Source of the DNA: Chthoniobacteraceae bacterium
Lineage (GTDB): Bacteria > Verrucomicrobiota > Verrucomicrobiia > Chthoniobacterales > Chthoniobacteraceae
Direction of reading: 5' to 3'
DNA: 51,083 bases
Assembly: GCA_947471505.1 (NCBI GenBank)
Contig: CANIWM010000042.1
Coordinates: 1-51,083, forward strand
A program made the position numbers and the translations under genes. Shown piece after piece: positions 1 to 51,083 of this stretch. The notes below the pieces were generated by a model. That model made no database searches, was not told the origin of the DNA, and was given only the letters and a program-made list of their open reading frames with translations. Numbering within the stretch: position 1 is the stretch's first letter; every line of letters starts with the position of its first letter.

Positions 1-143
1 CTAAAAACGGCAGTTGACCCCGTTTTTGAGGCCGAAAAATAGGGTATTTTACTCTGGAAATTGCCAACTGCGGAGCAGTTGAAAATCACTCACCCGTCCA
101 AGGCTCATTTTTCTCTGAAAATCCGTTCAACTGCCGTTTTTAG
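1..143. mobile_element. Palindromic MITE-like element with 17-bp terminal inverted repeats
   Basis: Bases 1-17 (CTAAAAACGGCAGTTGA) are the exact reverse complement of bases 127-143. Inside, CAACTGC-GGA-GCAGTTG at 65-81 forms a perfect 7-bp hairpin that reuses the GCAGTTG motif of the ends. No coding capacity is visible, so it looks like a non-autonomous element. The window begins exactly at the left repeat, so the outer boundary and any target duplication cannot be seen. The right repeat ends in TAG, an in-frame stop for the protease gene just downstream, and the element appears to sit inside that gene. Confidence 0.6.
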
Positions 144-152
144 GTTAATTGT

Positions 153-3100
153 ATGGCGACCGTTTTGGCGGGCAATTACCCAAACAGCGCACGCAGTCGC
201 ACCGTGGGGCCTAAGTTCGTGGTCCCTGCCTCGAATCAAAATCCACGAATCACATTCTGGCATTCCTTTGTGACATTTATTGCGTCGGACTATGGACAAG
301 TGCAGATCAGCACGAATAACGGCGTGACTTGGGCGAATCTCGGCTCGCGATTTGAGGGGGATAGTGGGGGCTGGTCGCTGGCTGGCACTAGCCTGAACGC
401 TTATGCGGGACAGACGGTGAGGATTGGGTTCAGTTTCTTCTCAGACACTGGTAGTAACGCCGCAGGCTGGTATATCGACGAAGTCCAAATCGCCAAAGAC
501 GAACCACCCGCTCCGTACATCGTCCTCGAGCAACCCGCCGGGCGCAGCCTCACTTTTGGCAGCGATGTGGTGGGCTTTGGGTCGGTGACGTTGGGCTCCA
601 ATGCGGGGAAGACTTTCACGATTAAAAACAATGGCCTCACCGACCTGTATCCGGGGACGGTGACGATTGATGGTAGCGACGCGGCGGACTTTTCCGTCAC
701 CACGAACCCGGCAGCTTCCATCCTACCCGGTGGGAGCACGACGTTCTCCGTGAACTTCACTCCCGGTTCGCTAGGGACTCGGAATGCGGTGCTGCACATT
801 CCGAGTAATGATGCGACGCAGACGCCTTTTAATGTGAGCCTCACGGGCTCGGGGTCTATCGGGTCGTTCTCTTTGCAGGTGTCCAGCATCCTCGCGCATA
901 CGACGGACTCGGCGGTGTCGGTGACGGTGCTGCGGAACTTTAATGCTCCGGCGACGGTGGCGTATCAGACGGTGGATGATTCGGCGATTGCGGGGACGAA
1001 TTTCCTGAGCACGCAGGGGACGCTTTCGTTTGGGCTCAATGAGCTGTCGAAGACGATCAGCGTGCCGATCGTGTATCAGCCGACGGCGGATTCAGCGGTG
1101 CATTTCACCGTGCAGCTCACGAACCCGAGCGCACCTGCGACGATCAACGGGCGGGCGAGCACGGATGTGTTCATTTTGAACGATGTGCTGGCGTCGCTCT
1201 CGCTGTCGAACTTCACGACGGCGCTGCCGGGGGCGGCCCCTGCGGCGAACGGCTCGCTGCAAACGACGCTGACGTATTCTCCATCGGGGACGGGTGGGCA
1301 GTGGCGGCTGTTTGGCGAACTGGCGTGGCGCAATAGCGGAGACATCGCGACGGGGCTCACGAGTGGGAATTACAACGTGGAGTTCAAACCCACGGCAGGC
1401 TACGCGACGCCGGATTTGCAGGTCATCCCGGTGGCCGAGGGGCAGAGCGCGGTGACTGCGGGGAACTACGTGGGCACGGTGTCGCCAGCGGTGGGTTCGC
1501 TCTCGGTGGCGCTGTCGCCGGCGGGGCTGGGCGGCTGGCGTTTGCAGGGTGAGACAGCCTATCGCGGGAGCGGGACCACGGTGGGGAATCTGACGACCGG
1601 AAGCTACATCGTGGAGTTTCAGCCCGTCGCCGGGCGGACGACGCCGGAGAACCGCGACGTGCTGGTGCAAACGGGCGCGGTGACTTCGGTGAGCTGCACG
1701 TATTTCATCGCCTACACCACGGCAGGGCTCGGGCCGGTGCTGGTGGATGCAGCGCAGAGTCGGGCAGCGGCTCCCTTTATTTACACGGGGCAAATCCAGA
1801 CGGATAACGGCTTCGGCTCGGGCTTTGTGCCGCTCGACCGCGTGGTGGTGACGGCGGCGCATGTGCTCTTTGACGACGGCTCGCTGAGCTACGTGGGCGG
1901 CGTGCGCTGGTTCTTCCAGCACGAGCGCGGGGCGTTCGAGACGGCTCCGCAGATTCCGCGCGGCTCGTATATTTTAGAGGGCTACGCCTCACAGCGCGCG
2001 GCAGATGCCAGCCCCGGCGTCTCCACGCCAGCCTCTCAGCAGCTTGATGCGGCGGCGCTTTACTTCCTAGAGCCAGCGGCGCGGGGAGGGCAGAGCGGCT
2101 ATCTCGCGAGCAACTCGACGGTGAATCCGTGGATGGCCAGCGGGCGGGATAAATTCATCGCGGGTTACCCGGTGGAAGGTGTGAGTCTGGTGAATGCTGG
2201 GCGGCTTTTCGCCACGCCATCCGTGCAGGATGCCTTTCCTTCAGTCACCGGAAACCTCTTCCGCACAAACGCCATCGCCTCCTTCCCAGGCAACAGCGGC
2301 GGGCCGCTGTTCGTGCGTTACGACGACGGGATTTTCTACCCCGCCGGAATCTATCTCGGCGGCACAGCGGAGACCGTCGTGAGGGCGATAGACAGCGCAC
2401 TCATCGCGCTGATGAACCGAGCCCAAGTCTCCGGCAACGGCGGCGGCAATAACACCAGCAGCGGCGTGAGCCTCGTCAACAGCGGCCTTTCTGGCAGTCT
2501 CTCCAATGCCTACGGCGGCGTGTACGTGCTCATCCAACCTCCCGAAGCCGTCACGCTGAATGCGCGCTGGACACTCTCCACCGACTCCACGCCACGCCGC
2601 AGCGGACAAGCCGCACTCGGCCTCTCCGCGAGCACCTACCAGATCAGCTTCACAGCCATCCCCGGCTACGCCACGCCCGCGCCCATCTCCGCCACCGTAT
2701 TCGCAGGAACCGAGACGCTGAAAACCGTCACCTACACTCCGCTCCCGCCGACCATCACCAGCGCGGCAGATCGCACCGGGATAAAAGGCACGCCATTCAC
2801 CCATCAAATCGCCACAGACAGCACCGTGACGACTTTCGGACTCACCGGCCCACTCCCCACCGGTCTCACTTTTAGCGCAGCGACGGGGCGAATCACCGGC
2901 GCACCGAGCGTCTCCGGCAGCTTCACCGTCAGCATCAGCGCGGGCAATTCCAACGGCACCGCCATGCAATCCCTCCGCATCAAAATCCCACCACAAATCA
3001 CCAACGCAACCACGCTCTTCGCCCTCACACAGTCGCAGGCGCTCGCCCTCCAACTCACCACACCCGGCGACACCATCGCCAGCTACACCGCCCCCGGCCT

Positions 3101-4637
3101 CCCTGCGGGGATCACGATGAACTCCACCGGCCTCATCTCCGGCACACCCACCGTTTCCGGCAACTTCGTAGTGGACGCCACCGCAACGAACCCCGGCGGC
3201 ACCGCCACGCTCCGAGTCACGATCAACATCGCCCCGCAGAACACCAGCGGCTCCGCAGCCACCGGCATCGTCGGACAAGTTTTTCAAATCTATCAAGTGA
3301 CCGTAAAGCCCGGCGACACCGGCATCAGCTTCGCACTGACCGGCACCTTGCCGAGCGGGCTCTACTTTCTCACCGACACAGGCCAAATCGTCGGCACGCC
3401 TACGATAGCGGGCGTTTTCCCCGTCACCGTCAGCGCCACGAATGCAGGCGGCACGGCGGAGCAAGCGCTCACCATCACCATCAGCCCCATCCTCACTTTC
3501 GCCAAAACCGGCGCTGGCACCGTGAGCCCGGTGCTCCCGTCCGCGAGCCAGCGCACACCCGGCGAAAGCATCACCCTTACAGCCACGCCAGCCGAAGGAG
3601 CCTTCTTCGCTGGCTGGACGGGCGACCTCCCCAGCAGCGCCCGCGTGCTCACGTTCACCATGAACACGAACCACAACGTGCAGGCCAACTTCGGTACCTA
3701 CGCCACTCTCAAAGGGTTCTACGCCGGGCTTATCCCTAACGACGCCGCCTCGGGTTTCCTCACCGTCGATGTCACCGCCAAAGGGAGCTTCAGCGCCGGG
3801 CTGGAAATAGACGGCGTCCGCGCAAAACTCCGCGCAGCCTTCGATGCCGACGGCAATTTCCACGACACGTTCCCCAACACCGCGCACACGCTCGACATGC
3901 ACCTCGGAGCGAGCGGTATCACCGGCACTCTCGGCGCCATCCCGTTCACGCTCACCCGTCCCGCATTCCAAGCCAGGATCAACGAAGCCCCACAAGCAGG
4001 CCGCTACACGCTCGCACTCCCCCTCCCCGCCGACCCGGCACTCCCGCAAGGTTACGGCTTCGCATTCGCCACCGTGAGCAACGTCGGCAGCGTCCGCCTC
4101 GACGGCACGCTCGGCGACGGCACACCATTCAGCGCCAGCGGCATCCTCACCAGCAGCGGCGACTGCGCCATCTTCGCCACTCCTTACGGCGGAAAAGGGC
4201 TCATCGCCGGGACTCTCACATTTACCGACACGCTCGACGGCTCGCTCTTCTGGGCCAAGCCTCTCATCCCAAGAGCCAAGCGGTATCCCGCCGCCTTCAC
4301 CGCCGGCCTCGCCCCCGAAGGCTCCCGCTACACCTTCCTAAAAAACACCCAAGCACTCGCATGGCCCAACGGAGCCACGCTCACCATCGACGCGCTCGAC
4401 TCTCTCCCGGCCACGCTCGGCAGCGTCACGCTCAACACGAAAAACAAACTCACCATCACGGGCGCAGCCGTCACCCTGACCCTCAACACCACCAGCGGAA
4501 CCATCACGGGCACAGTCCGAGACTCGGCCAACAAGCCTCTTCCCATCCACGGCATCCTCCTCCAAGACGAAGCGAGCATCCGCGCGCAGGTCCTGACACC
4601 CACTCACACAGGTCCCGTCGAACTCGACGCGAACTAG
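153..4637 (+). CDS. Giant secreted multidomain trypsin-like serine protease, 5' end probably lost
   Basis: The readable protein is 1494 residues. Residues 1-115 resemble a MAM/immune-inhibitor-like jelly roll, followed by a choice-of-anchor D (ASPM/SPD-2/Hydin-like) domain at about 125-235 and a Calx-beta module at about 238-345. Two related repeats (about 355-520) ending in 'GYATP' or 'GRTTP' motifs come next. A trypsin-like (S1) domain at about 535-760 shows a full triad: His570 in TAAH, Asp632 and Ser715 in GNSGGPL. After it come a further repeat, three He_PIG-type Ig modules (about 870-1115), a bacterial InlB/Flg_new-like repeat ('FFAGWTGDL', about 1185) and a beta-rich C-terminus. No signal peptide is present: the reading frame begins inside the first domain immediately after the palindromic element, and the frame upstream is closed by a TAG inside that element. 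The gene is therefore probably 5'-truncated. The stop codon overlaps the clpB stop in a shared CTAG. Confidence 0.8.
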
Positions 4638-7600
4638 CGAACGGATTTGGCAAACACGAGCGCGCCGTCGCTTTCATCCACCGTGATGGTCTCGCCTTCG
4701 AGGAATTTGCCATCGAGGATGTCGAGCGCGAGCGGGTCGAGCAGTTCGCGCTGGATGCAGCGTTTGAGCGGGCGCGCACCGTACACAGGGTCGTAGCCTT
4801 CGCGGCCAATGTGGAGCTTCGCGGCATCCGTGAGGACGAGCGTGAGCTTTTGCTCGGCGAGGCGTTTTTGCAGGCGGATGAGCTGGATTCCGACGATCTG
4901 TGCGAGGTCCGTGTCATCGAGCCGGTCGAAGATGATCGTCTCATCCACACGGTTCAGGAACTCCGGGCGGAAGTGGCCGCGCAGCGCGTCCATCACGCGG
5001 GCTTCGCGTTGCTCGCTGTTTGCATCATCGAGGATGAACTGCGAGCCGATGTTCGATGTCATGATGATGACGGTGTTTTTGAAATCCACCGTCCTCCCTT
5101 GCCCGTCCGTGATTCGCCCGTCGTCGAGCACTTGCAGCAGCACGTTGAAAACATCGCCGTGCGCCTTTTCGATCTCGTCGAAAAGCACCACCGAATACTG
5201 TTTGCGACGCACGCTCTCCGTGAGCTGTCCGCCTTCCTCAAAGCCCACGTAGCCGGGAGGCGCGCCGATGAGGCGAGCGACGCTGTGCTTCTCCATATAC
5301 TCGCTCATGTCGATGCGGATGAGCGCGTTTTCGTCGTCGAAAAGAAACTCCGCCAGCGCCTTGGAAAGCTCCGTTTTTCCCACACCCGTCGGGCCGAGGA
5401 AAATGAACGAACCAATCGGCCGGTTCGGGTCTTGCAGGCCCGAGCGCGCTCGGCGCACCGCATTCGACACCGCTTTGATGGCCTTCTTTTGGCCGATGAC
5501 GCGGTCGCCCAGCCGGCTCTCCATATTGACGAGACGTTCCCTCTCGCCTTGCTGCAAATTGGAAACGGGAATGCCCGTCCATGCCGCAACGACTTCCGCG
5601 ATTTCCTCGGCGGTGACTTCGTCGCGCAGCAAACGCCGCGTCGTTGCTGCGACGCCCTCGTCGCAGGTGGTGCCCGCGGCGCCCTCGCCGCGCTTCGAAA
5701 AGGGAACACATCCCCGAAGTCGCGGAGGCAGCGCCACCGGATTACGCCGAATGTATTCCCGATACTTCCCTGCGTGCTCCGGAGTCCGAACAATGTGATC
5801 AAAGCTCTCCTTCTGCCAAAACTCCCCACTCCTCCCGAGCACCTTGTTGATGCGGTGCGACGACACGGATTTCCACGCCTGAAACGCCCCGGAAAGCGGG
5901 TGCCCGTCCTCCGGCGTCACCAGCACATGCACATGATTCGGCATCACTACGAAATCGTGAATTCGATACTTCGTCCCATCGTCGTGTGTGAGCGTCTCCT
6001 CGACGATCTGGCGGATTTCCGGTCGCGCCAAAGCGCACTCACCCTCGCACTCATCGAGCCACTTCTCCCACCGTTCTGGAAATAACCGGTAGTATTCTTG
6101 CGCCGCAACTGGAGCCCACGGTTCGGGATGTGCCGCCACCCACTCTGCCCGCTCCGCAGCCCATTGGCGCACTTTCTCACGCGGAATAGAATCAGCGGTT
6201 CTCCACGTCACAAAATAGGTGGCTCCGTCTTGTCTCCAATGCGGCAGGGTTGTTCCGGCTACTCGGGCGATTGGTTGCTCGGGATCAAATGGGTTGAACA
6301 TCTGCGGCGAGGGCGCCGCAGGCACCACCTGCGACGAGGGCGTCGCAGCAACGGCGCGCTCCAGCCCCGGAATCACTCCATACTGCAACTCGCTCGCCCG
6401 TCCGAGATTCCCCGTGCGCTGTGCCGTCTCCAGCTCGTTTCGCGCGGCTTCGAGCTGCTCCTTCTGTTTGCGAGAAGCATCCAGCACAGCCTTTTCCTTC
6501 AGCCATTGAGCCTTCAGTCCGTTTGCCTTTTCATTCAGGTCGGCCAGCTCGCGCTCGATCTTGTGGAGTCGCTCTTTGCTCGCGGCGTCCTTCTCTTTTT
6601 TCAGCGCCTCTCGCTCCATTTCGAGCTGCATGATGGCCCTCAGCGCGACGTCGATTTCCGTCGGCATCGAGTCGATTTCCATTTTCAAACGGCTCGCCGC
6701 TTCGTCCACGAGGTCCACCGCTTTGTCCGGCAGAAAACGGTCGCTGATATACCGGTTTGAAAGCGTCGCTGCTGCGATGAGCGCGGCGTCTTGAATGCGC
6801 ACGCCGTGGTGGACTTCGTAGCGTTCCTTCAGCCCGCGCAAAATCGCGATGGTGTCCTGCACGCTCGGCTCATCCACCTTCACCGGCTGAAAGCGACGCT
6901 CCAGCGCGGGATCCTTCTCGATGTATTTGCGATACTCATCGAGCGTCGTCGCGCCCACTGTGCGCAGTTCGCCGCGGGCCAGCGCGGGCTTCAGCATGTT
7001 GCCGGCATCCATCGCGCCCTCGGATTTTCCTGCGCCGACAATCGTGTGCAGCTCGTCGATAAAAAGGATGATCTCCCCGTTGCTGTCCGTCACTTCTTTG
7101 AGGAACGCCTTCAGCCGCTCCTCGAACTCTCCGCGAAACTTCGCGCCTGCAATCATCGCTGAAATATCCATCGCCACGATGCGCTTGTTTTTCAGCGACT
7201 CGGGCACGTCGCCCGCGATGATCCGCCGTGCGAGCCCCTCGACGATTGCCGTCTTGCCGACGCCCGGTTCGCCGATGAGACACGGGTTGTTTTTCGTGCG
7301 ACGCGAGAGCACTTGCATCGTCCGGCGAATCTCGTCGTCGCGCCCGATCACCGGGTCGATTTTCCCTTTCCGCGCCAGCTCCGTAAGGTCGCGGCCATAC
7401 TTCTCCAGCGTCTGATATTTGCCCTCGGGATTCTGGTCCGTCACCCGCTGCGAACCGCGCACCTCCTTCAGCGCCGCCATCATTTTGGAATGAGTGACGC
7501 CTGCCGTCTTCAGCAGCCTACCCACGCTCACGCCGCTATCCGCGAGCGCGAGGAGGTAGTGCTCCACGCTCACGAACTCGTCCTTCAGCGCTGCCATCTG

Positions 7601-7888
7601 CTTCTCCGCTGCGCGCAAAATCGCCATCGCCTCCGCCGCCACATTCGTCTGCGACGTCAGCCCATGGACCTGCGCCCGACTCGCGATCGCCGCGTTCAAT
7701 TGCTCCCGCAACGGCGCGACCGCCACGCCCAGCTTTTGCAACAGCGGCACCGCGATTCCATCGGCCTGGTCGAGCACCGCGAGCAGGATGTGCTCATTGT
7801 CAAATTCAGCGTGATTCCGGTCCTGCGCCAGCGTCTGGGCGGCTTGGACGGCTTCGGTCATCTTTTGGGTGAATTTGTTAGCGTTCAT
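4634..7888 (-). CDS. clpB: ClpB disaggregase with an in-frame RAYT transposase insertion
   Basis: Hsp100 AAA+ disaggregase that works with DnaK to extract polypeptides from aggregates in the cytoplasm. Visible: the N-terminal repeat domain, NBD1 Walker A GEPGVGKT at about 206-213 and Walker B 'LFIDELH', the coiled-coil middle domain ending '[12 protein letters not shown]', then NBD2 with Walker A GPTGVGKT at about 830-837, '[10 protein letters not shown]' and a complete C-terminus. Length is 1084 residues against about 860 for the family. The excess is residues 513 to about 750, a complete Rep-associated tyrosine transposase plus linkers, placed where E. coli ClpB has a variable loop before 'RLLRNKVT' (here 'RRLLRDEVT'). 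No frameshift or stop is present. The start at 7888 ([10 protein letters not shown]) matches the family; a further upstream ATG would add 30 unrelated residues. Convergent with the protease gene, stops overlapping. Whether the chimera is made and active is unknown. Confidence 0.95.
5643..5693. repeat. Left REP-like hairpin doublet of the RAYT element
   Basis: Two tandem hairpins. The outer one is CTGCGACG-CCCT-CGTCGCAG (5647-5666). The 7-nt spacer GTGGTGC follows, then CGCGGCG-CCCT-CGCCGCG (5675-5692). Both have a CCCT tetraloop. Compared with the right end, the inner stem has a T-A pair changed to C-G, so pairing is kept. Likely recognition and cleavage site of the RAYT. Confidence 0.8.
6302..6352. 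repeat. Right REP-like hairpin doublet of the RAYT element
   Basis: Inverted copy of the left end: CTGCGGCG-AGGG-CGCCGCAG (6302-6321), spacer GCACCAC, then CTGCGACG-AGGG-CGTCGCAG (6329-6348). Both stems are perfect over 8 bp. It lies just upstream of the transposase ATG at 6301 and is translated as an Ala/Thr/Ser/Pro-rich linker within ClpB. Confidence 0.8.
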
Positions 7889-8130
7889 CGGTATGGAGTA
7901 TCGTGCGCCAACCCTTCGCAGGATGCACGCCGTCACTTGTTCAGAGACGCCCCTCGCTTGCCTGTGCCACGGTGGCACGACCCGCCGTCACTCTGCCCGC
8001 AGGACAGTCGCGAGTTGGCGCACCGCACCGAGCACGCTCGCGCCCAGCACCACCCGCATCCCCTGCCCCACTCTCGCTGACGCGGGCAGGATCGAGGGAA
8101 AAACCCGTCCCTCTCTGACGCCAACGCGGA

Positions 8131-8683
8131 GTACCGGGTAGCAAGCCCGATTTACCGGCCTCGGAGCATGCCGTACCGCTCCCAGCGCCCGCAGTACCAC
8201 CTCCAGAGGGCGCTGTACCCGGCGCCCGGCGCAAAGTACCGGCCCCGGCGGAAAAAGTACCGCCTCCACCGTCAAACGTACCGCTCCCGCCAGCCAGGGT
8301 ACCGCCCCCAAAACACGCGGTACCGCCTCCCAAGCGCGAAGTACCTGGTACTTCACGCGCCGGGAGCGGTACTTTGCCCGCCGGACCCGGTACTGCGCGC
8401 AGCGGGAGCGGTACTTTGCGCTCTGGAGGCCGTAATTTCGCCGCCTCCCTCGGTCAACCGCGCACCAGCGCCAGTAAACCGCCCGCCCCCATCCGTCACC
8501 TCCGCGTAAGACCCGGCAAAGCACGCACCCCTCCCAGTCCAACCCACACCTCCGCCGGTAAGACGCCCACCGGGAGCAGTGGAGCCGCCTCCGCGCCCGG
8601 TACCGCAGACATCGGGCGCGGTACACCGCGCGCCAGACCGAGTGGCACCCGCAATGGAAGCAGCAAACCCCGCGCAGAACTCG
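8131..8683. repeat. 21-bp phased tandem array with internal inversion
   Basis: A GTAC (or one-base variant) recurs at exactly 21-bp steps: 8131, 8152, 8173, 8194, 8215, 8236, 8257, 8278, 8299, 8320, 8341. A single 7-bp jump to 8348 follows, and then 8369, 8390, 8411, 8432, 8453, 8474, 8495, with weaker matches continuing through 8537, 8558, 8600, 8621 and 8663. Left-arm units read AAAGTACCG and right-arm units read CGGTACTTT, so the array is roughly inverted around GAAGTACC-T-GGTACTTC (8338-8354). Unit interiors are strongly diverged but phase is kept. All frames give only Pro/Arg or Gly/Thr heptads, so I treat it as non-coding. The flank 7889-8130 up to clpB shows nothing recognisable. Confidence 0.8.
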
Positions 8684-8740
8684 GCCCCGCATTTGACGCA
8701 GATTGCTGGATGTGCAAGCTTCGCGACCATGCCGGAACCG

Positions 8741-9349
8741 ATGCCAAAAATTCCAGAAGACCCCGCGCTGCGACTCGCGCTCGCCTGTGAGTTCCTCGCC
8801 ATCCTTGCAGCGGCGAAGTCAGACGACGATGTTACCGGCTGGCTGAAAACGAACACCCCGAGATTGGGCGATGCACTGGCGATTGCAGAGCTTGCTGCGG
8901 AGCAATGCACACCGGGCTCTCAATGGGAGGTAGTGAATGCGCGCGCGACTCACATTGCACAATTCCTCCGCGCAGAGTTCACAAAGAGCGAAAACTTCAC
9001 CCGCGCGCATGGCGAGCGCGACCTGTTCGGAGCAATTCGGCGGATCATTTACGAAATGACGGAATCGGGCGACATGCCCGAGGACTGGGAGACACGGGAG
9101 GGCTGCAAGTTTTCCGCATCCCGGTGGATGACGGAGTTTTTCGAGGCCATGGGCGACAAAATCAGCGCAAGCAAAGAAGGCGACCTCGGCGGCGAGCGGC
9201 TGGCATTGCTCCGCGCCTACGAGTGCATCGAAACCGCAATGGACCGCGTGCTCACCCTGCCCCCCGAAGAACGTGCCGCCTACCTGCCCATCGTCGAGCC
9301 CCTCTACAGCGGCTACATGGCGAACCGGAAAAAGAACCTCGGGGAATAG
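8741..9349 (+). CDS. Hypothetical protein
   Basis: Not recognised. 202 residues from the chosen ATG (MPKIPEDPALRL). An ATG four codons upstream and others inside the preceding array are alternatives, but the sequence there is Pro-rich repeat translation and so unlikely to be native. The protein looks globular and mainly alpha-helical, acidic, without signal peptide or membrane segment. It ends 'YSGYMANRKKNLGE'. It starts directly after the 21-bp array. Codon use and amino-acid composition are normal for the window, which supports a real gene. Confidence 0.65.
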   Translation: MPKIPEDPALRLALACEFLAILAAAKSDDDVTGWLKTNTPRLGDALAIAELAAEQCTPGSQWEVVNARATHIAQFLRAEFTKSENFTRAHGERDLFGAIRRIIYEMTESGDMPEDWETREGCKFSASRWMTEFFEAMGDKISASKEGDLGGERLALLRAYECIETAMDRVLTLPPEERAAYLPIVEPLYSGYMANRKKNLGE

Positions 9350-9713
9350 ACACCGGCAACTGGGCTGCGGGGCATGTGGATGAGCCCGCCAAGGATGTGG
9401 AGCTTTCCGCGTGGGCGCTATGGCTGTGTCCACTCGGAAAACCCATATATTGCCCTAGGCTATTACATTGCCGGGCTTTCAGCCCTACTGTGTCCCAGCT
9501 CGCGGCCCGAGGAATTGCCACGACGCAGCGCAGCTGGATATGCCTGCTGCGGGCTCACAGCAAATTCACGATTCTCCCCCTTGCGTGGTGCGACTTTCTG
9601 CGGACGTTGACCGCAGACTTTTCAACAAGGTCGCCGTTGCAGAATCCGTAAGAACACCTGCCCGGCAGCGGTGGCCTTTTTCTAAACATCCGGCAGGCGT
9701 TCCGACTATTATT
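9350..9713. other. Intergenic stretch with a solitary palindromic repeat core
   Basis: No convincing gene. Bases about 9453-9486 (around GGCTATTACATTGCCGGGC) match in reverse orientation the outer part of the core of the element at 46848-47136. Here there is no GGGTGTGATTAAAAGTGGAA terminal repeat. The remainder shows nothing recognisable. Confidence 0.5.
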
Positions 9714-10643
9714 ATGTTGGAATCATTTGACTTCGAATTGGGCCGCACGGGGTCTTTCCTTGCGGCGATGAATCAAATCGCGACGTTTCGCCCGGATGGA
9801 CGGACGCCAGTGATGGTGGGGACGATGTATGGCGCTGCCGATGGCGTCCGAACGGCATACATCGGCGCTAACGTGTCCGTCACGCAGACGAGTGGTGCGG
9901 TGGATGTGGCGTGGGCGGAGGTCCATGATGCGAGCGTGCGCGTCACGGGGGCAATGCGCAGTTTGTACCGCAAAGATGCGGCGAGTTTGCGCATGATCGA
10001 TTCGCTCCCGACGCAGGATCAATCGCGCGAGGAGATCAAAAAGCGCGCAGACCTGCTCTCGGCGACGTGGGCGAAGCTGCCTCTGCCGCCCCCGCCATAT
10101 CCGGTGCCGCCGGGGCCGGGACCGCATTATGTGGAACCTTACGCGGGGATGACGATGCTGGTTTATCTCGGGCTGGTCGCCTCGGCGCGGTCGCTGGAAA
10201 GCACGGTGCCGATTGTGGATTCGGAGTTTGAGAAGCAGGAGGGGCTGCTGCATGAGGAGGAGGTGATTTTGCGGGACTTCAATGTGGCGGCGCGCTCGCA
10301 AGGGCTGGCGCAGTTTACGGAGGGGTGGGAGCACGAGGTGATCGAGGCGATCCCGACGGAGCCGCCGTCGCTGCCGCCGTCGAAAGGGGAGATCGCGAGC
10401 GTGGAGGCACCGGGAGGTCCGCTGATCCAGGTGCGTGTGACTTCGGCACGGGCGAGTAAGTTCCGGCTGGAGGGAAAGGGGCCGGGCGGCATGGTGTTTG
10501 TGGTGTTGGTGGAGTCGTGGCCGACGGTGCGGATCCCTTGCACGCTGCCGATGGTGGGCGCATGGACGCTGCGTGTGCGCGGGGAAAATGCGAAGGGTGA
10601 AGGAGAGTGGAGCGATGAGTTCGCGGTGACGGTGCCTGCGTAG
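9714..10643 (+). CDS. Hypothetical protein with C-terminal beta-sandwich-like region
   Basis: Not recognised. 309 residues from ATG 9714 (MLESFDFELGRTG). An in-frame region upstream overlaps repeat-like sequence and was left out. The middle holds a Pro-rich stretch (about 120-140, 'LPPPPYPVPPGPG'). The last 90 residues ('IQVRVTSARASKFRLEG' to 'GEWSDEFAVTVPA') look like a fibronectin type III-like module. No signal peptide or membrane span. The next gene follows on the same strand after 147 bp. Function unknown. Confidence 0.7.
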   Translation: MLESFDFELGRTGSFLAAMNQIATFRPDGRTPVMVGTMYGAADGVRTAYIGANVSVTQTSGAVDVAWAEVHDASVRVTGAMRSLYRKDAASLRMIDSLPTQDQSREEIKKRADLLSATWAKLPLPPPPYPVPPGPGPHYVEPYAGMTMLVYLGLVASARSLESTVPIVDSEFEKQEGLLHEEEVILRDFNVAARSQGLAQFTEGWEHEVIEAIPTEPPSLPPSKGEIASVEAPGGPLIQVRVTSARASKFRLEGKGPGGMVFVVLVESWPTVRIPCTLPMVGAWTLRVRGENAKGEGEWSDEFAVTVPA

Positions 10644-10790
10644 GTGGGCGATGCGATACTCGGGACGTATGGGGTGCGCGGGGTGCCGGCAGATTGGGCC
10701 GTCACCCCGCGACGGCGTACGGATGCAATTCCGGGACGTGGGCGCGCCTTTCTGCTCGCGGCGTCGCACGCGTCGCGCGTATGCACAGTC

Positions 10791-11417
10791 ATGCTTCAAC
10801 AATTCATCCACTGGCTGGAATCCTTGCAGACGAGCCTCATCGCGCTCGGCTGGATCGGGCTGATCGCCTATGCTGCCATCTTCGCGACGACGCAAATGGC
10901 GGCGATCATCCCGGGCTCGCCCATCGCGATGGCGGCAGGGTTTTTCTTCGGCTTTGGGAAAGGCTGGGTAGCGGTCACGCTGGGGTGTGCGCTGTCGGCG
11001 ACGATCAATTTCCTCATCTCCCGCCATCTCGCCCGCGGGATGGTAGCGCGGCGACTCGGCTCGCATCCGAAGTTCCAGCTCATCGACTCGGCCATCGGGC
11101 GGGGCGGATGGAAGATCATCGCGCTGCTGAGGTTTGTTCCCATCCCGTTTGGCATCGCGAACTACGCCTATGGAATCACCCCGGTGCGCTTCTGGCCTTA
11201 CTTCGGAGCAACGATGCTGGCGACGATCCCAGCGAATATGCTCTTCGTCTCGATGGGGGCGACGTTCCAAGGGAGCCTCGCCACGCTGTTTAGCAAAGAC
11301 CGCCCGCACAGCCCGCTGGAAATCGCGCTGCCCATCGTTGGCGTCATCGCCGCGTTCTTTGCGTTCCGCTACGCGTCGAAACTCGCCAGCGCTGCGGTGA
11401 ATGCGGAGCCTCGGTGA
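10791..11417 (+). CDS. TVP38/TMEM64 (VTT/DedA-like) family membrane protein
   Basis: 208-residue inner-membrane protein of the VTT domain superfamily, whose members are linked to lipid scrambling or envelope homeostasis. Hydrophobic segments at about 13-35, 37-65, 118-150 and 178-196 flank the typical core ('PGSPIAMAAGFFFGFGKGW' and 'LLRFVPIPFGIANYAYGI'). These match the glycine-rich hairpin and 'R-F-x-P-x-P' elements of the family. Start chosen at MLQQFIHWLE because upstream residues are Arg-rich and unlike the family. Ends 7 bp before the convergent hydrolase gene. Confidence 0.82.
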   Translation: MLQQFIHWLESLQTSLIALGWIGLIAYAAIFATTQMAAIIPGSPIAMAAGFFFGFGKGWVAVTLGCALSATINFLISRHLARGMVARRLGSHPKFQLIDSAIGRGGWKIIALLRFVPIPFGIANYAYGITPVRFWPYFGATMLATIPANMLFVSMGATFQGSLATLFSKDRPHSPLEIALPIVGVIAAFFAFRYASKLASAAVNAEPR

Positions 11418-11424
11418 GTCGCTT

Positions 11425-12171
11425 CTACTTCCCGAAAATCTCGCCGAAGAACTTCTTCATCGCCGCCCACGAGTCCTTGTCCGCCTTCTCCTGATACGCC
11501 GCGCCGGGCTTGGTGAAACCATGCTGCGCGCCTTCGTGCGTAATGAACTGGAGGTCCACGCCGGCCTTTTCCATCTCCTCTTTGAACGCTGGAACCTCGG
11601 GGTTCACATGCGCATCCGCGCCGCCGTGGCAGACAAGGACTTTCGCTTTCACCTTCCCCTTTTCCGCAGGCAACGCGGTGGACAGCCCGCCGTGGAAACT
11701 CACGACGCCCGCCACTTTCTCGCCGCTGCGAGCCAGTTCCAGCACGCTCGTCCCGCCGAAGCAGTAGCCGATGGCGGCGAGCTTCGCATCATCCAGGCCC
11801 TTCTGTGACTTGAGCTGGGCGAGACCGAGGAGCACGCGCTTGCGGAGCAGGGGGAGGTCATTCTTGTAAGTGCCCGCCTGCACGGCGCAGTCCTTCGACT
11901 CCGTGGGCCGCACGCCTTTGCCGTAAATGTCGGCGGCAAACGCCACGTAGCCCAGCTCCGCAAGCTGCGTCGTGCGCGTCTTGGTGTATTCCTGCAAACC
12001 CGTCCAGTCATGCACCACGAGCACACCGGGCCGCGCACCCTTCGCCGCATCGTCGTAGGCGAGGAAGCCCTCAAGCTCTGTGCCGCCGTCTTTGTAGGTG
12101 ATGAGTTCCGTCTTCACCTTGGCGAAAGCAGAGACGGATAACGCGGCGAGAATGCAGATGAGCGATTTCAT
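11425..12171 (-). CDS. Dienelactone hydrolase family protein, exported
   Basis: 248-residue alpha/beta hydrolase. Residues 1-17 form a signal peptide ending 'SAFA', so the protein is probably periplasmic. The DLH triad is visible: Cys137 in GYCFGG, Asp186 in GGADAHV and His217 in QHGFT. Family members hydrolyse dienelactones and other small esters or lactones; the native substrate cannot be deduced. Exported DLH-like enzymes are common in environmental bacteria. It is transcribed away from the palindromic element at 12235. Confidence 0.88.
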   Translation of the reverse strand: MKSLICILAALSVSAFAKVKTELITYKDGGTELEGFLAYDDAAKGARPGVLVVHDWTGLQEYTKTRTTQLAELGYVAFAADIYGKGVRPTESKDCAVQAGTYKNDLPLLRKRVLLGLAQLKSQKGLDDAKLAAIGYCFGGTSVLELARSGEKVAGVVSFHGGLSTALPAEKGKVKAKVLVCHGGADAHVNPEVPAFKEEMEKAGVDLQFITHEGAQHGFTKPGAAYQEKADKDSWAAMKKFFGEIFGK

Positions 12172-12234
12172 GCCCGTGCGGATACCGCAGGAGTGCAGAC
12201 GCGGGAAGACGGAAGTTTCCCGCCCGCCTTAGCC

Positions 12235-12394
12235 GGGTGTGATTTAAAGTGGAATTGAGGCGGGAAAAGTAGCCCGCGAGTTGCTTCGCGGCTCAACACC
12301 ACTCGCGGAGCGACACTTCTGTTTCGTGCGGCTTCGCCGTTTGGTTTTTGCCGCGAAGGGACTCGCGGGCTACTTTCCACTTTTAATCACACCC
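12235..12394. mobile_element. MITE copy 1 (GGGTGTGATT terminal repeats)
   Basis: 160 bp. Left end GGGTGTGATTTAAAGTGGAA, right end TTCCACTTTTAATCACACCC, inverted with one mismatch. The core is a second inverted repeat (AGTAGCCCGCGAG at about 12269 against CTCGCGGGCTACT at 12362), which is shared with copy 2. No coding capacity and no obvious target duplication. Lies between the divergently placed hydrolase and mdh, so it may affect both promoters. Confidence 0.8.
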
Positions 12395-12479
12395 TGTTTG
12401 AAATCTTGTGCGTTGTCCCGCTTGCCACACACGCGGCGACATGCTCCCCTGCGCGCCCATTTTCTAAAACTACTATCCT

Positions 12480-13475
12480 ATGAAAAATCCAATTCGTGTC
12501 GCAGTCACTGGAGCCGCTGGTCAAATCGGCTACTCTCTTCTTTTCCGCATCGCTTCCGGCGCAATGTTCGGCCCGGACCAGCCGGTCATTTTGCACCTCG
12601 TCGAGATTCCCGATGAGAAAGTGCAAGCCGCGCTCGGTGGCGTGGTGATGGAGCTGGATGACTGCGCGTTCCCGCTGCTCAAGGGCATCGTCCCGACGGG
12701 CGATCTCGCCGAGGGATTCAAGGGCGTGAACTGGGCGCTGCTCGTGGGCAGCGTGCCGCGCAAGGCGGGCATGGAGCGGGCGGACTTGCTCGGTATCAAT
12801 GGCAAGATTTTCACCGGACAAGGTCAGGCAATCGAGAAGAACGCTGCGCAAGATGTCCGCGTGCTCGTCGTGGGAAATCCCTGCAACACGAACTGCCTCA
12901 TCGCCATGAATAATGCGAAGGGCGTGCCCGCAGACCGCTGGTTCGCCATGACGCGCCTCGACGAAAACCGCGCGAAATCCCAGCTCGCCCGCAAGGCCGG
13001 CGTGGATGTCACCGACGTGACGAACCTCGCCATCTGGGGCAACCACAGCGCGACGATGTATCCTGATTTTGCCAACGCGAAAATCTCCCGCCAGCCTGCG
13101 ACGGCGGTGATTAAAGACGAAGCGTGGTTGCAGGGTGCATTCCTCTCGACCGTGCAGCAGCGCGGCGCGGCGATCATCAAAGCACGCGGACTCAGCAGCG
13201 CAGCCAGCGCCGCGAATGCCGTCGTGGATACGGTCGCATCGCTCACCACGCGCACGACTTGGGGCGACTGGCACAGCGTCGCTGTCTGCTCCAACGGCGA
13301 GTACGGCTGCGAGAAAGGGCTGATGACGAGCTTCCCAATCCGCACCGTCAGCGAGACGAAGTGGGAGATCGTCCCCGACCTGCAACTCAGCGCTTTCAGC
13401 CACACCAAGATCGACGCCACGATCAACGAGCTGAAAGAAGAGAAGGCGATGGTCGCCGGCTTGCTGCCGAAGTAG
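12480..13475 (+). CDS. mdh: Malate dehydrogenase (NAD-dependent, type 2)
   Basis: Interconverts malate and oxaloacetate in the TCA cycle, cytoplasmic. 331 residues, full length for the type 2 MDH family. Rossmann motif TGAAGQIG at residues 10-17. The '[16 protein letters not shown]' segment carries the mobile-loop substrate-binding arginines. '[10 protein letters not shown]', 'MTRLDENRA' and the catalytic-His motif '[12 protein letters not shown]' are all intact. Start ATG 12480 gives the usual N-terminus. A hairpin 21 bp after the stop may end the transcript. Confidence 0.96.
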
Positions 13476-13495
13476 TCCCCGCTCAAACGAGACAC

Positions 13496-13534
13496 ACACG
13501 CGCTTGGTCGCTTCATGGAAGCCCAAGCGCGTGT
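13496..13534 (+). terminator. Hairpin after mdh, probable terminator
   Basis: ACACGCGCTTGG (13496-13507) pairs perfectly with CCAAGCGCGTGT (13523-13534). The loop contains a further GCTTC-ATG-GAAGC stem. Only a short T-run (GTTTG) follows, so it may be a weak or factor-assisted terminator, or simply a structured RNA end. Confidence 0.5.
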
Positions 13535-13585
13535 TTGCGTACCGAGGGCTTCCCACGGCGCGCGGCATCTGCCAGCGTCCGTGCT

Positions 13586-14617
13586 ATGCAACCGCGTCCA
13601 CTTCGCACCACCGTCATTGGCAGTTATCCGTTTTCAGCTTGGCTGGAGTTTGCCTGCCAGAATCTCGCGCAATTTGGAAAGGATGACCTCGCCGAGATGC
13701 AGGACGATGCAGTGGTCTGCGCGCTGCACGACCAGCTTGCGGCAGGGCTCGATGTCGTCACCGACGGCGAGCAGACGCGGCTGGATTTTAACCTTTCGTT
13801 TTACGGATACATCGAAGGCATCGAGCTGGAAGGTGCGCCGCCACGGCGCTTCGGTCCGCCTGCGCACGACCAGCGGGGGAAGCATCCCGTCATCGGCGAC
13901 CTGCGTGCCCCGCGCGGGCTCGGCGTGGTGGAGGAGTTCAAGCGTCTCCAGCGACTCGCGCCGTCGTCGGGCGTCACGCTGAAAGCATCCGTGCCCGGCC
14001 CCTACACGCTCAGCGGGCGGCTGCTGCCCAATGCGCAGTATCCCGACCGCTCGGCGCTCACCGAGGCGCTGCTGCCCATCGTTCGCGCGGAGCTGACGGC
14101 GCTCGTGGAGGCGGGCTGCGCGGAGATCACCGTGGATGAGCCGAGCATGAGCTGCTACGCGCACCGCGAAGACCCGGCGAAATTTGTCGAGGTCTTCAAC
14201 CGCACCGTCGAGCCCATCGTGGGGAAATGCCGCCTCTCCACGCACCTCTGCTTTGGCAACTACAAGGCCCGCGCCGTCGGCCTGCGGCGGTATGCGCCGA
14301 TGTTCCCGGCATTCCTCGATTTCTCGCTCGATGAAATCCACGTCGAGATGGCGAGCCGCGAGTTCTCCGAGCTGCCCATCATCGCCGAAATCGCCAAGCG
14401 TCGCGACGTGGCCGTGGGCATCGTAGATGTGAAGAGCTACTACATCGAGACGCCCGCCGACATCGCCGCGCGCGTCCGCGAGTGCCTCCGCTACGCGCCC
14501 GCTGACCGGCTCGCGTTTGCGCCGGATTGCGGCCTTTCCCAAACCGCCCGCTGGGCCGCCAAGCGCAAGCTCGCCGCAATGGTCGCCGGAGTGGAACTCG
14601 TGCGCGCATCGCTGTAA
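13586..14617 (+). CDS. Cobalamin-independent methionine synthase C-terminal-type methyltransferase
   Basis: 343 residues, corresponding only to the catalytic C-terminal barrel of MetE ('core-MetE' type) without the N-terminal domain. Opens with 'RTTVIGSYPF' as usual. Zinc ligands are visible: His220 and Cys222 in THLCFGN, Glu in DEIHVE, and Cys315 in PDCGLSQT. 'DEPSM' in the substrate site is also present. Probably transfers a methyl group to homocysteine or a related thiol; stand-alone forms may use a methyl donor other than polyglutamyl-methyl-THF. Start at ATG 13586 fits the family, although the frame is open further upstream. The glycosidase gene begins 2 bp after the stop. Confidence 0.88.
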   Translation: MQPRPLRTTVIGSYPFSAWLEFACQNLAQFGKDDLAEMQDDAVVCALHDQLAAGLDVVTDGEQTRLDFNLSFYGYIEGIELEGAPPRRFGPPAHDQRGKHPVIGDLRAPRGLGVVEEFKRLQRLAPSSGVTLKASVPGPYTLSGRLLPNAQYPDRSALTEALLPIVRAELTALVEAGCAEITVDEPSMSCYAHREDPAKFVEVFNRTVEPIVGKCRLSTHLCFGNYKARAVGLRRYAPMFPAFLDFSLDEIHVEMASREFSELPIIAEIAKRRDVAVGIVDVKSYYIETPADIAARVRECLRYAPADRLAFAPDCGLSQTARWAAKRKLAAMVAGVELVRASL

Positions 14618-14619
14618 CC

Positions 14620-16269
14620 ATGCGCTTTCTCGCCCTGCTCCTCGCCCTCACGCTCACACTCCGCGCACAGCATCCATCGCTACCAAAGCCCGGCACGCTC
14701 GACGGCATGGGCGTGAATATCCACTTCACCGACCCGCTTCCCGGCGAGCTGGAGATGATCAAAGCTGCGGGCTTCCGCTGGGTGCGCACCGACATCACTT
14801 GGGTCTCCACCGAGCGCGAGCGTGGCGTGTATGATTTCTCGCGGCAAGATCGTCTCGTGGCGGCACTCGCGAAGGCCGGAATCCGCGTATATTTCATCCT
14901 CGACTATGGCAACCCGCTCTACGCCGATCCGGGGGACAAGCACCCGTTCACCTCCCGCGCTGGCACGCCGGAGTTTCGCGCTGCGTTTGTAAATTGGGCC
15001 GTCGCCGCCGTCTCGCGCTTCCGGGGGAAAGGCATCGTGTGGGAGCTGTGGAACGAGCCAAATAACGAGGGTTTCTGGAAACCAAAGCCGAACGTCGCCG
15101 ACTACATCGCGCTGGTGAAAGAGACCGCCGCCGCGCTAGACGCCGCAGGGCTCCGCGCCAAATCGCGCACCGCAACAACGCCCGGCGAGTGCTTCATCGG
15201 CCCTGCGGCCAACAAGTTCGATCTGCCTTTTCTCGATGCCTGTTTCACCGCTGGGCTGCTCGATGTGTTTGATGCCGTAAGCGTCCACCCATACCGCCAA
15301 GCCGCGCCCGAGACTGCCGCCGCACACTACCGCGAGCTGCGCCTGCTCATCAGCCGCCACAGCCCGCGCCGCATCCCCATCATCAGCGGCGAATGGGGCT
15401 ACTCGACGGCGTGGAAAGGCCACAGCGATCAACTCCAAGGCAGCTACCTTCCTCGCATGTTTCTCACCAACCTCGCCAACGACATCCCGCTGAGCATCTG
15501 GTACGACTGGCGCGACGATGGGGACGACGCAGGGGACCCAGAGCATCGCTTCGGTATCGTCCGGCGCAGGCCGACGGGCGACGAAACGCAGCCCTTTACT
15601 CCCAAGCCCGCCTACATCGCCGCAAAGGCGTTCAGTGAAAGCCGACTGCAAATCCCAAAGGAACTCCGACTGCCGGACAACGACGCAATCAAGCCCGTCA
15701 AAGAAATCCGGCGGGAACTGAGCGGCATCTTCAAACAGTGCGAACTCACCGGCGATGGCGACGCCCCCGTGCAAAGCGAACAGCACATCGTCGTGGAGCA
15801 TCCTGTCGTCGGCCCGTGCCCGCTCGGCACGCCAAGCCAGCATCTCTTTTACAAGTTCCCCGCAGGCGCAAAATACCTCCGCATCGTGCCTAAAGACGAC
15901 GCCCGCAAACTCAGCGACAAGCCCAAGGAACTCGGCATCTGGCTCCACGGCGACGCCCAAGGCGGCACACCCGCCATCCGGCTTCGCGATGAGACGGGGC
16001 AAATCTTCCAAGCGCGCGGCGAGCCGATCACTTGGACGGGGTGGCGCTACCTCCGCTTCCCCATGGACCCCGAAGCGGACTCCGAGCAGACACTCGTCCC
16101 CATGCCCGAGAGCGGCGGGATGCAGCGCATCAAGTGGGGGAATTGGGGTGGCGCGAAGGATGGCAAAATCCACGGCGCACTGTCCTGGGACACGCTCTTC
16201 CTCCTCGACGGCAATAAGCGCCCCTTCGACGGCGACATCTATCTTTCCGCCCCGACGCTCGTTTACTAA
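14620..16269 (+). CDS. Exported clan-A glycoside hydrolase (GH5/GH39-like)
   Basis: 549 residues with a signal peptide (residues 1-16, 'LALLLALTLTLRA'). The TIM-barrel shows the clan-A acid/base in 'WELWNEPNN' (Glu146) and the nucleophile in 'ISGEWGYS' (Glu258). 'VHPYR' and 'SIWYDWRDDGDD' follow as in GH39/GH5-type enzymes. Residues about 385-549 look like an added beta-sandwich module that may bind carbohydrate. Likely hydrolyses a plant or algal polysaccharide in the periplasm or outside; the substrate is not predictable. Begins 2 bp after the methyltransferase stop, so the two are probably co-transcribed without an obvious functional link. Confidence 0.83.
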   Translation: MRFLALLLALTLTLRAQHPSLPKPGTLDGMGVNIHFTDPLPGELEMIKAAGFRWVRTDITWVSTERERGVYDFSRQDRLVAALAKAGIRVYFILDYGNPLYADPGDKHPFTSRAGTPEFRAAFVNWAVAAVSRFRGKGIVWELWNEPNNEGFWKPKPNVADYIALVKETAAALDAAGLRAKSRTATTPGECFIGPAANKFDLPFLDACFTAGLLDVFDAVSVHPYRQAAPETAAAHYRELRLLISRHSPRRIPIISGEWGYSTAWKGHSDQLQGSYLPRMFLTNLANDIPLSIWYDWRDDGDDAGDPEHRFGIVRRRPTGDETQPFTPKPAYIAAKAFSESRLQIPKELRLPDNDAIKPVKEIRRELSGIFKQCELTGDGDAPVQSEQHIVVEHPVVGPCPLGTPSQHLFYKFPAGAKYLRIVPKDDARKLSDKPKELGIWLHGDAQGGTPAIRLRDETGQIFQARGEPITWTGWRYLRFPMDPEADSEQTLVPMPESGGMQRIKWGNWGGAKDGKIHGALSWDTLFLLDGNKRPFDGDIYLSAPTLVY

Positions 16270-16386
16270 GGAACGGCGGTTTCGTGCTTGGCGGCGGCGG
16301 CGGGGATGGATACGAAACGCGTCATGTCTATGCTAGCCGCTCACACCCGCAACCAGCCGTCTGCTTTTCACCGCTTCTAAACGTCT

Positions 16387-19300
16387 ATGAGCGCCGAACA
16401 TTCATCCATCGTGCTACCCGGCTCCGGTCTTTGGCCGTTGGCGCTGGCGGGTGTGCAGCCGGTGGCGGGGGAGGCTTTGCGGAGACTGGAGGGGATTTAT
16501 TGGTATCCGATTTATGTGTGGTGGCGGCGTGCGGGTTTGCCGCCGAATAAGGCGATCTTCGCTACCGAAGGTGCCTTCGAGCGATGGCTCGGTACGGAGC
16601 CGCCGCGCGCGGAAGACGCGGGCTCTCGGCGAATGCGCGAGTGGGTGCTGGGGAGGATCGAAGGGCTGGCGTCGGGCGGGGTGAAGTTACTTGGTGCGCC
16701 GCCGGTGCCGGTGGACCCGGAGTGGGCGGAAAAGCGATTCGCCGAAGAGCCGGAGTGTTCTGCAGACGTGCTTTTTCACCGACGCTGGGCGCTGACGGTG
16801 CTCGAGACGGCCGTCGAGATGCTGCGCGCGGAGCATTCGGCCCCGGCTATGGCGGAGCGGTTTTCGCTGCTGCTGCAATTTCTCAGCTACAAGAGCGTGG
16901 GAGATGAGCTCTACGCGGCGGCGTCGGCGCGCTCCGGGATGACGGCTGGCGTGCTGCGTGAGGCGGTGTTCGAGTTTCGCAAGCGGCACCAGGAGATTCT
17001 GCGCATCGTGATTGCGGATACAGTGGCAGGCTCCACCGAGCTGGATGCAGAAATGAATGAGCTGCTCGCCGCCGCGGCGCTCGACGGGGAATCGCCGGCG
17101 TCGGCGCCGACAAAGTTCGTGGGGCTTGCGCCGGATGAATTAATCGCACGCGGGATGCGTAGCGTGGTGCTCACGACGGGTGGCGGGATGGACTGGGTGC
17201 CGCCGAGCATCGCGGAAGCCGTGCGCCTTTTCCCGCAGTACGAGATCATCGACATCGTCGCCCGCGGCGGCATGGGTGTGGTGTACAAAGCACGGCAGGC
17301 GACGCTCGGGCGGATGGTGGGGATAAAATTGATGCCGCTAGAAGTGAGCGCTAATCAGGAGTTCGCCAAGCGCTTCACACAGGAGGCGACGACGATGGCG
17401 CACCTGAGGCATCCGCACATCATCGCGGTGTATAATTTCGGGCAGACTGTGGAGGGGCACTTGTTTTTCGTGATGGAGTTTGTGGAGGGGGCGAACCTGC
17501 ACCAGATCATCCACGGCGATGGCCTCGCGCCGGAGCGTGCGTTGGCGATTTTGGACAACGTTCTCGATGCGCTCGCCTATGCGCATGGCAAAGGCGTCGT
17601 CCATAGAGATATCAAGCCAGCAAACGTGATGGTGGATGCAGACGGCAACGCGAAGGTGGCGGACTTCGGCCTGGCGCGGCTCAACCAGCCGGGCTCGGCG
17701 CTGGCAGGGCGGACGATGACGAGCGTGATCATGGGCACGCCTGATTACATGGCCCCGGAGCAATCGCGCGACATGAAGGTGGATCACCGAGCGGACATTT
17801 ATTCGCTCGGCGTGATGCTGTATGAAATGCTCGTGCGCGAGGTGCCACGCGGCATTTTCGAGCCCCCGTCAAAGCGAGTCGCCGTGGATGCGCGGCTCGA
17901 TGCAGTGGTGATCAAAGCGATGCAGCAAGCACGGGATCGTCGCTTCAAATCGAGCGAGGAAATGCGGAGTGCGCTCGCTCTCATCCGCACGAAGGCTGCG
18001 CCGCGAACGCACGCCGTGCCGGTGCCGGTGAAGCCTGCAGCGGTTGCGAAGCCGCGCTCGCACCGGAATACCTACATCGCTGCCGGGGCAGGCGTCGCCG
18101 CTCTCCTCACTGCCGTCTTTTGGCCGAAGCCACGGCCTCTCGGCCCCTCCGATGCCGAGAGAGCACTCGCCGCCCGAGGCCTGACTCCTCGTATTGCGCC
18201 GACGCCCGCGCCCACTCCTGTATCAAAGCCTACGCCACCGCGGGAGAAGAGCGATGTCGCGATGTTCGGCGACGCGCGCTACCAGTTTGTGTCCGGTGCG
18301 CTGACTTGGATGGAGGCGAAGACCGCTGCTGAATTATTGGGTGGGCGGCTCGCGACGATCACCAGCAAGGAGAAAGACGATTTTATCCGCCAAACATTCG
18401 GCTCCATGCTGGTGCCAGCGGGCCACTTTGTGATGCTCGGCGGCTACCGGCTGAAAGCGACGGCGGACTGGCAGTGGCTTGGCGATGAGCCGTGGAGCTA
18501 CGAAGGCTGGGAGCAGGGCGAGCCAAGCCATGCCGGGGCGAAAGCGGCGGATATGCCGGTATATCTCGCGCTCTCTCGGCTCAGCGTGGCAAAGGGCGGC
18601 GGCCTCGGCTGGAACGATAAAACGCAGAGCGATTCCGCACGCACTGATTTCCCCGTGAAGTGCCGTGGGTTCATCCTCGAATCCGCCCCTGACGCGCTCG
18701 CGGTGCGCGATGCGGCAGAAAAGGAACGATGGAAGGATGCGCTCGCCGGAGCTGTATTGCCAGAGGGCTGGAAGCTTGCCGATGGTGTCCTCACCCATCC
18801 CGCCGCCGCCGTTTCAACATGGCAGCCGGAGGCGCGGATGCTCGATGGTGCGATGCGTGTGGCGTTCGAGTGGACGGCTCCCATCGCCGTCCAGCTTGGC
18901 ATTCGCAACGACGGAAACTCGATGATTCGACTGACCTTCGCGCCGGCAGCAGGGATGAAAATCGAGCGATACCTGTTCAACGACCGGTCCTCAGTATTGC
19001 TCATCCCCGAGGTGAAACTGCCCTCGCCGCTCGTTGTGAAAGACACCGTTCGGATCGAAATGCGCGCCGTCGGTGAAGTGGTGCTCGTTAGCGTGAATGG
19101 CCACGTATTCGCCGCACGCGATGCCGAGCCGAAGGAAGGGCAGCCCTATCTGTGGGTCAAGAAAGAGAGCGTGCAGACCGTCTCCAAGTTCGAGCTTCTC
19201 AACCTCGATCCCGCGAAGCCCGTCGTCGCAGAAACTAAGCCCGCGCCCATGCCAGAGGTGCCCGCCGTTCCTGTGCCCGTGCCCACGCCCGCAGCGCCCA

Positions 19301-21057
19301 CCGAATCCGACACCGCGAAATGGCTCGCCGGAGTGGATGCCCAATGGCAGGCGGCGTATCAGCGCGATGTCGTCGCGCCTTTCGAGAAAGCGAACGCCGA
19401 TTTGCGCCAGCAATACGTCGCGACGCTCGACAAGAATATCGCTGCGGCAAGCCTAGCGACGAAACTCAACGAAGCGCTCGTGTGGCGGAACGAAAAAGTG
19501 CGCGTCGCCACGCAAGCCCCGCACGACGCGCCGAACGATCCCGCCGCGCCCGCCGCGCTCATCCAGCTCCGCGATACTTGGCGCAAGAACTTCGGCAAAG
19601 TGGACCAGGACCGCTTCACCCGTGCGAAAGCGTTGCAGGTGCGCTACGACGCGCTGCTCGACCAAAACCAAAAAGCACTCACCCAGCGCCAGCGCCTCGA
19701 CGAAGCGCAGCTCCTCAAGACGCGGCGCGATGAAATCACCCGCGATTGGCTCAAGCCCGCGCTCGGAGCCGCCGCGCCCGTCGTCGCGGCATCCGCCAAT
19801 CCCGCTGGGAAACTCAAGGGCCGCGACGCGCTGGATTACCTCCTCGCCGCACACTGGCGCGTCGTCGTGGAAGAGCTGGGAAAGCGCGTCACCATCTCCG
19901 GTCCCGAGAAAATCCCCCACGGCCCGTTCGAGATTACAGAGCTACTCACTCCCGAGAAAGTCGAGAAAGACGCGAAGCCTCCGACCGACGACGACCTCGC
20001 CAAACTCGCCCCGATGCGCGGACTGCGGAAGTTCGAGCTTCGCGGCGCACCCATCACCGGCGCGGGTCTTGGCTTCCTGGCGGCGGCGGATGACCTTACG
20101 GACGTGATCCTTGATTGCCAGACCCTCACGGACGCTGTGTATGCCTCCATTGCTGGGAATCGGAAAGTGAAGAAGCTCACCCTTCGCGGCGGCAAGGATT
20201 TCACGACTGCTCGACTCGCGGAGTTATCGTGCATCCCAGAGTTGCAAGCTCTCGACGTTCGCGCAGTTGGCACATTCATCCCGGCTGCCATCCTAGTGAA
20301 AGCGCGCAACATGCAGCAGATATTCATCGAGCGACCCGCCCTCTCCGCCGATCAGCTCACCGCCCTCGCATCGCTCCCCGAGTTGGCGAAGCTCTCGTTT
20401 AATAACTGCCAGAGCCTCCCCGCCACGGGATGGAAGTCGCTGGAGCGTTCCAAGCTAGAGCACATCAGTTTTCAAAACAGTCCGCTCGTCGGCATAGACC
20501 TCGGCTTCATCGCGGCGATGCGAAAGCTCGAATCCATCGAGATTGACCCTGCTGATGCCCCGATGCTTGCCCGTGTGACCGGTGCGCCCGCATTGCGCAG
20601 TGTAGTGCTCTCGCCATCGCGCCCCGGCACCGACGCCGCGCTTACGGCGATAGCGACGGCGTTCCCGCGCCTCGAATCGCTCGTGCTTGGGAGAGCATCG
20701 CAGCCTTTCACAGCCGTCGGCATTCGTGCGCTGGCAAAGCTATCCAAGCTGGTGTCGGTGACTTTTACTTCGCCAAAAGTCACCGATGAGCAGCTTGCCG
20801 CCATCGCTGAATTTCCCGCGATGGAGACGCTGCGAATGGGCGGCGCTGGCATTTCAAACGAGCAAGTCGCGCTTCTTGCGAAAAGCAAAACACTCGCCGT
20901 ACTGGTCCTCACGAACACCCCGCTGACCGCCGACGCGGTAGAGCCGCTTAAGGCACTCCGTGGGCTCCGTGAACTCGATATACGCGACACAGAAATCCCG
21001 CCTGCCGCCACCGCAGAACTCCGTAAGGCTCTCCCAAAATGCAAAATCGAGAGGTAA
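16387..21057 (+). CDS. Sigma-factor-like / Ser-Thr kinase / C-type lectin / LRR fusion protein
   Basis: 1556 residues. Residues 1-225 resemble ECF-like sigma factors of Verrucomicrobiota and Planctomycetes ('YWYPIYVWWRRAG', 'FHRRWALTVLETAVEMLRAE', 'VLREAVFEFRKRHQEILR', then a short acidic tail). The segment that would be sigma region 2 is poorly conserved. A complete PknB-type kinase follows: RGGMGVVYK (Gly294), Lys314, HRDIKPANV (Asp408), DFG 426-428, APE near 455. A single membrane span lies at about 563-580. The part beyond it should be periplasmic: a C-type-lectin-like domain (about 620-765), a DUF1080/concanavalin-like beta domain (about 770-945), an Ala/Gln-rich helical segment (about 965-1130) and a leucine-rich RNI-type repeat (about 1180-1556). 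It reads as a transmembrane sensor kinase. No downstream effector is adjacent. Confidence 0.88.
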   Translation: MSAEHSSIVLPGSGLWPLALAGVQPVAGEALRRLEGIYWYPIYVWWRRAGLPPNKAIFATEGAFERWLGTEPPRAEDAGSRRMREWVLGRIEGLASGGVKLLGAPPVPVDPEWAEKRFAEEPECSADVLFHRRWALTVLETAVEMLRAEHSAPAMAERFSLLLQFLSYKSVGDELYAAASARSGMTAGVLREAVFEFRKRHQEILRIVIADTVAGSTELDAEMNELLAAAALDGESPASAPTKFVGLAPDELIARGMRSVVLTTGGGMDWVPPSIAEAVRLFPQYEIIDIVARGGMGVVYKARQATLGRMVGIKLMPLEVSANQEFAKRFTQEATTMAHLRHPHIIAVYNFGQTVEGHLFFVMEFVEGANLHQIIHGDGLAPERALAILDNVLDALAYAHGKGVVHRDIKPANVMVDADGNAKVADFGLARLNQPGSALAGRTMTSVIMGTPDYMAPEQSRDMKVDHRADIYSLGVMLYEMLVREVPRGIFEPPSKRVAVDARLDAVVIKAMQQARDRRFKSSEEMRSALALIRTKAAPRTHAVPVPVKPAAVAKPRSHRNTYIAAGAGVAALLTAVFWPKPRPLGPSDAERALAARGLTPRIAPTPAPTPVSKPTPPREKSDVAMFGDARYQFVSGALTWMEAKTAAELLGGRLATITSKEKDDFIRQTFGSMLVPAGHFVMLGGYRLKATADWQWLGDEPWSYEGWEQGEPSHAGAKAADMPVYLALSRLSVAKGGGLGWNDKTQSDSARTDFPVKCRGFILESAPDALAVRDAAEKERWKDALAGAVLPEGWKLADGVLTHPAAAVSTWQPEARMLDGAMRVAFEWTAPIAVQLGIRNDGNSMIRLTFAPAAGMKIERYLFNDRSSVLLIPEVKLPSPLVVKDTVRIEMRAVGEVVLVSVNGHVFAARDAEPKEGQPYLWVKKESVQTVSKFELLNLDPAKPVVAETKPAPMPEVPAVPVPVPTPAAPTESDTAKWLAGVDAQWQAAYQRDVVAPFEKANADLRQQYVATLDKNIAAASLATKLNEALVWRNEKVRVATQAPHDAPNDPAAPAALIQLRDTWRKNFGKVDQDRFTRAKALQVRYDALLDQNQKALTQRQRLDEAQLLKTRRDEITRDWLKPALGAAAPVVAASANPAGKLKGRDALDYLLAAHWRVVVEELGKRVTISGPEKIPHGPFEITELLTPEKVEKDAKPPTDDDLAKLAPMRGLRKFELRGAPITGAGLGFLAAADDLTDVILDCQTLTDAVYASIAGNRKVKKLTLRGGKDFTTARLAELSCIPELQALDVRAVGTFIPAAILVKARNMQQIFIERPALSADQLTALASLPELAKLSFNNCQSLPATGWKSLERSKLEHISFQNSPLVGIDLGFIAAMRKLESIEIDPADAPMLARVTGAPALRSVVLSPSRPGTDAALTAIATAFPRLESLVLGRASQPFTAVGIRALAKLSKLVSVTFTSPKVTDEQLAAIAEFPAMETLRMGGAGISNEQVALLAKSKTLAVLVLTNTPLTADAVEPLKALRGLRELDIRDTEIPPAATAELRKALPKCKIER

Positions 21058-21172
21058 CGCCCGCCGCCACCGGGAGCCCGGAAATGTGCAACGCAAACAG
21101 TTGTCGGATGGACGGCAGCGGCAAAACGAGCAGGCTCAAAGTGATGAAATACTCTCTCAAGATACTCCGGCC

Positions 21173-21547
21173 ATGAAACTTCGCATCACTGCAATCACAG
21201 GATTCCTCGCTGTAGCCTTCGGTGCGCTCGGCGCACACGGGCTAGAGGGCGCGCTCAAGCCCACGCTCGACGCGGCTCAACTCGCCAAGCAGCTCGGCTG
21301 GTGGCACACCGCAGGGCAGTACCACATCATCCACGCCGTAGCCATGCTGGCCATCGCGCTACGTGAGCCCGTCGCCGTGTGGGCGTGGCGGCTCATGCTT
21401 GCCGGGATCGTCCTCTTTTCTGGTAGTCTCTACATTATGGGAGCCACGGGGAATCTCGCGCTCCGCCACGCTACCCCTGTCGGTGGGCTGCTTCTGATGG
21501 CTGGCTGGCTGGCGCTGTGTTTTCAAAAAAAGACACTGCGCGCGTAA
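21173..21547 (+). CDS. DUF423 family membrane protein
   Basis: 124-residue integral membrane protein with four hydrophobic helices. The family signature is clear: 'FGALGAHGLE' near the N-terminus, 'WWHTAGQYHIIHAVAML', 'GIVLFSGSLYIM' and 'TPVGGLLLMAGW'. YgdD/YwdK-type proteins are widespread and of unknown function. Start ATG 21173 is immediately before the first helix. Confidence 0.92.
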   Translation: MKLRITAITGFLAVAFGALGAHGLEGALKPTLDAAQLAKQLGWWHTAGQYHIIHAVAMLAIALREPVAVWAWRLMLAGIVLFSGSLYIMGATGNLALRHATPVGGLLLMAGWLALCFQKKTLRA

Positions 21548-21592
21548 GAAGTTGCGCTTCCACTCGCGGTTGTTGCACGTTGTATTTGTATC

Positions 21593-22750
21593 ATGTCAAA
21601 GCCTGCCAATTTCACCGACCGCGTCTTTCCTGCATTCAGCCTGCCACGGCTGCTGCGTACCGTCTTTGCTCCGAATGGAGGCGAGCGAGTGTGTATCCTC
21701 ATCGACCTCGACGACCCGCGTGAGGTGGAGGGGATGCGCTTTTTGGAAAACCCGGACAACTGCATCCAGCGAAACGCGCACGATGTCTTTTACCAAGGGC
21801 TGCGCAATGGTGCAGCGGCGGAGCTAGGGCTGCTCGGCGGAGAGCTGTTCGCCTACGAGGTGACGGGCGGGAGTAATCTGGATTTGCCCGATGAAGTGTT
21901 CGCGTCCGATGGCCAGAAGCTGAGCTTCACGGCGGACATTTATCCGAACTACGACATCATCCTTTGCATTTCCACTTACTCTGCCACGGCACCGCTCACG
22001 GCCAGCGCGAAGCAGTTTGGATTTCGTGGCGCGACGATGCACGGGATGAACAAAATCATCCTCTCCAGCGGCCTCGCTGTGGACTACGATGAAGTGAGCG
22101 AGGAAGCCGAAAAACTGCGCCTCGGGATGACGAACGCTGACTGGATCGAAATTGACCACGAGTATGCAGGCGAATGCTCCACGTTACGCATCGAGCTGGG
22201 TGGCCAAGAGGCGCAGAAATCTCACGGACTCTGTCGCGGCGGGCCGGATGTGGCGAATCTCCCGGCGGGGGAAATCTACTACGTCCCGACGGGTGTCGAG
22301 GGCACCTTTCCCATGCGTTACGACGATGGCACTATCGGTCGCCAGCACGTCACGGGCGGACGCGTCTTTCGCGCCGAGTTGCTACGCGGGAACCCCGAGA
22401 CGATCGCTGAGCATAACGAAAAGCTGAAGAGCGATCCCGTGACGGGCGAACTGGGCGAGTTAGGATTCGGAACGCAGCGGTTGCCCGTGAGTGGGCGAGA
22501 CATTCAGGACGAGAAAATCCTTGGCACGATGCACGTTGCCACTGGGCGCAGCGACCATCTCGGCGGGAAATTGACACCCGACCGTTTTGCAAATCGCCTG
22601 AACGCCACTCACGACGACATCCTCTTTTCGCCGACCAAGACACCCGACATCCGCGTGCCCCAAGTGCGGATGCACCGCGACGGGCGGACGGTCGTGCTTA
22701 TCGAGAATTACGAGCCTGCCGAATACATGAGAGCGTTGATTGGCGCGTAG
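21593..22750 (+). CDS. M29-like metallo-aminopeptidase
   Basis: 385 residues. The C-terminal half carries the aminopeptidase T/AmpS (M29) metal-binding pattern in order: Glu in '[17 protein letters not shown]', Glu in 'GELGFGT', His in '[17 protein letters not shown]' and the HxD site in 'THDDILF'. Family enzymes use two divalent metals to remove N-terminal residues. The N-terminal half is more divergent than in classical M29 enzymes, so the substrate may differ. Cytoplasmic, no signal peptide. Starts 45 bp after the DUF423 gene. Confidence 0.75.
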
Positions 22751-22794
22751 AAAGCTCGCGTTTCTGGGCGCGCTTCGTGCATGGTGCGGGCTGT

Positions 22795-23769
22795 ATGTTT
22801 ACACGTCAGCCCAATAGTCCAATATCCGTTGTCACCGGAGCCGCAGGTTTCCTCGGCTCGCATCTCACCGACCGCCTTTTGGCGGAAGGGCACCGCGTGA
22901 TCGGGATCGATAACTTCATCACCGGCAACACGAACAATATCGCGCATCTCGCGGGGAATGAAGGCTACCGCTTCATTAAGCACGATGTGTCGAACTTCAT
23001 CTTTTTGCCGGATGATGTGGATTACGTCTTCCATTTCGCTTCGCCCGCCTCGCCTATAGACTACTTGGAGTTTCCGATTCAGACGCTCAAAGTCGGCTCG
23101 TTGGGGACCCACAATACTCTGGGATTGGCGAAGGACAAAAAAGCGCGCTACCTCATTGCCAGCACGAGTGAGTGCTACGGCGACCCGCTGGAGCATCCAC
23201 AAAAAGAGAGCTATTGGGGGAATGTGAATCCGGTCGGGCCGCGCGGGTGTTACGACGAAGCGAAGCGCTTCGCCGAGGCGATGACGATGGCCTACCATCG
23301 GGCGCATGGGGTTGATACGAAGATCGTTCGCATATTTAACACGTACGGCCCTCGGATGCGGTTGCGCGATGGGAGAGTGGTGCCAGCGTTTGTCGGGCAA
23401 GCGCTGACGAATAAGCCGATTTCGGTCTTCGGGGATGGTTCGCAGACGCGCTCGTTTTGCTACTGTGCGGACCTCATTGATGGCATCTACAAGCTCTCGC
23501 AGTCGGATTTTCACGAACCGGTGAATATCGGCAATCCGCACGAGATGACGATCCTCCAGTTTGCCGAAGAAGTGATCAAATACACGGGCTCCAGCTCGAT
23601 CATCGACCATAAGCCGCTGCCCGTGGACGACCCGAAGGTGCGCAAGCCGGACATCACGCGCGCCCGCACGCTCCTAGGCTGGGAGCCGAAGGTGGAATTC
23701 GCCGAAGGTATCGTGAAGACCATCGAGTTTTTCAAAGGCCGCGTGGCCGCCGGGGACGTCGTGGCGTGA
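22795..23769 (+). CDS. UDP-glucuronate decarboxylase-like NAD-dependent epimerase
   Basis: Extended SDR protein, 324 residues, cytoplasmic. NAD-binding motif TGAAGFLG at 14-21, '[11 protein letters not shown]', the Ser of 'STSECYGDP', YDEAK for the catalytic Tyr/Lys pair, '[10 protein letters not shown]' and '[12 protein letters not shown]' match UXS enzymes, which convert UDP-glucuronate to UDP-xylose. A related UDP-sugar epimerase role cannot be excluded. Start at the ATG giving MFTRQPNS. It opens an envelope-related gene run: the lipoprotein gene overlaps its stop by 4 bp. Confidence 0.85.
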
Positions 23770-25433
23770 GTTTGTTGCGAGTTGGTCAGGGGTTCAGGGT
23801 TGCATCCGGCGGTCGCATCTGGAAACTGCGTGCAGTGCTCACCCGCATTACCGCATTCACCATCCTTGTTTTCGCCGCGCAGCTTTCCGGCTGTGGGCGT
23901 GCGCCGGATCGTGCGGAGATTGTCGTCATCAACGGTGCCGAGCCTGCTTCCATTGACCCGGCGAAAATCGCAGGGCAACCGGAGGGCCGTGTCGCTTATT
24001 GCATGTTTGAGGGGCTCGCGCGCTACAACGATAATGGCGAGAGCGAGCCAGGGATCGCGGAGCGCTGGGACCTAACGCCTGATGGGCGAACCTACACGTT
24101 CCATCTCCGCAAGGCGCAGTGGAGCAATGGCGACGCGGTCACGGCTCAGGATTTTGTGTGGTCGTGGCTGCGCGTGCTGCGGGAACCGAGCGCCGAGTAT
24201 CGCTACCAGATGTATTACCTGAGGGGAGGTGAAGATTTTGCGAAGGCGTTCGATGAGCAAAAGAGCCCAGACGAAAAAACCGTCGGCTTGCGCGCAGCGG
24301 ACGATCTGACGCTCGTCGTGGAACTCACGAACCCGACGCCCTACTTTATCGACCTTTGCGCGTTCTATACGTTTTTCCCCGTACATCGCGGAAGCATCGA
24401 AGCGGCGGAAAAAGCAGGCCAATCGTGGCTGCGCCCGAGCACGCTCGTGGGCAACGGGCCCTTTTTACTGAAGGAGTGGCGCCTGAACGATCGCATCCGC
24501 GTGGCTAAGAATCCGCGCTATTGGGATGTCGCAAACGTCTTGGTTCAGACTCTCGATATCATTCCGGGGACCAACCCGAATACCGCGTTCAATTTCTACC
24601 ACAGCGGTGTCGCGGACCTTATTCTCGACAAAGCACTCATCCCCACATCGCTCATCCCTGAGCTTAAAAAGCGACCTGATTTTCACTCCACGCCAATCCT
24701 TGGGACGTACTTCATGCGGTTCAACGTGACAAAGAAACCGTTCGACGATGCGCGGGTGCGGCGCGCGTTTTCCATGCTCGTGGATAAGCCGCTGCTTACC
24801 GATAAAATCACCCAAGCGGGCGAAGTGCCTACAAATGAATTTGTCCCCGCAGGAACCGCTGGCTACGTCTCCCCGAAAGGCCTGGCGCGCGATGTGGACG
24901 GTGCGCGCAAGCTGCTCGCCGAGGCGGGATTCCCCGGCGGCAAGGATTTCCCGCAGGTGCATTATCTTTATACCAACCGCAGCGAAGTGGACGACAAGGT
25001 GGCCGTGGAAATCCAGTCGATGTTCAAAAAAGAACTCGGGATATCCATAGACCTCACGAAGCAAGAATGGAGCGTCTATCAAGAATCGCTAAAGAAGCTC
25101 GATTACGACTTCGCGCGGTCTTCGTGGGTCGGCGACTACAAAGACCCGAACACGTTTCTCGATATGTGGCTCGCCAGCAGTGGCAATAACGAGACGGGTT
25201 GGAGTGACAAGCAATACGACGATCTCATTGGCTCCGCCGGGAAGGAACCCGATCGCGAGAAACGCTACGCATTTTTTCGCCAAGCCGAGAGCAGGCTCTT
25301 GAGTGAAGCCGTCGTCTGCCCACTCTTTACTTACGTTGTCATCATGTTTTACGACGATAAACGGCTCGGTGGCGTCCACGGAAACATCACGGACGAACAC
25401 CCGTTCCGCACCTTGCACTGGAAGAAACCGTGA
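23766..25433 (+). CDS. Oligopeptide-binding lipoprotein (OppA/SBP family 5)
   Basis: Substrate-binding protein of a peptide ABC importer, lipid-anchored in the periplasm. The lipobox is LSGC (Cys43 from the GTG at 23766; residue 20 if translation starts at GTG 23835, which gives a neater signal peptide). SBP_bac_5 motifs are present: '[17 protein letters not shown]', 'FEGLARY', '[18 protein letters not shown]', '[16 protein letters not shown]'. 555 residues is normal. No permease or ATPase is adjacent, so it either serves a transporter elsewhere or has another role, such as peptidoglycan peptide recycling. The GTG start overlaps the previous stop (GTGA). Confidence 0.88.
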
Positions 25434-27499
25434 TGCATCTCATCGTCTATCTGCTCTATCGCGCGCTCGGGTTTGGAATCGGTCTTTTGCCGCTCGGCCT
25501 CGTGATCTGCATCGGGCGAGTGATCGGACTGTGCGGTTATTTCCTCGTGGCGAAATACCGTCGCATCGCCCTGCACAATCTTCGCATTGCATTTCCCGAG
25601 AAAACCCCGAAGGAACGCCGCTCGCTGGCGCGTGCGCATTTCGCGAGGCTCGTCGGCAATCTCTTCGCTGCTGAGAAAATCGGGCGGCTATCTCGCGAGC
25701 AAGTCTCCGCGCTCGTAGAAATCGAAGGCAGGGAGATCATCGAGAAACTTGTCGCAAGTAAACGCGGAATCGTCGTTCTCGTCAGCCATATCGGGAACTG
25801 GGAACTGCTCTCGCAGCTTTGGCCGGTTATTTTCCAGTGCTCTAGCGGTTCCGTCTATCAACAGCTCGGCAATCGGTACATCGACGCCCATGTTCGCAAA
25901 ACTCGCAGCCGACTTGGGCTCGCACTTTTCGAGAGGAAGGAAGGGTTTACTCAGGCGATGGAGATGCTGCGGAAAGGCGGCTGCGTAGGCGTGCTGTCCG
26001 ATCAACATGCGGGCGACGCAGGTGTCTGGTGCCCACTCTTTGGGCGGCTCGCCAGCACGACTTCACTGCCCGCGATGCTCGCCCTTCGCACCAAGGCCGC
26101 GCTGGTCCCCTTGGCCATGCACACGGACGGCGTGGGGAAATGGAGACTCATTATAGAGAAGCCCGTGGTGCCCGACGAAAATGACGCCGCAACCGTCACT
26201 GCGCAGCTCAACATTGCGCTCGAGACACAAATCCGGAGAGTGCCCGCCGATTGGTTTTGGGTTCATAACCGTTGGAAAACGCCGAAGCCTGATTTTCTCC
26301 TCGTGAACTACAAACGCGGCATCGCCTACCAGCGCATCGTGACGGAAGAAACCGTCCCTGATGCCGCCGCGGGCGAGCTCTTTGTGTTCGCCGCGCGCAA
26401 AGTCGCGCCCGCTCCGCAACTCCAGCCATTCCGTATTCTCATCCGCTCGTCGAACTGGCTTGGCGACGCCGTCATGACCGTGCCCGCGATCCGCGCAATC
26501 AAGCGTGGACGGCCCGACGCACACATCACCGTCCTCACGCCCGCCAAGCTCGCCGACGTTTACCGACTCATCCCCGAAGTGGATGACATCATCACATTCA
26601 CCCCACAGAAGGGCAGGGGACTCGCCCGCAAACTCCGCGGCATCTTTCACGTATTCACCGTCGCCCGGCTCGTGAAACAGCGCGCCCCATTCGATGTCGC
26701 GATTCTTTTCCCCAATAGCATCCGCACCGCTATCGAGACATGGCTGACCGGAATCCCACGGCGTGTCGGTTTCCCCGGCCACGCGCCGCGTTCATGGCTG
26801 CTCAATCAAGTCCTCCGTGACAAGCCGCGCAAGAAGAGCGACGGCCCCGCTCCTCCTCCAATTCACCAGGTGAACCATTACTTGCGCATCGTCGAGTTCA
26901 TCGGGGGACGTGCGGATATGGGGATGCAGCCGCTCGATGCCGCCGTCGAAATCTCGCAGGAAAGAATGTCGTCGCCGCGCGTCGTCGTGCCGCGCGTCCG
27001 CATCGCCATTTGTCCAGGCGCAGAATACGGCCCTGCGAAACGCTGGATGCCCGAGCGTTTTGCCGAGGTGATGCGCGCAGTGAGTGACGAATACGAGACG
27101 GATTGGTTCCTCGTCGGCACCGCCAAGGACTGGCCCGTGGCGGACGACATTGAGAAGCGCGCTTCGCTCCCTAGTGCAAAAAATGTCTGCGGCACCACCT
27201 CGTTGAAAGAGCTGATCGAACTGCTGAAAAGCTGCCACGTCCTTGTCACCAACGACACCGGGACCATGCATCTCGCGGCGCTCCTTGGACTGCGAACCAT
27301 CTCCATCTTCGGCAGCACCGAGCCCACGCTTACTGGACCTCTTGGCCCAGGCCACGTCGTGCTGCGACACCAAGTCGAATGCAGCCCATGCTTCCTACGC
27401 GAATGCCCGCTCGACTTCCGCTGTATGAAAGCGATCGAAGCCATCGAAGTCGCCGCTGCCGTTTGCTCGATTATCGATGAAGGCGTGGAAGTGAAGTAG
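25433..27499 (+). CDS. LpxL-type lipid A acyltransferase fused to a WaaF-type heptosyltransferase
   Basis: 688 residues with two complete enzymes. Residues 1 to about 295 are an LpxL/HtrB acyltransferase: N-terminal hydrophobic anchor, HxxxxE motif HIGNWE (His119, Glu124), 'SDQHAGDAGVWCPLFGR', 'WFWVHNRWKT'. Residues about 333-688 form a GT9 glycosyltransferase: 'RSSNWLGDAVMTVPAIRA', 'PGAEYGPAKRWMPERF', 'TNDTGTMHLAALLG', and the conserved Cys-rich 'CSPCFLRECPLDFRCM' typical of heptosyltransferase II. The fusion would couple secondary acylation of lipid A with inner-core sugar addition at the inner membrane. Starts at ATG 25433, overlapping the previous stop by one base (TGATG); a GTG one codon earlier is possible. 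Confidence 0.9.
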   Translation: MHLIVYLLYRALGFGIGLLPLGLVICIGRVIGLCGYFLVAKYRRIALHNLRIAFPEKTPKERRSLARAHFARLVGNLFAAEKIGRLSREQVSALVEIEGREIIEKLVASKRGIVVLVSHIGNWELLSQLWPVIFQCSSGSVYQQLGNRYIDAHVRKTRSRLGLALFERKEGFTQAMEMLRKGGCVGVLSDQHAGDAGVWCPLFGRLASTTSLPAMLALRTKAALVPLAMHTDGVGKWRLIIEKPVVPDENDAATVTAQLNIALETQIRRVPADWFWVHNRWKTPKPDFLLVNYKRGIAYQRIVTEETVPDAAAGELFVFAARKVAPAPQLQPFRILIRSSNWLGDAVMTVPAIRAIKRGRPDAHITVLTPAKLADVYRLIPEVDDIITFTPQKGRGLARKLRGIFHVFTVARLVKQRAPFDVAILFPNSIRTAIETWLTGIPRRVGFPGHAPRSWLLNQVLRDKPRKKSDGPAPPPIHQVNHYLRIVEFIGGRADMGMQPLDAAVEISQERMSSPRVVVPRVRIAICPGAEYGPAKRWMPERFAEVMRAVSDEYETDWFLVGTAKDWPVADDIEKRASLPSAKNVCGTTSLKELIELLKSCHVLVTNDTGTMHLAALLGLRTISIFGSTEPTLTGPLGPGHVVLRHQVECSPCFLRECPLDFRCMKAIEAIEVAAAVCSIIDEGVEVK

Positions 27500-27623
27500 C
27501 CAACGGGACACGGACCACAATCCTCACTCGGCGAGCAAAAACCCGAACGCGCCGCGTGACAATCCCCCACAACCGGCTAAACACCCCGCCCCGCCCGAAC
27601 GACCAATCAATTTCAGATACACT

Positions 27624-29468
27624 ATGGATCGCAAAGCCATCATCATTCTCATCGTCACCGTCGCCGCATATTTCGGGTATCATTTCGCCGTTCAGCGCCC
27701 GAAGGACCAGGCCCATGCAAAAGCAATCGCCGAGTGGGATAAAGCACACGGTGCCGAGTGGCGCGCGCAGCAGGCGGCAAAGGCAAAAGGCGCGCCCGTT
27801 GAGCCTCAGACGCCCGTCGTCACCGCCAGCGGGCAACCCGCAGCGCCAGTGCCAGCACTGGAGGCCAAGCCCGCTGAACCCGCGAAGACGGAGACCGTGG
27901 CCAGCATCCCCGGCACGGTGGAGTATCTTTTCACCAATGCAGGCGGCGGCATCGCTTCGGCAACGCTCAAGGAGCACTTCGACGACAAGGCGCTCCAGAC
28001 GCTCGTGAAGCTGAATGAGTTTGGCAGCATCCCCATCGGCGCACTGAGCGAGGCCGCGGGAAATGAAGCATTGGCCAAGGTTCCCTGGGCCATGCAAGTG
28101 GACCAAGCGGCGCGCACCGTAACCTTCACGCGCACGGACGATGTGCGGAAGATCGAGATGGTGAAAAAGTTCACCCTTCCCCGCGAGAAAACGCTCAAAG
28201 ACGAATACATCATCGGTCTCGACATCTCCTACAAGAACGTCGGCGAAGCCCTCGTTCTCGTCCCTTCCAGCTTCCTCCACCTCGGCAGCAGCTCGCCACT
28301 GCGCTACGATGAACTCCCCACTTACCAGACCTTTAACTGGTGGCAGGACGGCTCGAACCACTCCATAGACACGAGTTATTTTCCCTACAGCAAAACGCTC
28401 GGCATTTTCGGCCACGAGGAGCGCACTGAGTATCGCCAGAGCAGCGAGCAAATCCGCTGGGCAGCAGTCGCCAACCAGTATTTCACCACGATGGCCGTCA
28501 TCCTCACCGAGCCCGGCTCGACGGAGCAAAAACTCCGCGACACCCTCGCCAACACTGCATGGGCCAAGCGCACCGAAATCCCCAACGATGCATGGCGCGG
28601 CGCAAGTCACGCGCTCTCCGGCGACCATCATCTTTTCCGCCTCGACGGAGCAATCGCCATCCCGCAGTTCGCCCTTGAGGTCGGGAAATCGGAGACACGC
28701 CGCATCCAAATCTTCGCAGGCCCACGCGAGCTTCGCCGCCTCCGCCTTTACGACAATAGCGAAAGCGACGTGCTGGATTACGGCTCCTTCCTTGGCCTGC
28801 CCACCGGCCCATTTAGCAAATTCCTCCTCGTCTCGATGAGTTGGCTTTACTCCAAAGTCGGCAGCTACGCATGGGCCATCGTCCTCCTCACCATCCTTGT
28901 GAAATCCGTCCTCTGGCCGCTCCAGAGCAAGGCCAACAAGAACATGAAAAAGATGTCCGAGCTGAATCCGGAGATGAAGCGCATTCAGGACAAATACAAA
29001 GACGAGCCCGTCAAAGCGCAGCAGGAAATCGGTAAGCTCTTCAAAAAAGCGGGCGTCAATCCGTTGAGCGGATGCTGGCCAATCTTCATCCAGATTCCCA
29101 TCTTCATGGGCTTCTACAACATGCTCGGCAAAGCCGTAGAGCTGCGCCACCACGGCTTCCTATGGGTCCACGATCTCTCCGCGCCCGACACCGTCGCGCA
29201 CGTTCTCGGGCTGCCCATCAATCCGCTCCCGCTGCTCATGGCCGCGACCATGTTTATCTCCATGAACCTCACGCCGAGCACCGGCGACCCGATGCAGCGC
29301 CGCATGTTCATGCTCATGCCGCTCATGTTCATCTTCATGTGCTACAATTTCGCGTCCGCCCTCGCGCTCTACTGGACCGTGCAAAACATCATTTCCATCG
29401 TGCAAATTTTAATCAACAAGCGTAACAATCCGCCCGCTGGAACGGCTCAACTCATTCCGGCCAAATAA
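27624..29468 (+). CDS. yidC: Membrane protein insertase YidC
   Basis: 614 residues, full length for a Gram-negative YidC. It inserts and folds inner-membrane proteins, alone or with SecYEG. First membrane span at residues about 5-21, a linker rich in Ala and Pro, a large periplasmic beta-domain (about 90-390), then the conserved C-terminal five-helix core starting near 'KFLLVSMSWLYSKVGSYAWAI'. The cytoplasmic 'KKMSELNPEMKRIQDKY' hairpin and 'GCWPIFIQIPIFMGFYNML' are intact. Followed 15 bp later by jag, a very common pairing. Confidence 0.97.
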   Translation: MDRKAIIILIVTVAAYFGYHFAVQRPKDQAHAKAIAEWDKAHGAEWRAQQAAKAKGAPVEPQTPVVTASGQPAAPVPALEAKPAEPAKTETVASIPGTVEYLFTNAGGGIASATLKEHFDDKALQTLVKLNEFGSIPIGALSEAAGNEALAKVPWAMQVDQAARTVTFTRTDDVRKIEMVKKFTLPREKTLKDEYIIGLDISYKNVGEALVLVPSSFLHLGSSSPLRYDELPTYQTFNWWQDGSNHSIDTSYFPYSKTLGIFGHEERTEYRQSSEQIRWAAVANQYFTTMAVILTEPGSTEQKLRDTLANTAWAKRTEIPNDAWRGASHALSGDHHLFRLDGAIAIPQFALEVGKSETRRIQIFAGPRELRRLRLYDNSESDVLDYGSFLGLPTGPFSKFLLVSMSWLYSKVGSYAWAIVLLTILVKSVLWPLQSKANKNMKKMSELNPEMKRIQDKYKDEPVKAQQEIGKLFKKAGVNPLSGCWPIFIQIPIFMGFYNMLGKAVELRHHGFLWVHDLSAPDTVAHVLGLPINPLPLLMAATMFISMNLTPSTGDPMQRRMFMLMPLMFIFMCYNFASALALYWTVQNIISIVQILINKRNNPPAGTAQLIPAK

Positions 29469-29483
29469 AACGCGCTCACTCCT

Positions 29484-29927
29484 ATGAATCCAACGCCGAA
29501 AGAAATTCTCGATACCATCCTCGGGCACCTCGACTTCGCATTTGAGATCAAAGAAACCGAGTCCGGCGGAGGAATCACTCTCCAGATTTATAGCCCGGAA
29601 AAAGAACGCCTCATCGGGCGGCGTGGCGAAGTCATGGAAGACCTCCAACTCGTCGTAAACAGGATGCTCCTCGCCAAAGACCCAAAAGCCCCGCGCGTCA
29701 CCGTGGACGTCGAGCACTACCGCGAGATGCACGACGATGAACTGGTCGCCCGCGTGAAGCAACTCGCCGAAGTCGTCCGCAACACAGGTCGCCAATACCA
29801 GCTAGAGCCGATGAACAGCTACCAGCGCCGCATCATCCATAACGCGTTCAAAGGCGACCCTGACATCGAGACGTGGAGCCCCGCCGACGATGCGCGTATC
29901 AAGCGCATCACGCTGCGTAGGAAGTAA
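29484..29927 (+). CDS. Jag/KhpB-type KH-R3H RNA-binding protein
   Basis: 147 residues. A KH-like domain with 'IGRRGEVMEDLQ' (about 51-62) and an R3H domain with 'MNSYQRRIIHNAF' (about 110-122) match the Jag (SpoIIIJ-associated) family of single-stranded nucleic-acid-binding proteins. The long N-terminal Jag-N domain of Firmicutes is absent. The gene sits directly after yidC, as in many bacteria. Convergent with serA, 10 bp between stops. Confidence 0.9.
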   Translation: MNPTPKEILDTILGHLDFAFEIKETESGGGITLQIYSPEKERLIGRRGEVMEDLQLVVNRMLLAKDPKAPRVTVDVEHYREMHDDELVARVKQLAEVVRNTGRQYQLEPMNSYQRRIIHNAFKGDPDIETWSPADDARIKRITLRRK

Positions 29928-29937
29928 ACCGCCCCCC

Positions 29938-31530
29938 TTAAAGCTGCACCACTTGCACGCTGCGGATGTCCGGGGCGGCGAGCAGCTCTTTCACCACGGC
30001 TTCGCCGGGTACCGTATCGAGGTTCAGCACTGCGAGCGCGTGGCCACCGGCTTCGTTGCGGCCCATGCTCATCGTTGCGATGTTCACGCCGTGCTTGCCC
30101 ATGAGCGTTCCGATCCAGCCGACCATGCCGGGCCGATCTTTGTTTTCGTAAATGAGCAGCGCGCCCTCGGGCCGTGCTTCCACGAAGCGACCGTTGATTT
30201 TCACGATGCGCGGTTGGCTGCCAAAATGCGTCGCTGCCACGCTCACCCAGCCGCCTTCGCCGGTCGCGGTGAGTTCGATGAGTTCTGCGAAGTCGCCACC
30301 AGCGGTCTCACGGCTCTCGGTCACTTTTACGCCGAGTTGCTGCGCAAAGGCGGGAGCGTTCACTTCATTGACGCCGCCGCCGCTGGCCACGCGCAGGAAC
30401 GACTTCAGAATCGCCCGCGTGATGGGCGTGGTGTCCTGCTCGTTCAGCTTGCCCGAGTAGTTGATATTGATGCTATCGCAGCGCTTTGCCGCGATCTGAC
30501 TGAGGAAAAGGCCGAGCTTTGCGCCGAGCGCGATGTTTGGCCCGATGATGGCCAGAGTCTTCGCGTCCACGCTCGGCATGTTCACGGCGTTGCGGACTTC
30601 GCCGGTGAGGAGCATCGCACGGATTTGCTGCGCGACTTCGATACCTACATTTTCCTGCGCTTCCGCTGTGCTCGCACCGAGGTGCGGCGTGAGGACGATG
30701 TTCGGCGCGGTGCGAAGCGGATTGTCGGCTGCGGGTGGCTCGATCTCGAAGACGTCCACGGCGGCTGCCGCGACTTGCTTGCTGCGGAGCGCATCGGCAA
30801 GGGCTTGCTCATTGATGAGCCCGCCGCGTGCGCAGTTGATGATGCGCACGCCCTTCTTCGTCTTCGCGAGGCGCTCGGCGTTCAGCATGTCGCGCGTCTC
30901 ATCTGTGAGCGGCATGTGCATGGTGATGTAATCGGCGAACGGCAAAATGTCTTCGAGCCGCTCGACCAGTTCCACCTGCATGACGCGGGCGCGGCTCTGG
31001 CTAAGATACGGGTCGTAAGCGTGGACGCGCATCCCGAAAGCAATCGCGCGCCGCGCAATCTCAGTGCCGATGCGGCCCATGCCGAGAATCGCTAGCGTTT
31101 TCCCATAAAGCTCCACGCCCTCAAAGTTTTTGCGCTCCCATTTGCCGGCCTTCATCGAGGCGTCCGCCTGCGCGATGTTGCGCGAGATGGCCATGAGCAG
31201 GCTGAACGCGTGCTCTGCCGTGGAGATGGTATTTCCCGCCGGCGTGTTCATCACTACGATGCCCGCTTTCGTTGCCGCATCCGTGTCCACATTATCCACC
31301 CCGACACCCGCGCGGCCCACGCACTTCAGCTTCTTGGCGGCGGCGATGACCTTCGCGTTCACCTTTGTCTGCGAGCGGACGACGAGGCCGTCGAACTCTC
31401 CGATGATTTCCAGCAGCGCGTCTTCCTTGAGGCCGGTCTTTACGACCACATCCACCAATCCGCCCTCCAAGAGTTCGGCTACGCCGCGTTCACTGACTGG
31501 GTCTGCTACAAGTACTTTTGGTTTGCTCAT
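29938..31530 (-). CDS. serA: D-3-phosphoglycerate dehydrogenase
   Basis: First step of serine synthesis: oxidises 3-phosphoglycerate to 3-phosphohydroxypyruvate with NAD. 530 residues, the long (type 1) form. Substrate domain, then the Rossmann motif 'LAILGMGRIGTEIARRA' (about 140-156), catalytic Arg in 'NCARGGLINEQAL', Glu and the 'LTPHLGASTAEAQ' His. An intervening ASB domain is followed by a C-terminal ACT domain ('ALLIYENKDRPGMVGWIG'), which usually mediates serine feedback control. Start chosen at MSKPKVLVAD; an upstream ATG adds 21 unrelated residues. Confidence 0.96.
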   Translation of the reverse strand: MSKPKVLVADPVSERGVAELLEGGLVDVVVKTGLKEDALLEIIGEFDGLVVRSQTKVNAKVIAAAKKLKCVGRAGVGVDNVDTDAATKAGIVVMNTPAGNTISTAEHAFSLLMAISRNIAQADASMKAGKWERKNFEGVELYGKTLAILGMGRIGTEIARRAIAFGMRVHAYDPYLSQSRARVMQVELVERLEDILPFADYITMHMPLTDETRDMLNAERLAKTKKGVRIINCARGGLINEQALADALRSKQVAAAAVDVFEIEPPAADNPLRTAPNIVLTPHLGASTAEAQENVGIEVAQQIRAMLLTGEVRNAVNMPSVDAKTLAIIGPNIALGAKLGLFLSQIAAKRCDSININYSGKLNEQDTTPITRAILKSFLRVASGGGVNEVNAPAFAQQLGVKVTESRETAGGDFAELIELTATGEGGWVSVAATHFGSQPRIVKINGRFVEARPEGALLIYENKDRPGMVGWIGTLMGKHGVNIATMSMGRNEAGGHALAVLNLDTVPGEAVVKELLAAPDIRSVQVVQL

Positions 31531-31632
31531 TATTTTAGAAAAAGGGCGCGCAGTGTCGCCACCCCGCGCGTTTCGGCAAATCGAAAGTTGCATTACCTCG
31601 CGGAAACTTCCTTTCCGCAGCCCGCCCGGCGA

Positions 31633-31905
31633 CTACCGCGTCGCCGTCGCGTCGCCGACAAAGAGCACTTTCCCCACCGGCAGCACGTCCGCATTATCGA
31701 AGCGGTTTAGCCATTGGATGAGCTTCGGGTCGCGCTCGAACTTGCGCGCGATGGAGAACAGCGTGTCGCCTTCCGCCACGACGTAAGTCGTCCGCGCTGC
31801 GGGCGTCGGCTGGGTGCGGAAGGGCTTCAACGGGACAGCCGCCTCGTCTGCGGCAAAGGCCGAGCAGGCGAGAATGGCGAGCAGTGTTGGAAGCAGGCAG
31901 CGCAT
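31633..31905 (-). CDS. Small exported LysM-domain protein
   Basis: 90 residues: signal peptide about 1-18 ('LLPTLLAILACSAFA') and one LysM domain about 41-84 ('YVVAEGDTLFSIARKF' to 'VLPVGKVLFVG'). LysM binds N-acetylglucosamine chains, so it probably sits on peptidoglycan in the periplasm. No catalytic domain is attached. A Cys near the end of the signal peptide (ILAC) could alternatively make it a lipoprotein. Lies upstream of and on the same strand as serA. Confidence 0.82.
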   Translation of the reverse strand: MRCLLPTLLAILACSAFAADEAAVPLKPFRTQPTPAARTTYVVAEGDTLFSIARKFERDPKLIQWLNRFDNADVLPVGKVLFVGDATATR

Positions 31906-32032
31906 GTTGATTGGTTGGCAGACTACTCTTTAGCAAACGCCTTGCCAAGGGACTGCTGCCGCAATTTGACAAACACGACACATTCCCAGACTGGCGGATT
32001 TCCACGGATGTGCAAAAGGTGCGGACGTGTCT

Positions 32033-34129
32033 ATGCGCGCAATCTTTTTGGCCCTCTTTGTCTTTACGGCGCGGGTCTTTGCCGACCCGCCGACGGGATA
32101 CTATTCTGCGGCGACTGGACTCACGGGCGTCCCGCTGAAGTCGGCGCTCAATGGCATCATCAAAGCGGGGCACACCGTCATTTTATACGACGACCTTTTC
32201 GGCCCGATCAAAGCGCTGCACCAAGACCCGGCGAACAGCTCGAACTTCATCCTCATCTACAGCGGGCTATCCATCCCGAAGTCATCGTCCACCTGGAATC
32301 GCGAGCATCTCTGGCCGCGCTCGCGCGGAAATGGCGAGCATCTCGGGCCGGATGACAGCGATCTTTTCCACGTCATGCCGTGCGATGCGGATGTGAACAC
32401 GCAGCGTGGCGTCTTGTATTTCGACCTCAGCGATGTGGCCGACGGCGGCTACACAAACCCCGCCCACGCTGAAGCCCCACTCTGCACGCGCGACTCCAAT
32501 TCGTGGGAGCCGCTCGCCTCGCAGCGCGGCGACATCGCCCGCGCGCTCTTCTATATGGCGACGCGCTACGACGGCACGGAACCGAACACGACCGACCTCG
32601 AACTCGTCCGCTCCGGCCCGACGGGACCGCAGATGGCCAACCTCGACACCCTGCTCGCATGGCACGCCGCCGACCCGCCGGACGCTGCCGAGCAGGGGAG
32701 AAATGACCTCATTTTCTCGACCTATCAGCACAACCGGAATCCGTTCATTGACCACCCGGAATACGCAGCGGCGATTTGGGGCACGGGCGTCGGCAACACC
32801 CCAGTCGCGCAAGCGACAAACGGCGTGGAGTCCGCCGTCGAAGCGCCGTTCGTCGCGGGGAGTTTCATCGTGCGAATGTCCCCGCCAATCACTACGGGGA
32901 CCGTCGCGGTGAACTTCACCACGAGCGGCACGGCGAGCGGCAGCGACTACACACTGAGCGGCTCCGGCGTCTCGTGGAACTCGGCTACCGGCACGGGCAG
33001 CATCCTTTTTTCAAGCGGCACGTCGGCGGTGACGGTGACGCTCTCCCCGACCCCGGACAACACCGCCGAGCCGCTCGAAACCGCGCAACTCACGCTCTCC
33101 AGCGGCACCGGCTACACGCTCACCGGCGGGCCCGCAAAACTCACCATCTCCGACATCACACCAAGCGCCGCGGACGGCGTGATTGCATCGTGGAACTTCA
33201 ACAACGCTCCCAACGCCGCAGTCCCGAAATGGAACTCCATCATCGCGCCCTCGGCAGGCGCGGGCGAAGTCCGGCTCGGCGGATGGAGCGGTGCGGCGAA
33301 CACGGGCGGCACGATCCCCGGCGTGAACGACGCATTCACCGGAGTCACCGGCAATTCCCTGAGCCTCGTCGGCACAGGCGGAAATGGACGCTCGCTCGAC
33401 GTAGTCGTGTCCACCTCCGGCTGGGCGGCGATGAGCGCCACGCTTTTCACGAAAGGCAGCAGCACGGGCTATAATTCGGCGACGTGGAGCTGGAGCGCAG
33501 ACGGGACGACGTTCACGTCTCTCGCGGGAATCAACACGGCGTCTCAGTCCAGCTCGTTTCAGCAGGTCCCGCTTGTCGTGGATGTGACGGCGATTGGTGC
33601 GTTGAACAATCTCTCCACCTTCACGCTCCGCTGCACATTTTCGGGAGCGACGGGCAGCACGGGCAGTTCGAGGATCGACGACCTCACCATCCTCGGCACG
33701 CGCTACAGCCAAGCATGGCTCTCGCGCTTTCCTCCGCTCACCGGCACCTCCGCCGCGCGCACCGCCGACCTCGACGGCGACGGGCTCAACAACTTCGCCG
33801 AGTGGGCGTTCGACCTCGATCCGTTCGACGCCACCGGCGCACCCGCCACCAGTGGCAGCGCCGTCTCCGCGCCCGACCCCGCCGACGGCAACGTGATCAA
33901 ATCATGGCCGACCATCCGCTTCGCCCGCCGCACCGACGCCCCGCAGATCACCTACGTCGTCGAATACAGCACAGACCTTTCCGCATGGACCATCGGCGGC
34001 ACGCTCGTAGCCACCGAGTCGAGCGGCGAAGCGGGCAGCGAGCTTGCAATCTACCGCGCCGGAATCCCGCTCACCGGCAACGGCGCAAGCCCAAAAGTCT
34101 TCCTCCGCGCCCGTGCGACAATGCCGTGA
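32033..34129 (+). CDS. Secreted endonuclease I family nuclease with Calx-beta and C-terminal beta modules
   Basis: 698 residues. Signal peptide about 1-18. The endonuclease I (EndA/NucM) domain spans about 25-260; the beta-beta-alpha metal motif is 'TWNREHLWPRSRGNGE' (His92), followed by 'DSDLFHVMPCDADVN'. A Calx-beta module covers about 265-375, then a beta-sandwich ('WNFNNAP', about 382-560) and a C-terminal region 'LDGDGLNNFAEWAFDLDP' with a calcium-binding EF/dockerin-like loop, common at the ends of secreted verrucomicrobial proteins. Likely degrades extracellular DNA for phosphate or nutrient use. GTG 32027 two codons upstream is an alternative start. Confidence 0.87.
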   Translation: MRAIFLALFVFTARVFADPPTGYYSAATGLTGVPLKSALNGIIKAGHTVILYDDLFGPIKALHQDPANSSNFILIYSGLSIPKSSSTWNREHLWPRSRGNGEHLGPDDSDLFHVMPCDADVNTQRGVLYFDLSDVADGGYTNPAHAEAPLCTRDSNSWEPLASQRGDIARALFYMATRYDGTEPNTTDLELVRSGPTGPQMANLDTLLAWHAADPPDAAEQGRNDLIFSTYQHNRNPFIDHPEYAAAIWGTGVGNTPVAQATNGVESAVEAPFVAGSFIVRMSPPITTGTVAVNFTTSGTASGSDYTLSGSGVSWNSATGTGSILFSSGTSAVTVTLSPTPDNTAEPLETAQLTLSSGTGYTLTGGPAKLTISDITPSAADGVIASWNFNNAPNAAVPKWNSIIAPSAGAGEVRLGGWSGAANTGGTIPGVNDAFTGVTGNSLSLVGTGGNGRSLDVVVSTSGWAAMSATLFTKGSSTGYNSATWSWSADGTTFTSLAGINTASQSSSFQQVPLVVDVTAIGALNNLSTFTLRCTFSGATGSTGSSRIDDLTILGTRYSQAWLSRFPPLTGTSAARTADLDGDGLNNFAEWAFDLDPFDATGAPATSGSAVSAPDPADGNVIKSWPTIRFARRTDAPQITYVVEYSTDLSAWTIGGTLVATESSGEAGSELAIYRAGIPLTGNGASPKVFLRARATMP

Positions 34130-34136
34130 GTGAGAC

Positions 34137-36164
34137 CTAGTCGAGCATGTCGAAGATCGCTCCGAACTTCGCTGCGGCCGCTTCTTCTGCGACGGGCTTG
34201 TTGAGGATGTCGCCGACATCCCGGTGCTCCACGAGCTCGGGGTCTAGCTCTTTGAGGAAGCTGCTGGAGATGCAGGGGACGACGCTGCCGTACTTCGCCC
34301 GCTGGCGGCACCACGTCAGGGCCAGCGTGCGCTGGGCGCGGGTGATTCCTACGTAAAGCAGGCGGCGCTCTTCGTCCACGGTGCCTTCGGATTTCGAGCG
34401 GTCGTGCGGGATGACACCCTCCTCCACGCCCATGAGATAGACGTGCGGGAACTCCAGCCCTTTGCTGGCGTGGAGCGTGATGAGCGTGACGCCGCCTTCG
34501 TCGTCGTCTTTGTCGTCCTCGCGCTCTTGGCGGAGCATCATTTCATCGAGAAACCCTTGCAGCCCCTTGTCGCTGCGCCCCTCGAACGCCTCGAAATTTG
34601 CGAGGATGTCGCGCACGCTGCGCTCGCGGTCCATCCATTCCTCCGGCGTCTTGCAAGTGCGCTGGAGGTCGGCGAGGTAGCCGCTTTCTTCGATGAGTTT
34701 TCGCAGGACGGCGGGCTGATTGGAAAGCGGCTCGTGGAGCTTGGTTTCGTGCTCGTCGAGGAAGGCGGCGAACTTCTCGATGGCGTTCTGCGTGGCCGCG
34801 CGGAGTGCGCCGAGGAAGCGGTCGTCGCGCAGTGCCTTGAAGACGGAGGTGTGCGTGCGGATGCTGTATTCCGTCGCCTTTTCCACCGTCGTATCCGAGA
34901 TGCGGCGCGCGGGCGTGTTGATGATGCGGAGCAGCGCCACATCGTCGTCCACGTTCAAAAGGCACGACGCATACGCCAGAATATCCTTCACCTCGCGCCG
35001 GTCGAAGAAGCTCTTCCCGCCGATGATGCGGTAGGGCACGCGCAGGCGGCGGAAGTTTTCCTCCACCTGCCGACTCTGCGCATTCATGCGGAAGAGGACC
35101 GCGAAGTCCTCCCACTTTTGCGCCTCCGCCGTCTTGCGCGCGTTGATCTCCTCCGTGATGAACTCCGCCTCCTGCCGGTCGTCCGGCATGGCGATGATTT
35201 TGACCTTCTCGCCGCCATCCTTCGCGCTCCAGAGGTTCTTCGGGCGGCGGCGCGGGTTGTTTTTAATGAGCGAGTTTGCCGTGCCGAGGATGAAGTTCGT
35301 GGAGCGATAGTTCTGCTCCAGCTTCACCACCGTCGGCCCCGGAAAGTGCGCCTCAAACTCCAAAATGTTCGTCACGTCCGCGCCGCGCCAGCCGTAGATG
35401 GATTGGTCGTCGTCGCCCACCACCGCGACGTTGGGCCGCATCCCGGCAAACTCCGGCGAAGTCGGGTGCGGCTTGGCGAGCAGCGAGACGAGATCGAGTT
35501 GGAGGCGGTTCGTGTCCTGAAATTCATCCACCATCAAATACTTGAACCGCCGCTGCCACCGCTCCTGCACGGCGGGGTGCTCGTTGAGCAGCTTCACCGT
35601 GAGCAAAAGCAAGTCGTCGAAGTCCACGGCGTTCAGCGTTTTCAGCTCCGCGTTGTAGCGGGCGAAGACCGCACCGAGCAGCGTCTTATCGTCCTCCGGT
35701 GCCCGCCAGCCGTTGTTCTTCGCTTTGCTGATGGCGTTCTTCGCCACATGCGGGTCCAGTTTCTCATCACGCGACGCCGTGCGGGTGATGATCTTTTTGA
35801 TGAGCCCCATCTGGTCGCCCTCGTCGTAGATGGAGAAGTTCTTTTTGTATCCCAGCGCCTCAATGTCCTGCCGCAAGATGCGCACACACAGCGCGTGAAA
35901 CGTGGACATCGTCACCTTCTTCGCTTGGTCCTCCGGCACCAGCGCCGCGAGCCGCTCGCGCATTTCCGTCGCCGCTTTGTTGGTAAATGTGACTGCCAAA
36001 ATGGAGTCCGCCGCAATCCCTTGGCTGAGCATGAACGCCGTCCGCATCGTGATGACGCGCGTCTTCCCGCTCCCCGCGCCCGCAAGGATCAGCAGCGGAC
36101 CTTCGGTGGTACGCACCGCAAGTTCCTGCTCGGGATTAAGGTCAAATAGTCGAAAGCCAGCCAT
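34137..36164 (-). CDS. Rep/UvrD/PcrA-type SF1A DNA helicase
   Basis: 675 residues, 3'-5' helicase acting in repair or replication restart. Walker A AGAGSGKT at 28-35, 'TFTNKAATEMRERL' (motif Ia), 'VDEFQDTN' (motif II), 'GDDDQSIYGWRGAD' (III), 'QNYRST' (IV), 'LITLHASKGLEFPHVYL' (V) and 'RRLLYVGITRAQ' (VI) are all present. Length and the short C-terminus are closer to Rep than to UvrD/PcrA, so the precise ortholog is left open. Start at MAGFRLFDLN; upstream Met adds unrelated residues. Convergent with the nuclease gene, 7 bp between stops. Confidence 0.93.
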   Translation of the reverse strand: MAGFRLFDLNPEQELAVRTTEGPLLILAGAGSGKTRVITMRTAFMLSQGIAADSILAVTFTNKAATEMRERLAALVPEDQAKKVTMSTFHALCVRILRQDIEALGYKKNFSIYDEGDQMGLIKKIITRTASRDEKLDPHVAKNAISKAKNNGWRAPEDDKTLLGAVFARYNAELKTLNAVDFDDLLLLTVKLLNEHPAVQERWQRRFKYLMVDEFQDTNRLQLDLVSLLAKPHPTSPEFAGMRPNVAVVGDDDQSIYGWRGADVTNILEFEAHFPGPTVVKLEQNYRSTNFILGTANSLIKNNPRRRPKNLWSAKDGGEKVKIIAMPDDRQEAEFITEEINARKTAEAQKWEDFAVLFRMNAQSRQVEENFRRLRVPYRIIGGKSFFDRREVKDILAYASCLLNVDDDVALLRIINTPARRISDTTVEKATEYSIRTHTSVFKALRDDRFLGALRAATQNAIEKFAAFLDEHETKLHEPLSNQPAVLRKLIEESGYLADLQRTCKTPEEWMDRERSVRDILANFEAFEGRSDKGLQGFLDEMMLRQEREDDKDDDEGGVTLITLHASKGLEFPHVYLMGVEEGVIPHDRSKSEGTVDEERRLLYVGITRAQRTLALTWCRQRAKYGSVVPCISSSFLKELDPELVEHRDVGDILNKPVAEEAAAAKFGAIFDMLD

Positions 36165-36296
36165 CGTTGAAAAAAGGAGCGCGAGACAAGCGACGCACGC
36201 CCCCCGGCGCAAGGGAATGTTCCCCTCACTTTCTTGCGAGCCTTAGACTTCCTGCTTCTGTCCCTCGGGCGAACCGTATTACACCTGCGCCCGGCC

Positions 36297-37361
36297 ATGC
36301 TTTCCATTCGCATCGAAAAACTCACCAAGCGCTTCGGCACATCCACTGCGCTCCACGCGCTCGACCTCACCATTGGCGCAGGCGAGATATTCTTTCTCCT
36401 CGGCCCGAGCGGCTGCGGAAAGACCACGCTCCTCCGCACGATCGCGGGCTTTTACCAACCGGAGGAAGGGCGCATCTTCTTTGGCGATACCGATGTCACG
36501 CACCTCCCGCCGCACGAGCGACACACCGGGATGATGTTCCAGAGCTACGCGCTTTGGCCTCACATGACGGTCGCGCAGAATGTCGCCTTCGGCCTCGAAG
36601 AGCGCAAACTCCCGCGGCCCGAAATCGACCGGCGCGTGAAGGAGGCCCTCGCCTCCGTCCGCATGGAATCTTACGCCGAGCGCAAGATCAACCAGCTCTC
36701 CGGCGGTCAGCAACAGCGCGTCGCTCTTGCCCGCGCCATGGTCATCCGCCCCCGCGCTCTGCTCCTCGATGAGCCGCTCTCGAACCTCGACACCAAGCTC
36801 CGCATCGAGATGCGCGGCGAGATTCGGCGCATCTGTAAAGAGGCAGGGCTCACGGCCATCTACGTCACTCATGATCAAAAAGAAGCCCTCAGCGTCGGCG
36901 ACCGCATCGCCGTCATGGAAGCCGGGCACATCCGCCAAGTCGGCCCGCCCGCCGAAGTCTATCGCCGCCCGCATTCCCGCTTCGTTGCCGACTTTATGGG
37001 CGAGACGAACTTCATCGAAGGCACCGTCCTCTCCGCCAATGCCAGCACCATCCGAATCGACACGTCGCTTCGCCAATTCATCGCCACCACCCACGGCAGC
37101 ACGCCCGCCGTCGGCCAGCGCGTCACGCTCAGTATGCGCCCCGAGGCTTGGCACCTCGGCCAAGACGCCACCGCGCCCAACGCCATCCCCGGCCACATCC
37201 GCGAGCGCATCTACCTCGGGGAAATGGCGCAATACCGCTTCGCCAGCGCAGGCACGCTGCTCAAAATCTACGAGCTGAACCCACGCTTCGTTTTCAAATC
37301 CGACGATCAGGAACTCACCGCCAGCATCGAGCCTGACGACGTCGTCGTCCTCAACGGCTAA
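36297..37361 (+). CDS. ABC transporter ATP-binding protein, PotA/FbpC-like
   Basis: 354 residues: nucleotide-binding domain with Walker A GPSGCGKT (36-43), Q-loop 'MMFQSYALWPHMTV', signature LSGGQQQR, Walker B 'RALLLDEPLSNLD' and H-loop 'VTHDQKEA', then a C-terminal TOBE regulatory domain. This arrangement is typical of importers for polyamines, Fe3+, sulfate or sugars (CUT1/PotA type). No permease or binding protein lies nearby, so the substrate cannot be assigned. Start at MLSIRIEKL fits the family. Confidence 0.9.
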   Translation: MLSIRIEKLTKRFGTSTALHALDLTIGAGEIFFLLGPSGCGKTTLLRTIAGFYQPEEGRIFFGDTDVTHLPPHERHTGMMFQSYALWPHMTVAQNVAFGLEERKLPRPEIDRRVKEALASVRMESYAERKINQLSGGQQQRVALARAMVIRPRALLLDEPLSNLDTKLRIEMRGEIRRICKEAGLTAIYVTHDQKEALSVGDRIAVMEAGHIRQVGPPAEVYRRPHSRFVADFMGETNFIEGTVLSANASTIRIDTSLRQFIATTHGSTPAVGQRVTLSMRPEAWHLGQDATAPNAIPGHIRERIYLGEMAQYRFASAGTLLKIYELNPRFVFKSDDQELTASIEPDDVVVLNG

Positions 37362-37364
37362 AGC

Positions 37365-37546
37365 CGGTTTAAAAGTGGAATAGCGCGAAGTCGCGATAGC
37401 GAAAAGTAGCCCGCGAGTCCCTTCGCGGTATTTCGCGACTCGCGAAGCGACACTCCAAAGATTGGTCGCTTCGCGAAGATTGTTCAGCCGCGAAGGGACT
37501 CGCGAGCTACTGTGCGCTTTGCGCTGTTCCACTTTTAGTCACACCC
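37365..37546. mobile_element. MITE copy 2 (degenerate left end)
   Basis: Right end TTCCACTTTTAGTCACACCC is well kept. At the left only TTAAAAGTGGAAT (about 37370-37382) remains recognisable. The core is the same type as copy 1: AAAAGTAGCCCGCGAGTCCC at 37402 pairs with CCGCGAAGGGACTCGCGAGC at 37489. It ends 45 bp before the start of the glycosidase-like gene. Confidence 0.75.
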
Positions 37547-37591
37547 GTGGAATTGCAAACGGACGCCCCATCGAAAAGAGTGACGCTCATC

Positions 37592-38338
37592 ATGATCACT
37601 CGCCGCCGACTCCTCGCACTCGCCCCGCTCCTCATTCTCCCCGCTCGGGCACAACGCGCGCCTTCCAAAAAGAAAGGCTCGTGCTCCGGGAGCGCGGACG
37701 CTGCGGATAAGCTCAAAACAACCTGGCGCTACGATTGGGGCGCGCAAGGCGGCAGTTCGCCGACGGTGGAATTCGTCCCGATGGTAAAGGGCACGCCGCA
37801 TTTCCGCGCGGGCTTTTGGGAGCAAGTCGCGGGGCTGAAAGCGCGGGGCGCGAAACATCTCCTCGGCTTCAACGAGCCCGAGCGAAAGAGCCAAGGCAAT
37901 CTCACCATCGCACAAGCCCTCGACCTTTGGCCCAAGCTGGAAGCCACGGGGCTGCGCCTCGGCAGCCCCGCTCCATCCTCCGATGGCGGCGGGATGGCGT
38001 GGCTGCACGAGTTCATGAAGGAGGTGAAAAAGCGGAAGCTCCGCGTAGATTTCATCGCAGTCCATTGGTACCGCAGCTCCGACCTCGCGGCGTTTGAAAG
38101 CTGGCTCAAAGACCTGAAGCACGACTTCGACCGCCCTGTGTGGCTCACGGAGTTCAACGCTTGGAACGCCGATGAGAACACGCAGGAACGCTTCCTCAAA
38201 GGCGCCGTCAAAATCCTCGAACGGCTCACCTTCGTCGAACGCTACTCCTTTTTCTCACCCGGTGCCGGGAAGCCGGGGAGCCTCTTCAAAGCCGATGGGC
38301 AGTTGAGTGAGCTGGGGGAGTTTTATCGGGAGTTGTGA
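37592..38338 (+). CDS. Exported GH128-like glycoside hydrolase
   Basis: 248 residues. The N-terminus 'MITRRRLLALAPLLILPARA' is a Tat-like or Sec signal. The mature part matches the Glyco_hydro_cc (GH128, Asl1-like) fold: 'HLLGFNEPERKSQGN' holds the proposed acid/base Glu and 'PVWLTEFNAWNA' the nucleophile Glu. 'VDFIAVHWY' and 'YSFFSPGAG' are also typical. GH128 enzymes act on beta-1,3-glucan. Start at ATG 37592; an earlier in-frame ATG lies inside the MITE terminal repeat and is unlikely. Confidence 0.82.
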   Translation: MITRRRLLALAPLLILPARAQRAPSKKKGSCSGSADAADKLKTTWRYDWGAQGGSSPTVEFVPMVKGTPHFRAGFWEQVAGLKARGAKHLLGFNEPERKSQGNLTIAQALDLWPKLEATGLRLGSPAPSSDGGGMAWLHEFMKEVKKRKLRVDFIAVHWYRSSDLAAFESWLKDLKHDFDRPVWLTEFNAWNADENTQERFLKGAVKILERLTFVERYSFFSPGAGKPGSLFKADGQLSELGEFYREL

Positions 38339-38530
38339 AGCGATAGGGGTAGGGACGGCGCATTGGTTTGCGGCGCCCCTCCTTCCGAACCGGACTGGCG
38401 GCTCTCTCCCGACGTGTCGGGACTCTCCAGTCAGCAGGTGACTGCTTTTCGCAAACTGATGATTTCTTCGCGTTGGGTCGCTTCCAGGCTTAAGTACCCT
38501 TGCTCGGTAAAGTAGTGGTTGTTCCATCTT
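38339..38530 (-). other. Probable group II intron 3' remnant (non-coding)
   Basis: No gene. On the minus strand the stretch around 38432-38371 reads CTGACTGGAGAG, a palindrome, then GAGCCGCCAGTCCGGTTCGG and AAGGAGGGG. This resembles the GAGCC...GGTTCGGA-GGGG block that follows reverse-transcriptase ORFs in many bacterial group II introns. In place of the usual stem there is CCCGACACGTCGGG. No reverse transcriptase or intron 5' end is visible, so at most a fragment remains. The rest, to 38665, shows nothing recognisable. Confidence 0.35.
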
Positions 38531-38665
38531 TGATCGTCTCGTCCTCTCCCTCTTCCTTTTAAAAGAGCCGACCGCACATGACCGAGCCAGCGATGAGGGC
38601 TGGTGCAGGCGGGCTCATCGTTGGGAGTGTGGGATTTGCGGGGGCGGGGGCAAGGTGCGCTTTGG

Positions 38666-40156
38666 CTACTCGCGGGGGATCTCGTTGACGGTGTAGTAGG
38701 CCTTTTTGTGGAGGATGGGCTGGCCGTCCTGAGCGGTGAGTTTGCCGAGGTCGAAGTCGTGGATGTGGTCTTCGGTGATTTTGTCGAGGTGGAGGTGGAC
38801 GGTGAGGCCGTCGGCGGAGGGTTCGGCGCGGAGGACGCGCGGGGTGGTTTGATCGACTTCGGGGCTGCCGTATGCGCCGTGGTAGATGTGGGTGTAGGTG
38901 GTGACGAGGTAGTTGTCGGGGCGGGCGGCGGTTTCGCGATTGATGGGTTTTGTGAAGGTGAGGAGGAAGCCGTCTTTGCGGATGTTGATTTCTTTGACTT
39001 CGAAGGGGACGACGCCGTTCCAGTCGATGCGCTGGAGGGCGAAGGGCTCGGTGCCGCGGACGGGCCACTGGCGGTTGGTGGTGAAGCCGCCGGCGATGAG
39101 CTGGCCGCGGGGGGAGAATTCGACGTTCATGATGCCGGTGGAGAGGCCTTCGCGGAATGGGTAACAGGCGCCCTGCCAGACACCGTTTACGAGTTCGGTG
39201 GTGGCCCTCATGATGACGCTGGTGGTGTAGTCGCCGAGGAAGAGCTGGCCGTCGAAGGGGCCGAATTTTCCGCCGGTGGTGGCAAGGCGGAATCCGGAGA
39301 TGGAGCGTCCCATTTTAATGTAGGGGAATTTGACGGCGGGGGGGATGAGTTCTTTGACGCGCTTTTTTTCGATGCCCATGCGGGAGCCGCTTTTGGGCTC
39401 GAGTTCGGGGGCTTTCATGCCGGGGACAAAGGGATACCAGTTGTAGCTGGCGGGGTGGCCGAGGAATGCGCCGGGCTTGAGGTGCTTGAGGGAACAGCAG
39501 CCGTTCCACGGGCCCTGGCTCTCGATGACGAACATGGCGCCTTGTGCATTCGCGCCGACGCCGCCGGGGCTGCGGAGGCCGCTGCAGATGGGGATCATTT
39601 TGCCCTGCGGGGTGACTTTGACGGCCCATCCGCGGAAGAGGTTGTGGGATTCGTAGGAGCCGCTGAGGCCGAGGGCGATGGTGATGGCGCCGTCGGCGTC
39701 GGGCTTGGACCCGAAGGCGAATTCGTGGCCTTCGGCGTAGCCCCAGTTGTTGCTGAGGGTGTCGTAGCGGTCGGCGACTTCATCGCCGTCGGTGTCGGAG
39801 ATGCGTGTCGCTTCGCCCCACGTGACGGCCGTCATCGCGCCGTCGCGCCACGAGAGGGTGAAGATTTCGTCCTGCCCGCTGGCGAAGAGGTGATACTCGG
39901 GCTTTGGCGGCACATCGAATGCGCCTTTGATAAAATAGATGTCGCCGCGCCTTGTGCCGACTGCGAGGCGTCCGTCCGGCAAGCTCTCCAGCCCGCCCGG
40001 CCGCATGGGCACGGTGGCCGGGATGGGGATATTGACGATGGGGTAATACTTCGCCTCCTCGGATGCGGTGCCCCACATTTCCCCGAGGTCTTCGTCTGCG
40101 CGAAGTTGCGGTGCGAGGGCGAGGGCGAGAGCGATGATGGTGCGGATGCGAAACAT
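38666..40156 (-). CDS. Exported sorbosone dehydrogenase-like beta-propeller protein
   Basis: 496 residues with a signal peptide (1-20, 'IIALALALAPQLRA'). The sequence 'GGLESLPDGRLAVGTRRGDIYF', 'SGLRSPGGVGANAQGAMFVIESQGPW' and 'GQLFLGDYTTS' matches PQQ-type glucose/sorbosone dehydrogenase-like propellers that are abundant in Planctomycetes and Verrucomicrobiota. The C-terminal c-type haem module often fused to them is absent (no CxxCH). Periplasmic; substrate and redox partner unknown. Start at MFRIRTII rather than an ATG 20 codons upstream. Confidence 0.78.
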   Translation of the reverse strand: MFRIRTIIALALALAPQLRADEDLGEMWGTASEEAKYYPIVNIPIPATVPMRPGGLESLPDGRLAVGTRRGDIYFIKGAFDVPPKPEYHLFASGQDEIFTLSWRDGAMTAVTWGEATRISDTDGDEVADRYDTLSNNWGYAEGHEFAFGSKPDADGAITIALGLSGSYESHNLFRGWAVKVTPQGKMIPICSGLRSPGGVGANAQGAMFVIESQGPWNGCCSLKHLKPGAFLGHPASYNWYPFVPGMKAPELEPKSGSRMGIEKKRVKELIPPAVKFPYIKMGRSISGFRLATTGGKFGPFDGQLFLGDYTTSVIMRATTELVNGVWQGACYPFREGLSTGIMNVEFSPRGQLIAGGFTTNRQWPVRGTEPFALQRIDWNGVVPFEVKEINIRKDGFLLTFTKPINRETAARPDNYLVTTYTHIYHGAYGSPEVDQTTPRVLRAEPSADGLTVHLHLDKITEDHIHDFDLGKLTAQDGQPILHKKAYYTVNEIPRE

Positions 40157-40229
40157 GGAAAGTGCGGGTTGCTTTGCTACACGCGGCCGAGTGGGTGGTC
40201 GAGAACTCAAAGGCATGTGCGCGTTCCCG

Positions 40230-40447
40230 GGGTGTGATTAAAAGTGGAATGTGGCGCGAAGCGCCCAAGGAGCGGCGACATTCCTGTCGCTGTCCCCAAA
40301 CGCGCGAAGCGCCTGATCTGAAGACCGTGCAGTTTTCGAGAGCCGCACGAATCTGATTGGGCGCTTCGCGCTTTTAGGACAGCGACAGGAATGTCGCCGC
40401 TCCTTGTCGCTGTCGCGACTTCGCTGCATCCACTTTTAATCACACCC
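40230..40447. mobile_element. MITE copy 3 with 8-bp target duplication
   Basis: 218 bp with ends GGGTGTGATTAAAAGTGGA and TCCACTTTTAATCACACCC. Flanking direct repeats CGTTCCCG at 40222-40229 and 40448-40455 indicate real insertion. The core differs from copies 1 and 2: a perfect 29-bp inverted repeat, 40267-40295 against 40377-40405 (AGGAGCGGCGACATTCCTGT and its complement), plus GCGCGAAGCGCC-type smaller palindromes. Inserted between the sorbosone dehydrogenase-like and beta-lactamase-like genes. Confidence 0.85.
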
Positions 40448-40461
40448 CGTTCCCGGAGGCG

Positions 40462-41607
40462 CTATTTGCCGAACCGCTCCAGCGCCCAGTTTTTGAACAC
40501 ACCCTGCGCGTCGCCGCCTTTGCCGGGGAAGCCTCCGTGCTGCACCATCCAGACGATGGTGATGCCTTTGCCGGGGCGGACTTCCATGTTCGTCGCGTGG
40601 GCGCCGCCGTGGCCGAAGAAATCTCCGCCGACCGCGTGGCCGAGGCCGTAGCTGTCCTTCACCGTGTCGGGCGTCTGGCGTTTGGTGATTTCCTTGAACG
40701 AGGCCTCGCTGAGGTAGCGCCGTCCGTTGAGTTCGCCGCCATTGAGCATCATACGGCAGAAGGTCGCCGTGTCCTGCGCCGTGGAAAACAAACCGCCGGC
40801 GGGCATCGGGAAGCGATGCGTGCGGTCGGTGAGCGGGTAGATGAGCTGGCTCACGGGGAATTCTTCGAGGTTGGTTTTCTCCTTATCCGGGCGGTACGAT
40901 TTTGCCACACGCGCGTTCTGTTCCTCGGTGGGCCAGAAGGTCGTGTCCTTCATGCCGAGCGGCTCAAACAGACGCTTCTGCATGAAGTCCTCATACGGAA
41001 TCCCGCTCACGACTTCGAGGACGCGGGCCGCTGTGTTGATGCCGGCGTTGGAGTATTGATACTTTGTTCCGGGCTCGGTCTGGAGCGGCGTCATCGCGTA
41101 ACTGCGCACCGCTGCGGAGAGCGGGAGTCCGTCGAGCGTCGGCTTTTCGATGGCGGATTGAAACGGCATCCCGCTCATGTGGCTGAGCGTCTCGCGAATT
41201 GTGACGGGATGCGCCGGTTTCTTTAGCAAAACGTGAGCGTCGTCCTTTTCTGCGATGACCATCTGGCCGCGAAACTCGGGAAGGTATTTCTCCACCGGAT
41301 CGTCGAGGGCGATTTTCTTTTCATCCACAAGCATCATCACGGCGACGGCGGTGATAGGCTTCGACTGCGAGGCGATCCAAAAGACGGAATCCGCAGTCAT
41401 CTTTTTCCCCGCAGCGACATCTGCGAAACCGACCGTCTCCACCGCGAGCACCTTGTCTTTATCGGCCACGAGCGCGACGGCTCCGGCGAGTTCGTGCTTC
41501 TCCACAAAAGGCTGGAGCAAAGACGCGACGGACGCCGGCTGTTCGGCGAAAAGTGACGACGGTACCGCGAACGCGGCGATGAGAGTGAGGATGTGACGGG
41601 TAAGCAT
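40462..41607 (-). CDS. Exported serine beta-lactamase-like hydrolase (class C/CubicO family)
   Basis: 381 residues, signal peptide about 1-21 ('LIAAFAVPSSLFA'). The serine active-site motif is SQSK (Ser80-Lys83), the second motif is Tyr185 in QYSNAG, and the third is HGG in 'FFGHGGAHAT' near residue 340. This pattern covers class C beta-lactamases, DD-peptidases and esterases. Nothing specific suggests antibiotic resistance, and an esterase or peptidase role is as likely. The gene ends 14 bp from MITE copy 3. Confidence 0.87.
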   Translation of the reverse strand: MLTRHILTLIAAFAVPSSLFAEQPASVASLLQPFVEKHELAGAVALVADKDKVLAVETVGFADVAAGKKMTADSVFWIASQSKPITAVAVMMLVDEKKIALDDPVEKYLPEFRGQMVIAEKDDAHVLLKKPAHPVTIRETLSHMSGMPFQSAIEKPTLDGLPLSAAVRSYAMTPLQTEPGTKYQYSNAGINTAARVLEVVSGIPYEDFMQKRLFEPLGMKDTTFWPTEEQNARVAKSYRPDKEKTNLEEFPVSQLIYPLTDRTHRFPMPAGGLFSTAQDTATFCRMMLNGGELNGRRYLSEASFKEITKRQTPDTVKDSYGLGHAVGGDFFGHGGAHATNMEVRPGKGITIVWMVQHGGFPGKGGDAQGVFKNWALERFGK

Positions 41608-41800
41608 AATGGCGTCCGGATAGACCCACCACCGCCCGCAACCGTAGGCGCGCCCTCGCGCCCCTCTGAGCGCCGGATTCGTCGAGTGCGCACGATTTAC
41701 GACAGCGGGAAGCCGTAGATCCTAGGCTCCCAAGGCCGCACGCCAAGGACAACGTAAATGGTGTCTTGAACAATCCACTGGGCAACCACCAGAGTCGCGC

Positions 41801-42877
41801 ATGACGCGGTCCATTGCTGCCCTTATCATCTTCCTCGCTGGCATCGCGCTCTGCCGGAGCGGGTATGTCAGCATGTATGAACCGGTCGTCTTAATCGAGA
41901 ATGCCGGTCTCGGTGAGATTGTCGCCCATTCCGTGGCGCTCGATATGAAACGATGGGACGACCGCACACGAAACTGTATGGTCGTGGAGACGCGCATTCG
42001 CTCGGATGCGGGAGAATCGGTAACACGTCGCTTCTTCGCGGCCCCAGCGAATGCATGGAAGTTTTGCCTGCAGCATCCGGCGGGAGAACGTGTAGATGTT
42101 TCAGCACTGGGCAATGGCGATGAATGGAACCCCACCACAAAACGGGTGTTGGGCGGTTTGGGGATGATTTTCCTCGGCGGATTGGCAGCGATTGTTGGGT
42201 TGGCGCTACCCCCGACGGGCGACACTTTCGCGTCACGGTTCGGAGGAGCGGCTGTCGGCTTTGTGTTCCTCGCAGGTGGAATATCTGTAGCCTCAGCATT
42301 GTGGGGAGGAGCCGTCGAACACGCCCTGGCGAGATGGTGGACGCCGGTTTCGTGCGAGGTTTTGGATACGCGACTGGTTAGCGCCGGCAAGCACAGCAGC
42401 CAGAAGGAGTTCGCGTATCGCTACTCGTTCAAGGGCGTCAGCTACGAAAGCGTCGGGAAAGAGTTTCCTCTCACCAGCATGGATTCGCGACCGGTGGAGT
42501 GCCGCGTGCATCCAGAAGCTCCTTGGCGGAGCCGACTGACTTGGGGGTTTCGCCCGGCGCTTCTTATCGTCTTGTTTCCAGTTCCATTCCTTACGATCGG
42601 AATCCTTTTCGTCGCGCAAGTGTTGTTTCCATCCGCCGGACGATGGATTAAAGGAACAGATCCGAAAACCAGGTTTTGGAGAGAGTTTACGTCCTACAGC
42701 ATCGCTGTGGCGTTTGTTGGGAGCATCGCGGGCATGTTTTTGGGGGTATTGTTGAAACTATGGATGGATGGAAATCCGTTTAAATGGGTTTGGACCGCAA
42801 TGATATTCCTCTTTGCAATTCTCGTATTCGTCCCGAACGCAAAACGTCGAGCAGCGACAAAGTCCGCGAAGCACTAG
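41801..42877 (+). CDS. DUF3592 family membrane protein
   Basis: 358 residues, five or so hydrophobic segments: about 4-22, 108-128, 141-165, 245-272, 298-320 and 328-345. Between them is the DUF3592 module ('WWTPVSCEVLDTRLVS', 'FAYRYSFKGVSYESVGKEF', 'VECRVHPEAPWRSRL'), which is extracytoplasmic. No function is established for the family. The gene is divergent from the beta-lactamase-like gene with 193 bp between them, which shows nothing recognisable. Confidence 0.75.
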   Translation: MTRSIAALIIFLAGIALCRSGYVSMYEPVVLIENAGLGEIVAHSVALDMKRWDDRTRNCMVVETRIRSDAGESVTRRFFAAPANAWKFCLQHPAGERVDVSALGNGDEWNPTTKRVLGGLGMIFLGGLAAIVGLALPPTGDTFASRFGGAAVGFVFLAGGISVASALWGGAVEHALARWWTPVSCEVLDTRLVSAGKHSSQKEFAYRYSFKGVSYESVGKEFPLTSMDSRPVECRVHPEAPWRSRLTWGFRPALLIVLFPVPFLTIGILFVAQVLFPSAGRWIKGTDPKTRFWREFTSYSIAVAFVGSIAGMFLGVLLKLWMDGNPFKWVWTAMIFLFAILVFVPNAKRRAATKSAKH

Positions 42878-42983
42878 AAAAGAAAGCCGTAGAAGCGTCG
42901 ATCTCATCACAGTCCGGGCTTCGGGAATTCAGGCTACCAATACAGAGTTACTTCAAAGATTCGCGGAGAATCATTCAGAAACG

Positions 42984-43319
42984 CTACACCCGCACCACGC
43001 CGCAGCCGAAGTCCACCTCCAGCGCCGTCTCCGTCCGGCGCACCACGATGTCGGGCGAGAGGCGGTAAAGCAGACGCCGCCCGTCCTGCGGATTCTCCTC
43101 CGTCACCACGAGCTTTGCCGCCCGCAAGGCGACGAGGTGTTTCAGGGTTCCATCGAGACGCTTGCGCGATGACATCATCAACTGCGAAGCCGTCTGGCGA
43201 GGCGTCGCCGCCAGCGAGAGCAGCAGACGGCGGCGGGTCGGTTCACCCAGCGCGGCGAAGACCAAATCGGGATCCCAGCGCGGAGGCTGCGGAGCGGAAA
43301 TAGGAGTCGAATCACTCAT
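42984..43319 (-). CDS. Small winged-helix (ArsR-like) transcriptional regulator
   Basis: 111 residues from MSDSTPISAP. A winged-helix core is visible: 'VFAALGEPTRRRLLLSLAA' as in ArsR regulators, a recognition helix region 'TASQLMMSSRKRLDGTLKHLVALRAAKLV', and a wing 'DGRRLLYRLSPDI'. No metal-binding ELCVCDL motif. The target is unknown; the DUF3592 gene ends about 107 bp away on the opposite strand. Longer versions of the frame would run into the repeat array, so the short start is preferred. Confidence 0.7.
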   Translation of the reverse strand: MSDSTPISAPQPPRWDPDLVFAALGEPTRRRLLLSLAATPRQTASQLMMSSRKRLDGTLKHLVALRAAKLVVTEENPQDGRRLLYRLSPDIVVRRTETALEVDFGCGVVRV

Positions 43320-43343
43320 ACTTAAACCCATGCCACACCTCCC

Positions 43344-43763
43344 GAAGCTCCGCAACCTCGCGGACACGTCCGTTTTCACCCGGCGGAAGCTCGGCTCGAT
43401 GAAAACCACATCCATCCCGACGCAGCATTCGCTCCCCGAGGCGAAAACCACCCGCCTTTCGCCCTGGCCAAGTCTCCCCCATCCGGGCGGAAAAGTCGGC
43501 GCAACCCGACGGAGCCTCGCCAACCTCGCAACCACGATCGGCCCGGCCCGGAGTTAGCTCCCCTACCCCGCCAACAGAGACGGCGCAATCCACCCGAGCC
43601 TCCCAACAAGCGCACCCACTCCGGATTCAGACCAAGGGAGCCTCCCGACAAGCGCAGCCACTCCGCAATCAGATCGTGGGAGCCTCCCGACAAGCGCAGC
43701 CACTCCGGAATCGAGTCGCCCGAGACTCCCTTCCCTCAGCCGAAGAGTCCGCACGGACTCACC
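43344..43763. repeat. 42-bp phased tandem array
   Basis: A short motif (GAGCCTCCC and variants such as GAAGCTCCG, AAGTCTCCC) recurs at exactly 42-bp steps: 43344, 43386, 43428, 43470, 43512, 43554, 43596, 43638, 43680 and 43722. The last three full units are nearly identical over ACAAGCGCAGCCACTCCG; the earlier ones are highly diverged but keep phase without indels. All three minus-strand frames are partly open, none convincingly coding. The remaining bases to 43820 show nothing else. Confidence 0.8.
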
Positions 43764-43820
43764 GAGATTCCTGAAGCGTTTGCCAAAAGTAATTTCCGAT
43801 CTAGGACGACGGTTCCCGAT

Positions 43821-44858
43821 TTATTGTGCGCCTGGGGCGGAGTCGTTGAGCCACAGCTCCAGATTGTCGAACATCTTCAGGAACATTGCTTTCGCATCCT
43901 CGTCGTCTGGAAGCCGCACTGCGTGGTACTCGATACTCAAATGGAGCTTATTGTCTCGCGACCAGAAGTCTGTGCCGTCATCCAAAATCATCTCCTGGCC
44001 GCTGCTCCCCGAGGACTCGAGCTTGATGTGTTTTCTCGCCTCGTTTCTGAACCACTGCGGTGTGAACTTGTCTGGGGTGAACACCCACATCCCTTTGTAT
44101 TGTGTTTCATCCCCTTTGCTATCGGTACTACGGAAGTCGATTCGGATATTTCCATTCAGAGCGATGTCTGGCGTGAAGACCTCAAGTCCTGTCATCTTCT
44201 GGAAGCCGTGGTCGTTTTTTGATGTGGTCGCTTTCGCGATGGACTCGATCAGCCGTTGGCAAAAATCATCACCCTGAATCATGTCGCGCTTGAATCCGGC
44301 TTTCGCAAACGCGGCTCGCACTTCCTCAAAATGCGCCTTTTTTGCGGCAACGAAAGCACCCGCTTTCTGATCCTTTTTCCAGTTCAGCTCAAATGGTCTT
44401 GAACGAAAGCCGTCCACCGAAATTCGAGCGGTCGTCGGTGATTTGGGTTCCCCGAGCCTATAGAGATTCACAATGAACTCGTATGGGACCTGAGGCTCCA
44501 TCTCGAACGATTGTGCGCCTGTAGCGCAGTATCCGACGGTAACATCCTTCCATTTCTCTTTGCTCAAGATTTCGTATCCCACGAAGCGCGGGATGAATCT
44601 GCCGAAATCAGGTTCGTCAAAGCCGGAAACGCTCACTGTCGTTGACGTTCGATTGACGAACGTAAAGTGGCCGACATACACGCCATCCTCGGGCGACGGG
44701 ACGATCTTGATGGGGTAAAAGTCGTAATCTTTGACTGGGACCCACGTGGACTTCTCGGCTGCTTTCGGCGTTTTTTTCGGACGCTCCGCTGCGCTCGAGA
44801 TGCCGCAATTCGCGAGGAAGAAAATGCAGAGCGCCTGTATGATGACTGCGGAGTTCAC
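43821..44858 (-). CDS. Hypothetical secreted protein
   Basis: Not recognised. 345 residues with an N-terminal signal ('VIIQALCIFFLANCGISSAA', possible lipobox-like Cys). A Lys-rich linker (about 27-37) precedes a beta-rich domain ('YVGHFTFVNRTSTTVSVSGF', about 60-165). An alpha/beta portion follows, and it ends with a segment rich in acidic residues ('DDGTDFWSRDNKLHLSIEYH'). Downstream partner of the next gene on the same strand, 57 bp apart, so both may form an operon. Confidence 0.7.
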   Translation of the reverse strand: MNSAVIIQALCIFFLANCGISSAAERPKKTPKAAEKSTWVPVKDYDFYPIKIVPSPEDGVYVGHFTFVNRTSTTVSVSGFDEPDFGRFIPRFVGYEILSKEKWKDVTVGYCATGAQSFEMEPQVPYEFIVNLYRLGEPKSPTTARISVDGFRSRPFELNWKKDQKAGAFVAAKKAHFEEVRAAFAKAGFKRDMIQGDDFCQRLIESIAKATTSKNDHGFQKMTGLEVFTPDIALNGNIRIDFRSTDSKGDETQYKGMWVFTPDKFTPQWFRNEARKHIKLESSGSSGQEMILDDGTDFWSRDNKLHLSIEYHAVRLPDDEDAKAMFLKMFDNLELWLNDSAPGAQ

Positions 44859-44915
44859 GCTCCGTTGTATCGCGGCGAGGTCGCTTTGTCCACCTGGCGT
44901 GCGATTCGCGCCACC

Positions 44916-45689
44916 CTATTTCTGTTGCCAGCGCTCAAACGTGTATTTCAGCGACTTGGTCGCGAGGCGGCCGGTCCAGACGTTGTGCTTCTTCGTATCC
45001 TCGTCCGGGTCGTTGGTGAAAATCGCGCGCATGCTCGCCTCCTCGGTCCCGTTTTTCGGGCGGGGAAACCCGGTCCATATCTCGACATCGCTGAAATACA
45101 CATCGATCACGATGCTCTCCTGCGGACCGAGCACTTCAAAGCGAGGGCGATTCACACACCAAAAGATCGGCTTTTTCCGGACGACCCGTGCTTTACCGCT
45201 CTTATCGGTGATTTCGAAAGTCAGCGAGTCGTAGCCCCATGAACATCCTTCCTGCCATAGATTGACGGGCGTGTCCGTCGGGTTGGTGAGGACGACATTG
45301 AAATGCGATTTCTGGTCCCAGTAGGTGATGACCCGTTTGCCGTATGTCTCGGGAACCGCGATGGAGATGGATAGCGGAATCTCCGAAACCAATCGCACGT
45401 CGAGCTTCTCGGCTTCGATCGCGGCGGCGATCACTTTTCGCGCAGCGGCAGCATCGCCCGGAGCCACGCGAATCGTCCCGGTTTGCTTCTCCCGGTTCTG
45501 GATGGTCGCCTGGATACCGCTCTTCGAGAGCAACTCAACGACACGCCCGCCGTGCTTCGGGTGATCGAGATCGTAAGAGTAAGCCGCTACCGGAACGGCC
45601 GGTTCTTCGGGCGCGTCGCCGCCTCGCAACAAGGTTGCCGAAAGCAGGAATGTGAACACGAACGTGATTGCGTAGCGAATGCAGTTCAT
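44916..45689 (-). CDS. Hypothetical secreted protein
   Basis: Not recognised. 257 residues with a signal peptide (about 1-23, 'ITFVFTFLLSATLLRGG'). Residues about 30-95 ('GGRVVELLSKSGIQATIQN', 'ARKVIAAAI') look like a small alpha/beta domain of the kind found in DUF2007-like proteins. The rest is a beta-sandwich resembling the preceding gene's 'NPTDTPVNLWQEGCSWGYDS' style region. First gene of a probable two-gene unit with the secreted protein downstream. Confidence 0.7.
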   Translation of the reverse strand: MNCIRYAITFVFTFLLSATLLRGGDAPEEPAVPVAAYSYDLDHPKHGGRVVELLSKSGIQATIQNREKQTGTIRVAPGDAAAARKVIAAAIEAEKLDVRLVSEIPLSISIAVPETYGKRVITYWDQKSHFNVVLTNPTDTPVNLWQEGCSWGYDSLTFEITDKSGKARVVRKKPIFWCVNRPRFEVLGPQESIVIDVYFSDVEIWTGFPRPKNGTEEASMRAIFTNDPDEDTKKHNVWTGRLATKSLKYTFERWQQK

Positions 45690-46087
45690 AGGCAGCGGTA
45701 TGCGCGGGATCCAACAGCAGACGGTGGAACAAGGAAAGCCTTGTGCGCGCTTTCGTTCACGGAAATGAAACTCGCGGGGCAGGAGCAGTTCCGCCGCACC
45801 CCCTCGCCCGCCGCGCTCTCAGCGTGGCGCAGGCGCTTCAGTTTTCCCGAGCGGCGGTCGCGCGTAGAATGAACAGCTCCATATGGCCCTCCGTTTCGAT
45901 CGCTCGGAAGACTCCGATCAGGATGCTTTTTCCGGATGATGAACATCGTTCCGAGGAAATTCATGGAGACGATTTGGACGGGAGCCACAGTGTTTGATTC
46001 AAAAGGAAACACAAACCTCATTGCGCCAAAACTACGCGCTTCCCCCAACGCCGATGGAGTGCTTCATTGCGCGCCCAAATTTTACCA
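45690..46087. other. Intergenic region without recognisable gene
   Basis: 398 bp between a leftward and a rightward gene, so it should hold two promoters. Short reading frames exist on both strands, but none has convincing composition or start. No repeat, hairpin or RNA gene stands out. Confidence 0.4.
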
Positions 46088-46801
46088 ATGAAGTCATTTT
46101 CCACTCGTCTCGCGTTTACACTGCTCGAAATCGTCGTCGTTCTCGGGATTATCGCGATGTTCCTCGCCTTGCTCGTCCCGTTTGCGCTTCGTGCTCGCGA
46201 TGGAGGGCGTTCGGCTCAGTGCGTCCGCAACATGCAGATTATCGGCGGCGCAATCGCCGCTTACGCGGAGCAACATGATGGGCGCCTACCCGGACCGCTG
46301 ACGATTGATCAATATCCAACGGACAGCGCTGGAGTCCCTCCGCGCGATGGCCAGATGCTGAAGTATATCACTCCGTATCTCGAAAAATCAGGCGGTGCAC
46401 GAGTGGTGTTCACTTTCCCTGGCTGGCAAAAGGCAAAGCGAGCGACAGACTCCGCCGTGTTCGTGGCAAACGTAGAAATCGTGAAGCCATTCGAGCAATC
46501 ACCTTGGGGAGATATGGACGCGAGGGAAAAGGGTCCCCTCAAAGTTTCGGATATTGGTTCTGTGGTATTCCGAGGAATCGACGAAAAGCCACTACCGGCA
46601 AACCCCGCGAAATTCTGGGCGCTCACGGAAGCGGACCAAATGATAGTGAGTGTTTTAGGAGTCAACCGTTTGGACCCATGGGTGCAGCGATTGCCGTCGA
46701 AAGCCGTCCATGGGGGCTACCAAAACGCGCTGTATTTTGACTGGCATGTCGATCACCTGTTGCTGACGAACTCGAGCGTCGCGCCACCGACGGCGGATTG
46801 A
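46088..46801 (+). CDS. Prepilin-like protein with N-terminal methylation motif
   Basis: 237 residues. 'MKSFSTRLAFTLLEIVVVL' is a type IV prepilin/pseudopilin signal: cleavage expected before Phe10, Glu at +5 (Glu14), then a hydrophobic helix. The C-terminus 'ALYFDWHVDHL' corresponds to the H-x-x-H/DG end common to the large prepilin-like families of Verrucomicrobiota and Planctomycetes. Role could be a surface pseudopilus or a type II secretion-related filament. A GspG homologue lies 1.4 kb downstream. Confidence 0.85.
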   Translation: MKSFSTRLAFTLLEIVVVLGIIAMFLALLVPFALRARDGGRSAQCVRNMQIIGGAIAAYAEQHDGRLPGPLTIDQYPTDSAGVPPRDGQMLKYITPYLEKSGGARVVFTFPGWQKAKRATDSAVFVANVEIVKPFEQSPWGDMDAREKGPLKVSDIGSVVFRGIDEKPLPANPAKFWALTEADQMIVSVLGVNRLDPWVQRLPSKAVHGGYQNALYFDWHVDHLLLTNSSVAPPTAD

Positions 46802-46847
46802 TTGCCATGACGGTCGCGGCGACGGAAATCCTCCAGCCGAAATGCGC

Positions 46848-47136
46848 GGGTGTGATTAAAAGTGGAATGAGTGAAGGGCCGAAGGCCCGGCAATGTAATA
46901 GCCCAGGGAAAGCGAGGAACGAGCGCAGCCCTGGGTTTGGATGGATGAGGGATGCAGCCCTGAAAGGGCGACACGACCGCACGCTCCCGGTTCTATGACG
47001 CCCTTTCAGGGCTCGCATCTCTCTCCGCATTCGACCCAGGGCTGCGCTCCTACGTCGCTGACCCTGGGCTATTACATTTTCGAGCCTTCGGCCCTCAAGT
47101 TCATCCTGCTTCTGGATTCCACTTTTAACCACACCC
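46848..47136. mobile_element. MITE copy 4 with 9-bp target duplication
   Basis: 289 bp, ends GGGTGTGATTAAAAGTGGAA and TTCCACTTTTAACCACACCC. Direct repeats GAAATGCGC at 46839-46847 and 47137-47145 flank it. The core is a nest of hairpins unlike the other copies: AATGTAATAGCCCAGGG (46892-46908) against its complement at 47062-47078, CGCAGCCCTGGGT against ACCCAGGGCTGCG, and AGCCCTGAAAGGGCG (46956-46970) against 46999-47013. A partial copy of this core occurs alone at 9453. Confidence 0.87.
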
Positions 47137-47188
47137 GAAATGCGCGCCCTTGCAATTTCACGAGCGGCACGCGTAGTGTCCCGGCCTC

Positions 47189-48217
47189 ATGGTCCGTACC
47201 GCACTCGCAGCATTAATTCTCTCCGCCTTCAGCGCCTCTGCGCAAGGGCTTGCAGAGCAGCCTGCGCCGTTCTCGGCGTGGCTCGACTTCAATGTGCTCG
47301 CCCGCGCGAACGCCCCGCAACCCTCGCTGCCGATTTGGTTCGAGTCTTTTCAAAGCGACTCGCATCCAGAGACGCAGACGACCCCTCCGACTACGGTATT
47401 TCGCCTGCGGATGCGGCGGATGCCTTCGCTGCATCGGGACGTTTTGCTGCGACTGTATTTCGACGATCTGCCGGATATGCAGCCCGTCGTCACCGCGTGG
47501 ACGGAGACGGGGCGCGAGCGTTTCCGCAGCGAACCGCTGGGCACGGGGATCGGTCTTCCAACGCAAGGTTCTGTGATCATTCCCGCAGACGACACGGACT
47601 ACATTGATATCGAAGTCCCGGGCGACGGGACGAATGTGCGCGGCGCTTTCGCAAGCTCGCTGAAGACGGCAGAGACAAAGCAGACGTTCGATTTCAACAC
47701 GCTGTCGCCGCTCGCAGACCCGTTCGGGAAGTTGCCGGACACCAAACCTTTGCAGGAAGACGCGCGGATTTTCGGGCGAGTCAAAGCGACCGTGGACGAG
47801 CAACCTGTGCGGCTCGATCCCCGTGGCAGCACCTCGGCGGAATGGCAGGTCGAGCTTGCAGTGAAGCCGCTGGCGGCGGTCGTATCGTTCGACGTGTTGA
47901 ATGCGGACCTCACTGCGCCGCCGATGGTCTCGGTGAACGGCGGCAAGGCGGTAGCGGCAAACGTCCAGTGGCCCGATTTATCCGACCCTGGGTTTCGAGG
48001 CGAGGCGCGTGCGCTGGAGCCGGGTATCCGCTTCCAATATACGGGCTGGCTGCGCGCGCAGATTGCGGTTCCGGGATTTCAAATGCTGGAAGGTTTGAAC
48101 AAAATCTCCGTAACCTTGTCGGATGAGAGTAGTTCAATCGGCGTTCGCAACGTCGAGTTGCAACTCAAACAAAACTGGAAACACTTCGACTACATCCTTA
48201 CTCCCGTAAATCAATGA
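47189..48217 (+). CDS. Hypothetical secreted protein linked to GspG
   Basis: Not recognised. 342 residues with signal peptide 'MVRTALAALILSAFSASA'. Predominantly beta-rich ('SLPIWFESFQSD', 'VFRLRMRRMPSLHRDVLLRLYFDD', 'GRVKATVDEQPVRLDP'). No catalytic motif is evident. Its stop overlaps the GspG start by 4 bp (ATGA), so translation is coupled, suggesting a role in the same secretion or filament apparatus. Confidence 0.72.
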   Translation: MVRTALAALILSAFSASAQGLAEQPAPFSAWLDFNVLARANAPQPSLPIWFESFQSDSHPETQTTPPTTVFRLRMRRMPSLHRDVLLRLYFDDLPDMQPVVTAWTETGRERFRSEPLGTGIGLPTQGSVIIPADDTDYIDIEVPGDGTNVRGAFASSLKTAETKQTFDFNTLSPLADPFGKLPDTKPLQEDARIFGRVKATVDEQPVRLDPRGSTSAEWQVELAVKPLAAVVSFDVLNADLTAPPMVSVNGGKAVAANVQWPDLSDPGFRGEARALEPGIRFQYTGWLRAQIAVPGFQMLEGLNKISVTLSDESSSIGVRNVELQLKQNWKHFDYILTPVNQ

Positions 48218-48636
48218 AACCGCTTACCACACTCCGCCGCAATACGACTGCCGCGTTCACGCTCCTCGAAATCATGCTGGTCGTGATGATCATCGCGCTG
48301 CTCGCAGGCGCTGCCATTTATCTCATGCGCGGCAACGTGGATATTGCACGTGAAACTCGCGTGAAGTCGGACATCCAGAACATCCTCACGCAGGTGCAAC
48401 TCTACGAGGCGCTGAGCGGTGGACGCCCGCCAACCAACGAGGAAGGTCTCAAAGCCTTGGTCAACCCGAAGCGCGGGCGTGCGCTCCTTCCCGAAATCCC
48501 AAAAGACCCTTGGGGCACGGAGATGCAGTATCGCTTCCCCGCCACAAAGAGCACCAAGCAGGCTTACGATGTGTTCTCCGCCGGAAAAGACTACAAGCCC
48601 GGCACCGACGACGACATCGGCAACTGGGACCTGTAA
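48214..48636 (+). CDS. gspG: Type II secretion major pseudopilin GspG
   Basis: 140 residues. Prepilin peptidase motif 'AFTLLEIMLVVMIIALLAG' with cleavage before Phe15 and Glu19 at position +5. The C-terminal half carries the GspG hallmarks 'LYEALSGGRPPTNEEGLKAL', 'IPKDPWGTEMQYRFP' and the calcium-site tail 'YDVFSAGKDYKPGTDDDIGNW'. It polymerises into the T2SS pseudopilus in the periplasm. No other gsp gene is in the window. Confidence 0.94.
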   Translation: MKPLTTLRRNTTAAFTLLEIMLVVMIIALLAGAAIYLMRGNVDIARETRVKSDIQNILTQVQLYEALSGGRPPTNEEGLKALVNPKRGRALLPEIPKDPWGTEMQYRFPATKSTKQAYDVFSAGKDYKPGTDDDIGNWDL

Positions 48637-48732
48637 GCGTGGGTAGGGCGTTTTCCGCCCGAGTGGAGAGCAGGCAAGAAAGTTCACGATAGGCGCGCAA
48701 CTATAATGCGTCGCGGTGGTTCCACCCCGACC

Positions 48733-50124
48733 ATGCCTATTCCGCTTCAAACCAACGACACTAAACGTAACGCTCTCATCGCCGGAGGCTGCCTGCTTTT
48801 TGCAGTCGTCGGCTTTTCCATTGGACGCGCTTCGAGCTGGCTTGAGGCTCCCATTACCCCACCAAAACTCACCACTACGGTCAGCGGCTCTTCCAGTTCG
48901 GCTTCCACGTCTAGCGGCGCTGACAGCCGTGTGGGCGGAGTTTTCGCCTCCGATGCCACCACTAAGACAGGCACTGCGCCGACTGTGGGTGAAATCACGG
49001 GCGGGCAGCCGATGGATGTCTGGCTCAAGCGCGTGATGGCTCAGGACGACGAGCTGTTTCGGATGCAGAATTTCATGAAGCTCCTCGAATCGCTCAACAC
49101 GCCCGAAGACATCGAGATGGCGCTGAAAGTGATCATGGAAAACGGCGGACGTGGACGTGGCCCCGGTGGCGCTGGGCGCTTCACCGAGATTTCGATGCTC
49201 ATGTCGAAGTTCGTGCAGCTCGACCCGAAGGCCGCAATGGCCTACTCGGGCAAGCTGGAAGGCGGCGAGAAATTCATGGCGACGAGTTCGGCGCTGAAGA
49301 CTTGGACGCGACTTTCGCCCGACGCGGCACTGGCTTGGGCCAAGACGGAAGGTGCCAGCCTGACGATGGATTTTGGCGGTCGTGGCGGCCCCGGCGGCCC
49401 CGGCGGAGACGCAGCGGAAGGCGCCCCAAAAGACAATTTCGCCCTACTCAGCGTAGTGAGCCAGCTCGCGAAGACGGACCTCGATAAAGCATTGAGCACG
49501 GCATCCACGATGGAACTTGGACGCATGGGCGACCGGATGGTGGACACCCTAGCAAACGAAATGCTCAGCCAGCGCGGAGTGGACGCCTCCAAGGCATATC
49601 TCGACTCGCTGCCTGCGGGCGCGTTTCGCGATCAGTATTTGCAACAGCTCGCCGACCCGCTCTCGAAGAAAGACCCAGCGGGCACAGCGCAGTGGATCGC
49701 CAAAATGGAGACAGGCGACGCGAAACGACGCGCTCTCGGTGAGGTCGTCAACAACTGGGCCAAGACGGACTTTGCTTCGGCGAGCAGCTACGTAGGCAGC
49801 CAGCCAGTCGGGCCGGATATGGACTCGGCTCGCGGCCAAATCATCGGAGATCTCGCCAAGACAGACGCGAAACAAGCGTGGGCAATGTTGCCGACAATCT
49901 CCGACCCTGAACGTCTCAATCGCACAGCAATGCAGATTGGCCGGGAGTTGATCAAAGCTGACCCAACGAACGCCCCCGCCATCATTCAGAGCACTCCGAA
50001 CCTCAAGCCAGAAGTCATCACGCAAATCACCTCGCCGCAGCAAGGCGGTGGCGGGCAAAATGGCTTCCGTGGCTTCGGCGGCGGTGCGGCTGGCGGCGGA
50101 CGCGGCGGTCGCGGCGGCAACTAA
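48733..50124 (+). CDS. Membrane-anchored repeat protein of unknown function
   Basis: Not assignable to a known family. 463 residues from ATG 48733; an ATG nine codons upstream (48706) is also possible. One membrane span at about 14-34 ('ALIAGGCLLFAVVGFSIGRA'), a Ser/Thr-rich linker, then helical repeats of about 35-40 residues with the pattern 'DP-x-A-A-x-A/W' (for example 'DPKAAMAYSGKL', 'SPDAALAWAKTE', 'DPAGTAQWIAKM', 'DAKQAWAMLPT'). Gly-rich stretches occur at about 137-143 and 214-222, and the C-terminus is a Gly/Arg tail. Probably a periplasmic scaffold. Followed by a strong terminator. Confidence 0.75.
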   Translation: MPIPLQTNDTKRNALIAGGCLLFAVVGFSIGRASSWLEAPITPPKLTTTVSGSSSSASTSSGADSRVGGVFASDATTKTGTAPTVGEITGGQPMDVWLKRVMAQDDELFRMQNFMKLLESLNTPEDIEMALKVIMENGGRGRGPGGAGRFTEISMLMSKFVQLDPKAAMAYSGKLEGGEKFMATSSALKTWTRLSPDAALAWAKTEGASLTMDFGGRGGPGGPGGDAAEGAPKDNFALLSVVSQLAKTDLDKALSTASTMELGRMGDRMVDTLANEMLSQRGVDASKAYLDSLPAGAFRDQYLQQLADPLSKKDPAGTAQWIAKMETGDAKRRALGEVVNNWAKTDFASASSYVGSQPVGPDMDSARGQIIGDLAKTDAKQAWAMLPTISDPERLNRTAMQIGRELIKADPTNAPAIIQSTPNLKPEVITQITSPQQGGGGQNGFRGFGGGAAGGGRGGRGGN

Positions 50125-50156
50125 ATCGGCAACTCCAAGAATCTCGCCTCCCACGA

Positions 50157-50192
50157 AAAAAGCCCCGCTCTCTTTCGAGAGCGGGGCTTTTG
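50157..50192. terminator. Strong intrinsic terminator
   Basis: A perfect 12-bp GC-rich stem, AGCCCCGCTCTC (50161-50172), TTTC loop, GAGAGCGGGGCT (50177-50188), flanked by an A-run upstream and TTT downstream. It can work for both strands, ending the repeat-protein gene from the left and the partial gene from the right. Confidence 0.9.
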
Positions 50193-50202
50193 CTATTTAC
50201 TA

Positions 50203-50233
50203 TCGGCTATTCCCGACACGTCGGGATAGCCGA
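50203..50233. repeat. Hairpin with palindrome shared with 38408-38423
   Basis: CGGCTATTCCCGAC pairs with GTCGGGATAGCCG around a tiny loop. The inner palindrome, read on the minus strand as TCCCGACGTGTCGGGA, is identical over 16 bases to the one at 38408-38423. It may act as a second terminator stem for the leftward gene. Confidence 0.6.
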
Positions 50234-50246
50234 CAGGCGAGGCGCA

Positions 50247-51083
50247 CTACGGCACCGCGATTTGCAGGAGGTGCTGAGCCCCCAGCGCGTCCGTCGCCTT
50301 CACGACCACGCTGCCGCCGCTGTTAAAGCTCCGCGTCTGCGCAGGGCTGCCGACGACACTGGAGAGCACCACGAACGTCTTCACCGTGCTCGTACCGATG
50401 GCGTCGCCTTCTTGCAGTAGCAGGCGCAGCGCGCCCTTGCTGTCGGTCGCCCAAAGGCCCACGTCGTTGGCCGTCGTGATGCCGCCGGGACCGGGCGAAA
50501 CGCCTGCCGTCGTGCTTTGCATCGTTGCCACGAACAGCGGGCCGCGGCCCTCCGGCAGCGCCAGCGAGGTGAACGTCTTCCACACCCCGCCTCCTGCTTC
50601 CGCTGCGGGATAGCCTTCGCGGGCTACGAGGTTCAGGCCGCTGACCCCGCTGAAGGACCACACGCCGTCGTTATCCGCAGCGGTGATGCCGGGGACGACC
50701 TTCATCGTCCCGAGGAAAGCCACCGCGCGACCGCCTGCGCTCACCGGGTCTTTCAGCACCGAGAACACGCCCCCGCTCACGCCTGCCGCGTCTCCCTTCG
50801 ACACCAAACGCGCTGCCTCATAATCCACATCATCCTCCGCGAAGATCGCCACGTTGTTCAGCGCAGTCGCACTGCCCGTCAGCGGCTTCACCGTCCCCAA
50901 GAACGCCATCGCCGCGCTCCCCGAGCTCTGCGTCGGCAGGCCGAAGCTCAGCCACTTTGCCCCCGTGCCGTAGCCCAGCGCATCGCCGCCTGCCACGTAG
51001 GAGAAATCGCCCGTCCCATCCTGCCCGATGTAGCCGAGCGCCTGCCGCGCATCCCCCAGCGTCACCCGCAAGACCGTATAATC
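50247..51083 (-). CDS. Partial repeat-containing protein (5' end outside window)
   Basis: The frame is open to the window edge, so only the C-terminal 278 residues are seen. It consists of about 60-residue repeats: a hydrophobic strand 'AMAFLGTVKPL', 'AVAFLGTMKVV' or 'LFVATMQST', a 'NNVAIFAEDD', 'NDGVWSFSG' or 'NDVGLWATDS' motif, then 'LVSKGDAAG', 'LVAREGYPA' or 'LLQEGDAIG'. Such repeats occur in large secreted proteins of Verrucomicrobiota and look like a beta-propeller or solenoid. No function can be given. Confidence 0.75.
   Translation of the reverse strand, partial: DYTVLRVTLGDARQALGYIGQDGTGDFSYVAGGDALGYGTGAKWLSFGLPTQSSGSAAMAFLGTVKPLTGSATALNNVAIFAEDDVDYEAARLVSKGDAAGVSGGVFSVLKDPVSAGGRAVAFLGTMKVVPGITAADNDGVWSFSGVSGLNLVAREGYPAAEAGGGVWKTFTSLALPEGRGPLFVATMQSTTAGVSPGPGGITTANDVGLWATDSKGALRLLLQEGDAIGTSTVKTFVVLSSVVGSPAQTRSFNSGGSVVVKATDALGAQHLLQIAVP

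Follow-up and report, generated by a model that had tools for sequence, protein, structure and literature searches.

The window analysed here, a stretch of 51,083 nucleotides from the genome of a Chthoniobacteraceae bacterium (contig CANIWM010000042.1), contains a non-coding array (8131-8640) in which a GTACC core recurs at a 21-bp step and reverses its orientation at a central palindrome. We consider the array probably to be a site at which a DNA-binding protein assembles cooperatively along one face of the helix. The left arm (8131-8340, plus strand), delimited by phase analysis, is made up of ten 21-bp units with the consensus GTACCGCCYCCVVMGCSCRAA, which was built from 50 left units of five arrays. 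GTAC is found at 8131, 8173, 8194, 8215, 8236, 8257, 8278, 8299, 8320 and 8341, all equal to 4 modulo 21, and the unit at 8152 reads TTAC instead. The exact 21-bp step over about ten units reported in the initial annotation of this DNA is therefore confirmed. The inversion centre (8338-8354, no strand assigned) reads GAAGTACC-T-GGTACTTC and forms the palindrome GAAGTACCTGGTACTTC, at which the phase changes by exactly 7 bp. Rightwards of it, GTAC lies at 8348, 8369, 8390, 8411, 8600 and 8621, all equal to 11 modulo 21; the earlier claim of a 7-bp shift followed by a 21-bp step in inverted orientation was correct and, if anything, understated. The proximal right arm (8347-8430, minus strand) contains four inverted units (GGTACT....). 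It is followed by a distal part (8431-8640, minus strand) of about ten diverged units in unchanged phase, identified in part from a unit-by-unit alignment against three related arrays. GTAC is absent between 8430 and 8600, where the core has decayed to GTAA, GTCA, GTCC and the like; the GT phase is retained through this segment, so the array extends to about 8640, terminating with the GTAC at 8600 and 8621. Of the 14 units that make up the right part as a whole, 13 have GT at the phase position. Membership of 8641-8683 in the array is not clear.

The autocorrelation proposed as a check gave an identity of 0.53 at lag 21 compared with about 0.30 at other lags, the top 21-bp signal of the whole window. 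GTACC pairs spaced 21 bp apart, with one mismatch allowed, number 20 against 0.66 expected and a maximum of 3 in shuffled sequence, which excludes a chance origin of the spacing. The phase of GTAC is constant modulo 21 on either side of the centre, as expected of helical phasing. Adjacent left-arm units are about 60% identical, unlike the near-identical units of a young VNTR or minisatellite.

A search for similar arrays, also proposed earlier, found two more, located on contigs C53 and C56 of the present genome (153 contigs, 6.07 Mb in all), each with an identical centre. With the search patterns used, these are the only three GTACC arrays in the draft of about 6 Mb. Among ten members of the genus, GTACC arrays occur in three (the present genome, G032 and G025), and the triple-GTACC pattern is absent from the other seven genomes, bar one isolated match in G028. 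A four-unit GTACC pattern run across all genomes says little about the distribution of the arrays, since the matches listed span many unrelated phyla and include coding repeats. The array beside clpB is orthologous in the three species, with clpB flanks 91-94% identical in G032 and 81% identical in G025, and the C56 array is orthologous to one on contig C48 of G032 (7.3 kb of flank at 93%). The C56 and clpB arrays are themselves unit-for-unit relatives (68% identity, ten left units each), and the mutual similarity of the five GTACC arrays tested ranges from 0.64 to 0.86. The core of the centre, GTACC-N-GGTA(C), is retained in all eight related arrays, two of which read GGTAA. Centre, ten left units and a boundary box are common to the clpB locus in three species and the second locus in two. 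The array was copied as a block without its neighbouring genes, and the variants common to C42 and C14 as against C56 and C48 place the copying before the split of the two species.

The boundary box, CTCTGA (8113-8118, plus strand), is the start of a conserved CTCTGACGCCAACGCGGA just outside the left arm, and CTCTGT or CTCTGA stands at the matching position in four related arrays. Of 36 arrays examined, 14 have CTCTG[TA] close to their outer edge against 2.9 expected, a count in which the five clpB/C56-type arrays are mutually related. The box also recurs at the outer edges of arrays that are otherwise unrelated in sequence.

Comparison of orthologs separates the core from the rest of the unit. 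Between the left arms of the present species and G025, GTACC differs at 1 of 50 positions and the unit interiors at 74 of 160 (p=2e-10); for two closer ortholog pairs the figures are 4 of 100 and 66 of 320 (p=2.5e-5), both p-values being too small because orthologs are not independent. Third codon positions of clpB have diverged by 36% in G025 (19% in the closer species), which means that nearly neutral sites evolve no faster than the unit interior. In four pairwise alignments of about 62-85% identity, the indels that fall within the arrays measure exactly 21 bp, and the remaining gaps lie at or beyond the array ends. Random indels, which the initial annotation had named (for sister strains) as grounds for abandoning its reading, were not seen in these alignments. 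These comparisons support selection on the GTACC core and the 21-bp spacing, with the rest of the unit apparently released from it. The earlier suggestion that spacing is what is selected consequently holds for the 21-bp indels and the free interior, but it missed the core, which appears to be selected too.

To the left, the array faces a divergent clpB gene (4634-7888, minus strand, identified through Pfam), which is also the neighbour of the orthologous array in G032 and G025. In the window, clpB is interrupted by an in-frame insertion of a RAYT-type IS200-like transposase (5629-6368; Y1_Tnp, E=2.7e-7) that has inverted REP sequences on its flanks. The insertion leaves the reading frame unbroken (an ORF of 1114 aa) and is missing from clpB of G032. 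A REP-like sequence resembling these flanks lies inside an open RND efflux gene at another locus (L052, 13090-13147). To the right, a hypothetical gene (8654-9349, plus strand) is a later insertion between the array and the next gene: it has no counterpart in any other genome of the genus and is absent at the G025 locus. Being confined to the present genome, it was rejected as a partner of the array. The next gene (9714-10643, plus strand) encodes a helical protein with an FN3-like C-terminus; its own structure model is poor and of low confidence. Its G025 ortholog (L076, 2109-3038) is the first gene right of the array, and because of this ancestral neighbour we place the clpB-locus array in a group with arrays of other sequence (L098, L111, L116, L139 and L144) that lie in front of genes whose small protein products combine a helical N-terminus with an FN3-like C-terminus. 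For one FN3-tailed family beside such arrays, a structure model and fold search predicted an FN3 domain joined to a bundle of helices and revealed no recognisable DNA-binding fold, and we set the family aside as candidate DNA-binding proteins.

The array belongs to a wider class. We surveyed periods in about 400-451 kb of the present genome and 259 kb of two relatives, and found that long non-coding tandem arrays in this sample have periods of mostly 21, 42 or 63 bp and unit sequences that are unrelated. Other periods include 69, 36 and 18 bp, and those of 69 bp probably represent coding regions for leucine-rich repeats. Two of the arrays precede ArsR-like winged-helix genes, one on contig C100 and the other in the window itself (43338-43730, minus strand; period 42 bp, or 2 x 21). 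The latter is directly upstream of a winged-helix (ArsR/HTH_20-like) gene (42984-43319, minus strand), which matched our profile A2 at E=3.4e-27 and Pfam HTH_20 weakly at E=0.029. The G025 ortholog of this gene also has a related array upstream.

Many arrays of the class lie directly upstream of genes of this kind. The winged-helix family was searched through the genus and the order, with 600 bp scored on each side, and Pfam assigns HTH_20 or HTH_5 to several members. A multiple of 21 was the top upstream lag in 21 of the 25 best homologs, counted by hand, compared with 2 of 25 downstream; of the other four, two are within 1 bp of a multiple of 21 (43 and 64) and two are without an array. Ordinary ORFs of the present genome have such upstream regions in 48 of 258 cases (19%; p=6e-11). 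Strong upstream arrays (identity at least 0.50) precede 18 of the 25 winged-helix genes and 5 of the 258 ordinary ORFs (p=1e-18). Both p-values are too small, since orthologs and paralogs are counted separately; about 13-15 of the winged-helix arrays look independent in sequence in our judgement. ArsR-type homologs of other genera, which gave weaker matches, lack arrays.

The sequence of the array differs between winged-helix genes and tracks the regulator: the eight most similar array pairs all belong to proteins at least 56% identical, and array-consensus and protein similarity correlate with a Spearman coefficient of 0.34 over 276 pairs that are not independent. The simplest reading is that each winged-helix protein binds its own array. 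Two loci of one genome (L146 and L154; G000, contigs C35 and C109) encode winged-helix proteins that are 99% identical, and their upstream arrays are only about 55% alike; the two consensuses rank eighth of the 276 pairs by similarity. Indels of 42 bp separate the orthologous winged-helix arrays of C32 and G025:C213, and small indels that are not multiples of 21, mostly outside the array proper, occur in the ortholog pair C54 and G032:C113.

Taken with this class, the evidence favors cooperative binding, which had been one of several options in the initial annotation and is now the best supported of them. Arrays of equal period precede winged-helix genes, and from this we infer that a protein binds the GTACC array and does so cooperatively. 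Each 21-bp unit would offer one recognition core, GTACC, and a weaker YCC about one turn on, so that protein subunits could sit side by side along one helix face. The arms would meet tail to tail at the palindromic centre, where a symmetric dimer might sit and from which binding might spread. With many weak sites in phase, the outcome would be a strong, switch-like nucleoprotein complex, for which selection would keep the core and the phase and not the rest of the unit. Some observations count against this reading. Some members of the genus have arrays of near-identical units, as slippage alone would give. The search for a GTACC-binding protein found none: the GTACC arrays have no winged-helix neighbour gene and so do not hold the position of arrays beside their own regulator, and matching their consensus to the winged-helix arrays gave nothing above background, the best correlation (0.42) being at the level of unrelated arrays. 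Finally, the GTACC array of G025:C91 lies where a porin gene and a DUF7486 gene converge, not at a promoter, so GTACC arrays cannot all act as promoter elements. A protein that binds the GTACC type may be encoded at an unlinked locus and may control or organise the surroundings of the array, here the divergent clpB and the FN3-tailed gene, while the winged-helix proteins would autoregulate through their own arrays. As a tentative general architecture, possible but short of an even chance, we propose that the winged-helix family has expanded and that every member is served by a separate chromosomal array of weak sites phased at two turns; array and protein would diverge together with the 21-bp register kept, and the GTACC arrays would be a form that lacks a regulator next to it, copied to new loci as whole blocks and bound in trans.

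Alternatively, the GTACC arrays could be scattered landmarks to which a protein of the nucleoid, bridging or partition kind binds, and the expression of their neighbours would not depend on them directly. We regard a chromosome-organising or segregation site of this sort as unlikely. The several dispersed copies per genome, their unrelated neighbours and the one copy between convergent genes speak for it, and plasmid centromere arrays operate likewise (PMC5016525). Against it, the patterns used found only three arrays in a 6-Mb draft and arrays in only three of ten genus members, and most other arrays of the class stand in front of genes from particular families, a placement not predicted for mere landmarks. 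It is less probable still that the array is an ordinary minisatellite, one that slippage or unequal exchange generated with a preference for 21-bp units and that decays neutrally, has no function and stays regular because indels are rare. Whole units have been gained and lost, and the genus does contain young arrays of near-identical units of other sequence; however, neutral decay or homogenisation of units would not spare five bases per unit while the interior diverges like neutral sites, and the association with the regulator family is strictly one-sided. In G029 and G033 (L082-L089, L111 and L116), such near-identical units of 21 bp, one example being CCATGGAGGCGGGAGATGAGT, occur at several loci, some at contig ends, which suggests that they break assemblies.

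An RNA-level element, in which the transcribed array would form a long hairpin between left and right arms that attenuates or stabilises transcripts, is very improbable. The central 215 nt fold at -112 kcal/mol with a z-score of -7 against shuffles, but inverted repeats fold well by construction and the score follows from the inversion. Opposing units of G025:C91 match at 10.3 of 16 positions compared with 7.7 for non-opposing units, yet arm matching in the clpB-type arrays revealed no special complementarity (opposing and non-opposing interiors 8.25 and 8.33 in C42, 8.0 and 10.2 in C56). A covariance-model search of Rfam was without match up to E=1, and pairing has no need of a 21-bp period; on the fold z-score, arm matching and Rfam search together, we rejected the hairpin. 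Least probable of all is the decayed heptad-coding repeat of the initial annotation, a 7-residue repeat protein (VPxPxxK, frame +0) encoded now or in the past: frame +0 is stop-free in the five clpB-type arrays and indels are all multiples of three, but across the frames of eight arrays, their start codons and a modulo-3 substitution test, the left arm lacks an opening ATG, GTG or TTG in the frame that is free of stops, substitutions have no codon-position bias in any frame, stops interrupt frame +0 in the three other arrays, a GC-rich, T-poor composition alone yields few stops, and the third base A of GTA is retained in 49 of 50 units, so that valine would always be GTA in a GC-rich genome, which protein-level selection does not explain.

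Several known systems resemble the proposed cooperative array. Plasmid iterons are direct repeats, each roughly two helical turns long, to which Rep proteins of winged-helix type bind in phase; the present arrays differ in their inverted halves and dispersed copies, and we found no Rep gene or replication origin adjoining the array. In the type Ib partition system of pSM19035, omega/parS, runs of 7-10 adjoining iterons, some direct and some inverted, overlap promoters, and the omega repressor coats these iterons as a helix with an affinity set by iteron number (PMC5016525). The array shares with omega/parS its contiguous repeat units in direct and inverted orientation, but is chromosomal, has a 21-bp unit and belongs with winged-helix genes. 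Omega, by comparison, is a plasmid ribbon-helix-helix protein that acts on 7-bp heptads. TubR of the type III plasmid partition system TubR/tubC is a small winged-helix protein whose binding sites are direct repeats in front of its own operon; it represses this operon and assembles on DNA into a filament or a ring (PMC5016525). The present arrays have another repeat unit and go with another protein family, their copies are many, chromosomal and of differing sequence, and there is no TubZ-like GTPase among the ORFs read beside the GTACC arrays. REP/BIME elements with their RAYT transposases are likewise dispersed, non-coding and repetitive, and a RAYT with inverted REPs lies in the nearby clpB; the present units, however, are not palindromes, keep a strict 21-bp period and are unrelated in sequence to REPs. 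By analogy, the array may work like omega/parS and TubR/tubC, although we do not claim membership in either. We found no description of such arrays in the part of the open-access literature covered.

If the cooperative-array reading is right, it would account for a striking non-coding component of these genomes, and the 21-bp register would serve as a predictor for finding cognate regulators and their operators. These bacteria would then hold a natural series of array-protein pairs with one register and different sequences, in which one could test directly what helical phase, site number and weak specificity jointly contribute to building a regulatory nucleoprotein complex, and by what steps such a complex evolves.
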